Notes under the pieces: model-generated
Databases searched by the model: none
What the model saw: the letters and a program-made list of their open reading frames with translations, nothing else
Told to the model about the DNA's origin: nothing
Position numbers and translations under genes: made by a program
Origin: Euzebya sp.
GTDB taxonomy: Bacteria > Actinomycetota > Nitriliruptoria > Euzebyales > Euzebyaceae
Length of the DNA: 54,090 nucleotides
NCBI RefSeq assembly: GCF_964222135.1
Contig: NZ_CAXQBR010000014.1
Coordinates: forward strand, 1 to 54,090
Direction of reading: 5' to 3'
Part shown: piece by piece, positions 1 through 54,090 of the stretch
How the letters are laid out: each line of letters opens with the position of its first letter
Position numbering within the stretch: the stretch's first letter is position 1

Positions 1-26
1 CCGGCCTAGGCCCGGACCTGCCCCGG

Positions 27-659
27 TCAGGCCCCCCGCGCGCGACGGCCGGCGATCCTGGCCGCCCGCTCCATCGGGTGGCGGGGGTAGCCGTAGCGGG
101 CCAGCAGGTACCAGTAGAGGGGTCCCATCAGCGGGCCGAGCCGCTCGGCCTGGCGGGTGTGCGCCAGCTCGTGGGCCATCAGCACCGGTGAGGGGTCCGC
201 ACGGGCGATGACGACGTGGCCCAGCGTGGTCGCGGCGAACCGCCGTCGTGCCAGCAGGGCACCGGGCAGACCGCCGGCGTCGGCGAACAGCAGCACGCCG
301 TCGCGGACGCGGGGTCGCCGCAGGGTCAACAGCCCCACCACCAGCCCGCCGAAGGTCGCGGGAGCCGCCCACACGTAGGCCAGGACCCGCCCCAGCCGCG
401 TGCGCGGCGCCGGCGGCGTCCACCCGGCCAGGGCGCGCACCCACGGCGGTTCGTCGGGCCGGGCGACCAGGTGGGCGTCCGGTGTCGCCCCGAGCGACGC
501 CCGCGGCCGGTCGAGCGGGATGGCGGCGCCGCTCAGGTCCGCGGGCTCGACCACCGGCTCGTCGGCGGGCGCCGGCCGGGTCCGCAGCCAGGCACCCACG
601 GCGACGACGGCACCGAAGGTCGCGGCGCCGCCGACGATCGTCCGCGCGCCACGGCGCAC
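27..659 (-). CDS. Small membrane-associated HExxH putative metallopeptidase
   Basis: A 210-aa protein. Its GTG start overlaps the ileS stop (TAGTG), so it is probably translationally coupled to ileS. A hydrophobic N-terminus (about residues 8-25) and a second hydrophobic stretch (about 93-113) suggest membrane association. HELAH at 163-167 matches a zinc-metalloprotease HExxH core, and MERAA near 196-200 could supply a downstream Glu ligand. Similar small HELAH proteins in actinobacteria are mostly uncharacterised. The metal-binding reading rests on the motif; proteolytic activity and substrate are unknown. The codon pattern matches neighbouring genes, so it is a real gene. Confidence 0.7.
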   Translation of the reverse strand: MRRGARTIVGGAATFGAVVAVGAWLRTRPAPADEPVVEPADLSGAAIPLDRPRASLGATPDAHLVARPDEPPWVRALAGWTPPAPRTRLGRVLAYVWAAPATFGGLVVGLLTLRRPRVRDGVLLFADAGGLPGALLARRRFAATTLGHVVIARADPSPVLMAHELAHTRQAERLGPLMGPLYWYLLARYGYPRHPMERAARIAGRRARGA

Positions 660-3600
660 TAGGCGACCTCCAGCCGCACCCGGGCCGCGTGGCCGCCGAC
701 CTCCACGAACGCCCCGCCGCTCGCCGGCCCGTCGGCGATGCCGGTCGCCAGCACCTCGCGGCAGATGGCCGTCCGGTGGTCGGCCACGGCCTGCTTCAGC
801 CGGCCATCCGCCGCCACCTCCACCCGGATCCGGTCGCTGAGCTCGAGGCCCTGGCGCTTGCGCAGGTCGTTGACGGTCCGGATCAGCTCGCGGGCCAGGC
901 CCTCGCGCCGCAGCGCCTCGTCGACGGTGAGGTCCAGTGCGACGGTGACCCCCGCGTCGGTCGCGACCTGCCACCCCTCTCGCGACTCCTCGACCACCTG
1001 CACCATGGTCCCGGTCACCTCGACGGTGGAGCCGTCGGGCAGCGCGAGCGCCAGCGGCTCGCCGCCCCGCAGCCGCGGCACGGCGGTTGCGGGATCGGCG
1101 TCGCCGATGGCGGCGGCGACGTCGGGCGTCCGGGAGCCGAAGGCCCGCCCGAGCTCGCGGAAGTCCGGCTTGAGGCGGTACGTGACCGTCCCGCCGCCCT
1201 CGGAGAGCTCGATCGACTTGACGTTGAGCTCCTCGGCGACCACCTCGGCCACCGCCGCCCACCCCGCGGCGTCGGGCAGGTGCACCAGGGCGCGGGGGAG
1301 CGGTTGGCGGACGCCGATCTGCGCCTCGTTGCGCGCTCGCAGGCCGAGGGTCGTGACCTGCCGGGCCCCCGCCATCGCCGCGCGCAGGTCGGGGTCCTCC
1401 GCCAGCGGGTCGGGCCGCGGGAAGTCGAGGAGGTGGACGCTGTCCGGCGCGTCGTCGTCGACGCTGCGAACCAGGTCGTCGTACAGCGCCTCGGCCAGGA
1501 ACGGGGTGAACGGCGCCAGCAGGGCGGCCAGGGTGACGAGGCACTCGTGGAGGGTCCAGAACGCCGCGTCGGCGTCCCCGGCGCGCTCGTCGTCGACGTT
1601 CCAGAACCGCTGCCGGCTGCGGCGGATGTACCAGTTGCTCAGCCCGTCGACGAACGCCTCGAGCGCCTGGCCGGCGGTGGTCGCGTCGTAGCCCTCGAGG
1701 GCGGTGTCGACGGTGCGGACGAGCGCGGCGAGCTCGCTGAGGACCCAGCGGTCCATCACGGGCCGTTCCGCCACGGGCGGACGTGGGCCGAGGGGTGCCC
1801 ACCCCTCCATCCGCGCGTAGGTGGTGAAGAACACGTGGGTGTTCCAGATGGTGAGGAAGAAGCGGCGGACGACGTCCTCGACCGGCTCGTGGCCGACGCG
1901 GCGGTTCACCCACGGCGACCCGTCTGTCAGGAGCAGCCAGCGCAGCGGGTCGGCGCCGTGGCGGTCGATGACCTCCCAGGGGGACAGGATGTTCCCCAGC
2001 GACTTCGACATCTTCTTGCCGTCGGCGTCGACGATGTGCCCGAGGCACAGCACCGTCCGGTAGGCGCCCGCGTCGAACAGCAGGGTGGCCTCGGCCATCT
2101 GGGAGTAGAACCACCCGCGGGTCTGGTCGATCGCCTCGCAGATGTAGTCCGCGGGGAACCGCTCGGCGAAGGTCTGCTCCGACCCGGGCGCGTAGGGGTA
2201 GCCGAACTGCGCGAACGGCATCGCGCCGGAGTCGTACCAGGCGTCGATCACGTCCGGGACCCGGTGCATCGTCCCGTCGCAGGTCGCACGGGGGCAGGCG
2301 AAGGTGATGTCGTCCACGAACGGCCGGTGCGGGTCGAGCGCCGACAGGTCGCGGTCGGCGAGGTCGCCGAGCTCCGCGAGCGATCCGACGGCCACGTCGT
2401 GACCCCGCGGGTCACCGTCCACCGGCGCCGCGCCGGCCGTCGAGCAGCGCCACAGCGGCAGCGGCGTGCCCCAGTACCGCGACCGGGACAGCGCCCAGTC
2501 GACGTTGTGCTCGAGCCAGTCGCCGTACCGGCCGTCCCGGATGTGGGCGGGGTGCCAGTCGGTGTCCGCGTTCACCGCGAGGAGGCGGTCCTTGTGCCGG
2601 CTGGTCGCGATGTACCAGGACGGCTTGGCGTAGTACAGCAGCGGCGACCCGCACCGCCAGCAGAACGGGTAGGTGTGCCGGTAGGTGCCCGCCGAGATCA
2701 GCAGCCCGCGGTCCCGCAGGTCGGCGATGATGTCGTCGTCGGCGTCCTTCACGAACCGTCCCGCGAAGGGCGGGACGGCGTCGGTGAACCGGCCCTCGAG
2801 GTCGACGGGGTTCAGCACCTCGACGCCCTCGGCCAGCCCGACGGCGTGGTCGTCGGCGCCGAAGGCTGGCGCCAGGTGGACCAGCCCGGTGCCGTCGTCG
2901 GTCGTCACGAACCCCGCGGTGACGACGTAGCGGAAGTCGCCCTCAGCGGGGCGCACGAACTCGAACGGCCCCCGGTAGTGCACGCCGACGAGCTCGTCGA
3001 CGGCGACGTCGCGGTGGATCACCGCCCCCTCGCCCAGCACCGCCGCGACCAGGTCCGCGGCCACGACGACGGGGTGGTCGTCACCGGGCGCCTGGGCGAG
3101 GACGTAGCGGATCCGCTCGCCGACCGCGACGAAGGTGTTCGAGATCAGCGTCCACGGGGTCGTCGTCCAGATCGCGAGGGACGCGCCGGCCTCCGCGAGC
3201 GGCCCCTCGAGCACGGGCATGCGGACCACGACCGACGGGTCCTCCGCCTCGGCGTAGCCGAGCGCCACCTCGTGGTCGCTGAGCGACGTGCCGCACCGGC
3301 CGCAGTGGGGGACGACCTTGTGGCCCTCGTACAGCAGCCCGCCGTCCCAGAGCTGCTTGAGGGACCACCAGACGCTCTCGATGTACGACGTCGACATCGT
3401 CCAGTAGGCGTCGTCGGTGTCGACCCAGAACCCGATCCGCTCGGTCAGGCGGACCCACTCGTCGACGTACCGCTCGACCGACTCGCGGCACAGCTGGTTG
3501 AACGCCTCGACCCCGTGGTCCTCGATCTGCTGCTTGTGGGTGAAGCCGAGCTGCTTCTCCACCTCGAGCTCGACGGGGATGCCGTGGCAGTCCCAGCCGG

Positions 3601-3847
3601 CCTTCCGCGGCACCCGGTAGCCCTTCATCGTGCGGTACCGCGGGAAGATGTCCTTGAACACCCGCGCCTCGACGTGGTGCACGCCGGGCCGGCCGTTCGC
3701 CGTCGGCGGGCCCTCGTTGAAGCTGAAGAGGGGACCCTCCGCGCGCGCGGCGAGGGTCCGGGCGAACGTGCCCTCGGCGCGCCACCGCTCGGCGATGGCG
3801 GCTTCCCTCGCGGGGAGGTCGGGCTGGGCGTCGACGGGTGGGAACAC
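659..3847 (-). CDS. ileS: Isoleucyl-tRNA synthetase, IleRS2-like with swapped GXHH signature
   Basis: A 1062-aa class I aminoacyl-tRNA synthetase that charges tRNA-Ile in the cytoplasm. The catalytic domain, CP1 editing insertion (about 190-400), KKMSKS loop (611-616) and C-terminal anticodon-binding region are all present. The sequence from PPTANG through FKDIFPRYRTM resembles Thermus-type IleRS. However, the HIGH signature reads GVHH at 55-58 rather than HVGH, so its first and third positions are swapped. That swap is known from IleRS2 enzymes highly resistant to mupirocin. The GTG start is supported by a TAGGAT -10 element ending six bases upstream, which implies a leaderless mRNA. The 74-nt upstream gap is too short for a classical T-box leader. 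Confidence 0.97.
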   Translation of the reverse strand: MFPPVDAQPDLPAREAAIAERWRAEGTFARTLAARAEGPLFSFNEGPPTANGRPGVHHVEARVFKDIFPRYRTMKGYRVPRKAGWDCHGIPVELEVEKQLGFTHKQQIEDHGVEAFNQLCRESVERYVDEWVRLTERIGFWVDTDDAYWTMSTSYIESVWWSLKQLWDGGLLYEGHKVVPHCGRCGTSLSDHEVALGYAEAEDPSVVVRMPVLEGPLAEAGASLAIWTTTPWTLISNTFVAVGERIRYVLAQAPGDDHPVVVAADLVAAVLGEGAVIHRDVAVDELVGVHYRGPFEFVRPAEGDFRYVVTAGFVTTDDGTGLVHLAPAFGADDHAVGLAEGVEVLNPVDLEGRFTDAVPPFAGRFVKDADDDIIADLRDRGLLISAGTYRHTYPFCWRCGSPLLYYAKPSWYIATSRHKDRLLAVNADTDWHPAHIRDGRYGDWLEHNVDWALSRSRYWGTPLPLWRCSTAGAAPVDGDPRGHDVAVGSLAELGDLADRDLSALDPHRPFVDDITFACPRATCDGTMHRVPDVIDAWYDSGAMPFAQFGYPYAPGSEQTFAERFPADYICEAIDQTRGWFYSQMAEATLLFDAGAYRTVLCLGHIVDADGKKMSKSLGNILSPWEVIDRHGADPLRWLLLTDGSPWVNRRVGHEPVEDVVRRFFLTIWNTHVFFTTYARMEGWAPLGPRPPVAERPVMDRWVLSELAALVRTVDTALEGYDATTAGQALEAFVDGLSNWYIRRSRQRFWNVDDERAGDADAAFWTLHECLVTLAALLAPFTPFLAEALYDDLVRSVDDDAPDSVHLLDFPRPDPLAEDPDLRAAMAGARQVTTLGLRARNEAQIGVRQPLPRALVHLPDAAGWAAVAEVVAEELNVKSIELSEGGGTVTYRLKPDFRELGRAFGSRTPDVAAAIGDADPATAVPRLRGGEPLALALPDGSTVEVTGTMVQVVEESREGWQVATDAGVTVALDLTVDEALRREGLARELIRTVNDLRKRQGLELSDRIRVEVAADGRLKQAVADHRTAICREVLATGIADGPASGGAFVEVGGHAARVRLEVA

Positions 3848-3921
3848 GCGGCGATCCTATCCCCGGCGCGGCCGGTCCCCGGTGTGGCACGATGCCACCA
3901 CACGACACCACGGGGGGACAC
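3848..3921. promoter_or_regulatory. Divergent promoter region between ileS and wall protein gene
   Basis: This 74-nt gap serves two divergent genes. On the minus strand TAGGAT lies six bases before the ileS GTG, as expected for a leaderless transcript. A short hairpin, TGGCA-TCG-TGCCA, lies around 3882-3894. On the plus strand a GGGGGGAC purine run sits just before the ATG at 3922 and is a good ribosome-binding site. No -35 element is convincing for either direction. Confidence 0.5.
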
Positions 3922-6900
3922 ATGCCGCACGCACCGCAGCCGACCGGACCGGGGACGACCGAGCCCGACGTGATCGAGCGACGGGGGGTCCGGGGACTCG
4001 GTCCCGCGGCGCTCGCCGTCGCCACCGCGCTCGCGCTGGTCGCCGCGCTGCTCGTCGTCGGAGGCGCCGGGCGCGCCAACGCGATGGACGAGGCCGCGTA
4101 CCGCCGCGCCCACGTCGCGGAGGTGCAGCGCACCTACAGCGCCGGGGTGGTGTCCAGCCGCGACGGGGCCGTCCACCGGCCCGACGGGTTGGACGTCCCG
4201 GGCCTGCTCGACGCGGTCGCCGACCGGGCCGACCCGCGCACCTTCGCCGCCGCTGCCGTCGTGGCCGCGGAGCGGGCCGGTCTGACGGCGGCCGCGACGT
4301 CCTCGTCGTCCGGCGCCCCCGGGGCCGATGGCGCCACCTCCTTCCAGCAGACGCCGTTCCCGCAGCCGACGGTGGGGTACGGCCCCGGCATCTACGGCGG
4401 CTGCTGCGGCTCCCCCACGGTGGTCGTCGGCGACCTCACCGGCGACGGGCTCGCCGACGTGGTGCGCTGGGACGTCGAGGAGCCCGACGCAGTCGGCGGA
4501 GGGGGCGAGGCGTCGGAGGGTGAGGGTGCCGACGAGCCGGCGGCGCCGCGGGTGACCGCCACGATCTCCGCGGTGCGCGGCGTCGACGGCGAGCCGGTGT
4601 GGACCACCGCCCGCGGCGACCTGCTGCCCTGGACGGGAGTGGTGCTGCAGCCGGTCGGGGACCTGACCGCCGACGGCACCGCCGACCTGCTGGTCAGCAT
4701 CCAGCGCTTCGACGAGGTGCCCACCGGCGGGTGCGGGTCGACCAGCTGCTCCCACTCCGAGCGGTTCACCTGGGACGTCGAGCTGCTCGAGGGCCGGGAC
4801 GGCACGACGGTCTGGCGCACGTCCTACGAGGGCTCGTCGACCTACTCCGAGGACTTCGACCCGCCGGGCTTCTCATACGAGAGCAGCACGACCAACGCCT
4901 TCATCCCCCTCCAGCCCCTCGGGGACCTCACCGGTGACGGGCGGGGCGAGGTCCTCGCGACCCTCACCACCGAGGCGGGCCGCAGCACCCACACCGTCGA
5001 GGGCAGCTACCCCGACGCGATCACCGAGACCGCGCGGTCCTCGGGCAGCGCCTCCACCGAGCTGCAGGTCCTCGACGGGGCGGACGGCTCCGTCGTCGAC
5101 ACGATCACCCAGCCCGAGGACGACGCGGTCCGCAGCGCCCAGGTCGTCGGCGACGTCTCCGGCGACGGGTTCCGCGACCTGCTGGTCACCGAGCGGCAGC
5201 TGTCCTCGTCCGAGCGGGTCTGCACGACCGAGGGCACGCAGCGGACCTGCACCGAGGAGGGCACCCGCGGCGGGCTCGGCGTGTCGGTCCACCACACCGA
5301 CGACCTGTCCGTGGCGTGGGAGGCCGCCTTCCCCCTCGAGCTCGGCTGGGCGACGAGCCCCGGCGACCTCGACGGCGACGGGACCCCCGACGTGGTGGTG
5401 GAGGCCTCCACCGCGGCGGAGCAGACCGTCGTGGCCGCGCTCGACGGCCAGGACGGCGAGGAGATGTGGACGCGCGTCGGCGACAGCGACACGGGTCGGG
5501 GCGGACCCGTCGCCTTCACCCCCCTCGACGCCGACGACGCCCTCGACGTCCTCCTGGTCGAGGTGGACTGGCGCACCTCGTCGGCCGTGACGATCCTGCG
5601 CGTCGACGGCGCCACGGGCGACCTGCTCGGCGAGTCGACGACGGCCGTCGACGTCGACGAGGGCACCTATGCCTACCTCACCGCCACCACGGCCGGCGAC
5701 GCCGACGGCGACGGCAGCGTCGACGTGATGATCATCGCCGAGCGCGAGGACCCCGAGGTCGGCTACCGGATCGAGGCGACGGTCGAGTCCGGGCGAACCG
5801 GCGAGGTGCTCGTCCAGCTGCCCGCGACCCGCGGGTACGCCGACTACCCCCAGCCCGTCGGCGACCTCGACGGGGACGGCGGCAGCGACGCGGTGTACAC
5901 CGAGTACCCCGAGGGCGGGGTCAGCGAGACCCCCGCACCGCCGAGCCCGACCGTCACCGCACAGCCGACCGCGACCGCACAGCCGGGCGCGACCGAGACC
6001 GCCGAGCCGGCCCAGCCCGACGTGGTCACCCGCGCGGTCCGGCTGCGCGACGGGTCGGTCGTGTGGGAGCGGGTCGGCATCGGCGAGCCGTACGGGTACA
6101 GCCCGACCACCGGTCGCCTGACCGACGGGCCCGGGACCGACCTGCTGCTCCACACCTACGTCGACGTCCCCCTCGGGTTCCGCCCGGTGACGCTGGCCCT
6201 CGACGGCGTCGACGGCGCCACCCTGTGGCAGGCGCCGCCGCCACCGGAGGTCCGCCGCGTCGCCGCCGGCGAGCGGATCGGCACGGCCGTCGCGGTCTCC
6301 GCCGCGACGCACGACAGCGCCGACACCGTCGTCCTGGCCCGCGCGGACCGGTTCCCCGACGCGCTGGCCGGCGGGCCGCTCGCGGCCGCGCTCGGCGGGC
6401 CGCTGCTGCTGACCGGGTCCGCGGGCCTGGATGCGCAGACGTCCGCCGAGCTGCTGCGCCTCGGCGCGGCCACCGTGATCCTGCTCGGCGGCGAGGACGC
6501 GCTGTCGGGCCAGGTCGCCGCCGACGTCGCCACCCTCGGCATGGCCGCCGAGCGGATCGCGGGCGGCGACCGGTACGCCACCGCCGCCGCGGTCGCCGAC
6601 CGGGTCGCGGCCGCGGCCGGCGCGGCCCTCGACCGGGTCGCGATCGCAGCCGGCGGGTCGGGCGATGCCGCGGAGGGGTGGAGCGACGCGATCCTCGCGT
6701 CGGCGTACGGCGCCGGCACCGCCGTGCCGCTCGTGCTGGTCGCCGCGGATGCGGTGCCCGACGCCACGGCCGAGGTCCTCACCCGCCTGGCGCCGACGGA
6801 CTACCTGACGCTCGTCGGGGACGGCGCGGCGATCACGGCCGAGACCGAGCAGCAGCTCCGCGACCTGCTCGACATCGAGACGATCCGCCTGGCGAGCGAC

Positions 6901-7206
6901 ACCCCGACGATCACGTCGGTCATGGTCGCCGACTTCGCGCTCCGCGAGGGCGCTGATGCCTCGTCGGTGTGGGTGGCGACCGCGTCGCAGTTCCCCGACG
7001 CGCTGGCGGCCACCGCCGCGGTGGGGTCGACCGGTGGGGTGCTGCTGCTCGTCGACCCCGACGACCCGAACCCCGAGGTCGTCAGGCGGTTCCTCCGCCG
7101 CTGGTTCACCGCCGTCGAGTCGGTGACGCTGGTCGGCGGCCCCGCCGCCGTCCCCGCGACGACCGAGGACGCCCTGTCCGCGGGGTTCGGGGGTCCGGGC
7201 TCGTGA
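3922..7206 (+). CDS. Secreted FG-GAP/VCBS propeller protein with three CWB2 wall-binding repeats
   Basis: A 1094-aa exported protein. An N-terminal extension (to about residue 22) precedes a Sec-type hydrophobic segment (about 27-50) ending in an ANA cleavage site. Seven calcium-binding-like FG-GAP/VCBS motifs (for example GDLTGDG, GDLDGDG, GDADGDG) run through residues about 145-680, compatible with a beta-propeller. A Pro/Thr linker (about 670-695) leads to three CWB2 repeats (about 775-1094) with RFPDALA and VILLGG-type motifs. CWB2 domains in Clostridioides hold proteins to anionic wall polymers as a trimeric arrangement; three repeats here fit that. The ligand of the propeller is unknown. 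The ATG at 3922 was chosen for its ribosome-binding site and because upstream in-frame sequence is the promoter gap. Confidence 0.85.
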   Translation: MPHAPQPTGPGTTEPDVIERRGVRGLGPAALAVATALALVAALLVVGGAGRANAMDEAAYRRAHVAEVQRTYSAGVVSSRDGAVHRPDGLDVPGLLDAVADRADPRTFAAAAVVAAERAGLTAAATSSSSGAPGADGATSFQQTPFPQPTVGYGPGIYGGCCGSPTVVVGDLTGDGLADVVRWDVEEPDAVGGGGEASEGEGADEPAAPRVTATISAVRGVDGEPVWTTARGDLLPWTGVVLQPVGDLTADGTADLLVSIQRFDEVPTGGCGSTSCSHSERFTWDVELLEGRDGTTVWRTSYEGSSTYSEDFDPPGFSYESSTTNAFIPLQPLGDLTGDGRGEVLATLTTEAGRSTHTVEGSYPDAITETARSSGSASTELQVLDGADGSVVDTITQPEDDAVRSAQVVGDVSGDGFRDLLVTERQLSSSERVCTTEGTQRTCTEEGTRGGLGVSVHHTDDLSVAWEAAFPLELGWATSPGDLDGDGTPDVVVEASTAAEQTVVAALDGQDGEEMWTRVGDSDTGRGGPVAFTPLDADDALDVLLVEVDWRTSSAVTILRVDGATGDLLGESTTAVDVDEGTYAYLTATTAGDADGDGSVDVMIIAEREDPEVGYRIEATVESGRTGEVLVQLPATRGYADYPQPVGDLDGDGGSDAVYTEYPEGGVSETPAPPSPTVTAQPTATAQPGATETAEPAQPDVVTRAVRLRDGSVVWERVGIGEPYGYSPTTGRLTDGPGTDLLLHTYVDVPLGFRPVTLALDGVDGATLWQAPPPPEVRRVAAGERIGTAVAVSAATHDSADTVVLARADRFPDALAGGPLAAALGGPLLLTGSAGLDAQTSAELLRLGAATVILLGGEDALSGQVAADVATLGMAAERIAGGDRYATAAAVADRVAAAAGAALDRVAIAAGGSGDAAEGWSDAILASAYGAGTAVPLVLVAADAVPDATAEVLTRLAPTDYLTLVGDGAAITAETEQQLRDLLDIETIRLASDTPTITSVMVADFALREGADASSVWVATASQFPDALAATAAVGSTGGVLLLVDPDDPNPEVVRRFLRRWFTAVESVTLVGGPAAVPATTEDALSAGFGGPGS

Positions 7207-7235
7207 CCTGAGCCGCGTGGCAGACTCGACGGTCG

Positions 7236-7865
7236 ATGGACGCCCGGAGCAGACTCGTGTACGCCACCACCGCGGTGGTCGCCGTCGTGTGGGTCGTCCT
7301 CGACCAGGCCACGAAGATGGCGGCGGTCCGGACCTACTCGACCCAACCGCCTGACGACCTCGGCCCGCTGGTGCTGCGCCTCATCTACAACGAGGGCGGG
7401 GCGTTCAGCCTGCCGATCGAGCTGCCGTGGCTGTTCGTCGCGGTGACCGTCCTGGTCTGCGTGCTGGTCGCCCGCGCGCTGCCGGACACCCACTCGCTCG
7501 GGCTGGCCACCGCCTACGGCCTGGTGGTCGGCGGGGCGATCGGCAACGCCGCAGACCGGATCTTCCGCGACGGCGCGGTCGTCGACATGCTCGACCTCGA
7601 CTTCCCGCCGCTCGAGTCCTTCCCCGTGTTCAACGTCGCCGACATCGGCATCACCGTCGGCGCGGTCGCGGTGGCGGTGCTGATGTTCCTCGCGGAGCGC
7701 CGCGCGGTGACCGGCCAGGACCGCGCGGTGCTGGACGACACCGATGCCGCCGCGTCGCCCGAGGGCGATCGACCCCGCGACGAGGCACCGGCCGAGGCCG
7801 CGGCGACCACGACGTCCCGGTCCACGCCGGCCCGGTCCGGCGGCGACGAGCCGGCCGGGGCCTGA
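7236..7865 (+). CDS. lspA: Lipoprotein signal peptidase (signal peptidase II)
   Basis: A 209-aa inner-membrane aspartyl protease that cleaves prolipoprotein signal peptides after diacylglyceryl transfer. Four hydrophobic segments are visible. Family boxes are all present: VLDQATK near 21-27, YNEGGAFS 51-58, GNAADRIF 103-110 and FNVADIGI 132-139. The catalytic pair is probably D107 and D136. The last 50 residues form a charged, Ala/Thr-rich cytoplasmic tail longer than in E. coli LspA. It lies 11 nt upstream of the pseudouridine synthase gene, the common lspA-rluD arrangement. A DUF3179 lipoprotein nearby is a plausible substrate. Confidence 0.96.
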   Translation: MDARSRLVYATTAVVAVVWVVLDQATKMAAVRTYSTQPPDDLGPLVLRLIYNEGGAFSLPIELPWLFVAVTVLVCVLVARALPDTHSLGLATAYGLVVGGAIGNAADRIFRDGAVVDMLDLDFPPLESFPVFNVADIGITVGAVAVAVLMFLAERRAVTGQDRAVLDDTDAAASPEGDRPRDEAPAEAAATTTSRSTPARSGGDEPAGA

Positions 7866-7876
7866 GCCTCCACGAC

Positions 7877-8836
7877 ATGGCCGACGAGCCGACGGGCAGC
7901 GGGGAGCTGCTGCGCCGCCGCGCCGGCGACGCCGACGCCGGGACCCGTCTCGACGTCGCCCTGGCGGGCTGGCTGGAGGAGTCCCGCTCGCGGGCGCAGC
8001 GGCGGATCGAGGCGGATCAGGTCACCGTCGACGGGGCCGCCGCGGTCAAGTCCGCGGCGCTCGAACCCGGGCAGGAGGTCGTCGTGGCCGCCCCGCCACC
8101 CGAGGTGCGACCGACCCCGCCGCCGGTGGACGTGCGCTGGGCCGACGAGCACCTCGCCGTCGTCGTCAAGCCCGCCGACCTGGTCGTCCACCACGGCGCG
8201 GGGGTGCGCGGCGCGACCCTGGTCGAGTCCCTCCAAGCCCAGGGGGTGCCCCTCGCCGCCGGCGACGCGGGCTCGCCCGACCCCGACCGGCCCGGGATCG
8301 TCCACCGGCTGGACCGCGGGACCAGCGGCCTCCTCGTCGTCGCCTCCTCGCCCGAGGCGTTGCGCGCGCTGAAGGCGACCTTCGCGGCCCACGACGTCGA
8401 GCGGGAGTACTGGGCGCTGGTCGAGGGCCACCCCGAGCCGCCGGTCGCCACGATCGACGCGCCGATCGTCCGGTCCACGTCGAACCGGACGGCGTTCACG
8501 ACCGGTGACTCCGGACGCCAGGCCATCACGCACTACACGACGATCGCGGTGCACGATGGCACCGCGGAGCTCGAGGTCCGCCTCGAGACCGGGCGGACCC
8601 ACCAGGTCCGCGTGCACCTCCGCGCGATCGGCCGTCCGGTCGCCGGCGACGTGCTCTACGGCGCGACGCCGGCGGTCTCGCGCCGCCTGGGCCTGGGGCG
8701 CCAGGCGCTGCACGCCCGGCGGCTCGCGTTCGACCACCCGGTCACGGGCGAGCGGATCGACCTGACCGAGCCCCTCCCCCCGGATCTCGAGGCCGCGCGG
8801 GACCGGGCCCGGGGCGGGGCTCAGACCGGCCCGTAG
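7877..8836 (+). CDS. RluA/RluD-family pseudouridine synthase
   Basis: A 319-aa enzyme converting uridine to pseudouridine in RNA, probably 23S rRNA. An N-terminal S4 RNA-binding domain (about residues 20-75) precedes the catalytic domain. The motif HRLDRGTSGLLVVA carries the catalytic Asp at about residue 146, and GRTHQVRVHLRAIGRPVAGD is the conserved C-terminal signature. The order S4 then catalytic domain and the position after lspA match RluD-type enzymes; the exact target site cannot be read from sequence. The ATG start lies 11 nt after the lspA stop, so the two genes are likely co-transcribed. Confidence 0.93.
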   Translation: MADEPTGSGELLRRRAGDADAGTRLDVALAGWLEESRSRAQRRIEADQVTVDGAAAVKSAALEPGQEVVVAAPPPEVRPTPPPVDVRWADEHLAVVVKPADLVVHHGAGVRGATLVESLQAQGVPLAAGDAGSPDPDRPGIVHRLDRGTSGLLVVASSPEALRALKATFAAHDVEREYWALVEGHPEPPVATIDAPIVRSTSNRTAFTTGDSGRQAITHYTTIAVHDGTAELEVRLETGRTHQVRVHLRAIGRPVAGDVLYGATPAVSRRLGLGRQALHARRLAFDHPVTGERIDLTEPLPPDLEAARDRARGGAQTGP

Positions 8837-9060
8837 CTGTTGCCCTCGAGCGCCGGGCGGAGCCCGCTGACCGCCATGCAGTCCTCGCAGAGCTTGCCCA
8901 TGTCGACGTTCTCGTGGTGCACCAGCTTCAGCACGCCGGCCCGACCGCAGTCGGTCCGACCCTCTGCCGCACCGATGTCCATGCCGCCGACCGAGCTCGC
9001 ATCGGCGTGGTGGATGTGCGTGCGGTCGTCGTCGAGCCAGACGCGGATCTTCGTACCCAT
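8821..9060 (-). CDS. Small hypothetical protein (79 aa) with a CxxC pair
   Basis: A convergent gene whose last 16 nt overlap the end of the pseudouridine synthase gene. The 79-aa product starts MGTKIRVWLDDDRTHIHHAD and contains a C-terminal CEDC pair plus several His residues, which could bind metal or form a disulfide; this is only suggested. A purine-rich AGGGG lies eight bases before the ATG. Third codon positions are nearly all G or C, unlike the intergenic sequence around it, so it is probably real. No family recognised. Confidence 0.6.
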   Translation of the reverse strand: MGTKIRVWLDDDRTHIHHADASSVGGMDIGAAEGRTDCGRAGVLKLVHHENVDMGKLCEDCMAVSGLRPALEGNSYGPV

Positions 9061-9144
9061 GCAGAACCCCTACCCGGTCCGGTGGTCCGTACCCTTGGAC
9101 GGACGACCGACGGGCTCATCGACACCGCAGGGAGGCGACGTGCC

Positions 9145-9909
9145 ATGTGGGACCCCACGAGCTACCTGCGCTTCACCGACCACCGCGAGCGGCCGTTCGC
9201 CGAGCTGCTCGCACGCGTGGGCGCCGTGTCGCCCCGCCGCGTGGTCGACCTGGGCTGCGGGCCGGGGACGCTGACCCCGCGCCTGGCCGAGCGCTGGCCG
9301 GACGCGGTGGTCGAGGCGATCGACTCGTCACCCGAGATGGTCGCCGCCGCGCGGGACCGCGGCGTCGACGCGCAGGTGGTCGACGTGGCGGACTGGCGAC
9401 CGTCGGCGGACGTCGACGTGGTCGTGAGCAACGCCGTCCTGCAGTGGGTCGACGGACACGACGAGCTGCTCCGCGGGTGGGTGGCGGCGCTGGGGGAGGG
9501 GGCGTGGCTCGCGGTCCAGGTGCCGAGCAACTTCCATCGCCCCTCCCACGCCCTGGTGCGGGAGCTCGCCGCGTCGTCGCGCTGGGCTGACGCGCTGGCC
9601 GGCGTGCGCCTGCGGGGGCCGGATGCGGTGCTCACCCCGGAGGGCTATGCCGACCTGCTGGCCGACGCCGGTGCACGCATCGTGGACGTGTGGCAGACCA
9701 CGTACGTCCAGCCGATGACCGGGGAGGACCCGGTGCTCGAGTGGATCAGCGGGACCGCCCTCCGCCCGATCCGGCAGGCGCTGGACGACGACGCCTGGGC
9801 GGCGTTCCGCGGCGAGCTGGCACCGCTGCTGCGCGACGCCTACCCCTCCCGGGGCGACGGGATCACCTGGTTCCCGTTCGACCGGACCTTCGCGGTCGCC
9901 AGGGTCTGA
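9145..9909 (+). CDS. tam: Trans-aconitate 2-methyltransferase-like enzyme
   Basis: A 254-aa class I SAM-dependent methyltransferase. The N-terminus MWDPTSYLRFTDHRERPFAE, motif I VDLGCGPGTLTPRL, the IDSSPEM acidic loop, SNAVLQW and the C-terminal GLRP region follow the E. coli Tam pattern along the whole length. Tam methylates trans-aconitate formed spontaneously from cis-aconitate, relieving inhibition of the citric-acid cycle. A GGGAGG ribosome-binding site precedes the ATG at 9145. Substrate identity is inferred from full-length resemblance; a related methyl acceptor is possible. Confidence 0.82.
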   Translation: MWDPTSYLRFTDHRERPFAELLARVGAVSPRRVVDLGCGPGTLTPRLAERWPDAVVEAIDSSPEMVAAARDRGVDAQVVDVADWRPSADVDVVVSNAVLQWVDGHDELLRGWVAALGEGAWLAVQVPSNFHRPSHALVRELAASSRWADALAGVRLRGPDAVLTPEGYADLLADAGARIVDVWQTTYVQPMTGEDPVLEWISGTALRPIRQALDDDAWAAFRGELAPLLRDAYPSRGDGITWFPFDRTFAVARV

Positions 9910-9918
9910 TCGGTCTGA

Positions 9919-11325
9919 TCAGGGCGCCCACAGCAGCGTGTCGGGGTGGAACTGGCTCCACGCGAACCAGAACGCCTGGTGGCTGGCGATCGGCTCCCCG
10001 TCGAGGGTCGCGGTCAGCCCGCCGGCGTCCGGGAGGAGGTGGACGCCGGCGAGGCTGACCTCCTCTCCGGCGTCGAGGGCTGCGAGCGCCTCGTCGGCGG
10101 GGAAGGCCACGGGGGTGCCGTCGGCGAGGATGACCCCGAGGACCTGGTCGTGGACGCCGAGCCGGTCGTCGCGGTCGCCGATCGGGAAGATCGGTCCGTC
10201 GTCGTCACGGCCGCCCAGCGGGTCGAGGTCGTAGGACCGGCCGATCCCGCCGTCCTCGGCCACGATCGTGGTGTCGGGATGGGCGTCGCGCCACTCCGCC
10301 CAGGTGGTGGTCACGACGGTCGCCTGCTCGAGCTGGGTGCCGGCGTCGTGCAGCGGGCCGCTGACCGCGCGGCCGGTGAAGGTGTCGAACACCGACTGCG
10401 TCGTCAGGTCGTACATCACCTTGTTGGAGCGGTGCAGCAGGCCGGAGGTCCGCATCACGATCTCACCGGTCCCGCCGCCGTCGGCGTCGGTGAAGAACAC
10501 CTGCGCCGCCCCGCAGAGGGTGCAGTAGGGCATCGCGACCCGCCGCCCGCCGATGGTCGCGTTGACCATCTCGTGGACCTCCATGATGTTGCGGGGGAAC
10601 GCGACGACCTCGTCGCCGATCTGGACCCCGAAGACGATCGCGTCGTCCGGGTACCAGTCGCCCTCGGAGGCCGGGGTCAGCGCCGGGTCGTCGAGGGCGG
10701 GGATGCACCCGTTCGGGCACGGGCCGGTCGCGCCGGCCGGGCGGTCGTCGATCCGCACCCCTCCCCAGGAGACCAGTCGCCAGTCGATGTCCGCGTCGGC
10801 GTCCTCGAAGAAGGGCGCCCAGCCGGGTTCGATGAAGCGGTAGATCGCGGCCTTGGTGTCGACGTAGCCGTCGAAGGCCGGCAGGTCCCACGCGATCAGG
10901 TGGTCGGTGAGGGGACCCCAGCTGAAGTCGTCCATCGCGCGCAGGTCGAGCCCGCTCAGCTCGTCTGCGGCGTCCGTCGCCGCGTCGTAGATCTCGACGT
11001 CGAAGGCGATCCGCAGCCAGTCGCTGAGCACCCACAGCACCCGCGGGTCACCGGTGTCGCCCAGGGCCCGGATGGCCGCCGGTTCGGGGTTACCGACCGA
11101 GGCGATCGAGCGGGCGACGGCCAGCGCGACCTCCTCGTCGAGGGGGCCGGTTGGGATGTCGGCCGGGGGAGGGGCGAACGTGACCGCGGCCTCGGTCGGG
11201 TCGTCGTCCGGGCCGGCGGTGGCGTCGGCGGAGGCGGTGTCGGTCGGGGAGACGGGGGAGGGGGAGCAGGCCGCCACGACCACGGCGAGCAGGGCGAGCA
11301 GGACCGCGGTCGACGCAGGGGGCAT
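9919..11325 (-). CDS. DUF3179-domain lipoprotein
   Basis: A 468-aa exported lipoprotein. The N-terminus has a hydrophobic helix followed by VVAAC (Cys near residue 20), a lipobox-like site for Lgt and LspA. An acidic, Thr-rich linker follows. The rest matches the DUF3179 pattern: IVFGVQIGDEVVAFP, then MPYCTLCGAAQVF with a CxxC pair, LLHRSNKVMYDLTTQSVFD and a C-terminal HQAFWFAW motif. The family is widespread in actinobacteria and archaea but has no established function. It converges on tam with a nine-nt gap. The ATG at 11325 gives a clean signal peptide; longer in-frame starts lack one. Confidence 0.85.
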   Translation of the reverse strand: MPPASTAVLLALLAVVVAACSPSPVSPTDTASADATAGPDDDPTEAAVTFAPPPADIPTGPLDEEVALAVARSIASVGNPEPAAIRALGDTGDPRVLWVLSDWLRIAFDVEIYDAATDAADELSGLDLRAMDDFSWGPLTDHLIAWDLPAFDGYVDTKAAIYRFIEPGWAPFFEDADADIDWRLVSWGGVRIDDRPAGATGPCPNGCIPALDDPALTPASEGDWYPDDAIVFGVQIGDEVVAFPRNIMEVHEMVNATIGGRRVAMPYCTLCGAAQVFFTDADGGGTGEIVMRTSGLLHRSNKVMYDLTTQSVFDTFTGRAVSGPLHDAGTQLEQATVVTTTWAEWRDAHPDTTIVAEDGGIGRSYDLDPLGGRDDDGPIFPIGDRDDRLGVHDQVLGVILADGTPVAFPADEALAALDAGEEVSLAGVHLLPDAGGLTATLDGEPIASHQAFWFAWSQFHPDTLLWAP

Positions 11326-11759
11326 GGGTGCCACAGTCGCCTGGTGGGGGCGGGGGAGTGGTGAACAGAGTCGTACGGGGTCCTGCCGGGGTGATCGGAG
11401 CTCCTGCGGGTCGCGCGGTTCGCCCGTGGGCGCATGACGGGGCCGGTGCGGGGGGTGGCGGACGTGTGTCATCGACCCGTGGTGCGATGGCGGGAGGGGT
11501 GCGGGGGTGTGGCGGTCGTGTCATCGACCCGTGGTGCGATGGCGGGAGGGGTGCGGGGGTGTGGCGGACGCGTCATCGACCCATGGGCGCATGGCGGGAG
11601 GGATGCGGTCCCGTACACGGGTGCTCGGCTTCCCGGAGTCGTGAACAGATGCGAACGACGTCCGCCACGGCGTCCGTGAAGGTGGGCCTTGTGCTCATCG
11701 TGTGTCGAGAGCACGATCCGCCGGCCTCACCGCCCCGTCGCACCCCGCTCGGACTCGTC
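11326..11759. other. Non-coding gap between two divergent surface-protein genes
   Basis: This 434-nt divergent region contains the 52-bp tandem repeat described separately. It also has two direct copies of GTGAACAGA, near 11360 and 11641, about 280 nt apart and flanking the repeat. Open frames through it are repeat-driven and lack starts or ribosome-binding sites, so I treat it as regulatory or structural DNA. Confidence 0.6.
11418..11608. repeat. 52-bp tandem repeat, three good copies plus one degenerate
   Basis: Units beginning TCATCGACCC start at 11469, 11521 and 11573, an exact 52-bp period. Copies 1 and 2 are almost identical. Copy 3 changes CGTGGTGCG to CATGGGCGC and diverges after GGGATGCGG. 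A degenerate upstream copy begins near 11418 and shares CCCGTGGGCGCATG with copy 3. The unit is GC-rich and G-skewed on the plus strand. The repeat could change copy number by slippage and alter spacing between the two divergent genes; it encodes nothing convincing. Confidence 0.85.
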
Positions 11760-14609
11760 ATGTCGATCGCACGCCCCGCCACGGCCGCTTGGGCCGCCCT
11801 GATCCTCGCCGCCGCGCTGGTCGCGGCAGTCCTGCCGTCACTGCCCGCGGGCGCGCAGACGGTGAGCTACAGCCTGGAATTGGTCAGCCTGGACGATGGT
11901 GACGAGCAGTTCACCGATGGTGCGTACGAACCGGCGGTGTCTGCAGACGGGAACGAGGTCGCCTTCGTGGTGGACGGCGCGCCAGGTGCCATTTACCTCC
12001 GCACCCGGACGGGGGGAACGGAGTTGGCCAGTCCAGAGTTGGAGGCCGGTGAATCCGCGACCACCCCTCGCATCAGCAACGACGGGCTTCGAGTCGTGTT
12101 CCGGACGACGAACTCGGGTTCGACGGGCCTCAAGTTCTTCAGCGCTGGGGCCGCCGACACGACCGACATCGATGGGTCCGAAGGGGGCGGCGCGTTCCCC
12201 GCTGGACCGGACATCAGCGGCGATGGCCGGTGGGCTGTGTTCTTGGATGACACCGACCCGACGATGACCCTCCAGCGCACCGATCTGGACGTGAACGAAC
12301 TGGACGTCTCGATCCAGACGGAGATCGACGATTGCGGAGTCTCCTGTCACGTTGCAGTCGATCGGACCGGACGCTTCATCGCCGTCACGGGCATCCGCAC
12401 GTCGGTGGACGACCCGCAGCCTGGGGTCTGGGTCTACGACGCAACGGATCCGATGTCGCCTGTCTCGCACCAGCCTCCCGGAGCGCAGCGGGTCGAGGCA
12501 GTGTCGATGTCGGACAACGCGCAGCACGTGGCCTACTTGGTCCATGGCGGAGGGACCTCGACCCTCTATCGGATGTCGGTCGCCGACGGCACCCCCGAAC
12601 CGGTGCCGTTGCCCACCGGGTACGTGCCCCAAGGCCCCACGTCCTTGTCGGCCGATGGGCGGTTCCTGAGCTTCGTGATGTCCTGCGGCAGCTGTGGCGA
12701 GGGCTCGAACGTCTGGGTACACGACTGGTCAGCGGGGTCCGGGACCGCGCTCACCCTCGCCAGCCGCACGACGGACGGACAGCCCTCCGAGCCCGACGAC
12801 TTCGCGCCGAGCTCCGCCATCAGCGACGACGGCCGCGTGGTCGTGTTCGACTCGAACGCACCGGGCTTGACGATCGACGACGGCAACGACGCCTTCGACG
12901 CCGATGTCTTCGCCGCCACCCGCTCGGTGAGCCAGCCGCCGACCCAGCCCCTCACCGTCAGCCTCGAGGACGTCGAGGTCGACGAGCAGGACGACGGGGA
13001 GACCGAGGTGCTGGTGACCGCGCGGTTGAACCGGCCCGCCGGGTTCGACGTGGACATCGACGTGGAGATCACCGACGGGTCGACCAGCCAGGGCGACGAC
13101 TACACCAACCCGCCGGCCTTCGCCCAGGTGGGGAGCGGGACGATCAAGGTCCCTGCCGGCCAGACCACCGCGGACCTCGCGATCACGGTCCTCGGCGACG
13201 AGATCCCCGAGCCGGACGAGACGATGTTCGTGCAGATCACGTCCGTCGACCCCGCGACCGTCCAGATCGACCAGGACACCGCCACGGTCACGATCACCGA
13301 TGACGACACCCCGACCCCTCCCACCCAGGTGCCCGGCACGACCTACGGCGACACCTGCGTCGTCGACCCGCGCGGACCCGGTCTGGTGAAGGACGTCGAC
13401 GGCCTGTCCACCGCCGACCTCGCCCTCGGGATGTTCGAGTGCGTGGAGCCCGACGACGTCGACACCGTCCTGCTCGGCCGGGACGACGACTTCGCCGACT
13501 CGATGGCCTCCGGCTTCCTGCAGGGCGAGGCGCCGATGCTCCTCGTACCCAGCTCCGGCCCCCTCCCCGCCGACGTCCGGCAGCGCCTGATCGACCTCGC
13601 CCCCTCACAGGTCATCATCGTCGGCGGTACGGAGGCGATCGGCCAGGACGTGGAGGACGAGATCCGCGCCCTCGGCATCGATGTGGTCCGCCGCTCGGGC
13701 CCGACCCGGCTCGAGACCGCCGTCGACATCGCGGCCACCGACGCCACCGGCGCGACCACGGCGATCATCGCCCGCGCCTTCCCCGGCGCGGACGGTCTGG
13801 ACCCGACCACGGCGTTCGCCGACTCGATCGCCGCCGGCGGCATGGCCGCGGAGCTCGGCTACCCGGTCCTGCTGACCGAGTCCGACCACCTCTCCACCCC
13901 CACCGCGAGCTTCCTGTCCACCTCCACGATCACCGACGTGCTGGTCATGGGCGGCACCGCCGCGGTCAGCGACCAGGTCGTCACCGAGCTGCAGGCCATC
14001 GTCCCCGGCACCGTCGAGCGCGTCGCCGGCGACGACCGGTTCGGCACCGCCGTCGAGGTGGCGGAGAAGCTCGGCGCGACCTCGGCCGCCGACGTCGCCA
14101 ACCTCATCATGGTGGAGGGCCAGGACGAGAACGCCTGGGCGGCCGGGTTCACGGCCGCCTACGCCTCGGCGCAGCAGGACGCCCCCATCGTGCTGCTCAA
14201 CGGCGACGACGTGCCCCCCGCGACCGAGGCGTTCCTCAGCCCGAACGACCCGACCTTCGCCGTGGACACCAGCCCGACGGCGGGTGCGCAGCCGCTCACC
14301 TGCGCCGCCCAGGACGCCGCCTGCTTCACCGCCCGCGCCCTGCTCGGCCTGAGCGGGACGAGGGTGACGTTCGACCCCGCGCCCCTCAGCGACGTCGACG
14401 ATGGCGACGTGATCGGCATCGACGCCGACCCGGCACTGCCGCCCGACGCCGAGCTCACCGCCGCGGGGTCCTGCCTGAAGGACCCGGTGGCCGACCTCGA
14501 CGACATCGTGATCCGCGACGACGCCCCCCAGCCGTGCACGGTCACGCTGACGATCAGCTACCCCGACGGGGTCGTGCAGACCGCCTCGACCGTGTACGGC
14601 GACAGCTGA
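11760..14609 (+). CDS. Secreted PD40-like/Calx-beta protein with CWB2 repeats
   Basis: A 949-aa exported protein. A Sec signal peptide (1-34) ends in AGAQT. Residues about 55-390 contain repeated PD40/TolB-like blade motifs such as VSADGNEVAFV, ISNDGLRVVF, LSADGRFLSFV and ISDDGRVVVF, suggesting a beta-propeller. A Calx-beta module (about 400-515) ends in TVTITDDD. Three CWB2-type repeats follow (about 555-830), with a C-terminal extension of about 120 residues containing paired Cys. Codons in the propeller half are clearly less GC-rich in third positions than those in the Calx-beta/CWB2 half. This suggests domain replacement or different ancestry. The role is probably wall-anchored binding of an unknown ligand. 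Confidence 0.83.
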   Translation: MSIARPATAAWAALILAAALVAAVLPSLPAGAQTVSYSLELVSLDDGDEQFTDGAYEPAVSADGNEVAFVVDGAPGAIYLRTRTGGTELASPELEAGESATTPRISNDGLRVVFRTTNSGSTGLKFFSAGAADTTDIDGSEGGGAFPAGPDISGDGRWAVFLDDTDPTMTLQRTDLDVNELDVSIQTEIDDCGVSCHVAVDRTGRFIAVTGIRTSVDDPQPGVWVYDATDPMSPVSHQPPGAQRVEAVSMSDNAQHVAYLVHGGGTSTLYRMSVADGTPEPVPLPTGYVPQGPTSLSADGRFLSFVMSCGSCGEGSNVWVHDWSAGSGTALTLASRTTDGQPSEPDDFAPSSAISDDGRVVVFDSNAPGLTIDDGNDAFDADVFAATRSVSQPPTQPLTVSLEDVEVDEQDDGETEVLVTARLNRPAGFDVDIDVEITDGSTSQGDDYTNPPAFAQVGSGTIKVPAGQTTADLAITVLGDEIPEPDETMFVQITSVDPATVQIDQDTATVTITDDDTPTPPTQVPGTTYGDTCVVDPRGPGLVKDVDGLSTADLALGMFECVEPDDVDTVLLGRDDDFADSMASGFLQGEAPMLLVPSSGPLPADVRQRLIDLAPSQVIIVGGTEAIGQDVEDEIRALGIDVVRRSGPTRLETAVDIAATDATGATTAIIARAFPGADGLDPTTAFADSIAAGGMAAELGYPVLLTESDHLSTPTASFLSTSTITDVLVMGGTAAVSDQVVTELQAIVPGTVERVAGDDRFGTAVEVAEKLGATSAADVANLIMVEGQDENAWAAGFTAAYASAQQDAPIVLLNGDDVPPATEAFLSPNDPTFAVDTSPTAGAQPLTCAAQDAACFTARALLGLSGTRVTFDPAPLSDVDDGDVIGIDADPALPPDAELTAAGSCLKDPVADLDDIVIRDDAPQPCTVTLTISYPDGVVQTASTVYGDS

Positions 14610-14642
14610 CCCGGCCGGACCCGCCCCCGTCCGCGACCAGCC

Positions 14643-14846
14643 TCAGGGCCCGTCGACGGGCGGGGGTTGGCGCCACGCCGTGCGGCCGATGGCCAGCCCG
14701 AGGACGAAGACGACGAGGGCGGAGATCCGCAGCAGCCACGGGTCCCCGGCGAAGAACGACACGGTGACCGCGACCACGGCGAGCAGGCCGAGCGCGATCG
14801 CGGTCATCGACAGGAACCGGCGACGGTTGGGGGCGGGGGTGCTCAT
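14643..14846 (-). CDS. Small two-helix membrane protein
   Basis: A 67-aa protein with a basic N-terminus (PNRRRFL) and two hydrophobic helices (about 13-33 and 38-57), ending in a Pro-rich tail. Its ATG overlaps the MFS transporter stop by four bases (ATGA), so it is the third member of the coupled regulator-transporter operon. No family recognised. It could be a transporter accessory peptide, but nothing in the sequence proves that. Confidence 0.65.
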   Translation of the reverse strand: MSTPAPNRRRFLSMTAIALGLLAVVAVTVSFFAGDPWLLRISALVVFVLGLAIGRTAWRQPPPVDGP

Positions 14847-16153
14847 GTCCCGGTTGTTCCCGCTCCGGCCGCCGGCACACGTGCGCCCTCCGGCCCGGCC
14901 CCCGCGTCGCCCGAGGACCGCGCCGCCAGGTACAGCGGCCCGCCCGCCGCCAGCAACGCGGCGGCCGCGACGAACGTCCACGGCAGACCGGCCGACGTGG
15001 CCAGCGCGCCGAGCAGCGGGGCCGCCACCACGCCGCCGAGGCGGCCGGCGAGGGAGTTGACGCTGACCACCGTGGCGCGGTGCCTGGCCCCGAAGTTGCG
15101 GTGCACGAGCCCGTAGTGGGCGACGTTCGCAGCGCCGTGGACGACGTAGAAGCCGAGGTAGGCGATCAGCAGGCCGGTCATCCCCGCCACCACGCCGGCA
15201 GCGAGCACCGCGAGCCCCTGCGACACCCGCGTCACCACCGCCGCGGCGACCCACGAGCCGGTCCGCCGGGCGATCCACGGCGCCGCCGACGACCCGACCC
15301 CGGAGAGGCCCCACCCGACGGTGGCGGTGATCGCGAACACCAGCACGCCGCGGTCGGCGTCGCCGAGGAGCTCGACCACCCGCGGGCCGGCGAACACCTC
15401 CACGCCGACCATGCCCGCACCCCACACCAGCTCGGCGGCGGCCAGGCCGGCGAGCGCCGCGCTCGCCCGCAGCAGCGCGGTGGACTCGGCGACCACCGCC
15501 CAGGTCCCGCGCACGGTGGCGAGCACCGCACCGACCCGCCGCCGACCGGATCGGGGCACCAGCCGCACCTCGTCCAGGAGCACCGTGATCGCGATCCCGT
15601 CGACCACCCGCAGGGCCAGGGACACGAGGATGGGCACGGCGAGGACCGGCAGCCCGTCGGGCTGGGGGAGCAGGGCGATCCCGCCGCAGGCCAGCGCCCC
15701 GACGCCGATCGCCACGCTGAGCACCACGCCGCGCAGTGCCAGGCCCCGCTCGATGTCCGCATCGGGGTCGGCGGCCTGGGCGGCGTCGACGTACCAGGAG
15801 TCGAGCGGCCCTGACTCGAGCGCCCGGTAGATCCCCTCCACGGCCCACGCGGCCAGGTACAGCGGCACGGAGGTCGCCACGGCGATCGTGGCCGTCGACA
15901 CGAGGTTGCAGAGCGTCGCGACGAGCAGCACCGGCCGACGGCCGACCACGTCGGCGAGCCCGCCGGTGGGCAGCTCGAGGACGAACACCACGACCCCGCC
16001 GACCGCGGTGATCAGGCCGACCTCGGCGAGGGAGAGGCCGCGCTCCAGCGGTGCGATGGTGATCAACGGGATCAGCAGCCCTGTGGGCAGCCACCGCGTC
16101 GCCGTCAGCAGCAGGAAGCGCCGCCTGACCTGATCGGCATCCGCCGTGCTCAC
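14843..16153 (-). CDS. MFS-family transporter
   Basis: A 436-aa integral membrane protein with about twelve hydrophobic segments. The motif GGLADVVGRRPVLL (near residues 65-80) is the MFS loop 2-3 signature. The protein resembles drug-exporter-like MFS members, but the substrate is unknown. It starts at a GTG that overlaps the stop of the upstream ArsR-like regulator (GTGA), and its own stop overlaps the next small gene (ATGA). This tight coupling, with the regulator first, suggests ligand-induced efflux controlled by the operator upstream of the regulator. Confidence 0.9.
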   Translation of the reverse strand: MSTADADQVRRRFLLLTATRWLPTGLLIPLITIAPLERGLSLAEVGLITAVGGVVVFVLELPTGGLADVVGRRPVLLVATLCNLVSTATIAVATSVPLYLAAWAVEGIYRALESGPLDSWYVDAAQAADPDADIERGLALRGVVLSVAIGVGALACGGIALLPQPDGLPVLAVPILVSLALRVVDGIAITVLLDEVRLVPRSGRRRVGAVLATVRGTWAVVAESTALLRASAALAGLAAAELVWGAGMVGVEVFAGPRVVELLGDADRGVLVFAITATVGWGLSGVGSSAAPWIARRTGSWVAAAVVTRVSQGLAVLAAGVVAGMTGLLIAYLGFYVVHGAANVAHYGLVHRNFGARHRATVVSVNSLAGRLGGVVAAPLLGALATSAGLPWTFVAAAALLAAGGPLYLAARSSGDAGAGPEGARVPAAGAGTTGT

Positions 16154-16761
16154 GACGGTCCGCCCCGGGTCGGGAACGCGTGCAGCTGGAGGATCACCTG
16201 CTCGGTTCCCGGCCGGCCCGGGTCGGCGTGGTCGCGGCGCCAGCGGAGGACGACGTCGTGCAGCTCGGCGACCAGCGCCTCGAGCTCCTCGGCGCTCAGG
16301 TGGAGCTTCGCGTCGGACAGGTTGGACGCGGCCTGCCACGCGGCGGGCCACTCGTGGCGCTGCTCGAGCCAGTCCTCGCCCAGCCGGGCGTACCCGCGGA
16401 GGTAGTGCGCGTACAGCCAGTCTGCGGCCGCCGCCGCGTCGGGGTCGTCCGCGAAGCGCTGGACGCGGTAGGAGTGGGAGTCCTGCGCCGCCCGCCACCA
16501 CCGGTCGCGGCCGTCCCCGTGCTCGAGGGCATCGGCGACGAGGCCGACGTCTGCGAGCTTGCGCAGGTGGTAGCTGGTCGTCCCGGTGTTCGACCCCAGC
16601 CGCTGGGCCAGCGCCGTCGCCGTGGCCGGGCCGTGCCGGCGGAGGGCGGTCAGCAGTCGCGACCGGATCGGGTGGGCCAGGACCTTGACCTGGACGGCGT
16701 CGAGGTCGACGTGGCTGAACCCGCCGTCGCGGGGTGGGGAGGGGACCTCCGGTTCGTGCAT
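16150..16761 (-). CDS. ArsR-type winged-helix transcriptional regulator
   Basis: A 203-aa regulator. Residues about 18-85 form a winged helix: QVKVLAHPIRSRLLTALRRH, then TATALAQRLGSNTGTTSYHL as the helix-turn-helix, then a wing. The C-terminal half is a helical effector or dimerisation region with many Trp and Tyr residues, compatible with an aromatic ligand. No metal-binding CxC motif is present, so it is not a classical metal sensor. The ATG at 16761 lies five bases from a two-fold symmetric operator, implying autoregulation. It heads the MFS operon. Confidence 0.88.
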   Translation of the reverse strand: MHEPEVPSPPRDGGFSHVDLDAVQVKVLAHPIRSRLLTALRRHGPATATALAQRLGSNTGTTSYHLRKLADVGLVADALEHGDGRDRWWRAAQDSHSYRVQRFADDPDAAAAADWLYAHYLRGYARLGEDWLEQRHEWPAAWQAASNLSDAKLHLSAEELEALVAELHDVVLRWRRDHADPGRPGTEQVILQLHAFPTRGGPS

Positions 16762-16765
16762 GATC

Positions 16766-16806
16766 GCAGAATACTTCGGCAGAAAGGTTCTGCACAGTTG
16801 TTCTGC
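16766..16806. promoter_or_regulatory. Nested two-fold symmetric operator (GCAGAA/TTCTGC)
   Basis: Four hexamers lie in exact mirror symmetry: GCAGAA at 16766-16771 and 16779-16784, and TTCTGC at 16788-16793 and 16801-16806. The inner pair is a perfect inverted repeat with a three-base spacer. The outer pair is set off by seven bases on each side. It sits just upstream of the ArsR-like gene and also precedes the plus-strand gene at 16928. It probably binds the regulator as two dimers or a tetramer. Confidence 0.75.
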
Positions 16807-16927
16807 GGTCCTGATCGCCGACGGTGTGTTGCGACATCGTGGTCCCGGTTCCACGGTTCGCGGCCGCAGAGGCGGCAGCATCGGGACCGACGCCCTGACC
16901 GCGTGCCCCGACCCGGACGACGCCGCC

Positions 16928-17368
16928 ATGACCCCCCCATCCCCGCCACCAGACGACGAGGCCGACGGCCTGCCGCTGCCCGTCCGGATCTACCGCGACG
17001 TCCTGAAGGCCGCCGTCCGGCTGCTCGCCAACCTGCCGGTGTCGCTGCGGGGCGACGCGCAGGACGATCTCGTCACCGTGGCCACGGCCGGGCTCGACTG
17101 GATGGGCCAGCTCGATCGGGTCCGCCTGGCCCGGACCGCCGTGGCCGACGCCGCGGACGTGCTGGCGTCGATCCCTCCCCCTCCACCAGATCCTCGCGCC
17201 GACCTGCCGCCCGGCGCCTACCACCACCCCGACTACCGCTCGATGCCGATCGACCGGCCCCCGCCATGGGTCGCGCCGAGCGCGCAGACCCCGCCCCCGC
17301 CGCCGCCGGGCAGCTGGTCACCTCCGGTGGTGGCCGCCCCACCGGGGAGCGGCCACCGCACCTGGTAG
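16928..17368 (+). CDS. Proline-rich hypothetical protein
   Basis: A 146-aa protein with an amphipathic helical core (about residues 17-80, PVRIYRDVLKAAVRLLANLP) flanked by a Pro-rich start and a C-terminal half dominated by Pro runs. There is no signal peptide or membrane segment. Third codon positions are strongly GC-biased in this frame, so it is likely real despite low complexity. It is divergent from the ArsR-MFS operon and may share its operator. No family recognised. Confidence 0.55.
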   Translation: MTPPSPPPDDEADGLPLPVRIYRDVLKAAVRLLANLPVSLRGDAQDDLVTVATAGLDWMGQLDRVRLARTAVADAADVLASIPPPPPDPRADLPPGAYHHPDYRSMPIDRPPPWVAPSAQTPPPPPPGSWSPPVVAAPPGSGHRTW

Positions 17369-17372
17369 GCGA

Positions 17373-18512
17373 TCAGGCGGCCGGGTCGAGGACGACCTTG
17401 GTGTAGCCCTCCTCGCGCTTGTCGAACCGCTCGTAGGCGTCCGGCGCCTCGGCCAGCGGCACGCGCTTGGACACCACGAAGCTCGGGGTCGCCCGGCCGG
17501 CGACGATCAGGTCCCGCAGCTCGCGGTTGTAGGACTTGACGTCCGCCTGCCCGGTCCCCATCGACAGGCCCTTCTCGAAGAACGAGCCGACCTCGAACAG
17601 CAGACGTCCCTCGGCGGCCTCCTCGGTGGGGGCGCCCGGGTCGGACGGGACGTACAGGCCGACGACGCCGAGACGGCCGGTCGCCCGCGTCGATCCGACC
17701 AGGTTGTTCAGGACCATGGCCGGGACCTCGTCGGTGTCCTCGCCCGTCTGGGCCTGGTAGCCGACCGCGTCGATGCCCTTGTCCGTCCCGCCGTCCGTGG
17801 CGTCGAGGATGAACTCGACCGGATCGACCCGGCCGAAGTCGACGGGGACGGCGCCGGAGTGCTCCTCGGCCATCGCGAGGCGCTCGGCCACCTTGTCGAC
17901 CATGAAGATCTGCGACGCGCCGCGCAGCATCGCGGAGTACGCCGCCATCTGACCGACCGGACCCGCCCCGTACACCGCGACGGTGTCCCCGGGGCTGACG
18001 TCGGCCAGCTCGGTCGCGTGGTAGCCGGTCGGGAAGATGTCGGCCAGCATCGCGAAGTCGTGCTCGTGGTCGTCGCCCGCGGGCAGGCGCAGGGCGTTGA
18101 AGTCCGCGAAGGGGACGCGGAGGTACTCCGCCTGCCCGCCCCGGTACGGGCCCATGGACACGTAGCCGTAGGCCCCACCGGCGAACCCCTCGTTCACCGT
18201 CAGGCAGAAGCCCGTCTTGCCGTCCTCGCAGTTCTTGCAGAACCCGCAGGCCACGTTGAACGGCATCACGACCCGATCGCCGACGGACAGGTCCGCCACG
18301 CCGTCGCCGACCGCTTCGACGACCCCCATGTTCTCGTGGCCGAAGACGATGCCGGGCTCGGCGCCGGTCCGCCCCTCGTACATGTGCAGGTCGGACCCGC
18401 AGATCGCCGTCGACGTGATGCGGACGATCGCGTCGGTCGGCGCCTCGATGGCGGGGTCGTCGACCTCCTCGACCGAGACGTCGTACGCGCCGTTGTAGAC
18501 CAGTGCCCTCAT
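17373..18512 (-). CDS. Zinc alcohol dehydrogenase, glutathione-independent formaldehyde dehydrogenase-like
   Basis: A 379-aa medium-chain dehydrogenase. Catalytic zinc ligands are visible as C38 (TAICGSDLH) and H60-E61 (GHENMG). The structural-zinc loop carries Cys at 89, 92, 95 and 103. The NAD-binding motif YGAGPVGQMAA is near 185-195. The sequence TSTAICGSDLHMYEGRT and the overall length fit FdhA-like enzymes, which oxidise formaldehyde or act as dismutases with bound NAD. The exact aldehyde or alcohol is uncertain. It converges on the Pro-rich gene with a four-nt gap and diverges from the zinc-ribbon gene. Confidence 0.88.
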   Translation of the reverse strand: MRALVYNGAYDVSVEEVDDPAIEAPTDAIVRITSTAICGSDLHMYEGRTGAEPGIVFGHENMGVVEAVGDGVADLSVGDRVVMPFNVACGFCKNCEDGKTGFCLTVNEGFAGGAYGYVSMGPYRGGQAEYLRVPFADFNALRLPAGDDHEHDFAMLADIFPTGYHATELADVSPGDTVAVYGAGPVGQMAAYSAMLRGASQIFMVDKVAERLAMAEEHSGAVPVDFGRVDPVEFILDATDGGTDKGIDAVGYQAQTGEDTDEVPAMVLNNLVGSTRATGRLGVVGLYVPSDPGAPTEEAAEGRLLFEVGSFFEKGLSMGTGQADVKSYNRELRDLIVAGRATPSFVVSKRVPLAEAPDAYERFDKREEGYTKVVLDPAA

Positions 18513-18577
18513 GATGTGCCTCGCTCCGTGTGTGTCGTGTACCCATTCGCTATCCGGAGGCTGGAGCCGCTGAACGC

Positions 18578-19882
18578 GTGGACACGGTCACGCAGGGCGC
18601 GCTGCGGTGGGCCTACCGCACCGCGTCGACCGGGTCTACGCTCCGCGGGTTCGCGCCCGGGCACCCGGGGCGCCGGGTGTCGGAGGTGGCCGTGGTCTTC
18701 GGACGGGTCGCGCAGTTCGTCAAGGTCGTCAAGGGCTTCCCCGAGCAGGCCCGGGTCCTGCAGGAGCAGGCGCTCGCGATGCACGAGGCCCAACAGCAGG
18801 CCCAGCACCACGGCCACCACGGCCATCAGGCGGCCCACGACCAGGGCGGGGGAGGAGGGGGCGCCGCGCCGTCGTTCGACCCGACGAGCTGGCTGCTGCC
18901 ACCCTCGGAGTTCGTCAAGCGGGGGACCTGCACGTCGTGCGGTGCGCCGAAGGAGCTGCCGACGGTCCGGGAGTACCTCTACTGCGACTTCTGCGGCCAG
19001 CTGACGGACTACGACCTCCGCCGGGCGCAGGAGGCGGGACTCCGCGCGCCGACCAGCCAGACCTTCGCGCAGGTCGCGAACGAGCTGACGCCCCAGGCCG
19101 ATCGGGCGCGGGACGCCGGTGACCGGCAGGGGTACGCGGCGCTCCAGCACCGCCTGCACGTCGCCCGGGCCGAGCTGACGCCGTGGACGGTCCCGCCGCG
19201 GGCGTGGAACGACGAGGCCTACCGCCGGCGGTGGATCGACTACACCACCGCCGTGGTGGTCGCCGCTGCCTTCGACCCCTCCCAGGTGGCCCACGCCGAG
19301 CGGGTCAGGAAGGCCGCGCTTCGCGTCCAGTGGCGCGGGGGCATGGGGCTCGGGGCGTTCGGCGGCTCGATCGCGATGCTCGGCCGGATCGCCACCCACG
19401 GCCTCGACATGCAGAAGATGACGCCGAAGCTCGAGCTCGAGTCGTTCTGGCCCCTCGTGGACGCCTTCGAGGCCCAGATCGAGGACCTCCTCGGGCTGAT
19501 CAGGCGCGAGGGCATCGGCGAGCTCGACCCGGACATGGGCAGCGACGAGCTCACCCGCCGCCTGGCCAAGTCGGTCATGGCCCAGGGCTGGCTGCGCCAC
19601 ATGGAGCCCGAGGACGGCGAGGCCTACATCGAGCGGATGGGCCTGCGCCACGAGTACCAGCGGGCGAGGGTGCACGGCGACATCCGCCACTGCGGCGGGT
19701 GCGGGCACGACGTCACCGCCCTGCCGGGGGCGACCGCGGTGGTGTGCGACGGCTGCGGCCGGCGGGTCGACCTCGCCTCGCCGCAGGCCACCTGCACGGG
19801 CTGCAACGCGGTCGTCTGCTTCATCGAGGGGGCGACGCACCTGAACTGCCCGTACTGCGCGGCGGAGATGCGCCGCGTCTGA
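18578..19882 (+). CDS. Hypothetical protein with several CxxC zinc-ribbon motifs
   Basis: A protein of about 434 aa, not assigned to a named family. A short Gln/His-rich segment (near residues 70-95) precedes a first zinc-ribbon-like cluster, CTSCGAPKEL then CDFCGQ. A helical middle region follows, and then a C-terminal array: CGGCGHD, CDGCGRR, CTGCNAVVC and CPYCAAEM. This could hold three zincs and mediate nucleic-acid or protein binding. The GTG at 18578 was chosen because third-position GC becomes coding-like there and GGAG lies 11 bases upstream. GTG 18692, with GGAGG in front, is a reasonable alternative. Confidence 0.7.
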   Translation: MDTVTQGALRWAYRTASTGSTLRGFAPGHPGRRVSEVAVVFGRVAQFVKVVKGFPEQARVLQEQALAMHEAQQQAQHHGHHGHQAAHDQGGGGGGAAPSFDPTSWLLPPSEFVKRGTCTSCGAPKELPTVREYLYCDFCGQLTDYDLRRAQEAGLRAPTSQTFAQVANELTPQADRARDAGDRQGYAALQHRLHVARAELTPWTVPPRAWNDEAYRRRWIDYTTAVVVAAAFDPSQVAHAERVRKAALRVQWRGGMGLGAFGGSIAMLGRIATHGLDMQKMTPKLELESFWPLVDAFEAQIEDLLGLIRREGIGELDPDMGSDELTRRLAKSVMAQGWLRHMEPEDGEAYIERMGLRHEYQRARVHGDIRHCGGCGHDVTALPGATAVVCDGCGRRVDLASPQATCTGCNAVVCFIEGATHLNCPYCAAEMRRV

Positions 19883-19894
19883 GCGATCAGCGGA

Positions 19895-20590
19895 TCACAC
19901 GTCGGCGTGGTCGGCAGCCGCGCGGCCGAGCGCCCCGGTGAGGACCTCGACCGGCTGGGCGCCCGAGACGCCGTAGCGACGGTCGAGCACGAAGAAGGGC
20001 ACGCCGCTGATGCCCAGCTCGCGGGCGTCGTCGATGTCGCGCCGGACCGCAGCGGCGTAGGTGCCCTCGGCCAGCACCTGGCGGATCTCCTCGGGGTCCA
20101 ACCCGACGTCGGCGCCCAGCGCGGCGAGCTCGTCGTCGCGGCCGATGTGGCGGCCTTCGGTGAAGTGGGCCGCGAAGAGGCGCTCGGTGGCGTCCCGCTG
20201 CACGCCGCGGACCGCGGCCAGGTGGAGGACCTGGTGGGCCTTCAGCGTGTTGGCGGGCCGCTGGGCGGCGAAGTCGTAGCGCAACCCGACCTCGGCGGCG
20301 ATGCCGCTGACGTGGTCGTGCATCTGGGCGACCTGGTCGGCGGGGATGCCCTTGGCCTGCACCAGCAGGTCGACCGTCGAGCCGGGGTAGTCGTCCGGCA
20401 GGTCGGGCATCAGCTGGAAGGAGCGGTAGGTCACGTCGACCGGCGGGGTCGCCCCGTCCTGCGCGAACGCGGTCACCGCCTGCTCCAGACGGCGGCTGCC
20501 GATGTAGCACCACGGGCAGGCGAGGTCCGACCACACCTCCACCGCGATCGCCGTCTGGGTGGAGGTCCGGGCCGGTGTCTCAGCGTTCAT
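19895..20590 (-). CDS. DsbA-family FrnE-like disulfide oxidoreductase
   Basis: A 231-aa thioredoxin-fold protein with active-site CPWC at 25-28 in WSDLACPWCYIGSRR and the cis-Pro loop GISGVPFFVLDRRYGVSGAQ near the end, both typical of cytoplasmic FrnE-type DsbA proteins. There is no signal peptide. Its start overlaps the sigma-factor stop by 11 nt, so it is co-translated with the ECF sigma gene. In other actinobacteria FrnE homologues link to polyketide biosynthesis or oxidative stress; here the sigma operon points to a stress role. That link is inferred. Confidence 0.88.
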   Translation of the reverse strand: MNAETPARTSTQTAIAVEVWSDLACPWCYIGSRRLEQAVTAFAQDGATPPVDVTYRSFQLMPDLPDDYPGSTVDLLVQAKGIPADQVAQMHDHVSGIAAEVGLRYDFAAQRPANTLKAHQVLHLAAVRGVQRDATERLFAAHFTEGRHIGRDDELAALGADVGLDPEEIRQVLAEGTYAAAVRRDIDDARELGISGVPFFVLDRRYGVSGAQPVEVLTGALGRAAADHADV

Positions 20591-21830
20591 CGTTTGAAAT
20601 CGTACTAGCCCGTGCGCGCGCGGCCAGGCGGATGAGGTGGTCGCGCTCCGCGACGTCGGTGGCCCGGTGGGCGGCCTCCGCGTAGGCGCCCGCGGCGGCG
20701 GTGGTGTCGCCGGCGAGCTGGTGGAGGTGCCCGCGCACGGCGTGCCACCGGTGCCGGTCGCCGATGGTCTCGCGGAGCCGGTCGGTCTCCCGCAGCCCGG
20801 CGGCGGGACCCAGGACGTGGCCCACGGCCACGGCACGGCCGAGCACCGCCGCCGGATCATCGCGGAACGGGTCGGCGGTGAGCGCGACCAGGTCGTCGTA
20901 CCAGGCGAGGATCTGGGGCCAGTCGGTCTCCTCCGCGCTCGTGGCGTCGTCGTGGAGCGCCGCGATGGCCGCCTCGATCTGGTAGCGGCCCGGCGGACGG
21001 TCGTCGGTCTGGACGGCCAGGGCGGACTGCAGCACCCGCACCCCCTCCGCGATCTGACGGGTGTCCCACAACCGTCGGTCCTGCCGGTCGAGCGTCACGA
21101 TCCGTCCGTCGGCGTCCAGGCGCGCCGGCAGGCGAGCGTGGTTGAGGAGCATCAGGGCCAGGAGACCGCGGGCCTCGGGTTCGTCGGTGGCGAGCGTGAG
21201 CTGTCGGGCGAGCCGGATGGCCTCGCCGGTCAGGTCCACCCGACTGCCGTGGCCGGTCGTGTAGATCAGGTACAGGACCCGCAGCACGACGGCCAGGTCC
21301 CCCGGGCGGTCCAGCCGGCGGCCGTGGAGGGTGCGCTTGGCGCGGCTGATCCGCTGCGCCATGGTCGCCTCCGGGACGTAGAAGGCGTCGGCGATCTCGC
21401 GGGTGGTGAGGCCGCCGACCGCGCGGAGCGTGAGGGCGACCTGGGAGGTGGGGGACAGGTCCGGGTGGCAGCACAGGAACAACAGGAAGAGGGTGTCGTC
21501 CCCCTCCTCGGTCGCGCCCTGCGCGGGGTCGGACAGGCTCGGGTCGGACAGCCTCGGGTCGGACAGCACCGCGTCCTCGCGGCGCTGCCGGGCGGTCTGG
21601 CCGCGGCGGGCGTCGACGAGCCGCCGGGTGGCGACCGTCGTCAGCCACGCCCTCGGGTCCCGCGGTGGCTGCGTCGGCCAGACCCGCAGCGCGTCGAGCA
21701 GGGCGGCCTGCAGCGCGTCCTCGGCGGCGTTGAAGTCCTCACCGCGGCGGACGAGCCCGGCGAGGACCCGGGGGACGAGGGCGCGCAGCGCACCCTCGTC
21801 CACCCCGTCGACCTCGATGCGGTCGGGCAC
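20580..21830 (-). CDS. ECF42-type RNA polymerase sigma factor with C-terminal TPR-like extension
   Basis: A 416-aa sigma factor. Region 2 (about 10-75) contains FNAAEDALQAALLDALRVWP. Region 4 (about 120-175) contains GLTTREIADAFYVPEATMAQ. A long C-terminal extension (about 180-416, DUF6596 then TPR-like) is typical of ECF42, which has no anti-sigma factor and is usually paired with a YCII/DGPF gene, as here. The linker holds a triple LSDP repeat encoded by a 15-bp tandem repeat. The gene lies 18 nt after the YCII gene and overlaps the DsbA-like gene. Confidence 0.9.
   Translation of the reverse strand: MPDRIEVDGVDEGALRALVPRVLAGLVRRGEDFNAAEDALQAALLDALRVWPTQPPRDPRAWLTTVATRRLVDARRGQTARQRREDAVLSDPRLSDPSLSDPAQGATEEGDDTLFLLFLCCHPDLSPTSQVALTLRAVGGLTTREIADAFYVPEATMAQRISRAKRTLHGRRLDRPGDLAVVLRVLYLIYTTGHGSRVDLTGEAIRLARQLTLATDEPEARGLLALMLLNHARLPARLDADGRIVTLDRQDRRLWDTRQIAEGVRVLQSALAVQTDDRPPGRYQIEAAIAALHDDATSAEETDWPQILAWYDDLVALTADPFRDDPAAVLGRAVAVGHVLGPAAGLRETDRLRETIGDRHRWHAVRGHLHQLAGDTTAAAGAYAEAAHRATDVAERDHLIRLAARARASTISNDER
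21526..21570. repeat. In-frame 15-bp tandem repeat in the sigma-factor linker
   Basis: Three consecutive 15-bp units, each starting GGGTCGGACAG on the plus strand, at 21526, 21541 and 21556. Read on the coding strand they give three successive LSDP-type pentapeptides between sigma regions 2 and 4. Because the unit is a multiple of three, copy-number change would lengthen or shorten the linker without a frameshift. Confidence 0.85.
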
Positions 21831-21848
21831 GGCGGTCGGTCTGCTGAC

Positions 21849-22241
21849 CTAGCTCATGACCTCGCGGACGTCGATCCACTCGTAGAGCGGCTCGCCGCCC
21901 GGGCCGGGCTCGGACGAGACGTACGCCGCCACCTCCATCGCGCGCTCGTGGGAGTCGACGTCGATCATGAACCACCCGGCGATCAGGTCGCTCGTCTCGG
22001 GGTGCGGGCCGTCGGTCGTGACCGGGGCGGCGTCCGGGCCGCCGTAGCGGACCCAGGTCTGCGTCGGGGTGAGGGCCTGGGCGTCGACGAACTCGCCGCG
22101 GTCGCGCAGCAGCTCGGCGACGTGGCGCTGGAAGGCGATGTGCGCCTCCACGTCGGCGGGGTCCCACTCGTCCATCGGCGGGAACGGGTGGTGCGGCGTC
22201 GGGCCGCCGCGGTAGTGCTTGAGGAGCAGGTACTTGGGCAT
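21849..22241 (-). CDS. YCII/DGPF-domain protein
   Basis: A 130-aa YCII-related protein: MPKYLLLKHYRGG at the start and TDGPHPETSDLIAGWFMIDVDS in the middle, the latter being the DGPF region that names the family. These proteins are commonly encoded beside ECF42 sigma factors and are probably part of that stress output. The molecular function is unknown, although YCII folds can have dehydrochlorinase-like chemistry. AGGAGAG precedes the ATG at 22241. First gene of the YCII-sigma-DsbA operon. Confidence 0.9.
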   Translation of the reverse strand: MPKYLLLKHYRGGPTPHHPFPPMDEWDPADVEAHIAFQRHVAELLRDRGEFVDAQALTPTQTWVRYGGPDAAPVTTDGPHPETSDLIAGWFMIDVDSHERAMEVAAYVSSEPGPGGEPLYEWIDVREVMS

Positions 22242-22260
22242 CGGTCTCTCCTGTGTCGTG

Positions 22261-22316
22261 GGCCGCTCCGTGCGCGACCTCACCTGGTGAGCGGAGCGGC
22301 CTGGCGGTTCTCGACA
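22261..22316 (-). promoter_or_regulatory. Candidate autoregulated ECF42 promoter with inverted repeats
   Basis: On the minus strand TGTCGA (22316 to 22311) matches the -35 motif reported for ECF42 targets. CGCTC, 17 bases downstream, is a weak -10 candidate. The same stretch holds a perfect 10-bp inverted repeat (GGCCGCTCCG at 22261-22270, CGGAGCGGCC at 22292-22301) and an inner CTCACC-T-GGTGAG palindrome (22279-22291). The repeats may form an operator or a leader hairpin. Confidence 0.45.
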
Positions 22317-22403
22317 TCGACCGCGGAGATTCTCCCACCGCCGCGGGTACGATCACGGGCACCGGCAGCGCGACGGGCCACCGGGGATGGAGAGGTGCCC
22401 ACC

Positions 22404-23222
22404 GTGGTGACCCGCAAGACCGACGACGAGATCGCGCGGATGCGTCGCGCCGGGCAGCTGCTCGCACGCCTGCACGACCACCTGGCGACGCTCGTCGCCC
22501 CGGGTGCGACGACCCGGCAGCTCGAGGACGCGGCGCAGGCGTTCATCGCCGATCACGGTGGCCGACCGTCGTTCCAGGGCCCGGTGGCGGAGGGGTACGG
22601 CGGCTTCCCCGCCGCGCTGTGCACCTCCGTCGACGACGCGGTCGTCCACGGGTTGCCGTCCCAACGGCCGCTGGTGGAGGGGCAGGTCCTGACCATCGAC
22701 GGCGGCATCATGCTCGACGGGGTGCACTCCGACGCCGCGCGGACGCACGTCGTGGGGGACGGGTCGGTGGCGTCCGCGGCGATCCAGCGCCTGCTGGACG
22801 GCACCCGTGCGGCCCTGTGGGCGGGCATCGCCGCCTGCCGGGTCGGCAACCGGGTGGGTGACATCTCCGCGGCGGTGGAGGCGGTCGCCACCCGCCACGG
22901 GCTCGGGGTCATCGCCGACCACGACGGCCACGTGCTCGGCGGGCACGGGATCGGCCGCAGCCTGCACGAGGACCCGCACGTCCCGAACCGCGGCCGCCCC
23001 GGCCGTGGCCTGCGCCTCAAGCCAGGGCTCGTGCTGGCGATCGAGCCGATGCTGACGCTGGGTGACCCCGACTGGCACGTCGCGGAGGACGGCTGGACCG
23101 TCCGGACCGTCGACGGTGCGATCGCCGCCCACGAGGAGCACACCGTCGCGGTCACCGAGGCCGGACCGGTGGTGCTGACGGCTCCGCCGGGCGAGGGGTC
23201 GGCAGCCGCGTCAGGCACCTGA
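22404..23222 (+). CDS. map: Methionine aminopeptidase, type I
   Basis: A 272-aa enzyme removing N-terminal Met from nascent proteins. All dinuclear metal ligands are present: D99 and D110 (LTIDGGIMLDGVHSDA), H181 (GGHGIG), E214 (AIEPML) and E245 (HEEHTVAV). H82 in VHGLPS is the catalytic His. The core has no N-terminal zinc-finger extension. The GTG at 22404 was chosen because GAGAGG lies eight bases upstream; GTG 22395 is the in-frame alternative. It is divergent from the ECF42 operon and not next to secY or adk, so it may be a second map copy. Confidence 0.92.
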   Translation: MVTRKTDDEIARMRRAGQLLARLHDHLATLVAPGATTRQLEDAAQAFIADHGGRPSFQGPVAEGYGGFPAALCTSVDDAVVHGLPSQRPLVEGQVLTIDGGIMLDGVHSDAARTHVVGDGSVASAAIQRLLDGTRAALWAGIAACRVGNRVGDISAAVEAVATRHGLGVIADHDGHVLGGHGIGRSLHEDPHVPNRGRPGRGLRLKPGLVLAIEPMLTLGDPDWHVAEDGWTVRTVDGAIAAHEEHTVAVTEAGPVVLTAPPGEGSAAASGT

Positions 23223-23288
23223 CCGACGGGGTGTGGACACACGGGCCGGTCCGGGTTCTGTGTCACACCCCCTCTGTAGGTTGACGGT

Positions 23289-24683
23289 GTGGACGTGGTG
23301 GAGGTCATCGACCCGTTCGTCGAGGAGGATCTCGGCGACGAGGGGGCGTACCTGCGCTGCGTGGCGGCTGACGAGCTGCGGCGGGCGGTCGACGCCGCGG
23401 ACGAGGCGATGCGGCAGGTCGTGTTGGCGTTGCAGTTCGCGATGACCGAGCAGCCCGACCCGTCGGGTGCGGCGCCTGAGGACCTGGCCGGCCTCGCGGT
23501 CGGGATGGTCGGGCAGGACCGGCGGTTCCTCCGCCGGGTGGTGCTGGTGTTGGACGCGATGCCGATCGTCTGGCGGGCCTTGGCCGACGGGCGGGTGTCG
23601 TGGTCCCAGGCGGCCGGGGTCGTGCGGGCGGTCGCCAACCTGCCGCGGGCTGACCGGGCGGTGGTGGACCGCCAGCTGTCGGGACTGATCGACCGGGCCG
23701 ATGATCCTGACCGGATCGTGGAGGTGGCCCGGGCGGTCGCTGCCGAGCTGGACGCCGCCCGTCAGGCCGACCGGGACCGGCGGCAGCTGGCGGCGAACGT
23801 GCTGGTGGTCCAGCCGGCGTTCGAGGGGGGTGGTCGGGGCTACTTCGAGTACGACCCGGTGGCGATGGAGACGGTGCTGTCCGCGGCGTCCGCTGCGGCG
23901 GATGCACCGGTCGGCGATGACGATCCCGAGCCGGTCGACGCGGACGGGAACGTGATCCCGAAGGCGTGGCGGACGCCGACGCGGCGGGGCTACCAGTTGG
24001 CGGAGGGGTTGCGGCGGGTGTGCGCGTCGTTCTTGGCCGGAGTGACCGGCGGCCCGACCGGGACCGCGACCGCGAAGCCGTCGTGCCAGGTCATCATCGA
24101 TGGTCAGCTCCTGGCTCACCAGGCGCACCGGACTGAGGTGACGACCGCGGGGCGAGAGGCCGTGGCGGCCGGTGAGGTGGGGTGGCCGACCGCGGTGCTG
24201 TTGTGGGGCCTGGCGGGTGGCCGGACGGTGCTCACGAGGCTGATGGCCGAGGTGATCTCCTGCGACGCCAGCCTCATCCCCGTGCTGCTCGACGACACCG
24301 ACACGCCGGTCGCGATCGGCGACGCCGACGCCCCCATCACCACCCCGATGCGCCGTGCCGTGGCCGCCAGGGACCAGGGCTGCCGGTTCCCCGGCTGCCG
24401 CGCACCCCAGCAGTGGACTGACTGCCACCACGTCGTCCCCCGGGCGCGCGGTGGGGGCACCCACGTCGGCAACCTGGTCGCCTTGTGCAGGGTCCACCAC
24501 GTGGCCGCGCACGAGCGCGGCTGGCAGCTGCACCTCGCCCGCGACGGGACCCTGACCGTGACCCATGGCCGCTACCGGCACACCAGCCGGCCGCGGCTCC
24601 GACCACCCCCGCCCAAGCCCCCGCCCGCACCCCTGATCCGCGGTCGAGCACCCGCCGGCCGACCATGCGGCCTGCCCTTTTAG
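23289..24683 (+). CDS. DUF222 (13E12-repeat family) HNH endonuclease
   Basis: A 464-aa protein. Residues about 20-330 form the DUF222 region typical of the actinobacterial 13E12 repeat family. An HNH nuclease domain follows (about 345-425): CRFPGC, then CHHVVPRARGGGTHVGNLVALCRVHH, which supplies the zinc Cys residues and catalytic His. These genes occur in many copies in actinobacterial genomes and behave like mobile or selfish elements, though no transposase or target-site duplication is visible here. The tail is Pro/Arg-rich. The GTG start begins MDVVEVIDPF. Confidence 0.9.
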   Translation: MDVVEVIDPFVEEDLGDEGAYLRCVAADELRRAVDAADEAMRQVVLALQFAMTEQPDPSGAAPEDLAGLAVGMVGQDRRFLRRVVLVLDAMPIVWRALADGRVSWSQAAGVVRAVANLPRADRAVVDRQLSGLIDRADDPDRIVEVARAVAAELDAARQADRDRRQLAANVLVVQPAFEGGGRGYFEYDPVAMETVLSAASAAADAPVGDDDPEPVDADGNVIPKAWRTPTRRGYQLAEGLRRVCASFLAGVTGGPTGTATAKPSCQVIIDGQLLAHQAHRTEVTTAGREAVAAGEVGWPTAVLLWGLAGGRTVLTRLMAEVISCDASLIPVLLDDTDTPVAIGDADAPITTPMRRAVAARDQGCRFPGCRAPQQWTDCHHVVPRARGGGTHVGNLVALCRVHHVAAHERGWQLHLARDGTLTVTHGRYRHTSRPRLRPPPPKPPPAPLIRGRAPAGRPCGLPF

Positions 24684-24711
24684 GGCTCGGACGCCACCGT
24701 CGCGCCCCGAC

Positions 24712-24737
24712 CGGTGGTGGGGGAATCCCCACCACCG
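24712..24737 (+). terminator. Perfect 11-bp stem hairpin after the HNH gene
   Basis: CGGTGGTGGGG (24712-24722) pairs perfectly with CCCCACCACCG (24727-24737) around a four-base loop, 28 nt after the HNH stop. There is no T-tract, as is usual for intrinsic terminators in very high-GC actinobacteria. It separates the HNH gene from the two-component system. Confidence 0.65.
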
Positions 24738-24918
24738 ACTCGGCGGGTCACGGGATGGTCCGCGACGCCGGCTTGCACGATCGTGGTCGCCACCACCCGA
24801 CGACGAGGGAGACCGACGCGTGACGATGGCGGAGGGCGTGCTGGACGACCCGACCTGTGGGCGTTCTACTGGCGACCACCATGACCATGAGCGGCCAGGC
24901 CCTGTGGACGGGCGCCCG

Positions 24919-26427
24919 ATGAGCGCCGTGGAGCAGCGCGAGCCGCTCGACGAGCCGGCGACCCCGCCGTGGGCGATCCCCGAACCGCCCCCGGCCTCGG
25001 CGTTCCCCGACCCCCCACGTCCGGCTCCGGTCGGACCGTCCGCGTGGGCGGAGAACCTCCGGCTGCCAGACCGTGCCCGTGCGCTGCGCCGGGACGTGGC
25101 ATCCCTCCTCCAGCGACTGCTCCCCGGCCTGGTCGCCTACCCCCTCCTGGCCCTCGGCCTTGCCGCGGTCATCCCCTCCGGGGTGGCGCTCGGGTTCGCG
25201 ACCGTGTTCGTGCTGCCCTGGCTGGCGCTCGCGGTCACGGCGCTGTGGCTCACGACGGTGCTGGTGGGCGTGGTCGCGCCGCCCGTCAGGGCGTGGCGTC
25301 GGCGGCTCCCGTTCCGCACCAGGGTGGCGCGCGCCGTCCGGCCGGTGCTGACGCCGATCGCCGCGGTGGTCACGTGGTGGCTCCTCGCGTTCCGCCGTGC
25401 TGCCAGACGTGACCGATCCCGCCTCGCCGTCCGGCACGCCGTGACGATCCCCGCGCCGCACCGCCAGGTGCCGCGGCGGTGGACCGACGCCGCACGCATC
25501 GTCATGGCCGATCCGATGACCTGGCGCGACCTCGCCCACACCCTCGTCGGCCCCGCCTACGCCGTCGTGGCGTGCAGCACCGTCGCCGGGATGCTGGTCG
25601 GCGGCATGTCCCTGCTCGTCGCCACCCCCTCCATCGCCGGTGGGCTGCTGCTGTTCGACCTCGAGGCGTGGGCGGCGATGACCTCCGGCCTCCTGCTCCT
25701 CTCGCTCTCGCCCTGGGTCGCCGAGCGCCTCGCACGCGGTGCGGTCCACCTCGCTGTCGGGGTGCTCTCCCCGGGTCAGGACGCAGCGATCCGCGCCGAG
25801 CTGGACGACCAGCGCCTCCGCCGCCAGCTCGCCGTCGACGCGGCCGAGCGCGAGCGGCGGCGCATCGAGCGCGACCTGCACGACGGCGCCCAGCAGCGGT
25901 TGGTGGCGCTCGGCATCACCCTCGGGTTGGCCCGCCAGGCCCTGCCCGACGACCCCGACGCCGGCGCGGCGCTCGTGGCCGAGGCCCACGAGGAGGCCAA
26001 GCGGGCCCTCGCCGAGCTCCGCGACCTCTCCCGCGGCATCCACCCGGCCATCCTCGGCGACCTCGGGCTCGACGCCGCGCTCTCCGACCTGCTCAGGCGG
26101 TCGCCCGTCCCCACCTCGATCATCGTCACCGTCCCCGAGCGGCCGCCCACCGCCGTCGAGTCCACGGCCTACTTCGTCGTCGCCGAAGCCCTCACGAACG
26201 TGGCCCGCCACGCGTCGGCGCAGCGCGCGTCGGTCCACATCAGGCGGACCGACGACCTCCTCGTCGTCGAGGTCGCTGACGACGGGATCGGCGGGGCGGA
26301 TCGCAGCCTCGGCACCGGGCTCGCCGGCCTGGCCGAACGGGTCGAGGCGCACGACGGCCACCTCTCGGTCGACAGCCCCGTCGGGGGGCCGACCACGGTC
26401 CGCGCCGAGCTGCCGTGCGGCTGGTGA
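24919..26427 (+). CDS. NarL/DesK-type sensor histidine kinase
   Basis: A 502-aa membrane sensor. A Pro-rich cytoplasmic start precedes hydrophobic pairs at about 70-120 and 215-270, an N-terminal sensor region of the kind seen in actinobacterial kinases. The HisKA_3 domain contains ERDLHDGAQQRLVALG with phospho-acceptor His at about residue 321, and the ATPase domain shows EALTNVARHA and DDGIGG. The next gene, a response regulator, overlaps by 13 nt, marking them as a cognate pair. The ATG at 24919 was preferred because third-position GC is low upstream; GTG 24820 would add 33 residues. The signal is unknown. Confidence 0.88.
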   Translation: MSAVEQREPLDEPATPPWAIPEPPPASAFPDPPRPAPVGPSAWAENLRLPDRARALRRDVASLLQRLLPGLVAYPLLALGLAAVIPSGVALGFATVFVLPWLALAVTALWLTTVLVGVVAPPVRAWRRRLPFRTRVARAVRPVLTPIAAVVTWWLLAFRRAARRDRSRLAVRHAVTIPAPHRQVPRRWTDAARIVMADPMTWRDLAHTLVGPAYAVVACSTVAGMLVGGMSLLVATPSIAGGLLLFDLEAWAAMTSGLLLLSLSPWVAERLARGAVHLAVGVLSPGQDAAIRAELDDQRLRRQLAVDAAERERRRIERDLHDGAQQRLVALGITLGLARQALPDDPDAGAALVAEAHEEAKRALAELRDLSRGIHPAILGDLGLDAALSDLLRRSPVPTSIIVTVPERPPTAVESTAYFVVAEALTNVARHASAQRASVHIRRTDDLLVVEVADDGIGGADRSLGTGLAGLAERVEAHDGHLSVDSPVGGPTTVRAELPCGW

Positions 26428-27059
26428 TCGCCGAGGACTCCGTGCTCCTGCGCGCCGGGCTCGAGCGGCTGCTGACCGGTGCCGGCCACGAGCTCGCAGC
26501 CGCGGTGGGGGACGGGGCCGCGCTTCGCCGGGCCGTCGACGCCCACGCCCCGGACCTGGTCATCGCCGACGTCCGCATGCCCCCGACCCACACCGACGAG
26601 GGGCTCCGCGCTGCCGTCGACGTCCGCACCGCGCACCCGGGCACGCCGGTGCTGGTGCTGTCCCAGTACGTCGAGGAGCGCTACGCCGCCGAGTTGCTGG
26701 CCGACGACGGGGGAGGGGTGGGCTACCTGCTGAAGGGCCGCGTGATGGACGTCGACGACTTCCTCGACGCCGTCGACCGGGTCGGCGCCGGTGAGGTCGT
26801 GATCGATCCCGAGGTGGTCCAGCAGCTCCTCGGCCGCCGCCGGCGCGCCGCGCCGCTCGCCCGGTTGACCCCGAGAGAGCGGGACGTGCTCGCGCTCATG
26901 GCCGAGGGGCGGACCAACGCGGCGATCGCCGCCGAGCTGGTCGTCACCGACGGCGCGGTCGAGAAGCACGTCCGGAGCATCTTCGCCAAGCTCGACCTGA
27001 CCTCCAACCCGGAGTCGAACCGCCGCGTCCTGGCCGTGCTGACCTACCTCGAGGGGTGA
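26415..27059 (+). CDS. NarL/FixJ-family response regulator
   Basis: A 214-aa regulator: receiver domain (1-120) with acidic pair E7-D8, phospho-acceptor D52 (VIADVRMPP) and conserved Lys in YLLKG, followed by a LuxR-type helix-turn-helix (about 145-210), LTPRERDVLALMAEGRTNAAI. GTG start inside the end of the kinase gene. It is the partner of the upstream kinase; target genes cannot be read from this sequence. Confidence 0.93.
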   Translation: MRLVIAEDSVLLRAGLERLLTGAGHELAAAVGDGAALRRAVDAHAPDLVIADVRMPPTHTDEGLRAAVDVRTAHPGTPVLVLSQYVEERYAAELLADDGGGVGYLLKGRVMDVDDFLDAVDRVGAGEVVIDPEVVQQLLGRRRRAAPLARLTPRERDVLALMAEGRTNAAIAAELVVTDGAVEKHVRSIFAKLDLTSNPESNRRVLAVLTYLEG

Positions 27060-27065
27060 CCGGGA

Positions 27066-27800
27066 TCAGTCCACCGGGATGTCGGCCAGGGTGCCGTCGA
27101 GCAGCTCCTGGCTGACCTCGCGGACCTTGCGGCGCTCGCTCCGCGCGTGGCGGCGGATCACCTCGAACGCCTGCGCGGGGGTGAGGTCGTGCCGCTCGGC
27201 GATGATGCCCTTGGCCTGCTCGATGACCACGCGCGTGTCGAGCGCCTGCTGGAGCTGTGCGGCCCGAAGGTTGGCGGCGTTCACCTCGCGCTCCTGCAGG
27301 ATCCCGATCGCGGCCGCGTGGGCGAAGGCCTGGGCCAGGCGACGGTCGTCCTCGGCGAAGCTCCCGGTGTCGCGCCGGTAGAGGTTGAGGGCCCCGATGC
27401 ACCGGTCGCGCAGCCTGATGGGGAACGCGAAGCCAGCGTGCATCCCGAACCCCCCGAGCTGGCTGACGAGCTCCGGCCAGCGGTCCGCGTGGGCGGAGAG
27501 GTCGTCGGCGATGACCTGGTCGCAGGTCCGATACGCGTCGATGCACGGCCCGACGCCCGACGCGAGCTCTGCCCGCTCGATGTCGTCCATCGCCGAAGAG
27601 GTGGCTGCGGTCAGCCGCAGGGTCCCCTCCGGCCCCTCGAGCAGGACCCCGGCCACGTCGGCCTCCAGGATGTGAGCGCAGCGGTGGACGAGGAAGGTCA
27701 GGAGCTCACCGACCTCGAAATCGCTCGCGAGGGTGTCCGCCAGCTCGACGAACGCGTCGATGATCTCGTGCTCGCGGTGGCGGTCGGCGTCTTCTCGCAT
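27066..27800 (-). CDS. GAF-ANTAR domain protein (putative antiterminator)
   Basis: A 244-aa protein. A GAF sensor domain (about 25-165) holds SGVGPCIDAYRTCDQVIADD and FPIRLRDRCIGALNLYRR. A C-terminal ANTAR RNA-binding domain (about 180-235) contains the diagnostic TRVVIEQAKGIIAERHDLTP. ANTAR proteins bind paired hexaloop hairpins in mRNA leaders and prevent termination; Mycobacterium examples regulate redox and lipid genes. No dual-hexaloop target was recognised nearby. The ATG at 27800 was preferred; 27836 would add twelve residues without a better ribosome-binding site. It converges on the response regulator. Confidence 0.9.
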   Translation of the reverse strand: MREDADRHREHEIIDAFVELADTLASDFEVGELLTFLVHRCAHILEADVAGVLLEGPEGTLRLTAATSSAMDDIERAELASGVGPCIDAYRTCDQVIADDLSAHADRWPELVSQLGGFGMHAGFAFPIRLRDRCIGALNLYRRDTGSFAEDDRRLAQAFAHAAAIGILQEREVNAANLRAAQLQQALDTRVVIEQAKGIIAERHDLTPAQAFEVIRRHARSERRKVREVSQELLDGTLADIPVD

Positions 27801-27857
27801 GCGTGTCGTCCCGTCCTGTCCGGCTGCCCGACGCATGGTGTCACAAGTCGACGCGGC

Positions 27858-29282
27858 TCAGAACTGGAAGTAGATGAAGGGGGCGACGCCGACCGGGCCG
27901 AGCGTCTCCACCACCATGAGGAACCCCGCGAGGAGCACGCCCTGCAGGATCACGCCGCGGCGGCTGAACACCGCCATCACCCGGTCGCCGACGTCGCCGG
28001 GGGTCAGCTGGGCGAGCAGCGGCAGGACGATCGCGAGGGGGATCCAGAACGTCGGCACCGACGGGTCCAGGGCCGGCGCGACGCCCCAGCCGGTGACCAG
28101 CTGGCCGAGCAGGGCCATCGCCGAGGCGAACGTCTCGGCGCGGAAGAAGATCCAGGCGAGGCAGACCACGTGGAAGGTGATCAGCCCGCGGATGATCTTC
28201 TGCCGTCCCTGCGGGGCGACCCCGCCGTAGATGACCCCGCGGCGCTCGAGGACCTGCCACAGCCCGTGGATCCCTCCCCACAGCACGAACGTCCACGCCG
28301 CCCCGTGCCACAGCCCGCCGAGCAGCATGGTGATCATGATGTTGCGCTCGGCCGACCAGCGTCCCGCCCCGCGGTTCCCGCCGAGGGGGATGTACAGGTA
28401 GTCCCGCAGCCAGCGGGAGAGGGTCATGTGCCAGCGTCGCCAGAACTCCTGCAGCGTCACCGCGGAGTAGGGCCGGTCGAAGTTGTCGGGGAACCGGAAG
28501 CCCAGCAGCAGCGCGACGCCGATCGCGATGTCGGTGTAGCCGGAGAAGTCGGCGTAGATCTGCACCGCGTAGCCGTAGACGGCGGTGATGACCTCGACGG
28601 CGTTGAACCGCTCGGGGTTGGCGAAGACCCGGTCGACCAGCTCGGTGGCGAGCAGGTTGGCGATCACGACCTTCTTGAACATCCCGGCGGCGATCAGCCA
28701 GAAGCCGCGCGTCGCGTCGACCGCCCGCGGGTCCTGGCGGCGGCGCAGCTGGGGCATCAGCTCCGACGCCCGCACGATCGGGCCGGCGACCAGCTGGGGG
28801 AAGAACGACAGGTAGACCGCGGAGTCGAGCAGCGGCACCGCCTCGGTGTCCCCGCGGTGCACGTCGACGACGTAGCTGATCGCCTGGAAGGTGAAGAACG
28901 ACACGCCGACCGGCAGGACGATCTGCAGCAGCGGCAGGCTCACGTCGAGCCCGAGGGACGACAGGGCGTTCTGCGCCGACACGACGAAGAACCCGTAGTA
29001 CTTGAACCACCCGAGGACGACCAGGTCGACGGTGACGGTGCCGACCAGCACCAGGTTCCGCACCCTCCCCGCCCGCAGGCGGGAGATCGCGGTCGCCCCC
29101 ACGTGGTTGACGATCGTGACCGCCGCGAGCAGCAGGCAGTACCGCGGGTTCCACCAGCCGTAGAACACGTACGAGGCGACCAGGATGAACAGCTTCCACC
29201 GGCCCCTGCGGGGCATCAGCAGCCACGACCCCGTCAGCACGACGACGAAGAAGAGCGCGAACTCGATGGTGGGGAACAGCAC
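27858..29282 (-). CDS. MBOAT-family O-acyltransferase (AlgI/DltB-like)
   Basis: A 474-aa polytopic membrane enzyme with about ten to twelve hydrophobic segments. The MBOAT core is clear: PQLVAGPIVRASELMPQL, SGYTDIAIGVALLLGF, EFWRRWHMTLSRWLRDYLYI, and LWHGAAW with the invariant His at about 326 followed by His at about 339. AlgI-like enzymes move acyl groups across the membrane onto extracellular polysaccharides or teichoic acids. No SGNH/AlgX or DltD partner is next to it. Instead the gene upstream (44-nt gap, same strand) encodes a wall-anchored esterase, so the two probably act on one surface polymer. Confidence 0.93.
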   Translation of the reverse strand: MLFPTIEFALFFVVVLTGSWLLMPRRGRWKLFILVASYVFYGWWNPRYCLLLAAVTIVNHVGATAISRLRAGRVRNLVLVGTVTVDLVVLGWFKYYGFFVVSAQNALSSLGLDVSLPLLQIVLPVGVSFFTFQAISYVVDVHRGDTEAVPLLDSAVYLSFFPQLVAGPIVRASELMPQLRRRQDPRAVDATRGFWLIAAGMFKKVVIANLLATELVDRVFANPERFNAVEVITAVYGYAVQIYADFSGYTDIAIGVALLLGFRFPDNFDRPYSAVTLQEFWRRWHMTLSRWLRDYLYIPLGGNRGAGRWSAERNIMITMLLGGLWHGAAWTFVLWGGIHGLWQVLERRGVIYGGVAPQGRQKIIRGLITFHVVCLAWIFFRAETFASAMALLGQLVTGWGVAPALDPSVPTFWIPLAIVLPLLAQLTPGDVGDRVMAVFSRRGVILQGVLLAGFLMVVETLGPVGVAPFIYFQF

Positions 29283-29326
29283 CTCGGCAGCAGGTTAGGT
29301 CAGCGCCGCCCGCCGACCCGCGAGGA

Positions 29327-31621
29327 TCAGCCGTCGACCCCGCTGGCGCGGACGGCGGCGTCGACCAGCGCGGCCACGGCCGTCTCGGCGACCGCGGCGG
29401 TGCCCCCGAGGACGCGCAGCCGGGCGACGGGCGATCCGCCCTCGGCCAGTGCCGCCACGACCTCGGGCGACCGTGCCGCGGGGGCCTCCGGGTCGGTGAG
29501 GAGCAGCACGTCACCGGCCGCGGCGACCGCCGCGCCCGCCGCGAGGGCGTCGGGCCAGTCCGCACCGGTCGCGATCCACGTCGTCGCGGACGAGGCGCCG
29601 TCGGCGACCAGCTGCGCGGCCACGGCGGCGGCCGTGCCGTACCGGGTCGGCCCGGCCACCCGCTCCGGGGCGAACCCGCCGGCCGTCAGCTCCTCGAGGA
29701 CGCCGTCGGACACCGCCGCGGGGCCGCCCACCACCACGGCCCGGGTGACGCCGAGGTCCGCCAGCGCAGCAGCCGTCGGGGCGGGCAGCTCGTCGCGACC
29801 CGTCAGCAGGATCGGCGCGCCGGTGCGCGCCGCCAGGGTCGACGCGGTCAGGACGTCGGCGAACGTCTCGCCGGAGGCGATCACCGCGGTCCCGTCGCGC
29901 AGCCCGATCGCCCGGGCGGCGGCAGCCGCGGTGGCGTGCCGGTCCGGGCCTGCCACGCGGGTGACCTCCACGCCGTCGGGCAGGCCGGCGAGCGCCGCGT
30001 CGGCCACCGCCGACTGCCCTCCGAGGACGACCACCCGCTCGGGCGCGAGGCGCGCGAGCTCCGCGACGGTCACCGCCGGCATGGCGTCCCGGCCGGTCAG
30101 CAGCAGGGGGGCGTCGAGGCTGGCGGCCACCGGCGCGCCGGCCAGCCCGTCGGCGAACGCGTCGCCGCGGGCGAGGACCACGACGGCGGCCCCGTCGGGG
30201 TGGCCGTCCCGGGCGATCGTGACCGCGGTCTCGTACCGGTCGACGCCGGCGAGGCGGTCGACGGCGGGTGGAGCGGTCGCCACCTGGGCGATGCCCACCT
30301 CGGTCGGGACGAGGCCCAGCAGGACGTCGAACCGCAACCGGCGGTCCTCGCCGACGGTGACCTCCGTCGTCTCGCCGCCGGTCGTGACCGCGTAGGTCGC
30401 GCCGGCCGGCAGGTCCGGTGGAGTGGCCACGGCGAGGGTGCCCGACCCCGAGGCGGTGAACCCTGCGGTGGAGACGCCGCCGAGCTCGGTCAGCGCGTCC
30501 CCGGTCCGGTCGATCGCGAAGTCCCAGCCGCCGACGGAGAACGCGGTGTCGATCGTCACGTGGTCGAACGGGCCGAGCGCGGCCGGGACGTCGGCCTGCC
30601 CGCGGTGGACCGCGCTGATCTCAGCCCACGCGTGGGTCTGCAGGCCGTCGTGCCAGTGCCACCAGTTGTGCCCGCCCTGTGGGACCGACAGGTAGTCGTG
30701 CTCGACGCCTGCCGCGGTGAGGGCCGCGTCGAACTGGTCGTTCAGGCCGGCGACCACGCCCTCGAGGGCCAGCCCGGCGGGGTCGTCGTCGGCGGGGGAG
30801 GGGCCGCCGGGCAGCCCGCGGTTGGTGCGGAACCACACGCGCGTCTGGTGGAGGTTCGCCGCCAGCCTCGTCGGGCTGTGGCCCTGCACCCGGACCGCAT
30901 CGAGGACCGGATCGCCCCACACGTCGGGGAAGGCGACGGCGAGCGCGGTGGTGTCCATCGCGCCGGAGAACCCGAACGCAGCCCCGAAGGTGTCGGGGTG
31001 CCGCGCGGCGTAGTGCATCGCCCCGCCGCCGCCCATGGACAGCCCGGCGACGGTGATGCCGGCGCGGTCCTCGCGGATGCGGAAGGCGTCGGCCAGCCAG
31101 GGCAGGAGCTGGCCGATGTGGTAGGTCTCCCACTCCGGGGCGCCGTACTCGCCGCCGCGGTGCCAGTCGGTGTACCAGCCCGGTTCGTCGGGGGTGCCGC
31201 CGTCGGGCATGGCGATCACGACGTCGGCGTCAGCGGACCACTCCTCCAGCGTGGTGGGCCAGCCGTCCTGCTTGGTCGTCCACCCGTCGTACCGGTCGCC
31301 GGCGCCGTGGAGGAGCAGCAGCAGCGGGTACTCGCGCAGCGAGGCGTCGTAGCCCGGCGGCACCAGGACCCGCACCGTCGTCTGGGCCAGCGGCGGGTCC
31401 AGGCGGGGGCTGTCGAAGGTGACGTCGACCATCCGGTCGCTCAGCCACTCGACCGCGACGGGTTCGAGAGGCTCGACGTCCGCCGCCGGCGCGTTCTCCG
31501 CGGCCACGGCCGGCTCGACCGCCTGCGGCGCGGCCAGGCCGGCCACGAGCACGGTGAGCAGGACGACCAGCACGACCGCCGACCAGCGACGACCACGGGA
31601 CAGGACAGGGCCAAGGGGCAC
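29327..31621 (-). CDS. Secreted esterase/Ag85-fold hydrolase with C-terminal CWB2 repeats
   Basis: A 764-aa exported protein. A signal sequence (about 10-40) precedes an esterase D/antigen 85-type alpha/beta hydrolase (about 60-350). The nucleophile is in GLSMGG (Ser about 195) and a candidate His in GGHNWWHW (about 318). A linker of about 80 residues leads to three CWB2 repeats (about 445-760) with RYETAV, FADGLAGAP and VVVLGG motifs. It is therefore fixed to the wall. Substrates could be polymer O-acyl groups or lipids; the MBOAT gene downstream favours the former. GTG start, with GGAG eight bases upstream. It diverges from the AAA ATPase gene. Confidence 0.88.
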   Translation of the reverse strand: MPLGPVLSRGRRWSAVVLVVLLTVLVAGLAAPQAVEPAVAAENAPAADVEPLEPVAVEWLSDRMVDVTFDSPRLDPPLAQTTVRVLVPPGYDASLREYPLLLLLHGAGDRYDGWTTKQDGWPTTLEEWSADADVVIAMPDGGTPDEPGWYTDWHRGGEYGAPEWETYHIGQLLPWLADAFRIREDRAGITVAGLSMGGGGAMHYAARHPDTFGAAFGFSGAMDTTALAVAFPDVWGDPVLDAVRVQGHSPTRLAANLHQTRVWFRTNRGLPGGPSPADDDPAGLALEGVVAGLNDQFDAALTAAGVEHDYLSVPQGGHNWWHWHDGLQTHAWAEISAVHRGQADVPAALGPFDHVTIDTAFSVGGWDFAIDRTGDALTELGGVSTAGFTASGSGTLAVATPPDLPAGATYAVTTGGETTEVTVGEDRRLRFDVLLGLVPTEVGIAQVATAPPAVDRLAGVDRYETAVTIARDGHPDGAAVVVLARGDAFADGLAGAPVAASLDAPLLLTGRDAMPAVTVAELARLAPERVVVLGGQSAVADAALAGLPDGVEVTRVAGPDRHATAAAAARAIGLRDGTAVIASGETFADVLTASTLAARTGAPILLTGRDELPAPTAAALADLGVTRAVVVGGPAAVSDGVLEELTAGGFAPERVAGPTRYGTAAAVAAQLVADGASSATTWIATGADWPDALAAGAAVAAAGDVLLLTDPEAPAARSPEVVAALAEGGSPVARLRVLGGTAAVAETAVAALVDAAVRASGVDG

Positions 31622-31712
31622 GATGGGCTCCGGGAACTCCGGGGGGACCCCGGTCGACTGCGGACCGCGAGACCCTACGCCGGCCCGGTCGTACGGTGCG
31701 AGTCAGGCGCAC

Positions 31713-31779
31713 GGTACTGGTACGAACCTGTCGCATCGAAGGTACTGTTACCAACCTGCGCTGCGCTGGTACTGTGACG
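31713..31779 (+). promoter_or_regulatory. Three operator-like GGTA-N4-TACC repeats overlapping a leaderless promoter
   Basis: Repeats begin GGTACTG at 31713, 31741 and 31768. Copies 1 and 2 continue as 18-bp elements ending AACCTG, and copy 2 contains the near-perfect palindrome GGTACTGTTACC. Spacing is 28 and 27 bp. Within copy 3, TACTGT (31770-31775) makes a good -10 with a TTACCA -35-like element (31748-31753) in copy 2. Transcription would then start at or next to the ATG at 31783. The binding protein is unknown. Confidence 0.65.
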
Positions 31780-31782
31780 TCG

Positions 31783-32979
31783 ATGCACAGATCGGTGCTC
31801 AACAACCCCTTCGCACCCGGATCCGGGGCTGTCCCGGACGTGTGGGTGGGTCGGGACGACGAGCTCGCCGACGTCGAGGCGCGGCTGGTACCGCGACGCC
31901 TGGCCGGGCTGTTCGAACGCGGCCGGACCTACCTCGGCGACCCGGGGCTCGGGAAGTCGGTCCTCGTCAACCGGATCGCCGACGACCGTGGCCGAGCCGG
32001 GGATCTGGTCGCGGCACCGCTCCGCCTCGCGCGCGGTCGTGATCCCCTGGCCGCCCTCGCGGCCGCCGTGCTGCCGCTCGTCCCTAGCGGGGAGCGGGTG
32101 GCGTCGCGCATCTCGCGGGCGGTCGATCGCGTGCGCGACGTCGGCCTGCTGGGCGCGTCGGTCGGCGTCAGTGCCCCGGCGGAGGACCGGTACACGGGGC
32201 TGGCCGAGCTCCTCGGATCCCTGGCCGCCCACGCCAAGTCGCTCGGCCGCCTGCTGGTCATCCGAGTCGACGAGGTGCAGAACCTGGCCGGCGACGAGCT
32301 CAGCCAACTGCTCACCGTGCTCGGTGATCTGCTCGAGGCACGGGTTCCGGCGTCGACCGCGACCGGTGAGGAGGTCGAGGAGTACCTGCCGGTCGTGGTG
32401 CTGCTGTCGGGCCTCCCCCAGTTCGCGCAGCAGGCCGAGGACGCAGGGGTCACCTTCTCGCGCCGCTTCGCGACGGCGTTCCTCGAGCCGTTCACCGACG
32501 ATGAGGTGCGCGCGGCTCTCACGTTCGCGTTCGCCGACGGCTACCCGGTCGTCGGCGACAGCGGGCCGACGTCGGTGCTCATGGAGCGCAGAGCTGGCGA
32601 GGCGCTGATCGAGCGGTGTCTGGGTGATCCGTTCCTCTTCCAACTGGCCGGCGCGGCCGCCTGGGACGCCGAGACCGGTCCGGTCATCACCGCCGACGAC
32701 GTCGCCGCCGGTTGGCTGCGCGTCCGACGGGAGGTCGACGCACACGTCCGCAACCGCGTCGCCGGCCTCACCGACTGGCAGCTGGAGGTGCTCACCGCCG
32801 CGGCGACCCTCGGCCCTGCGGCGGACGGCACCGCCATCGCCCGGGCGGTCGGGCGGACCCGCTCATCGGAGATCGGGTCCACCCTCCAGGGGTTGGTCGC
32901 GAAGCGCCTGCTGGCACACGACCCCGCGGGCTACCGCATCATCTCCCGGTCGCTCGCCGCGCACCTCAGGGCCAGCTGA
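31783..32979 (+). CDS. AAA family ATPase (Orc1/AAA_16-like) with winged-helix tail
   Basis: A 398-aa soluble ATPase. NPFAPGSGAVPDVWVGRDDE is the N-terminal signature of an actinobacterial AAA_16-like family. Walker A is GDPGLGKS (about 50-57), Walker B is LLVIRVDEVQ (about 160-170), and sensor-1-like VVVLLSGLP follows. The C-terminal 80 residues look like a winged helix (LEVLTAAATLG, then SSEIGSTLQGLVAKRLL). Family members are usually solitary genes of unknown function. Likely DNA-associated. The ATG at 31783 fits the leaderless promoter. It may be controlled through the triple repeats upstream. Confidence 0.82.
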   Translation: MHRSVLNNPFAPGSGAVPDVWVGRDDELADVEARLVPRRLAGLFERGRTYLGDPGLGKSVLVNRIADDRGRAGDLVAAPLRLARGRDPLAALAAAVLPLVPSGERVASRISRAVDRVRDVGLLGASVGVSAPAEDRYTGLAELLGSLAAHAKSLGRLLVIRVDEVQNLAGDELSQLLTVLGDLLEARVPASTATGEEVEEYLPVVVLLSGLPQFAQQAEDAGVTFSRRFATAFLEPFTDDEVRAALTFAFADGYPVVGDSGPTSVLMERRAGEALIERCLGDPFLFQLAGAAAWDAETGPVITADDVAAGWLRVRREVDAHVRNRVAGLTDWQLEVLTAAATLGPAADGTAIARAVGRTRSSEIGSTLQGLVAKRLLAHDPAGYRIISRSLAAHLRAS

Positions 32980-33003
32980 GCCGCCGGGCAGGCCCGCGGT
33001 CCG

Positions 33004-33477
33004 TCACAGCGCAGCCAGCACCGCCGGGTCCTCGCACGCGGCGGCGAACGCCGCGATGCGGGCGCGGATCTCGCGGCCCAGCAGCCACTGCCCGATCTGC
33101 TCGGCGATCGGGCGCAGGACCGCCGGGCGGACCGCGTAGGTGTACTTCCACACCGCGGTGGTCCCCTCGACGCCGCCCTCGGAGGACGGGGTGAAGCGCC
33201 AGCCGCCGCCGAAGGAGGCGAAGAACCACGGCCCCTCGACCATCGTCATGCCGACCGACGTCGGCGGTCGGTAGGAGACGTACTCGCTGATCATCCTCGG
33301 TCCGACCCGCGCACGGGTCAGGGTGCGCACCCCCTTCGCCGGGCGGTCGGCGCCGAGGAGCTCCTGGTGGCGGATGAACGGGTCCCATGCCAGCCGCACC
33401 TCCCCGGTGGTCTGGGACACCGCGAACGCGGTGTCGGGCGGGACGGGGACGAACGTGGACGCGGTCACCTGTGGCAC
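33004..33477 (-). CDS. SRPBCC (START-like) family protein
   Basis: A 157-aa protein with the polyketide-cyclase/START pattern: VTASTFVPVPPDTAFAVSQT at the N-terminus, RLAWDPFIRH, a central beta-rich part and an amphipathic C-terminal helix (GREIRARIAAFAAACED). Such proteins bind hydrophobic ligands in a helix-grip fold; some are cyclases and others carriers. The ligand cannot be inferred. The GTG at 33477 was chosen since the fold begins there. It converges with the AAA gene and diverges from the Nif3 gene. Confidence 0.75.
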   Translation of the reverse strand: MPQVTASTFVPVPPDTAFAVSQTTGEVRLAWDPFIRHQELLGADRPAKGVRTLTRARVGPRMISEYVSYRPPTSVGMTMVEGPWFFASFGGGWRFTPSSEGGVEGTTAVWKYTYAVRPAVLRPIAEQIGQWLLGREIRARIAAFAAACEDPAVLAAL

Positions 33478-33574
33478 CCCGCCAGCCTGCCCGACGGGCG
33501 GCCGGACCACGCCGCAGGCGGGGTCTCCGGCGATCCAGCACCGCCCGGTCGCCGCCGATAGGATCCCGCGGACG

Positions 33575-34789
33575 ATGGCGACGCGATCAGGTTCCCCCGA
33601 CCCCGAGATCGCCCCCACCGACGCTGGCGGCGACCCTCTCGGGCGCTGGTGCGCCGCCCTGGACGACGCCTACCCGCCCGTGCACGCCGAGTCCTGGGAC
33701 GCCGTGGGCCTGCACGTCGGCGACCGCCTCGGCGACCGGGTCACCGGGGTGCTGGTCACCCTCGACGTGACCGAGGCGGTGCTCGACGAGGCCGCCGGGC
33801 TGGGCGCGGACCTCGTCGTCGCCCACCACCCCCTGCTGTTCGGCCCGCTCGCCCGGCTCACCCCGACCACCGCGCCCGGCCGCCTGGCTCTGCGCGCCGC
33901 CCGGCAGGGCGTCGCCGTGCTGGCCGTCCACACCAACGTCGACAAGGCCGTGGACGGCACGTCCCACCCCGCGGCCGACGTGCTCGCGCTGCAGGAGCGC
34001 CGGCCGCTGCAGCCCCTCGCCCCCGACCCCGGTGACGCCCCCACGAAGATCGTCACCTTCGCGCCCACCGACGCCACCGACGCCGTCATCCGCGCCATGG
34101 CCGCGGCCGGCGCCGGGGTGATCGGCGACTACACCGAGTGCGCGTTCACGACCCCCGGGACCGGCACGTTCCGGCCCGGGGACGCCACCGACCCCCACGT
34201 CGGCACCCGGGGGCAGCGCGAGTTCGTCGCCGAGGACCGCATCGAGGTGGTCGCCCCCCGACGTCACGTCCCCGCGATCCGCGCCGCCCTCGCCGAGGCC
34301 CACCCCTACGAGGAGGTCCCGATCGACCTCTACCCCCTCGTCGCCGACCCCTCCCCCTCCGCCATGGGGTTGGGCGTCCGCGGTCGCCTGCCCGACCCCC
34401 TCCCCCTGGCCGAGGTCGCCCGCCGGCTGGCCGACGGCCTGCCGTCCCCCCACCTGCGCCTTGCGGCGACCGACCCGGCGGCGACCGCCACGACCGTCGC
34501 GATCTGCGGCGGCTCCGGCGACAGCCTGATCGAGGCGGTCCTCGACGCCGACGGGCGGGCGACGGTGGACGTGTTCGTCACCGGCGACCTCAAGCACCAC
34601 CGCACCCTCGACGCGCTCACCCTGGGGCTGCCGCTCATCGACGCCGGCCACTTCGCGACCGAGGACCCGGCGATGGACGGCGTCGTCGCCGCCCTCGAGG
34701 CCCGCCGCGACGACTTCGGCCTGACCGCGCCGATCCACCGCTCGTGCGTCGTCACCGACCCCTGGACCGACTGGAGAGCTCCTGCATGA
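33575..34789 (+). CDS. Nif3/YqfO-family dinuclear metal protein
   Basis: A 404-aa Nif3-like protein. AHHPLLF (about 86-92), HTNVD, and C-terminal GDLKHH and DAGHFATE give the His/Asp/Glu ligands of the dinuclear metal centre. The middle of about 110 residues (ATDAVIRAMAAAGAGVIGDY through EEVPIDLYPL) is the YqfO-type insertion domain. The family is often annotated as GTP cyclohydrolase 1 type 2, but its cellular role is unsettled. Its stop overlaps the next start (ATGA), so it is coupled to the zinc-ribbon protein, a standard pairing in actinobacteria. Confidence 0.92.
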   Translation: MATRSGSPDPEIAPTDAGGDPLGRWCAALDDAYPPVHAESWDAVGLHVGDRLGDRVTGVLVTLDVTEAVLDEAAGLGADLVVAHHPLLFGPLARLTPTTAPGRLALRAARQGVAVLAVHTNVDKAVDGTSHPAADVLALQERRPLQPLAPDPGDAPTKIVTFAPTDATDAVIRAMAAAGAGVIGDYTECAFTTPGTGTFRPGDATDPHVGTRGQREFVAEDRIEVVAPRRHVPAIRAALAEAHPYEEVPIDLYPLVADPSPSAMGLGVRGRLPDPLPLAEVARRLADGLPSPHLRLAATDPAATATTVAICGGSGDSLIEAVLDADGRATVDVFVTGDLKHHRTLDALTLGLPLIDAGHFATEDPAMDGVVAALEARRDDFGLTAPIHRSCVVTDPWTDWRAPA

Positions 34790-35514
34790 AGGCAACCCCC
34801 GAACAGCAGCAGCAGCTGCTCACGCTGGCCGACACCGACGAGGAGATCCGCCGGCTCGAGCACAAGCGCCAGAACCTGCCCGAGCAGAAGGCCCTCGACC
34901 TGCACGTCGAGACCCAGGAGAAGGTCGCCGACGAGCTGGTCGAGGCCACCCAGACCCAGGAGCGCCTGGCTGCCCAGACCGCCCGCCACGAGCGGGAGAT
35001 CGAGACCGCCGAGGCCGGCCGCAAGCACTCCGAGGCCCAGATCTACTCCGGTCAGCTGAAGTCGGAGCGCGAGCTGCAGGCCCGCCGCGAGGAGATCAGC
35101 GAGTTCAAGCGGCGCAAGTCCGACATCGAGGACTCGCTGCTCGAGATCATGGAGCAGTCCGAAGAGGTCGGCTCCCTGGTCGAGGAGCTGACCGCCCGCC
35201 GCACCGAGCTCGCCGAGCAGGTCACCGACCTGACCCGCCAGCGCGACGAGGCCGCCGCCGACATCGACGCCGAGCTCGAGGCGCTCCGCACACGCCGCGG
35301 TGAGGAGTCCGGCGTGCTCGACGAGGGCGTCCTCGGCGCCTACGACACCCTGAAGGCCAAGCGGCCCGGCCGGGTCGTCGCCCGGTTGGAGCGGCGGACC
35401 TGCACCGGCTGCCAGCTCGAGCTGACCGCCATCGAGCTCGAGGAGATCAAGGAGACCGCCCGCCACTCCCTGGCCTACTGCCAGCAGTGCGGCTCGATCA
35501 TCGTTCCCGCCTGA
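34786..35514 (+). CDS. Coiled-coil C4 zinc-ribbon protein (CT398-like)
   Basis: A 242-aa protein. Residues about 5-185 form a long charged coiled-coil hairpin. The C-terminus carries a zinc ribbon with CTGC and CQQC pairs. Homologues next to Nif3 are common; the Chlamydia homologue CT398 binds a sigma factor and secretion components, but the role in actinobacteria is not established. GGAGAG precedes the ATG, which overlaps the Nif3 stop. Confidence 0.88.
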   Translation: MKATPEQQQQLLTLADTDEEIRRLEHKRQNLPEQKALDLHVETQEKVADELVEATQTQERLAAQTARHEREIETAEAGRKHSEAQIYSGQLKSERELQARREEISEFKRRKSDIEDSLLEIMEQSEEVGSLVEELTARRTELAEQVTDLTRQRDEAAADIDAELEALRTRRGEESGVLDEGVLGAYDTLKAKRPGRVVARLERRTCTGCQLELTAIELEEIKETARHSLAYCQQCGSIIVPA

Positions 35515-35556
35515 CCCGGTTCGACGTCACACCCATCGGACACACTGGGCAACGCG

Positions 35557-36873
35557 ATGGAACGGAACGCTGCCGCGGGCACGCTCGTGCTGATGGGGTC
35601 GGGCGAGACGACCCCGACGATGGTCACCACCCACAAGGCGCTGCTGGACCGGACCCGGTCACGCACCGGCCGTGACGACGTCCGCGCCAGGCTGCTGACG
35701 ACGCCGTACGGCTTCCAGGAGAACGCCGGTGAGATCACCGCCAAGGCCCGGCAGTACTTCGCCCACAACGTCGGCGTCGACGTCGCCGCGATCGACGCCG
35801 GGTCGCTCGAGGACGCCGACGGGCTGACCGTCGAGCGCGTGCGCGACGAGGTGCGGCGCAGCGACTGGCTGTTCGCCGGGCCCGGCAGCCCGACCTACGC
35901 GCTGCGGCAGTGGCGGGCCGCGGGGCTGGCGGACGCGATCGGCCAGGTCCACCGCGGTGGCGGCACCGTGGTGCTGGCGTCGGCGGCGGCGGTGACGGCC
36001 GGCTCCCACGCCGTGCCCGTCTACGAGGTCTACAAGGCCGGGCAGGTGCCCCACTGGTGGGAGGGGCTCGGGCTCGTCGAGGCGCTCACCGGCTGGCCGG
36101 CCGTGGTGATCCCGCACTTCGACAACGCCGAGGGCGGCACCCACGACACGCGGTTCTGCTACCTCGGGGAGCGGCGGCTCTCCGCGATGGAGGCCGAGCT
36201 GCCGGAGGGCACCTGGGTCCTCGGCGTCGACGAGCACACCGCCTGCATCGTCGACGGCGACACCGCGACCGTGCGGGTGGAGGGGCGCGGCGGGGTCCAC
36301 GTCCGCGCGGGCGGCGAGGTGGTCCTGACCGTCGGGGCGGGTGAGGAGCGCCCGATGGCCGACCTGGCCGCCGCCGGGACCGGTCGCCTCGCCGAGGTCG
36401 GACGCCCGACCGAGACCGTCGCGCCGGGGGTGGTAGACGCCGGGTCGCAGCTCGCCACCGGCGGCCCGGAGGGGCCGTTCCTCGACGCGCTCGCTGCCGA
36501 GCAGGGGCGGTTCGACGACGCCCTGGCCGCCCAGGACGCCGAGACCGCCACGGCCGCGGCGCTGGCGACCGAGCAGCTGATCCGCGACTGGTCGGCCGAC
36601 ACCCAGGTCTCCGACGCGGCCGAGCGCGGGACCGCGCAGCTGCGCGGGATGATCACGCGGCTCGGGGCTCTGGCGGGGGAGGGCATGCACGACCACGTCG
36701 AGCTGGTCCGCCCCGTCATCGAGACCCTCCTCCACGTCCGCGAGGACGCCCGCCAGCGCAAGGTGTACGAGGTGGCCGACCACATCCGCGGGCACATGGA
36801 CGCCGACGGGATCCGTGTCAAGGACACCCGCGAGGGCGCGGTGTGGGAGTGGGACGAGCCGTCGGACCGCTGA
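35557..36873 (+). CDS. Peptidase S51-like GATase1-fold domain fused to a CysRS-like C-terminal region
   Basis: A 438-aa protein of unusual architecture. Residues about 8-235 resemble peptidase E/cyanophycinase-type class I GATase folds: LMGSGETTP, FAGPGSPTYALRQW, and a nucleophile-elbow position that reads LASAAA rather than the usual GSSAGA. Ser (S142) is therefore kept, but the flanking Gly residues are lost. From about 305 to the end it resembles the helical bundle and C-terminal tail of cysteinyl-tRNA synthetase (FDDALAAQDAETATAAAL, then ADHIRGHMDADGIRVKDTRE and GAVWEW). No HIGH or KMSKS catalytic core is present. Function unknown; hydrolysis of an amino-acid conjugate or tRNA binding are possibilities. 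Confidence 0.75.
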   Translation: MERNAAAGTLVLMGSGETTPTMVTTHKALLDRTRSRTGRDDVRARLLTTPYGFQENAGEITAKARQYFAHNVGVDVAAIDAGSLEDADGLTVERVRDEVRRSDWLFAGPGSPTYALRQWRAAGLADAIGQVHRGGGTVVLASAAAVTAGSHAVPVYEVYKAGQVPHWWEGLGLVEALTGWPAVVIPHFDNAEGGTHDTRFCYLGERRLSAMEAELPEGTWVLGVDEHTACIVDGDTATVRVEGRGGVHVRAGGEVVLTVGAGEERPMADLAAAGTGRLAEVGRPTETVAPGVVDAGSQLATGGPEGPFLDALAAEQGRFDDALAAQDAETATAAALATEQLIRDWSADTQVSDAAERGTAQLRGMITRLGALAGEGMHDHVELVRPVIETLLHVREDARQRKVYEVADHIRGHMDADGIRVKDTREGAVWEWDEPSDR

Positions 36874-36878
36874 CCGGG

Positions 36879-37445
36879 TCAGGGGAGGGTCAGCAGCGCG
36901 CGGTGCAGGTCGCGGGCCAGGTCGAGGTCGGGTTCGCGGGCGTTCAGCAGGTCCGCGAAGATCATCGACTCGCCGATCCGGACGAACATGTACGCCAGCC
37001 GGCCGACCTCGCGGGGGAGGGTGAGCGCCCCGGACGCAGCAGCCTCCTCCATCTCACGGCGCCAGATCGCCACCGACGCGTCGTGGACGCCGCCGGTGTC
37101 GGTGAACAGCACCCGGAAGGCTGTGGCGGGGTCCTGCTCCATCAGCTGTCGCAGCGGCCCGAAGGCCACGACGTAGCCGTTCATCCGCCGGGCGCCCTCC
37201 ACGATCCGGTCGATCCCGGGCGGGTGGATCTGCGCCACCTCCGCCATCGACATCCGCTGGGTCACCTCGGCCAGGTCGTTGACGATCCGCCCGAGCAGCC
37301 GGTCGCGGCTGCCCACGACCCGGTACAGGGTCGCCCGGCCGACCGCCAGCTCCTCGGTCAGGCGGCGCATGTCCACGTCGCCGGTCGCCATGAACTGCCG
37401 TCGGGCGGACCGGACGGCATCGTCGAGGGAGATGACACGAGACAC
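36879..37445 (-). CDS. TetR-family regulator, QsdR-like
   Basis: A 188-aa repressor-type protein. The N-terminal helix-turn-helix (about 25-50, MRRLTEELAVGRATLYRVVG) is followed by the QsdR-type C-terminal region with FADLLNAREPDLDLARDLHR. QsdR in Rhodococcus controls lactone catabolism; the ligand here is unknown. It converges on the S51-like gene with a five-nt gap and is not next to an obvious target operon. Confidence 0.88.
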   Translation of the reverse strand: MSRVISLDDAVRSARRQFMATGDVDMRRLTEELAVGRATLYRVVGSRDRLLGRIVNDLAEVTQRMSMAEVAQIHPPGIDRIVEGARRMNGYVVAFGPLRQLMEQDPATAFRVLFTDTGGVHDASVAIWRREMEEAAASGALTLPREVGRLAYMFVRIGESMIFADLLNAREPDLDLARDLHRALLTLP

Positions 37446-37481
37446 CCAGCGTGTGTACCACCCGGGCGCGGTCGCGCCGAA

Positions 37482-37727
37482 TCAGCCGAAGGGGAGGATC
37501 AGCCGGGAGGTGTACATCCGCCGGCCGCCGCGCAGGACGACCTCGAGGATCTCGCCGGTCGCGCCGGGGTGGAAGATCGACGCCGGCACGCGGTTGATCG
37601 CCACGTACTCCTGCCACCCCTCGATCGCCCCGGACCCGTCGCCGGCGACCCGGCGGATCCGACGGCCGGCGATCTCGTACACGGAGCCGGACTCCGTGCG
37701 GTAGATCTCCAGGGTGGCGGTTGACAT
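37482..37727 (-). CDS. Small hypothetical protein (81 aa)
   Basis: A predicted 81-aa beta-rich soluble protein: MSTATLEIYRTESGSVYEIA at the start and RRMYTSRLILPFG at the end. No signal peptide, membrane segment or recognised domain. GGCGGAC lies just before the ATG. Third-position GC bias supports a true gene; it lies 36 nt upstream of the TetR gene on the same strand. Confidence 0.6.
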   Translation of the reverse strand: MSTATLEIYRTESGSVYEIAGRRIRRVAGDGSGAIEGWQEYVAINRVPASIFHPGATGEILEVVLRGGRRMYTSRLILPFG

Positions 37728-37778
37728 GTCCGCCAGTGTGGCGCATGGCCGACCGGACACAGAAGACTTGGGAACATC

Positions 37779-38312
37779 TTGACCCTCGGGGACGTCGAGG
37801 GTGTGGCGCCGGGGACGGTGGTCGGCGTGGACCTCGGGCTGCGGACCGGCGTCGCGGTGCTGGACGGCGTGGTCGACGGGCCCGTCCGGCTGCGCCGCTA
37901 CACCTCCACCCACATCGGGTCGCGGTCGGCGCTGCGACGCGGCGCGGTCGGGATGCTGGCGGAGGTGGGGCCGATCGCGGTCCTGGCCGTGGAAGGCGAT
38001 GAGGGGTTGGCGCGCATCTGGGAGCGCGCCGCCCGCGGGACGGGTGCGGAGGTCGTCCGGGTCCACGCCGAGCGGTGGCGCGAGGTGCTGCTGCTCCCGC
38101 GCGAGCGCCGGACCGGCAAGCTGGCCAAGGCCGCCGCGCAGGCCAAGGCCGTCCGGGTGATCGAGTGGTCCCGCGCGAACGGCGGTCGTGCGCCGGCGCC
38201 GGTGGGGCCGCTCCGCCACGACACGGCGGACGCGATCATGATCGCGGTGTGGGCGGCGGTCGCCCTCGGCGGGGTCGAGGTGCGGTCGCTGCCCTTCGAC
38301 GTGCCGGGCTGA
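37779..38312 (+). CDS. RuvC-like RNase H-fold nuclease family protein
   Basis: A 177-aa protein with the RuvC/RNase H-fold pattern: VVGVDLGLRTGVAVLD supplies the first acidic residue, LAVEGDEG the second, and LRHDTADAIMIAVWA the C-terminal HD..D pair. Its size is that of RuvC, but it is not next to ruvA or ruvB and overall similarity is low. It may be a RuvC-like resolvase or another nuclease. TTG 37779 was chosen on coding-like third positions; GTG 37803 or 37818 are alternatives. Confidence 0.65.
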   Translation: MTLGDVEGVAPGTVVGVDLGLRTGVAVLDGVVDGPVRLRRYTSTHIGSRSALRRGAVGMLAEVGPIAVLAVEGDEGLARIWERAARGTGAEVVRVHAERWREVLLLPRERRTGKLAKAAAQAKAVRVIEWSRANGGRAPAPVGPLRHDTADAIMIAVWAAVALGGVEVRSLPFDVPG

Positions 38313-38338
38313 CGGTCGGTCGTCGGTCCGTTCAGCCC
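38306..38338. terminator. Hairpin spanning both stop codons of a convergent pair
   Basis: GGGCTGACGG (38306-38315) pairs with CCG-T-TCAGCCC (38328-38338), with one bulged base. The stem includes the TGA of the RuvC-like gene and the complementary stop of the opposite gene, so it can terminate transcripts from both sides. Confidence 0.6.
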
Positions 38339-38892
38339 AGGACGTGGGCGAGGACCTCCGGCTGGGTCATCGCGTCGGGCAGGTCCGGTCCGTCCGCGGT
38401 GATGCCGGCCACGCGGATCGGCCGGCTGCCGGCGGTCGTCAGGCCGGTGCGCGCCCGGTAGCCGGGGAGCGGCCCGTCGTCGGTGGGGAGCTGGACCCGC
38501 TCGTAGTTCGGGCCCTCGGAGGTGTCCATCACCGCGTGCTGGTCATCGGTCAGCCAGGAGACGAACACGGCGCAGCTGGCGCCCGGCCACGGGGTGACGG
38601 TGGCGGGGATCGCGCCGTAGGACGTCATGTGCCCGGCGTAGACGACCAGGTGGTCGCGCAGCACGGTCGGGGTCAGCACGACGGGTCCGCCGAGGGTCTT
38701 CGCGTGGATCTGGGCCGGGCAGGCGTTCGACCCGATCGCCACGATCGGGGTCCGGCCGTCGGTGCCGTGCGGCGAGCGGGGGAGGGGGACGACCCGGTCG
38801 CCATCGACCACGACCGCGCGGTCCGGCCAGGTGCCGGGGTAGGCGTGGGCGACGTCGATCGGCGCCGGTCCGTAGTCGGCGACGGTGTCCAT
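38332..38892 (-). CDS. Gamma-glutamylcyclotransferase-like hypothetical protein
   Basis: A 186-aa soluble protein. IVAIGSNACPAQIHAK (near 49-64) resembles the YGSN loop of GGCT-like enzymes, and GPNYERVQL follows about 80 residues later, as in that fold. The similarity is weak and no catalytic Glu can be assigned with confidence, so the function is tentative. The ATG at 38892 lies only nine bases from the -10 element of rnpB on the other strand. Confidence 0.6.
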   Translation of the reverse strand: MDTVADYGPAPIDVAHAYPGTWPDRAVVVDGDRVVPLPRSPHGTDGRTPIVAIGSNACPAQIHAKTLGGPVVLTPTVLRDHLVVYAGHMTSYGAIPATVTPWPGASCAVFVSWLTDDQHAVMDTSEGPNYERVQLPTDDGPLPGYRARTGLTTAGSRPIRVAGITADGPDLPDAMTQPEVLAHVLG

Positions 38893-38900
38893 GTGGGGGG

Positions 38901-38906
38901 TACGGT
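38901..38906 (+). promoter_or_regulatory. Likely -10 element of rnpB
   Basis: TACGGT matches TANNNT and lies about ten bases before the predicted 5' end of RNase P RNA. A clear -35 element is not visible. The promoter is immediately upstream of the divergent GGCT-like gene and must partly overlap its start region. Confidence 0.45.
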
Positions 38907-38915
38907 GTGGGGGCT

Positions 38916-39290
38916 GAGGGGAGTCGGTCGGACGGCCGCGGCGTGCTCGCACCGGCTGGTGCGGCGCACGTCGAGGAAAGTCCGGACTCCACAGGGTAGG
39001 ACGCTGGGTAACGCCCAGGCGCAGCGATGCGCGGCAAGTGCAACAGAGAGCAGACCGCCAGCGGCCGGACCTCCGGGTCCGGTGCGGGTGAGGGTGAAAG
39101 GGTGCGGTAAGAGCGCACCGGCACCGGCGGTGACGTCGGTGGCCAGGCAAACCCCGTCCGGAGCAAGGCCACGCAGGTGCGATGACGCGACCCGCCGAGC
39201 ACCGGGTAGGCCGCTCGAGGCCAGCGGTGACGCTGGTCCTAGATAGATGGTCGTCCTCGACAGGATCCGGCTTACAGACCGGCTCCCCCC
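38916..39290 (+). ncRNA. rnpB: RNase P RNA, bacterial type A
   Basis: The conserved blocks of M1-type RNA are present in order: GAGGAAAGTCCGGACTCCAC with ACAGGG after it, then GCAACAGAGAGCAGACC, AGGGTGAAAGGGTGCGGTAAGAG, GGCAAACCCC, TAGATAGATGGTCGTC, and ACAGGATCCGGCTTACAGACC. The P1 helix pairs GGGAGTCGGTC near 38919 with GACCGGCTCCC near 39277-39287, fixing the ends to within a few bases. It forms the catalytic subunit that matures tRNA 5' ends. The length of about 375 nt fits actinobacteria. Confidence 0.97.
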
Positions 39291-39320
39291 AGCACGACCG
39301 TCTGACCTGCGGCCGAGGGG

Positions 39321-40175
39321 TCACCCGACCCTGGCGGTCACCAGCCGCTCCGCGCCGAAGGCATCCGGGCGGGTTGGCAGGCCGGCGGCGCGCGCCCAGT
39401 CCGCCGGGGCGGTGACGTGCGCGTCGACGCCGCCGTGTGCGACGACCACGGCCTCCGCCGCGTCCTCGTCGTACGTCGAGAGGATCGGCTCGCCCAGCAC
39501 CCGGAACGCCCAGGCGGCGAGCGGGCGTGTGACGGGCGCGAGCGGTCCCCGTCCCAGCAGGTCGGGGTGGGCCACCGTCATGGCGAGGTGGCTGCCGGGG
39601 GCCGAGCAGGTGGCGATGCCGTCGAGCACCTCCTCGACCGCGGTCGGCGGCAGGTAGGGCGCCACCCCCTCCCACACCCACGCGGTCGGGACGTCGCGGC
39701 GGTGGCCGTGGCCGTCGAGGGCATCGGGGATCGTGGTGGCGGCCAGGTCGACGGGGACCAGGTGGAGGCCGTCGCGGTGGGCCCGGTCACCGAGCGCCTC
39801 CCGCTTGGCCTGCTGGGTGGCGGGCAGGTCGAGCTCCCAGACCGGCGTCGACGCGAGCGCGTCCAGCCGCCACGCCCGCGTGTCGAAGCCGGCACCCACC
39901 ACGACGACCTGGGTGCAGCCGCCGTCGACGGCCACCGTCACGAACCGGTCGATCGCCGCCATCCGGAGCGCCGTGTGGCGCGACAGGCCCAGGGTGGCGA
40001 CGGCCATCGCGTCCGCCCCGGCCGGCCGGACGGCCACGCGCCGGGCCGCGGCGGCGACCCGCCGCTCCACCGGCGGCAGGAACGTCGTGGCCAGCGGGTC
40101 GTGGAGGTGCCGGTAGCCGATCGCCCGCCCGGCAGCCACGGCGCGCGCGGTCAGCGACGCCCGACCGGCCGTCAT
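39321..40175 (-). CDS. Class I SAM methyltransferase of the TIGR00027/LCMT-like family
   Basis: A 284-aa methyltransferase. VVVVGAGFDTRAWRLD (about 91-106) is the SAM-binding motif of the actinobacterial TIGR00027 family, and VWELDLPATQQAKRE continues the pattern with the family's acidic loop. TAWVWEGVAPYLPPTAVEEVL is the conserved motif near the acceptor site. Family members include suspected polyketide or cell-wall lipid methyltransferases. The ATG overlaps the stop of the aminotransferase gene (ATGA), so the two are co-translated. Confidence 0.88.
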   Translation of the reverse strand: MTAGRASLTARAVAAGRAIGYRHLHDPLATTFLPPVERRVAAAARRVAVRPAGADAMAVATLGLSRHTALRMAAIDRFVTVAVDGGCTQVVVVGAGFDTRAWRLDALASTPVWELDLPATQQAKREALGDRAHRDGLHLVPVDLAATTIPDALDGHGHRRDVPTAWVWEGVAPYLPPTAVEEVLDGIATCSAPGSHLAMTVAHPDLLGRGPLAPVTRPLAAWAFRVLGEPILSTYDEDAAEAVVVAHGGVDAHVTAPADWARAAGLPTRPDAFGAERLVTARVG

Positions 40176-41215
40176 CGCCGGCCCGCCCGCACCACCGCGG
40201 CGGCCCGCTCGACGTCCGAGGCGTCGTTGTACAGGTGGAACGACAGCCGGAGCCGGCCCGCACGGACGGCCGCCACCACGCCCGCCGCCTCGAGGACGGC
40301 CGGGTCGACGTCGACGTCCACGCTGACGATGGCGCTGCCCGCCGGCTCGACGTCGATCGCCTCGCAGAACGCGTCGGCGAGCCCCACGTCGTGGGCGCCG
40401 ATCGTGGCGATGCCAAGATCGCCCAGCAGCTCCGCGGACGGCAGCGCCCCCACCACGCACGGCCAGGACGGCGAGAGGTCGAAGCGGCGGGCGTCGGCCG
40501 CCAGGCGCAGCGGCGGGCCGTAGATCGACGACCAGATGTCCCCCCCGGCGTACCAGCCGGCCTGGCGGGGGACCAGCCAGTCGACGTCCTCGCGCACAGT
40601 CATGAACCCGACCCCGCGGGGCATCAGCAGCCACTTGTAGGCGCTGGTGGCGGTCACGTCGAACCGGCGGGCGTCCACCTCGAGCCAGCCGGCCGCCTGG
40701 GTCAGGTCGAGGAACGTCCGGGCCCCGGCGTCGCCTGCCGCCGTCGCCAGCCCGTCGAGGTCCAGCACCCGCCCGTCGGCGGACTGCACCGCCGACACCG
40801 CGATCATGTCGACATCCGGGGTGACCGCGTCGAGGAGCCCGTCGAGCGGCACGGTCCGGACGTCCAAGCGGTCGTCGGCCAGGAAGGGGAACAGCACGCT
40901 GGTGAAGTCCTCCTCAGCAGCGAGCACCGTCGCGCCGTCGGGCAGGCAGGAGGCGACCAGACCGGCCACCGGGGACAGCACGCCGACGACGGCGACGCGG
41001 GCTGACGGCATCCCGACCAACCCGGCGTACGCCGCCCGCAGCGACTGGACGGTGGCGTCGAACGCCGGCGGGTGGACCCGCCCCTCCACCCAGTCGTCCA
41101 GGTGGGCGTGCATCGCGGCAGCCGACGCCTGTGGTCCGAGACCGACCGAGGCGGTGTTCAGGTAGCCGGGGACGGGTCGGACGCGGTCGGGGGCGAGGGC
41201 GGTGAGGTGGGACAT
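40172..41215 (-). CDS. Class V aminotransferase (cysteine desulfurase/kynureninase fold)
   Basis: A 347-aa PLP enzyme. YLNTASVGLGP starts the fold, and TSAYKWLLMPRGVGF (Lys about 206) is the Schiff-base loop. No catalytic Cys loop for desulfurase activity is apparent, so an isopenicillin-N-epimerase-like or aminotransferase role is more likely than NifS activity. It is coupled to the downstream methyltransferase, which suggests a two-step modification of one small molecule; the substrate is unknown. Confidence 0.85.
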   Translation of the reverse strand: MSHLTALAPDRVRPVPGYLNTASVGLGPQASAAAMHAHLDDWVEGRVHPPAFDATVQSLRAAYAGLVGMPSARVAVVGVLSPVAGLVASCLPDGATVLAAEEDFTSVLFPFLADDRLDVRTVPLDGLLDAVTPDVDMIAVSAVQSADGRVLDLDGLATAAGDAGARTFLDLTQAAGWLEVDARRFDVTATSAYKWLLMPRGVGFMTVREDVDWLVPRQAGWYAGGDIWSSIYGPPLRLAADARRFDLSPSWPCVVGALPSAELLGDLGIATIGAHDVGLADAFCEAIDVEPAGSAIVSVDVDVDPAVLEAAGVVAAVRAGRLRLSFHLYNDASDVERAAAVVRAGRR

Positions 41216-41283
41216 GGTCCCGCAGTCTCCCCGACCGGGGATCACGGGTGCACGTCAGGCCCCCGACCCCGCCCCTCCGACGG

Positions 41284-42963
41284 TCAGGCTGCGCCCGCGG
41301 CCCTGACGGCGGGACCCTGCCGGACGGCCTTCGGCTCCCACCGGAAGGTCCGCGCGGCCACGAGGGCCCCGACGACCGCCCACGCGGTCAGCGCGGCGAG
41401 CTCGGGCCAGGCCCAGGCCGGCGATCCGCCGTCGAGCGCCCCGGTGAGCGCGTGGACGAACGGCTTCAGCGGGAACGCCCACCCGACGACCTGCAACGCG
41501 GTCGGCAGCGGGGCGAAGCTGAACACGTCGGACACGAACGACAGCGGCAGGAGCAGACCCAAGCTGATCGGCGGCACCGACTTCGCGGTGCGGGCCAGGC
41601 CGGCCACCACGACGCCGAGCGCGGTCATCGCGGCGGTGCCGATGCCGAGCGCGACCACGGCAGCCGGGACGCGGGCGAGCGGCACCGACAGGTCCCACAC
41701 CAGCGCGGCGGCGACGAAGGTCACCACCGCGATCGCCACCGCGACCACGACCACGGCGACCAGGCGGCCACCGAGGTAGGCAGCCGCCGGCAGCGGGGTG
41801 CCGCGCAGCCGGCGCAGGACGCCGGCGTCCCGCGCCCGGGCGAGCTGCTCGGGCAGGTTGACGAACCCGTGGGTCGCCACGCCGTAGGCGACCATCGCCG
41901 GGGCGAGGACCTGGACGAACGGGAGGTCGAAGCCCTCGAGCGTCCCCTCGCCGAACACCGCCGGCATCAGCAGGACCAGCAGCAGCGGGAACAGCACGGC
42001 GAAGAAGACCGAGCCGACGTCGCGGCGCACCGCCAGCAGCGCCGCGCGGACCTGACCGGCCAGCAGCGCGACCCCGCCGGGACGACCGACCTCGACGACG
42101 GCGCCGACCGCGGATGCCGGGGTGACCGGCACCTCCTCCACACGGGCGGGGGTGGGCTGGCCGCCGCCGGCGCGGGTGGCCGGCTGCCAGCTGAAGCGCC
42201 ACACGGCCAGCGCGGTCGCGCCGACCCCCCAGGCGGCGACGACGGCCAGGTGCTCCCAGCCGAACGCCGGGGTCCCGAAGGGGTGGAACGCATCGCGGAG
42301 CAGCGCCCCGAGGTGCGACAGCGGGAACAGGTCGCCGATCAGCGCGAGCGGGCGGGGCAGCTCGGCGCCGACCAGGAAGATGTCGGACACGAACCCGAGC
42401 ATCACCACCGACCCGGTCGTGACCATGTTGACGGTCTCGGCGGACCGGAACACCGCCACCGCCGCGAACGCGAGCGCCGCCAACGACGCCGAGGCCAGCA
42501 CGATCACCAGGGCTGCCTGGGGCAGCGTGCGGGCGAACACCTGCACGTCGAAGGTGAGCACCGCCACCACGACGGTGAGCAGGAACGCGACCAGCGCCAC
42601 CAGCGCGGCGCCGACCACCCGGCCGCCCAGGTAGGCCCAGGCGGGCAGCGGGGTGCCCCGCAGCCGCTTGAGCACACCGGTCTGGCGGGCGAACGCCATG
42701 GCCGATGCCGGTGTGGTGAAGCTCGCCATGGCGACCGCGAAGGCCATCATGCCCGGGGTGGCGAACTGGGTGACCCGCACCCCGGTCGCCTCGTCGACGA
42801 CCTCGTCGCCGGCGAGGATGCCGATCAGGACGACGAAGATGACCGGGAAGGCGAAGGTGAAGAACGCCGCTATCGGCGTCCGGACGACCCCCAGGACGGC
42901 GTAGCGGACCTGACCGGCGACGAGCTGCAGCGCCGACGGGCGCGTGGGCTGGCGCTCAGACAT
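41284..42963 (-). CDS. ABC-2 exporter permease, tandem fusion of two half-permeases
   Basis: A 559-aa membrane protein made of two homologous halves (about 14-275 and 300-550), each with about six hydrophobic segments. The ABC-2 coupling motif appears in both: LKRLRGTPLPAWAYLGGR near residue 95-112 and LRRLRGTPLPAAAYLGGR near 378-395. Such a fused dimer makes a complete permease with one ATPase. Its start overlaps the ATPase gene by eight nt. Likely export of a hydrophobic compound or polymer; the substrate is unknown. Confidence 0.9.
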   Translation of the reverse strand: MSERQPTRPSALQLVAGQVRYAVLGVVRTPIAAFFTFAFPVIFVVLIGILAGDEVVDEATGVRVTQFATPGMMAFAVAMASFTTPASAMAFARQTGVLKRLRGTPLPAWAYLGGRVVGAALVALVAFLLTVVVAVLTFDVQVFARTLPQAALVIVLASASLAALAFAAVAVFRSAETVNMVTTGSVVMLGFVSDIFLVGAELPRPLALIGDLFPLSHLGALLRDAFHPFGTPAFGWEHLAVVAAWGVGATALAVWRFSWQPATRAGGGQPTPARVEEVPVTPASAVGAVVEVGRPGGVALLAGQVRAALLAVRRDVGSVFFAVLFPLLLVLLMPAVFGEGTLEGFDLPFVQVLAPAMVAYGVATHGFVNLPEQLARARDAGVLRRLRGTPLPAAAYLGGRLVAVVVVAVAIAVVTFVAAALVWDLSVPLARVPAAVVALGIGTAAMTALGVVVAGLARTAKSVPPISLGLLLPLSFVSDVFSFAPLPTALQVVGWAFPLKPFVHALTGALDGGSPAWAWPELAALTAWAVVGALVAARTFRWEPKAVRQGPAVRAAGAA

Positions 42964-43882
42964 CGTCGGCGCGGACGTCGTCCGCCTCCACGTCGTCGAC
43001 CAGCTGCAGGTAGGCCTCCTCGAGGGTGCGCCGCCGCAGCGACAGGCCGGGCAGCGACGTGCCGCGCGCGAGCGCCCAGCCGGTCAGGGCGTGCAGCGCC
43101 GCGACGGGATCCTCGGCCGTCGCCGTGACCAGCTCACCGTCGACCCGCACCGCGGGGGAGGGGAGGGGCAGGTCGGCGACGGCGACGTCGGCGGGCAGCC
43201 GGAAGGTGATGACAGCTGCGTCGGTCCCGGCGATCAGGTCCTCGGGCGTGCCGGTGGCGACCAGGCGGCCCCGCGCCACCACCGCGACGCGGTCGGCGAG
43301 GTGCTCGGCCTCGTCCAGGTAGTGGGTCGTCAGCAGGACGGTCTTGCCGAGCTCCCGGAGGCGTTCCACCAGGGTCCACGCCTGTCGGCGGGCGGCGGGG
43401 TCGAACCCGGTGGTGGGTTCGTCCAGGAACAGCAGCTCCGGATCCCCGATCAGGCCCAGGGCCAGGTCCAGGCGACGTCGCTGCCCGCCGGAGAGGGTCG
43501 TGACCCGCGACCGGCGCTTCTCCGCGAGGCCGACGAGCTCGATGACCTCCCCGACATCACGTCGACGCGGGTAGAACCCGGCGTGCGTCGCGACGAGCTC
43601 GACGACCGTCAGGTCCTCGTCGAGACCGGCGTCCTGCAGGACGATCCCGATCCGCTCCCGGTAGTCCCGACCACCGGTCGCCGGGTCGAACCCGAGCACC
43701 TGGACCTGGCCGGAGGTGCGGGTCCGGTGCCCCTCCAGGATCTCCACCGTCGTCGTCTTGCCGGCGCCGTTGGGGCCGAGGAGGGCGAAGACCTCGCCGT
43801 CGGCGACCTCGAAGGACAGGTCGTCGACCGCGCGCTGCACCCCGTACAGCTTGCAGAGGTCCTTCACGATGATCGCCGGCAT
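42956..43882 (-). CDS. ABC-type exporter ATP-binding protein (DrrA/CcmA-like)
   Basis: A 308-aa ABC ATPase: Walker A LLGPNGAGKTTTVEIL, signature TLSGGQRRRLDLALGL, Walker B ELLFLDEPTTGFD and a C-terminal regulatory extension of about 90 residues typical of DrrA-like drug exporters. It powers the fused permease downstream. An inverted repeat lies 28-53 nt upstream of its ATG. Confidence 0.95.
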   Translation of the reverse strand: MPAIIVKDLCKLYGVQRAVDDLSFEVADGEVFALLGPNGAGKTTTVEILEGHRTRTSGQVQVLGFDPATGGRDYRERIGIVLQDAGLDEDLTVVELVATHAGFYPRRRDVGEVIELVGLAEKRRSRVTTLSGGQRRRLDLALGLIGDPELLFLDEPTTGFDPAARRQAWTLVERLRELGKTVLLTTHYLDEAEHLADRVAVVARGRLVATGTPEDLIAGTDAAVITFRLPADVAVADLPLPSPAVRVDGELVTATAEDPVAALHALTGWALARGTSLPGLSLRRRTLEEAYLQLVDDVEADDVRADDV

Positions 43883-43910
43883 TGCCGTGCCTCCTGGACG
43901 TCGCGCGCAC

Positions 43911-43935
43911 GGTCGACGCAGTCGACGCGTCGACC
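43911..43935. promoter_or_regulatory. 9-bp inverted repeat upstream of the ABC exporter operon
   Basis: GGTCGACGC (43911-43919) and GCGTCGACC (43927-43935) form a perfect inverted repeat with a seven-base spacer that itself contains GTCGAC. This looks like a repressor operator. No TetR or ArsR gene is adjacent, so the regulator must lie elsewhere. Confidence 0.55.
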
Positions 43936-44009
43936 TGCCGCCATGGTGCGATGGACCAGGCCCCCGCGGCAGGGTCCTCAGACCCCCCGGCCGCCGCCGT
44001 TGGTCCTGG

Positions 44010-44798
44010 TCAGCCGTCGAGGACGATGTCGGCGGCGACCGCGAGGTGGTTCGACGGGGCCGGCTCGTCGTCGGTCCGGCCCGCGAGGGCGACGTCGCGG
44101 ACGCTGACCCCGGCGCCGGGCCGTCCTGGTCGTAGGAGGAGGTAGTCGACGCGCTCCTGGGGCTGGCGGGGTGCGCCCGGGACCGCGCAGCGGGTCGCCG
44201 CGTCCGGTTGGCCGCCGCCCAGGGTCCAGGCGTCGACGGTGACCCGGAGGAGGGGGCGCAAGGCGTCGGCGTCCGGTCCCGCCCGGAGGTCCCCGGCGAT
44301 CACGACCGGCAGGTCGCCGTCGAGGGTCGGGTTGGTGACCAGGTCGGCGAGCGCCTCGGTCTGGGCGAGGTGGTCGTCGGCGTACGTCGACGACCACTCG
44401 GTGCTCACCGAGCAGACGTGCAGCGGCCCGAGGGGGTGGTCGACGGTGACCAGCAGCGCGGGCGGGCGGTGACGACGCGTCGAGGGCAGCCGCTTGGCCT
44501 GCTGGCGGACGACCGGCCAGCGGCTGAGGACGGCGACGCCGAGGTCGGCACCGGCTTGGTCGGGGTGCTCGGGCGGGGAGGGGACCGGCGGGAAGGACTC
44601 CGGCGCGAACGCGGCGTGCATGCCGAGCTCGGCGGCGAGGACGTCGGCCTGCGTCCGCGACGGGGTGCTCCACACCTCCTGCAGCCCGACCACGTCCGGC
44701 CGGAGCGCCTTCAGGACCTCGACGACGCGGTCCTGGCGGGCACGCCAGTCGTCGCCGAAGCGCCACCAGATGTTCCAGGACATGGCTCGGAGATCCAC
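44010..44798 (-). CDS. Endonuclease/exonuclease/phosphatase family protein
   Basis: A 262-aa EEP-fold protein. MSWNIWW near the start, LQEVW (catalytic Glu, about 48), GDLRAGPDADALRPLL, and C-terminal SNHLAVAADI with catalytic His are the four hallmark blocks. The second block normally reads GDFN; here it is GDLR, so the Asn is replaced. Substrates of this superfamily range from DNA to phospholipids and cannot be inferred. The GTG at 44798 is supported by an upstream purine run; ATG 44783 is an alternative. Confidence 0.85.
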   Translation of the reverse strand: MDLRAMSWNIWWRFGDDWRARQDRVVEVLKALRPDVVGLQEVWSTPSRTQADVLAAELGMHAAFAPESFPPVPSPPEHPDQAGADLGVAVLSRWPVVRQQAKRLPSTRRHRPPALLVTVDHPLGPLHVCSVSTEWSSTYADDHLAQTEALADLVTNPTLDGDLPVVIAGDLRAGPDADALRPLLRVTVDAWTLGGGQPDAATRCAVPGAPRQPQERVDYLLLRPGRPGAGVSVRDVALAGRTDDEPAPSNHLAVAADIVLDG

Positions 44799-44835
44799 GT
44801 CCGCGACCCTACCCACTCCCTGGCACCGTGCCCGC

Positions 44836-45882
44836 TCACCAGCGGGCGCGGGACTCCTCCGCGAAGCCCTGGACGGCGTCGAGCTCCAGTCGGCGGCCGT
44901 CCGCGTCCCGCACCCAGCCGGTCCAGGTCCCGAAGACCTGGTGGGTCTCGCGGCGCAGGACGGCGAGATCGACGGTGGAGTGCTCGTCGTGGCGGGGGTG
45001 GAGGGTGACGTCGAGGTGTCCGTCGGGGTCGTGGACCCGCCACGGCCGGAGGGGCGCGTCCCAGTCGTAGTCCCAGGTGAGCTCGGTCCCGATCTTCGTG
45101 AGCCGGCCGTCGACGAGGATCCCGTTCTCGGTCGCACCGGTCCCGGCCGTCCAGCGCCCGCCGAGCTGCAGGCCCACCACGACGTCGTCGGCGCCGGTGG
45201 CGGGGCCCGCGCCCCCTCCCCAGTTCCAGCGGGTGGTGTACGGCCAGCGACCCCGGCCGACGTCGAGGACGCCCCAGGCGGGCCGGTCGTCGGACCCGAA
45301 CACCCAGGTCCGGTCGCCGACGGCCACGCGGCCGCGGGCGGGTCGGGCCTGGTGCTTGGAGGTGTACTGGAACCGGCGGTCGGTCCAGGGGATCACGACG
45401 TTGAGGGACTGGTGGCCGGGTGGCAGGTCGACGACGACGTCGAGGGTCCCGGGCCGGCCGTCGCGGTCGCGCCACGACGCCGCCAGGTGGGTCGCGCCTG
45501 ACGCGTCGTCGCGTAGGGCGAGGTCGAGGCCTCGGCCGCGCACCCGCACCGGGACGGTGCCGGCCATCTCGGGCAGGTCGATGCCGACCGCGAGGGGTCT
45601 GAGGAGCTCCGCACCGCCGGTCGCGCCGGTCGCGAGGTCCGCCCACCACACCTCGGCCATGCCGACGTAGTCGATGTCGGCGACCAGGGCGGACACGACC
45701 AGGTCGCCGGCCAGGACGGCCCAGTAGTCCCACCGCTTCGTCCGCCCCCACGATCCGCGGAGGTTCGCGCGGTGCAGCGGGTGGCGCGACCAGCCGCGTG
45801 CGGCGGGGTTGAGCCGCCTCCCGTCCGGAGTGGCCAGGTCGACGCGGGTGGTCAGCTCGGGTTCGGGGGTGGTGGCGGGCAT
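44836..45882 (-). CDS. DUF2804 family protein
   Basis: A 348-aa protein with the DUF2804 pattern: RWDYWAVLAGDLVVSALVAD, TRWNWGGGAGPATGADDVVVGLQLGGRW and ENGILVDGRLTKIGTELTWDY. It is beta-rich and probably cytoplasmic, with no signal peptide. The family is found in actinobacteria and proteobacteria with unknown function; a lipocalin- or carotenoid-isomerase-like beta-barrel has been suggested for similar folds. It is 37 nt upstream of the EEP gene, so probably co-transcribed. Confidence 0.85.
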   Translation of the reverse strand: MPATTPEPELTTRVDLATPDGRRLNPAARGWSRHPLHRANLRGSWGRTKRWDYWAVLAGDLVVSALVADIDYVGMAEVWWADLATGATGGAELLRPLAVGIDLPEMAGTVPVRVRGRGLDLALRDDASGATHLAASWRDRDGRPGTLDVVVDLPPGHQSLNVVIPWTDRRFQYTSKHQARPARGRVAVGDRTWVFGSDDRPAWGVLDVGRGRWPYTTRWNWGGGAGPATGADDVVVGLQLGGRWTAGTGATENGILVDGRLTKIGTELTWDYDWDAPLRPWRVHDPDGHLDVTLHPRHDEHSTVDLAVLRRETHQVFGTWTGWVRDADGRRLELDAVQGFAEESRARW

Positions 45883-45926
45883 GGCCCGATGGTGGCCGCA
45901 GACCCGCCGCCGGGCCCAATCGGGGG

Positions 45927-46700
45927 CTAGACCGCGTGCAGTCCGTGCGCGGCGAACCGGTTGCGGACCCGCGCGAGGGCGGCGGCGTCCGGCGGCTCGA
46001 CGTCGGCGATGGGGTAGGGCCGCCCGAGCGCCGCGTACTTGGCGGCGCCCAGTCGGTGGACGGGCAGGACGTCGACCCGCTGCACGCAGCCGAGCGACGC
46101 GGCGAACCCGGCGACGCCGTCGACCACGGCGTCGTCGTCGGTCATGCCCGGCACGACGACGAACCGGATCCAGGTCGGCTGCCCCCGGTCGGCCAGCCGG
46201 CGGGCGAGGGCCAGGGTGGGTGAGATGTCGCCGCCGGTGAGTGCCCGGTACCGCTCCGCGCCCCAGGACTTGAGGTCGAGGAGGACCAGGTCGGTGGCGT
46301 CGAGGATGCCGACGAGCGACGCGACCCGGTCCTCCGGGGTGCGGTCGAGGCTCGACGGCGTCATGGAGGCCGTCCAGGAGATCCCGTCCTCGGCGTGGGC
46401 GTACGGGATCTTCGCGAGCGACAGGGCGGTCGGCACCACCCCGTGGACATCACGGCCGTTCATGGGGTTCGCGCCCGGCGCGAACGGCTCGCCGGCCTTG
46501 CGGCCGTCCGGGGTGGCGCCCGTCCCCCGGCCGTACACCACGTTCGAGGTGATGGTCAGCACCGACTGGGTCGGGATCGCATCGCGGTACGTCGGCTTGC
46601 GGCGGAGCTTGAGCTCCTGGACGTCGGACTCGGTGATGCGGCCGGCAGCGAGGTCGCGCTGCAGGTAGATGTCGAGGAACGTCGCGCTCGACGACCGGAC
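45927..46700 (-). pseudogene. Chimeric remnant: pflB segments joined in frame to the pflA C-terminal half
   Basis: A single open frame (about 255 codons) made of three recognisable pieces. Near 46695-46611 it reads FLDIYLQRDLAAGRITE, a piece of formate C-acetyltransferase (PflB). Near 46610-46302 it continues with TYRDAIPTQSVLTITSNVVY through AKIPYAHAEDGIS, a later PflB piece. The PflB stretch between them, with the catalytic Cys pair, is absent. From about 46299 to 45927 it becomes the C-terminal half of the PFL-activating enzyme (TDLVLLDLKSWGAERYRALT). That piece lacks the radical-SAM CxxxCxxC cluster. The frame is open at every junction, but no start codon or ribosome-binding site fits. 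I call it a deletion relic. Confidence 0.85.
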
Positions 46701-46751
46701 GTACACCGTCGTCGGCCGGCGACTGCACGGCGAGGCCCGCTGACGCCGCGA

Positions 46752-46802
46752 GGCCAGATGTGCAGTCGGGCCACCCTCGTGGCCGAAGTGCACATCCTGG
46801 CC
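46752..46802. repeat. 51-bp near-perfect nested hairpin
   Basis: Outer arms GGCCAGATGTGCA (46752-46764) and TGCACATcCTGGCC (46789-46802) pair with one extra C. An inner perfect stem GGCCAC-CCTC-GTGGCC lies at 46769-46784. The element sits between the pfl remnant and the RNase gene. It may be a terminator, an operator or a recombination scar at the deletion edge. Confidence 0.7.
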
Positions 46803-46844
46803 GCTGGGGCCGCCCGAGCGCGGTCCCGGTCCACCGACCGCGAG

Positions 46845-46850
46845 TAGCCT
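46845..46850 (+). promoter_or_regulatory. -10 element for the RNB-family RNase
   Basis: TAGCCT (TANNNT) ends eight bases before the GTG at 46859, so the transcript is probably leaderless. No ribosome-binding site precedes the start. The same hexamer occurs before the ATG at 53431. Confidence 0.45.
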
Positions 46851-46858
46851 CCGCCGTC

Positions 46859-48274
46859 GTGACCCTGCCCCGACGTGACCTGGCCGACGATGCGCTGGCC
46901 GCGCCGTTCGAGGCGCTCCGCGACGAGCTCGACGTCCCGGCCGCCTTCCCACCCGCGGTGGTCGCCGCCGCCGAGGAGGCCGCTGCGCGCGGGCCGTCCG
47001 GGGATCGCGAGGACGCGACCGACCTCCCCCTGGTCACGATCGACCCCCCGGGCGCGCGGGACCTCGACCAGGCGCTGGGCGTCACCGACGGCCCGGCCCG
47101 CGGGCTGGTCGTCCACTACGCGATCGCCGATGTGGCCGCCTTCGTCCGCCCCGGCGACCCGGTGGACGTCGAGGCGTGGGACCGCGGCGTGTCCCGCTAC
47201 AGCCCCGACGTCGTGACCCCGCTGCACCCGCCGGCCCTCAGCGAGGGGGCCGCGAGCCTCCTGCCGGGCGAGGACCGGCCGGCGGTCCTGTGGACCCTCA
47301 CCGTCGACGCGACCGGGGAGCTGACCGGCACTGCCGTCCGACGCGCCACCGTCCGCAGCCGTGCGCAACTGACCTACGCCGACGCCCAGCGGGCCATCGA
47401 CGCCGGCACGGACGCGATGCTCCTCCGCCTCTCACGGCTCGGGCGGCTCCGCGCCGAGCGCGAGTGGGTCCGCGGCGGGGTCTCCCTCGAGCTGCCCGAC
47501 CAGGAGGTCCACCGCACCGACGACGGGCGCTGGGACCTGCGCTACCGCGCGCCGCTCCCCGTCGAGTCCTGGAACGCCCAGGTCTCGCTGCTGACCGGCC
47601 ACGCCGCCGGCCGGCTGATGGTCGACGCCGGTGTGGGGGTCCTGCGCACCCTTCCCGCCCCCGCCGGCGACGCGATCGACGACCTGCGCCGGCGTGCCTG
47701 GGCGTTCGGCCTGCCCTGGCCCGTCGAGATCGACTACCCGGCGTTCGTCCGGACCCTCGACCCCCACGTCGCGGTCGAGGCCGCCATGCTGTCCGCCGCC
47801 GCCGTCGGCCTGCGCGGCGCGGGCTACGCCGCCTTCGACGGCGAGGTCCCACCCCTCCACCGCCACGAGGCCATCGCGGCGGTCTACGCCCACGTCACCG
47901 CACCGCTGCGCCGCCTGGTCGACCGCTACGCCGCCGAGGTGGCGCTGGCCGTCGCCGCCGACGTGCCTGTACCCGGCTGGGTGACCGACCGCCTGGCCGA
48001 CCTGCCGACCGCGATGGCGCGGGCGCGCGGCCGGGCGGCGGCGCTCGACCGGGCGGTCCTCGACCTCGTCGAGGTGCAGGTGCTCGCCGACCGGCTCGGT
48101 CAGGAGTTCGCGGCGACCGTGCTGCGCACCTCCGACCGGGGCAGCGACCTGCAGCTGCGGCACCCGGCGGTCACGGTCCGGGTCGACGAGCAGCTCGACC
48201 CCGGCACCGAGGTGCGGGTCCGGGCGGTCGCCGTCGACGTGGGCGCCCGGACCACCACCGTCGAGGTCGTCTAG
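46859..48274 (+). CDS. RNase II/R-type (RNB domain) exoribonuclease
   Basis: A 471-aa RNB-domain protein, shorter than E. coli RNase II, with little room for cold-shock domains at the N-terminus. TIDPPGARDLDQAL holds the metal-binding Asp residues; the fourth Asp is Gln, as in other actinobacterial family members. HYAIADVAAFVRPGDPVD and SRYSPDVVTPLHPPALSEGA follow, and an S1-like domain lies at the C-terminus. It degrades RNA 3' to 5'. Leaderless GTG start. Its stop codon shares CTAG with the stop of the facing CWB2 gene. Confidence 0.88.
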   Translation: MTLPRRDLADDALAAPFEALRDELDVPAAFPPAVVAAAEEAAARGPSGDREDATDLPLVTIDPPGARDLDQALGVTDGPARGLVVHYAIADVAAFVRPGDPVDVEAWDRGVSRYSPDVVTPLHPPALSEGAASLLPGEDRPAVLWTLTVDATGELTGTAVRRATVRSRAQLTYADAQRAIDAGTDAMLLRLSRLGRLRAEREWVRGGVSLELPDQEVHRTDDGRWDLRYRAPLPVESWNAQVSLLTGHAAGRLMVDAGVGVLRTLPAPAGDAIDDLRRRAWAFGLPWPVEIDYPAFVRTLDPHVAVEAAMLSAAAVGLRGAGYAAFDGEVPPLHRHEAIAAVYAHVTAPLRRLVDRYAAEVALAVAADVPVPGWVTDRLADLPTAMARARGRAAALDRAVLDLVEVQVLADRLGQEFAATVLRTSDRGSDLQLRHPAVTVRVDEQLDPGTEVRVRAVAVDVGARTTTVEVV

Positions 48275-49284
48275 TTGGGCGGCACCACGTAGGAGGACAG
48301 GGTGGCCTCGGCCTCCTCGTCGACCGCGGCGACGCCGCCGGCGATGCGGAGGCGCTCGGGTTCGGCTGCCTCGATCGCCTGGACGCTCTCGGGGCTGTTC
48401 GCGAGGTCCATCCCGTCGATCAGGTAGAAGACGCCGCGGGTCGCGGCCACCGCCGCACCGGACACCAGCCCGTCGGGGAACGCCCTGCCGGTCGCCACGT
48501 ACACGTTGCGCTCGTACGTGCCGAGCTCGACCGACCGGGCCGCCACGGCCGCCGAGGTCGCGTACACGTCGTCCCCGGCGATCCGGGACACCTCCCCGGC
48601 GGCGGCGTCGATGGCGCCGGCGACCTCCGCGGACACGTTCGACTCGTTGCCGACGATCGTGACCTCCATGTTCTCGTCGAGGAGGTCGGAGGTCTCACCC
48701 GGCAGGCGCGCGGCGTTGACGAGCAGCAGCGGGATCCGGTGGGTGGCGCCCAGCGCCGAGGCGCTCAGGGCGTCCTGCCAGCCGCGGGAGGGGTCGGCGT
48801 GCTCGCCCTCGGCGATCAGAACCTCGCCGAGCAGGCCCATGCGCTCGGCGATCAGGGCGGCGGTCGCGAAGCGGTTCGACCCGCCGATCCGCTCGACGGA
48901 CAGCCCGTCGCGGAACAGCTCGCCGGCGATCGCCTCGGACAGCGCCGCCTCGCCACCCAGCAGGATCGCGGTCTCGGCGCCCAGGCGATCGATCTCCTCC
49001 GACACCTCGGCCGGCAGCTGCTCGGCCTCGCTCAGCAGCACCGGCGCGCTCATCGACGCGGCCAGCGGGGCCGCGGCCAACGCGTCGGCGTACACGCCGC
49101 CGGTGGCGATGAACACCGTGTCGGCCGTGAGGTAGGTGTCCTGCGACACCTCGATGGCGGTGGTGACCCGGCCGGGGCCGGCGAGGCGGGCGATGTCGAG
49201 GGGCTCGTCCTGGGCGACGGCCGCCGGGACGGCGGCGAGCACCAGGGTGAGCGCCACGACCAGGGTGGTGGCGGTCTTGCGCAT
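48271..49284 (-). CDS. Secreted protein consisting of three CWB2 wall-binding repeats
   Basis: A 337-aa exported protein. A Sec signal peptide (1-25, ending AVA-Q) is followed almost directly by three CWB2 repeats (about 30-335) with VYADALAAAP, AILLGGEAALS, RFATAALIAE and LRIAGGVAAV. There is no separate functional domain, so it is the minimal member of the set and might compete for, or space, polymer binding sites. It is last in a run of closely spaced minus-strand genes and converges with the RNase gene through a shared CTAG. Confidence 0.9.
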   Translation of the reverse strand: MRKTATTLVVALTLVLAAVPAAVAQDEPLDIARLAGPGRVTTAIEVSQDTYLTADTVFIATGGVYADALAAAPLAASMSAPVLLSEAEQLPAEVSEEIDRLGAETAILLGGEAALSEAIAGELFRDGLSVERIGGSNRFATAALIAERMGLLGEVLIAEGEHADPSRGWQDALSASALGATHRIPLLLVNAARLPGETSDLLDENMEVTIVGNESNVSAEVAGAIDAAAGEVSRIAGDDVYATSAAVAARSVELGTYERNVYVATGRAFPDGLVSGAAVAATRGVFYLIDGMDLANSPESVQAIEAAEPERLRIAGGVAAVDEEAEATLSSYVVPPN

Positions 49285-49298
49285 CGGGGTCTCCGGTC

Positions 49299-49775
49299 TC
49301 AGGCGATGCCCACGATCTCGGCGGTGGCGAGGACATGGCCCTCCGCCGCCTTGCGGAGCTCGTGGCGGGTGGCGCCGGGGGACAGCTCGACCAGCTCGGC
49401 GTCCATGGCGAACAGCCGGAAGAAGTAGCGGTGCGGCCCGCGGTCCTCCGCGGAGGTCGGCCCGGTCCACCCGGAGTTGTCGAACTCGTTGAGGCCCTGG
49501 TACAGCTCGAACCCCTCGTGGGAGACGAGCGCCTGGTCGCCGAGGTCCTCGGGCAGCCCGTCGGTCTCGTCGGGCAGGATCCCGTAGACGACCCAGTGGG
49601 TGACGACGCCCTCGTCGCCGTCGCGGTCCTCGCAGATCAGGACGAGCTCCTTGGTGCCCTCGGGCACCCCCTCCCACGTGAGGGGTGGGGACACGTCGTC
49701 GCCGTCCTGGGTGAAGCGGACCGGCAGGTCGTCGTCGTGGTCGAACGCGGGGCTGGTGAGGCGGAAGGCCGCCAT
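49299..49775 (-). CDS. YbhB/YbcL-type PEBP-family protein
   Basis: A 158-aa cytoplasmic protein of the Raf-kinase-inhibitor-like (phosphatidylethanolamine-binding) family: FTQDGDDVSPPLTWEGVPEG, THWVVYGILPDE and the C-terminal GPHRYFFRLFAMD. PEBPs bind anionic ligands, but bacterial roles are poorly known. It lies 14 nt from the CWB2 gene and 26 nt from the amidase gene, within one probable operon. Confidence 0.92.
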   Translation of the reverse strand: MAAFRLTSPAFDHDDDLPVRFTQDGDDVSPPLTWEGVPEGTKELVLICEDRDGDEGVVTHWVVYGILPDETDGLPEDLGDQALVSHEGFELYQGLNEFDNSGWTGPTSAEDRGPHRYFFRLFAMDAELVELSPGATRHELRKAAEGHVLATAEIVGIA

Positions 49776-49801
49776 CAGGCTGTGTTCCTCGAGATGTGCA
49801 T

Positions 49802-51178
49802 CTACAGGTCCGACAGTGTCGCATGTTCCGACCGCGGCCGCGGGCGGACCGCCAACCCGGCTCGCTCGAGGGCGGCGCAGGCGGCCAGGACCGTCGCGTC
49901 GTCACCGCGGCGGCCCACCACCTGCAACCCGATCGGCAGGCCGCTGCCGGGACCCGTCCCGGGCGTGACCCCGACCGGGACGGAGGCGGCTGGCAGCCCG
50001 CACAGGTTGGCGGGGAACGTGTAGGCGGTCATCGCGTCGATCAGGTCGGTGTCGAGGACGCCCTCGGCCAGGTCGGCATCGCTCGGGCGGGGTGGCGCGG
50101 GCAGGGCGACGGTGGGGACCAGCAGGACGTCGACGTCGTCGAAGGCGCGGTCGAGGCCGTCCGCGAGCAGCTGGCGGACCTGCTGGGCGCGCAGGTAGTC
50201 CGCGCCGCTGATGTTCGCCGCCTGGGCGACGGCGGTCCGGATGTCGGCGGAGAACGCCTCCGGGCGGTCGCGCAGGGTCTCCCAGATCCCGGCGGTCAGC
50301 TCGCTCAGGGCGGTCGCGTAGCCGGCTGTCCGGGCCAGCTCGATCCCGGGGATCGTCACAGGGGTCGGGGACAGCTCGGCCGCCGCGGCGCGGCACGGCG
50401 CGTCGACGGCCGGGTCGGGCTGGCCCCACCAGGCCCAGTCGACGCCGTAGCGGAGGGGCCGGTCGACCACGTCGTAGCGGCGGTCCGCCAGGACGCCGAG
50501 GACCGTGGCGAGGTCGTCGGCGCAGCGGGCCAGTGGTCCCAGGTGGTCGAGGGACCACCAGCCGACGGGGGCGGTCCCGTCGCCGGGCACGACACCCCAG
50601 CTGGGCTTGATGCCGAACACGCCGCAGACCGCGGCGGGGATGCGGATCGACCCGCCGCCGTCGCTGCCGACGCCCACCGTGGTCAGGCCGGCGGCGACCG
50701 CCGCGCCGGTGCCCGAGGACGACCCGCCGGTCAGACGGGACAGGTCGTGGGGGTTGCGGGGCGTCGGCTGGGCGCCGCTGGTCCCCGTCGGGCTCAACCC
50801 CAGCTCCGTCGTGTGGGTCTTGCCGGCGATCACCGCCCCGGCGTCGCGCAGGCGTCGGACCAGGGTCGCCTCGACCGCGCCGTCGCGGGCCGGGTCGTGG
50901 TAGGCCAGCTCCCGCGTGCCGGCGAGGGTCCGGTAGCCGGCCACGGCGACAGCGTCCTTGACCGCGACCAGCACCCCGTCGAGCGGCCCGATCGCGTTCC
51001 CGGCGGCGTGGCGCTCGGTCGCGGCGCGGGCCTGGTCGATGACGTCGTCGGCGTGGACGGCGCGGAACGCCGCGAGCGGCCCGTCGACCGGATCGGCGGC
51101 GAGGAAGGTCTCGGCGACCCCGATCGGTGTCGCCCGGCCGGCGGCGAACGCGTCCTGCAGGTCCGCGAGGGTGGTCAC
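49802..51178 (-). CDS. Amidase-signature family hydrolase
   Basis: A 458-aa amidase. The Ser-cisSer-Lys triad is visible as K74 (VAVKDAVAVAG), S153 (TGGSSSGTGAAVAAG) and S177 (GSDGGGSIRIPA). It is not next to gatC or gatB, and its substrate-side sequence differs from GatA, so it is a general amide hydrolase of unknown substrate. GTG start overlapping the preceding 66-aa ORF by four bases (GTGA). Confidence 0.9.
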   Translation of the reverse strand: MTTLADLQDAFAAGRATPIGVAETFLAADPVDGPLAAFRAVHADDVIDQARAATERHAAGNAIGPLDGVLVAVKDAVAVAGYRTLAGTRELAYHDPARDGAVEATLVRRLRDAGAVIAGKTHTTELGLSPTGTSGAQPTPRNPHDLSRLTGGSSSGTGAAVAAGLTTVGVGSDGGGSIRIPAAVCGVFGIKPSWGVVPGDGTAPVGWWSLDHLGPLARCADDLATVLGVLADRRYDVVDRPLRYGVDWAWWGQPDPAVDAPCRAAAAELSPTPVTIPGIELARTAGYATALSELTAGIWETLRDRPEAFSADIRTAVAQAANISGADYLRAQQVRQLLADGLDRAFDDVDVLLVPTVALPAPPRPSDADLAEGVLDTDLIDAMTAYTFPANLCGLPAASVPVGVTPGTGPGSGLPIGLQVVGRRGDDATVLAACAALERAGLAVRPRPRSEHATLSDL

Positions 51179-51375
51179 GGGGTCCGTCGGGGGCGGGGGA
51201 GGGGCGGCGCGACCGCCGGTGGCACCGGGCCGATCCGCGCCTCGCGCAGGGCCTCCAGCCCGAGCTGGCCCCGACCGACCAGGCGCACCCCGGCGCGGAG
51301 CACGGGGACCTCGGACGCGCGCGCGCTCACGCGCAGCGCACGGCCGGTCAGGCGACGGGGGTTCGGGAGGGGCAC
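51175..51375 (-). CDS. 66-aa arginine/proline-rich ORF coupled on both sides
   Basis: Its GTG start follows the upstream TAG without a gap and its TGA overlaps the amidase GTG (GTGA). This exact fit between two real genes and its GC-rich third positions argue for translation. The product is rich in Arg, Leu and Pro with no recognised domain, so it could equally be a coupling leader. Moderate confidence only. Confidence 0.45.
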   Translation of the reverse strand: MPLPNPRRLTGRALRVSARASEVPVLRAGVRLVGRGQLGLEALREARIGPVPPAVAPPLPRPRRTP

Positions 51376-52116
51376 CTAGTACAGGCCGTTCCGCTTGACG
51401 TGCTCGAGGAACGGACGTGGGGAGGACGGGAGCTGCAGGTAGTCGACCTCGGACTCCCACACCCGCAGCAGCTGGCCCCAGCTGACCTCGCGCAGCTGGA
51501 TGTCGCCGGCGCGGGGCTGGTGGGGCAGCTCGCGCGGGAGGTCGCGCCGCAGCTGCTCCATCCGGACGCTCAGCTGGCGGGCGGCCGGGCTGCCGCCGGC
51601 GTAGACGACGGCGACGGCGAGCGTCTTCGACAGGTGCCGGGCGTGCTCGATGCCGGCGTCGATCAGCTCGAGCAACCGGTCGCGGCCCTTGGTGCCGCGG
51701 TCGAGCTCGTCGAGGACGGTGTCCACCAGGCAGAGCACGTCGGGCGACTCGATGCGGACCGGCACCTCGATCGGGGCGCGGAACTGCGCCAGATCCGCCT
51801 CGGTGGCGCCGGCTGCGCTCGCGCGCTCGCGGATCGCGGCGACGTACCCGCGGGACGGCTGCAGGAGCGGATCGGCGTGCTCGCCGGTCCACAGCTGCAC
51901 GCGCACGGGCGCGGTGACCCCGGTCCCACCGAACTGCTGCAGCCGGTAGGCGAGCCAGTCCTCGTCGTAGTGGGTCTCGAGGGTCTGGAAGACGTTCCAG
52001 GCCAGCAGGTCCAGGCTGAGGGGGTCCTCGAGCGCGCGCTCGAAGCGATCCTCACCCAGGTGTGCGCGGGCGCGGTCGGCCCAGAAGACGGGCATCGGCT
52101 TGGTCGTGGTCGCCAT
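51376..52116 (-). CDS. Hypothetical protein (246 aa)
   Basis: A soluble protein of unknown function. The N-terminal half (MATTTKPMPVFWADRARAHL, then LDLLAWNVFQTLETHYDEDW) and a helical middle with LLELIDAGIEHARHLSKTLA look well folded. No domain recognised, no signal peptide. It lies 54 nt after serB on the same strand and directly precedes the 66-aa ORF, so it is probably within the same transcript. Confidence 0.75.
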   Translation of the reverse strand: MATTTKPMPVFWADRARAHLGEDRFERALEDPLSLDLLAWNVFQTLETHYDEDWLAYRLQQFGGTGVTAPVRVQLWTGEHADPLLQPSRGYVAAIRERASAAGATEADLAQFRAPIEVPVRIESPDVLCLVDTVLDELDRGTKGRDRLLELIDAGIEHARHLSKTLAVAVVYAGGSPAARQLSVRMEQLRRDLPRELPHQPRAGDIQLREVSWGQLLRVWESEVDYLQLPSSPRPFLEHVKRNGLY

Positions 52117-52170
52117 GGCGGCACGAAGACTACAGAGGATCGCCGCCGTTCCTGAACCTGGGACCGCGGA

Positions 52171-53403
52171 TCAGGGGTCGTCGACCGGCGGGGGCGGGGG
52201 CAGGTCGAGGGAGGGGTCCTCGGCGTCGGCCCGCTCGATCTCCTCCCGCGTGATGCCGAGGAGGAACAGGACCGCGTCGAGGTACGGGACGTTCACCGCG
52301 ACCTCGGCCTGCTCGCGCACGACCGGCTTGGCGTTGAAGGCGATGCCGAGCCCGGCCCGGGACAGCATGTCGAGGTCGTTGGCGCCGTCGCCGACCGCGA
52401 CGGTCTGGGACAGCGGGACGCCCTCGCGGGCGGCGACCTGCTCGAGGTGGCGGGCCTTCGCCTGGCGGTCCACGACCGGTCCGACCAGCCCGCCGGTCAG
52501 CGTCCCGTCGACGATCTCGAGAGTGTTCGCGTAGGCGTAGTCGACGCCGAGGTCGGCGGCGAGCGCGTCGGTGACCTGGGTGAACCCGCCGGAGACGATC
52601 GCGGTGACGAAGCCGAGGCGGCTGAGGGTCCGGATGACGGTCCGCGCCCCCGGCGTCAGCCGCAGGTGGCTGCGGACGTGGTCGACGGCGGATGCGGGAC
52701 ACCCCTCGAGCAGGGCGACGCGGGCGCGCAGGGACTGCTCGAAGTCGAGCTCGCCGCGCATCGCCCGCTCGGTGATCTCCGCCACCTCCTCCGCGCAGCC
52801 CGCGTGGGCGGCGAGCAGCTCGATGACCTCGCCGTCCACCAGCGTCGAGTCGACGTCGAAGACGATCAGCCGCTTGGCGCGGCGGTGCAGCCCCGCCCGC
52901 TGCACCGCGACGTCGACGCGGGCCGCGGCCGCCGCCGGCCCGACTGAGCCCTTCAGGACCGCGGTGTCGGCCACGCCGCTGACGAGCAGCTCGAAGCTCA
53001 TGATCGGGTAGCGGCTGAGCCGCTCGATCCGCTCGATGTTGCCGCCGACCGCGGCGATCGCGGCGGTGATGTCGGCGATGGCGCCCGGGCGCAGCGGCTG
53101 GCCGAGGATGCTGACGTGGTGGCGGTCGACCGGGTCGCGGCGTTCCGGGCGGCGGTGGCTGACCTGCTCCACCTCGCAGCTGACGCCGTGCTCGGCGGCG
53201 ACCGCCTCCAGGGCCTCGCGCACCGGGTCGACGTCCCCGCCCGGGGAGACGAGGATCCCCAGCACCAGCCGGTCCTGGATGACGACCTGCTCCATGTCGA
53301 GGATGCGGGCGTCGGCTCGCGCGAGCTCGGCGCACAGGCGGGAGGTCAGGCCCGGGCGGTCGCGTCCGGTGACGGTGATCAGCAGGGCTGCGGCGTCGTC
53401 CAT
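52171..53403 (-). CDS. serB: Phosphoserine phosphatase with N-terminal ACT domains
   Basis: A 410-aa enzyme making L-serine from phosphoserine. Two ACT-type regulatory domains (about 5-80 and 93-170) precede the HAD phosphatase domain: FDVDSTLVDGE (catalytic D183 and D185), VSGGFTQVT and VGDGANDLDML. A Pro/Asp-rich tail closes the protein. Long ACT-containing SerB forms occur in mycobacteria, where serine feeds back on the ACT domains. It heads a possible six-gene minus-strand run and is divergent from the gene at 53431. Confidence 0.95.
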   Translation of the reverse strand: MDDAAALLITVTGRDRPGLTSRLCAELARADARILDMEQVVIQDRLVLGILVSPGGDVDPVREALEAVAAEHGVSCEVEQVSHRRPERRDPVDRHHVSILGQPLRPGAIADITAAIAAVGGNIERIERLSRYPIMSFELLVSGVADTAVLKGSVGPAAAAARVDVAVQRAGLHRRAKRLIVFDVDSTLVDGEVIELLAAHAGCAEEVAEITERAMRGELDFEQSLRARVALLEGCPASAVDHVRSHLRLTPGARTVIRTLSRLGFVTAIVSGGFTQVTDALAADLGVDYAYANTLEIVDGTLTGGLVGPVVDRQAKARHLEQVAAREGVPLSQTVAVGDGANDLDMLSRAGLGIAFNAKPVVREQAEVAVNVPYLDAVLFLLGITREEIERADAEDPSLDLPPPPPVDDP

Positions 53404-53430
53404 CGCCTCGTAGCCTGCCTGCTCAGGTCC

Positions 53431-53922
53431 ATGGATCGCATCCCGAAGCCGGCCGAGCTGCTGGCCGCACGCGAGGCGAGCGCCGCGCTCTTCAGCCAGC
53501 TGCAGCGCTGGTTCGACGTGCCGGACGAGGTGTCCCTCGACCTCCGGTCGATCGACTCCGCGGACGCCCAGCTGGTCGACGCGCAGTACGTCATGGCCAC
53601 CGCGATGCGCAAGCTGCAGGCGCTGCACCTGCTGACCACGCCGGGGGTGGTGACCACCACCGACGTGGTGCTGACCATCGTCCAGGACCTCGAGCGGGCG
53701 TTGCAGCAGGCCCCCCGTGCGCGCCTGCGGCGCGAGGCGGCGACCACGGACTGGGATGCCGAGCTGGCCGCCCTCGGCGACGGGGACCTCGATGCCGAGG
53801 ACGAGCCCGAGACGCTCCTCGACGACGAGAGCCGGCGCTTCCGCGAGGCGCACCGGACGATCCGCAAGGCTGCCCAGGCGGTGCTGCAGGCGTCCGAGGG
53901 CCGGATCCGCAGGCTGGGGTAG
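53431..53922 (+). CDS. Hypothetical helical protein (163 aa)
   Basis: A predicted helical protein, MDRIPKPAELLAAREASAAL at the start and IRKAAQAVLQASEGRIRRLG at the end, with no recognised domain. A TAGCCT -10-like element (53411-53416) lies 14 bases before the ATG in the 27-nt gap to serB. Coding-like third positions throughout. Confidence 0.7.
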   Translation: MDRIPKPAELLAAREASAALFSQLQRWFDVPDEVSLDLRSIDSADAQLVDAQYVMATAMRKLQALHLLTTPGVVTTTDVVLTIVQDLERALQQAPRARLRREAATTDWDAELAALGDGDLDAEDEPETLLDDESRRFREAHRTIRKAAQAVLQASEGRIRRLG

Positions 53923-53935
53923 GGCACACGTCGAA

Positions 53936-53966
53936 GGGCACGGCCCGCGGCGTGCGGACCGTGCCC
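53936..53966. terminator. Bidirectional hairpin terminator
   Basis: GGGCACGGCCCGC (53936-53948) pairs with GCGGaCCGTGCCC (53954-53966), with one C/A mismatch. It lies between the stops of two convergent genes. No T-tract. Confidence 0.65.
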
Positions 53967-53987
53967 CTCGGGGTCGCCTCCCTCGGC

Positions 53988-54090
53988 CTACCCGGTGTGG
54001 CTGCCGAGCTGGGCGGCCACCGCGTCGGAGACCGCGGCGGCGCCGCCGATCACCCTGACGCTGTCGGGGCCGACCGCGTCGAGGTAGTCG
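53988..54090 (-). CDS. C-terminus of a fifth CWB2 protein, cut by the window edge
   Basis: The reverse strand reads DYLDAVGPDSVRVIGGAAAV then SDAVAAQLGSHTG and a stop at 53988-53990. The VRVIGGAAAVSDAV pattern is the end of a CWB2 repeat. The rest of the gene lies beyond the window. It is too short to show other domains. Confidence 0.8.
   Translation of the reverse strand, partial: DYLDAVGPDSVRVIGGAAAVSDAVAAQLGSHTG

Follow-up and report, generated by a model that had tools for sequence, protein, structure and literature searches.

A putative private operator of three conserved repeats at the promoter of an Orc1/Cdc6-like ATPase gene in Euzebya

Introduction

The described systems that most resemble the locus reported here involve ATPases acting at their own promoters. 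The archaeal protein Orc1-2, a DNA-damage-responsive regulator and not an initiator, recognises a hexanucleotide in the promoter of its own gene, and the motif is also present on the promoters of several other genes (PMC9738581). Type Ia ParA is an ATPase that autoregulates the plasmid partition operon through cooperative assembly on its own promoter (PMC8465637).

We have analysed a window of 54,090 nucleotides from Euzebya sp. (the whole stretch of DNA under study), in which three short repeats stand just 5' of the start codon of an AAA ATPase gene; by analogy this system may work like Orc1-2 and type Ia ParA, with membership in either group not implied. It shares with Orc1-2 the combination of an AAA+ module and a winged helix, the predicted fold of the window protein matching Orc1/Cdc6, and differs from it in that Orc1-2 is archaeal with a motif that stands at several genes, whereas the window protein is bacterial, has its exact site at one gene, and has distant relatives whose upstream repeats are phased at 10 bp. 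ParA, by comparison, belongs to the deviant Walker ATPases and has ParB as its partner, whereas the fold predicted here is Orc-like and the 12 largest clusters of neighbouring genes showed no evident ParB-like partner. Among the papers listed for narrow queries of the open-licence PMC literature, none was recognised as describing these repeats or this architecture.

Results

The sequence GGTACTG occurs three times on the forward strand immediately before the ATPase start codon (ATG at 31783), at positions 31713-31719, 31741-31747 and 31768-31774, and the three copies at 27-28-bp spacing given in a preliminary description of the locus are thus confirmed, with spacings of 28 and 27. Extended to the right, the copies read GGTACTGGTACGAA (copy 1, 31713..31726), GGTACTGTTACCAA (copy 2, 31741..31754, at the -35 position) and GGTACTGTGACGTC (copy 3, 31768..31781, which includes a -10-like TACTGT), all on the forward strand. 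Copy 2 had also been called palindromic, and it is so as GGTA-N4-TACC, the extent being just 4+4 bp; copy 1 fits three of the four arm pairs and copy 3 two. The first 12 bases of copy 2 are one base off GGTAATGTTACC, a sequence that three homologues from other genera have in their upstream regions.

The TACTGT of copy 3 (31770..31775, forward strand), present also in copy 2, is of the TANNNT type, the actinobacterial -10 consensus, and ends 7 nt before the ATG; in the orthologue of a second Euzebya genome (G001) TACTCT ends 6 nt before the ATG. Because these -10-like hexamers end so close to the start codon at both loci, a leaderless start of the ATPase gene from the putative -10 is plausible. 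The earlier placement of the repeats over the -35 and -10 of a leaderless promoter therefore holds for the positions of copies 2 and 3, its leaderless part being plausible only. A simple sigma-70 scan of 31600-31800 found no promoter, and in-frame GTG codons at 31774 and 31696 are other possible starts. A structured RNA leader was rejected, since Rfam gave no match at gathering score in 31000-32500.

Clustering by itself is modest to moderate evidence for the repeats. The window as a whole contains five copies of GGTACTG on both strands against 2.05 expected, and 4 of 100 shuffles contained at least as many; when the 161 bp between the esterase gene and the ATPase gene were shuffled 20,000 times, a 7-mer of any kind occurred three times within 69 bp in 64 of the shuffles. 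Window-wide there are 24 such 7-mer triples, against a mean of 8.6 and a maximum of 20 in 60 shuffles, and no GGTACTG triple arose in any of the 60. Conservation is the stronger evidence, and the repeats are taken to be beyond chance because the orthologue keeps them at nearly equal spacing.

Four Euzebya genomes were searched: the window's own (G000), G001, G002 and G003. The closest homologue, at 69% identity, is in G001 and is the sole intact orthologue found; upstream of it lie three repeat copies spaced 28/28, two of which are the same as copy 3 of the window. The two loci are identical at 33 of 42 positions in the repeats, at 2 of 14 and at most 4 of 13 in the spacers, and at 20 of 60 in the 60 nt further upstream, and the gene start is conserved. 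By the preliminary description, orthologous loci that lacked the repeats would have told against them, and they are kept in this one intact orthologue. It had also drawn the repeats as facing the esterase gene, a divergent neighbour (29327..31621, reverse strand) encoding an esterase domain with three cell-wall-binding type 2 (CWB2) stretches. The neighbourhoods differ, however, the window gene standing beside the esterase gene and the G001 orthologue downstream of leuA; since this repeat-bearing orthologue follows leuA, the repeats appear to belong to the ATPase gene, an esterase operator is rejected, and the esterase gene, being absent beside the orthologue, is probably outside the system.

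A genome scan for the motif had been proposed as well, and we ran it on the four Euzebya genomes with GGTACTSTKACSWM, allowing a single mismatch. Exact 14-mers occur at this gene and at no other place: two in G000 (copy 1 being a one-mismatch match), three in G001, two at a remnant gene in G003, and none in G002, which yielded no intact orthologue of the window gene either. Away from this gene, single-mismatch sites come to 6, 8, 7 and 5 in G000, G001, G003 and G002, and those of a reversed control pattern 5, 23, 28 and 30 in the same order. The repeats thus look like a putative private operator rather than the box of a global regulator. Privacy of the sites is not absolute, given the similarity scores among 12 Euzebya upstream regions (shuffle 99th percentile 10, maximum 11): the best partner of the window is the intact orthologue (score 15, GGTACTGTGACGTCG) and its same-genome paralogues score 7 and 8, but the non-orthologous L038 and L036 score 11 and 10, and L035 and L036, paralogues in one genome, score 12 against each other.

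The G003 remnant of the window gene's orthologue (L037, G003:C1, near 4033360-4033633) has a match limited to residues 3-66 and has ACG as the codon at the orthologue's start position, with three repeats still recognisable. Its upstream region and that of G001 have a long, nearly identical stretch in common (score 68), and it is therefore not independent evidence. Another family member, in G002 (L007, G002:C4:52651-53675), is split over several reading frames, which suggests gene turnover.

The ATPase gene (P0001, 31783..32979, forward strand) encodes 398 aa, with an Orc1/Cdc6-like AAA+ module followed by a C-terminal winged helix as predicted. Its Walker A (GDPGLGKS) and Walker B (VIRVDE) motifs are intact, and K58, D163 and E164 are invariant in 28 aligned sequences, placing it among the AAA+ ATPases. 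Against the curated cut-off of 32.6 bits for Pfam AAA_16, the window protein scores 24.6 and its relative L029 28.2, with the relatives L064, L165, L183 and L136 above it at 52.7-68.2; weak Pfam ATPase_2 and nSTAND matches are also seen in relatives. An AlphaFold2 model built with 72 sequences has a mean pLDDT of 89, and in it we find the overall Orc1/Cdc6 fold, AAA+ and then winged helix. The best match in a second look is Aeropyrum ORC2 (1w5t; Z 22.1, rmsd 4.7, 344 residues), and Sulfolobus Cdc6/Orc1 in its complex with origin DNA (2qby) gives Z 20.0 and rmsd 7.1 over 333 residues. Matches to the archaeal Orc1/Cdc6 initiators run over the full length (Z 17.0-22.1) but at 13-16% sequence identity, the likeness being one known from the predicted fold. 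Archaeal ATPases score in the same range, with Z 19.8 for PABY2304 (2qen) and 19.3 for SSO1545 (2fna), which we take to be ATPase_2 / STAND-like and for which we know of no operator arrays. TnsC, NLR and CED-4 proteins are likewise among the structural matches, Foldseek ranks RuvB first by E-value, and a profile search of solved structures puts human Orc4 first (E 1.6e-8). The NCBIfam model TIGR02928 (Orc1/Cdc6; cut-off 181.3 bits) has no match to the window protein at E 0.1 and gives 17.4-23.6 bits with four relatives, below that cut-off.

The winged-helix region, at about residues 329-398 (32767..32976, forward strand; the boundary is approximate and was drawn from the secondary structure of the model and the full-length Orc match), is a credible DNA-binding part of the modelled protein, and for the winged helix of NLR and CED-4 proteins we know of no DNA binding. 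The third helix has a conserved (G/A)ST...L core, and specificity would therefore need variable positions or the wing.

Homologues are present in 26 of 61 genomes around that of the window, often with several per genome (up to six matches, fragments included), in 35 of 66 genomes of the class at E 1e-30, and in 170 of 296 of a phylum sample at E 1e-3, where many are weak partial matches inside much larger open frames. A broader alignment matches at least 585 related stretches in genome contigs, whose record titles name Actinomycetota, Pseudomonadota, Chloroflexi, Planctomycetes, Verrucomicrobia, Bacteroidetes, Chlamydiae and others. Two sets of upstream regions were compared, one from 106 members and a second from 109 of 122 further loci (80 of the at least 585 stretches included), 13 having been dropped for a start near the locus edge or an identical upstream region. 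Many members of both sets have evident inverted or direct repeats near the start codon, the repeats varying from member to member.

Of the 106 upstreams in the first set, 47 come out as repeat-bearing in a loose test (40 shuffles), where roughly a tenth would be estimated to do so by chance. By clade, using a rough N-terminal-motif rule that has possibly misplaced L021, L045, L097 and L125 among others, the counts are 13 of 32 (A), 2 of 19 (B), 16 of 33 (C) and 16 of 22 (D), clade B being at about chance level. Direct-repeat scores of at least 12 are reached by 22 of 106 upstreams against 38 of 1451 tiles from the same loci, and inverted-repeat scores of at least 12 by 7 of 106 against 13 of 1451, with weak rank tests (direct p 0.001, inverted p 0.03). 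In the second set a direct or inverted score of at least 11 is found in 29 of 109 upstreams against 59 of 2269 tiles (Fisher 6e-19), and the rank tests give 1.7e-7 and 3.6e-26. The tiles, taken from the same loci, are mostly coding, and some upstreams are related to one another, so that the counts are not fully independent, for which a reduction of the 109 to 103 corrects in part.

Autocorrelation of the second set has a strong peak at lag 10 (z 20.3), with z 6.1 at lag 9, 0.1 at lag 11 and 8.8 at lag 20. Lag 10 is the best lag in 53 of 109 of these upstreams, against 12 of 273 upstream regions of other genes (mechanically called ORFs, the regions probably being partly coding because of their 3-bp periodicity), and in 51 of 103 against 27 of 515 AT-matched tiles. 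Among 21 members with NPFTPxFG-like starts the peaks are at lags 9-10 and 19-20, and the decamers of many relatives include a TATAA-like -10 sequence. No lag-10 peak was seen in the window's own subfamily of 26 sequences; a 10-bp periodicity is therefore rejected for that subfamily and a 10-bp phase is not claimed for the window promoter, whose 28/27 spacing departs from the phase of its distant relatives. Other arrangements include long inverted repeats upstream of L070, L071 and L140, differing 20-bp G+C-rich tandem repeats upstream of the paralogues L124 and L125 of genome G300, and, at about 1335-1470 of L021, 13-bp tandem repeats of the GGTTGGCATCCAG type directly upstream of the homologue and beside an N run.

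Some types of site are shared across genera. GTAANNT(T/G)AC is found with 13 homologues in 13 genomes of 10 genera, Euzebya included, 12 of them being exact GTAANNTTAC and three reading GGTAATGTTACC, the sequence one base off copy 2. The looser GTNANNTNAC reaches 17 of 106 upstreams, where base shuffles would give 2.1. Of 18 members with the N-terminus PFTPG(F/Y), 14 have GTNANNTNAC, the exceptions being L008, L010, L012 and L041. A paralogue in the window's genome (L033) has the GTAANNTTAC type and not the GGTACTG type, and GTCANNTTGAC is a further type found with paralogues. As judged from these motifs, the putative operators track gene lineage more closely than the genome in which they lie.

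Housekeeping genes, leuA and a Glu/Gln-type tRNA synthetase gene, precede two of the Euzebya copies. Among the neighbours of the 109 loci, taken as mechanically called ORFs in the 12 largest clusters, there is no constant partner gene, a candidate rejected since the biggest cluster spans just 8 of the 109 loci (L151, L156, L167, L169, L174, L186, L189 and L214). We take that cluster, named from one sequence, to be DNA-methyltransferase-like, and a defence-island link through these neighbours is possible. None of the 12 clusters is evidently a partition or replication family. PADLOC profiles at E 0.1 have no match to the window protein, L029 or L005, and short matches in the ATP-binding region of L013 (best E 2.8e-4); with the window protein itself lacking a PADLOC match, a defence system is set aside only tentatively. 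Homologues also occur on 14 plasmid records, annotated there as 'ATP-binding protein', 'ATPase' or 'AAA family ATPase', and on two plasmids a ParA gene (near L137, Sphingobium) or a replication initiation gene (near L140, Cellulosimicrobium) is a few kb at most from the homologue.

Discussion

The three repeats are probably the private operator of the ATPase gene, bound by the ATPase itself so as to autorepress a putative leaderless promoter. This reading is favoured because the repeat blocks and the gene start, but neither the spacers nor the sequence further upstream, are conserved despite a differing neighbour; repeats on the own promoter that are both conserved and genome-exclusive are what an autoregulated ATPase should have, and they are found here with conservation in one intact orthologue. 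The archaeal Orc1-2, which has the same architecture and binds its own promoter, also counts for it. Against it are clade B, with no repeats beyond chance, the modest pass rate and weak rank tests of the first set, the single intact orthologue, the 28/27 spacing off the 10-bp phase, the incomplete privacy of the sites, the conserved core in the third helix of the winged helix, and the structural matches to NLR and CED-4 proteins. The preliminary suggestion that the ATPase may bind its own promoter is supported by conservation, exclusivity, the family-wide repeats and the predicted fold, physical binding being inferred. We envisage that the ATPase would bind the three repeats, probably as several protomers with one or more per repeat, that the bound protein would cover the -35 and -10 of its own promoter and so repress transcription, and that the ATP state or a signal would free the promoter by loosening this complex; we infer all three parts, namely binding by the ATPase itself, repression as its effect, and the switch.

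If instead a different host-encoded regulator bound the repeats and controlled the ATPase gene, copy 2 would fit well, as it resembles an ordinary dimer operator. Against this, the exact sites are confined to the one gene in G000, G001 and G003 and G002 has none, and paralogues within the window's genome differ in their sites, whereas homologues from other genera have a site type in common; we consider this rather unlikely. The Orc1/Cdc6 proteins being the best full-length fold matches, one might also see in the repeats an assembly, origin or centromere-like array on which the ATPase loads for replication, partition or DNA handling, with promoter control secondary. Arrays phased at 10 bp beside a DNA-binding ATPase are reminiscent of plasmid centromeres and archaeal origins, and the 14 plasmid records, with ParA near one homologue and a replication initiation gene near another, point the same way. 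The Euzebya copies behind housekeeping genes, the multiple matches per genome and the lack of an evident partition or replication family among the largest neighbour clusters make this quite improbable.

That the repeats are promoter elements only, a duplicated -35/-10 or an extended -10 and no regulator's site, would account for the -10-like TACTGT recurring in copies 2 and 3 and for the TATAA-like decamers of many relatives. It leaves out copy 1, which is upstream of the -35 and yet conserved, and the G+C-rich tandems of L124/L125 and the long inverted repeats of L070, L071 and L140 are unlike promoter elements, so we hold it to be very unlikely. Chance repetition in GC-rich DNA has in its favour the abundance of 7-mer triples window-wide, but the rarity of such triples in intergenic shuffles and the near-equal spacing conserved in the orthologue, whose footprint weighs heaviest, render it scarcely believable.

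The private-operator reading can be extended, tentatively and with somewhat more doubt than confidence, to the family as a whole: this widespread, unnamed group of bacterial Orc1/Cdc6-like ATPases may consist of self-addressed switches whose protomers stack on an own-promoter array, with a protomer at every helical turn (10 bp) in roughly half of the cross-phylum set. Each paralogue would evolve an array of its own, several near-orthogonal copies could thereby live side by side in one genome, and the window gene would be a variant of three units 27-28 bp apart. If true, a cross-phylum family of at least 585 stretches gains a testable activity, with a specific DNA site readable beside many genes, and an origin-recognition-like fold would serve in bacteria as a local transcription switch, akin to archaeal Orc1-2. 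The differing arrays would provide natural pairs of protein and site for decoding DNA choice by Orc-like winged helices, and from the 10-bp phase one would expect a defined protein-DNA assembly.

That the window gene is a phage gene was also considered and is rejected, as the window protein is without a match among 50,697 phage records. In the broader alignment, relatives are encoded on 42 IMG/VR contigs (L221-L262), some of which may be prophage borders.

Follow-up and report, generated by a model that had tools for sequence, protein, structure and literature searches.

We analyzed a 54,090-nucleotide stretch of DNA from Euzebya sp. (RefSeq assembly GCF_964222135.1, contig NZ_CAXQBR010000014.1, positions 1 to 54,090; hereafter, the window), taken from an assembly of 5.06 Mb in 111 contigs. 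The gene described here opens with an ATG, contains no internal stop codon, and joins an S51-type hydrolase domain to the C-terminal region of CysRS (Table 1). On its 5′ side lies a gene for a CT398-like protein with a coiled coil and a zinc ribbon, itself preceded by a DUF34/NIF3 gene, and on its 3′ side a TetR-type regulator is encoded on the opposite strand (36879-37445). Two other genes of the window were noted in passing. One (29327-31621, minus strand) encodes repeats that, judged by eye, resemble cell-wall binding repeats 2, preceded by an esterase-like domain. The other (37779-38309, plus strand) encodes a 177-aa protein with no Pfam match, the N-terminus of which, VVGVDLGLRTGVAVLDG, resembles an RNase H-fold resolvase.

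Table 1. Positions in the window of the fusion gene, its domains, and its key residues
Feature	Position	Strand	Basis
Whole gene, S51-type hydrolase with CysRS C-terminal region, 438 aa	35557..36873	+	ORF and homologues
S51 (cyanophycinase/peptidase E-like) domain, residues 8-275	35578..36381	+	Pfam PF03575, Foldseek, VIA
Nucleophile elbow LASAAA, residues 140-145	35974..35991	+	Ser142 codon at 35980-35982; aligns with GCSAGA of 6nqc
His187, predicted triad His (IPHFDN)	36115..36117	+	Invariant; aligns with IPHF of 6nqc
Family-specific loop DNAEGGTHDTRFCYLG, residues 189-204	36121..36168	+	Alignment of 41 homologues
Glu226, predicted triad acid (GVDEHT)	36232..36234	+	At least 90% conserved; aligns with GIDE of 6nqc
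Linker, residues 276-305, low confidence, length variable among relatives	36382..36471	+	pLDDT <50 at 283-304; gappy alignment
CysRS-type helical bundle, residues 306-376	36472..36684	+	Three helices in model; hhalign to CysRS
CysRS-type anticodon-binding domain, residues 380-432	36694..36852	+	Profiles, alignment, VIA
R395, R399, Y404, D408, equivalent to E. coli CysRS R423, R427, W432, D436	36739..36780	+	Alignment; contacts from PMC12684709

The N-terminal half matched Pfam Peptidase_S51 (PF03575) over residues 10-238 (E = 6e-7; 29.8 bits against a cut-off of 23.9), and a PDB sequence search matched it to 6nqc, a cyanophycinase-like exopeptidase (E = 1e-5). Consistent with this, Foldseek aligned the S51 half of the predicted structure with 6nqc at 3.5e-13 and also with peptidase E and cyanophycinase, and VIA superposed the full model on 6nqc with a Z of 24.7 (239 aligned residues, 3.1 Å). 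The protein shares with the S51 family, which includes peptidase E, CphB, and MccG and in which the closest structure, 6nqc, is from an acI-B1 actinobacterium, the fold, the Ser-His-Glu positions, and the GSGE and GVDE motifs. By alignment, S142, H187, and E226 match the triad positions summarized for the family (PMC9239234). Across 41 aligned fusions, S142-A143-A144-A145 and H187 are invariant, and at least 90% of the sequences keep E226. The initial annotation had called the nucleophile elbow altered, and the alteration is real, but it consists of a single change, in which the Gly after Ser-Ala has become Ala (SAAA rather than SAGA), and the nucleophile Ser is not lost. The SAG(A) elbow is common in S51 proteins without strictly defining them; conventional S51 relatives have GCSAGA, whereas the fusions have SAAA in 41/41. 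The fusions also differ from the rest of the family in a loop inserted after H187 (DNAEGGTHDTRFCYLGERRL) and a PVYEIYK segment, both conserved among them and absent from two conventional actinobacterial S51 proteins, and in their obligatory CysRS-type tail. Within the loop, N190, G193, H196, D197, T198, C201, and G204 are invariant in the 41 fusions, giving the pattern HDT..C..G.

The C-terminal portion, from approximately residue 306 to 432, comprises the helical bundle and the anticodon-binding domain of CysRS. NCBIfam CysRS models matched residues 319-431 (PRK14536, positions 375-488 of 490, E = 3e-7; TIGR00435, E = 1e-4), the absence of the synthetase core leaving the scores far under the cut-offs set for the whole protein. 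These models covered only their own last ~110 positions, the remainder of the protein being S51, and the Rossmann catalytic core with its HIGH and KMSKS motifs is absent, as the initial annotation had proposed in describing a CysRS-like tail without the synthetase. A profile of the family's tails retrieved solved CysRS chains (3tqo at 1.6e-12, others at 4e-11 and 8e-11, E. coli 1li5 at 1.3e-9), with only noise beyond 3sp1 (3e-5), and hhalign paired tail columns 9-134 with positions 339-463 of 15 actinobacterial CysRS at a probability of 98.7% (E = 2e-16). An origin from MshC, the mycothiol-pathway paralogue of CysRS, was considered; the profile matches were to full CysRS tails.

Structure prediction, named beforehand as the analysis by which the relationship of the tail to CysRS could fail, gave a tail that matched CysRS bound to tRNACys. 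AlphaFold modeled the whole protein, with the 41-sequence alignment, at a pLDDT of 88, with residues 283-304 disordered and the loop at 192-196 weak, and modeled the tail alone at 93.8. The top Foldseek match of the tail was chain B of the CysRS:tRNACys complex 1u0b, with a weak E-value (2e-3 to 1e-2), and VIA placed residues 309-433 of the full model on residues 332-461 of 1u0b (Z 8.2, 117 aligned, rmsd 16 Å). VIA-align with the tail model alone returned generic helical bundles, CysRS not being listed. Given the large rmsd, the angle between the bundle and the small domain in this model probably differs from that in CysRS, and, with the weak Foldseek E-value, the homology of the tail rests mainly on the sequence profiles. 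The likeness to CysRS is nevertheless not due to chance, as the profile and profile-profile matches and the recurrence of the fusion in dozens of genomes demonstrate. Thus, the S51/cyanophycinase-like domain joined to a CysRS-type C-terminal region, as originally annotated, was borne out by sequence profiles, profile-profile comparison, and AlphaFold with Foldseek.

In E. coli CysRS, Arg427 and Asp436 form hydrogen bonds with G34 of tRNACys, Trp432 stacks, and Arg423 takes part in a water network (PMC12684709, quoting Hauenstein et al. 2004). The equivalents R395, R399, and D408 are identical in 41/41 aligned fusions, position 404 is always aromatic (Tyr, Phe, or Trp), and R411, D423, and W430 (R439, D451, and W458 in E. 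coli numbering) are likewise invariant. The same residues are kept in four more copies, from plasmid-collection records of Streptomyces CA-256286, Streptomyces NBC_01237, Nonomuraea gerenzanensis, and Streptomycetaceae NBC_01309. Retention of the G34-contacting residues despite a tail identity of only 22 to 64% between the window protein and the other fusions suggests that the RNA-reading site is under selection. On the other hand, the fusions vary at L415, A426, L442, and G446 (E. coli numbering), positions that are fixed or almost fixed among 25 actinobacterial CysRS; E. coli CysRS itself has Glu at 415. Near D451, the fusions have E at 448 and R/K at 450 in place of the V and E of CysRS, and they have lost the Arg457 of CysRS; these changes may alter the binding surface and speak against a tail that merely copies the function of CysRS. 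Net positive charge is absent from the fusion tail, as it is from CysRS tails. From the conserved contacts, we infer that the tail would bind tRNACys. That these G34-reading residues are conserved sharpens the suggestion accompanying the initial annotation, of a protein that may act on a Cys- or tRNA-linked metabolite, and raises its likelihood.

The fusion is an old family of Actinomycetota. A scan of ~85,000 species genomes, which detects only homologues sharing exact short peptides with the query, returned 47 loci, of which four reach a contig end; the two halves are strictly co-inherited, being present together in all 43 complete homologues. As to phylogenetic spread, one of the checks proposed with the annotation, the homologues are labeled Nitriliruptorales, Acidimicrobiales, and other Actinomycetota, with small-genome freshwater lineages of the acI type among the carriers. 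Among 396 Actinomycetota genomes, 374 gave a match, in most cases because the tail hit CysRS itself; the S51 part of the fusion was matched in 28, which span ten families. Of 41 near relatives, 13 had the fusion. In a quick tree with long branches, one branch (SH-aLRT 94) separated the fusion tails from CysRS tails, consistent with a single fusion event. Although homologous to the CysRS bundle and anticodon-binding domain (1u0b, 1li5, 3tqo) along its whole length, the tail thus stands on a separate side of the tree. Nor is the fusion a split CysRS, since the host also encodes an ordinary, tail-bearing CysRS (a 474-aa frame on contig C75) and, among the loci checked, one recognized tRNA-Cys(GCA), likewise ordinary. 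A second or odd tRNACys was looked for in fusion-bearing genomes, and the host showed nothing unusual among the loci checked.

Gene neighborhoods vary among the loci examined, and none of them named a translation partner or a pathway. In 11 loci (L034, L035, L037-L040, L042, L047, L053, L062, and L077), an alpha/beta hydrolase gene lies directly upstream, its end within ~35 bases of the start of the fusion, which suggests a two-gene operon in that lineage. Other neighborhoods hold clpS/DUF2017 and heme A genes. In acI/Nanopelagicales-type loci, a second S51 gene, 6nqc-like and with the normal GCSAGA elbow, lies directly downstream (L052:7160-7871, and the equivalent place in L054, L055, L058-L061, and L063-L065), adjoining a convergent gene with two GNAT domains that resembles mshD.

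We found no description of this architecture in open-access papers, and the deposited Streptomyces copies are annotated as "hypothetical protein." The pairing of an S51 domain with a CysRS anticodon-binding tail, undescribed in that literature, suggests an enzyme that removes something from cysteine tRNAs. Several known systems bear on this idea. The archaeal ThrRS-ed has a hydrolytic editing domain and an anticodon-binding domain without a synthetase core, the INS editing domain of ProRS depends on the anticodon-binding domain, and the free-standing YbaK strips Cys from tRNA without tRNA selectivity (PMC11295145). Within the S51 family, MccG shows that aminoacyl-nucleotide compounds can serve as substrates (PMC9239234). 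Counting against the idea, zinc-based selection by CysRS is held to be strict enough to make editing unneeded (PMC7373986). Weighing these facts together, we therefore favor, as the best-supported reading and with a probability of roughly 0.4, a free-standing hydrolase that is anchored on tRNACys and acts at its 3′ end, on a plan like that of ThrRS-ed.

In such an enzyme, the tail would grip the anticodon stem-loop of tRNACys (GCA) in the manner of CysRS, with R395, R399, and D408 reading G34 and the aromatic Y404 stacking on it. The flexible linker of ~30 residues would let the S51-type Ser-His-Glu site reach across the tRNA to cargo at the CCA end, where it would hydrolyze an aminoacyl group that is abnormal, or a short peptidyl one. 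The protein would then be a ThrRS-ed-like trans-editing factor in which an S51 hydrolase replaces a known editing domain. It shares with ThrRS-ed only the plan: ThrRS-ed carries the archaeal ThrRS editing domain and serves tRNAThr, whereas the fusion combines an S51 serine hydrolase with a CysRS domain in Actinomycetota, its hydrolase part being S51 by both Pfam and fold rather than a homologue of a known editing domain. Trans-editing factors of the YbaK/INS type are free-standing hydrolases like the fusion, and YbaK acts on cysteinyl-tRNA, but they are single domains with no anticodon anchor. S51 enzymes recognize aspartate and cleave amide bonds beside it; to our knowledge, none cleaves aminoacyl esters, and we know of no member of the family that acts on tRNA. 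As to the substrate, our guess would be a damaged Cys-tRNACys, for example the sulfinate, because this resembles the aspartate recognized by S51 enzymes and would suit both halves of the protein. A bolder proposal, somewhat less probable than the favored reading, is that this S51 hydrolase serves quality control of tRNACys in Actinomycetota: it would dock on the anticodon through its captured CysRS domain and clear the 3′ end of groups that are damaged or wrong.

Other explanations were weighed against the same observations. That the tail is a borrowed fold serving dimerization or protein contacts, its RNA binding lost, is unlikely. Such a role would accommodate the drift of nonpolar positions fixed in CysRS and the conservation of the fusion-specific E448 and R450, and the other retained residues, R439, D451, and W458, may be structural; yet nonpolar positions have relaxed while the polar residues that contact G34 are fully kept, the reverse of the pattern expected of a structural relic. 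An artefact, whether a frameshift or mis-assembly joining two genes or an over-reading of weak similarity, is scarcely credible, since the joined frame recurs in 43/43 complete homologues from independent genomes and in the Streptomyces records, and the profile scores are strong; nothing beyond modest single-sequence E-values speaks for it.

Two further explanations keep the tail as an RNA- or synthetase-directed module and change the task of the hydrolase. The protein could be a sensor, in which binding of (uncharged) tRNACys by the tail toggles a small-molecule peptidase and so couples peptide turnover to cysteine supply. HisRS-like domains serve in known sensors, S51 enzymes are peptide-scavenging hydrolases, a cyanophycinase-like S51 gene directly follows the fusion in acI-type genomes, and a sensor would show identical conservation of the anticodon contacts. 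However, the S51 site as a whole (SAAA and the long HDT loop) departs from that of the peptidases, which suggests a new substrate rather than added regulation, and no regulatory partner was seen; we regard a sensor as improbable. Somewhat more improbable still is a resistance or salvage peptidase, similar to MccG, that acts on aminoacyl-nucleotide-like inhibitors and is placed by its tail at or near CysRS or its tRNA. In its favor, MccG S51 peptidases inactivate processed microcin C, an AspRS inhibitor, and most of them are stand-alone genes (PMC9239234). Against it, MccG has Asp as the triad acid (PMC9239234) where the fusion family has Glu, the MccG substrate is a free nucleotide for which a tRNA domain is unneeded, and a biosynthetic cluster was not seen near the gene in the neighborhoods examined.

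A tRNACys-directed hydrolase would be surprising, since CysRS is held not to need editing (PMC7373986). If the favored reading is true, tRNACys is policed by a different route in some Actinomycetota, small-genome freshwater lineages among them, and the enzymes that act on tRNA come to include serine hydrolases from family S51.

A few of the loci deserve separate mention. In L105 (G223:C27:3239-3850), the copy of the fusion is partial or broken and contains a single in-frame TGA. Fusion genes also occur in L077, from a genome titled as a Bifidobacterium breve MAG, and in L040, L062, and L069, titled Rokuibacteriota. The alpha/beta hydrolase upstream of the fusion in L077, L040, and L062 is the same as that in Acidimicrobiia loci, and given the fusion and this shared neighbor, the bin names of all four are probably wrong.
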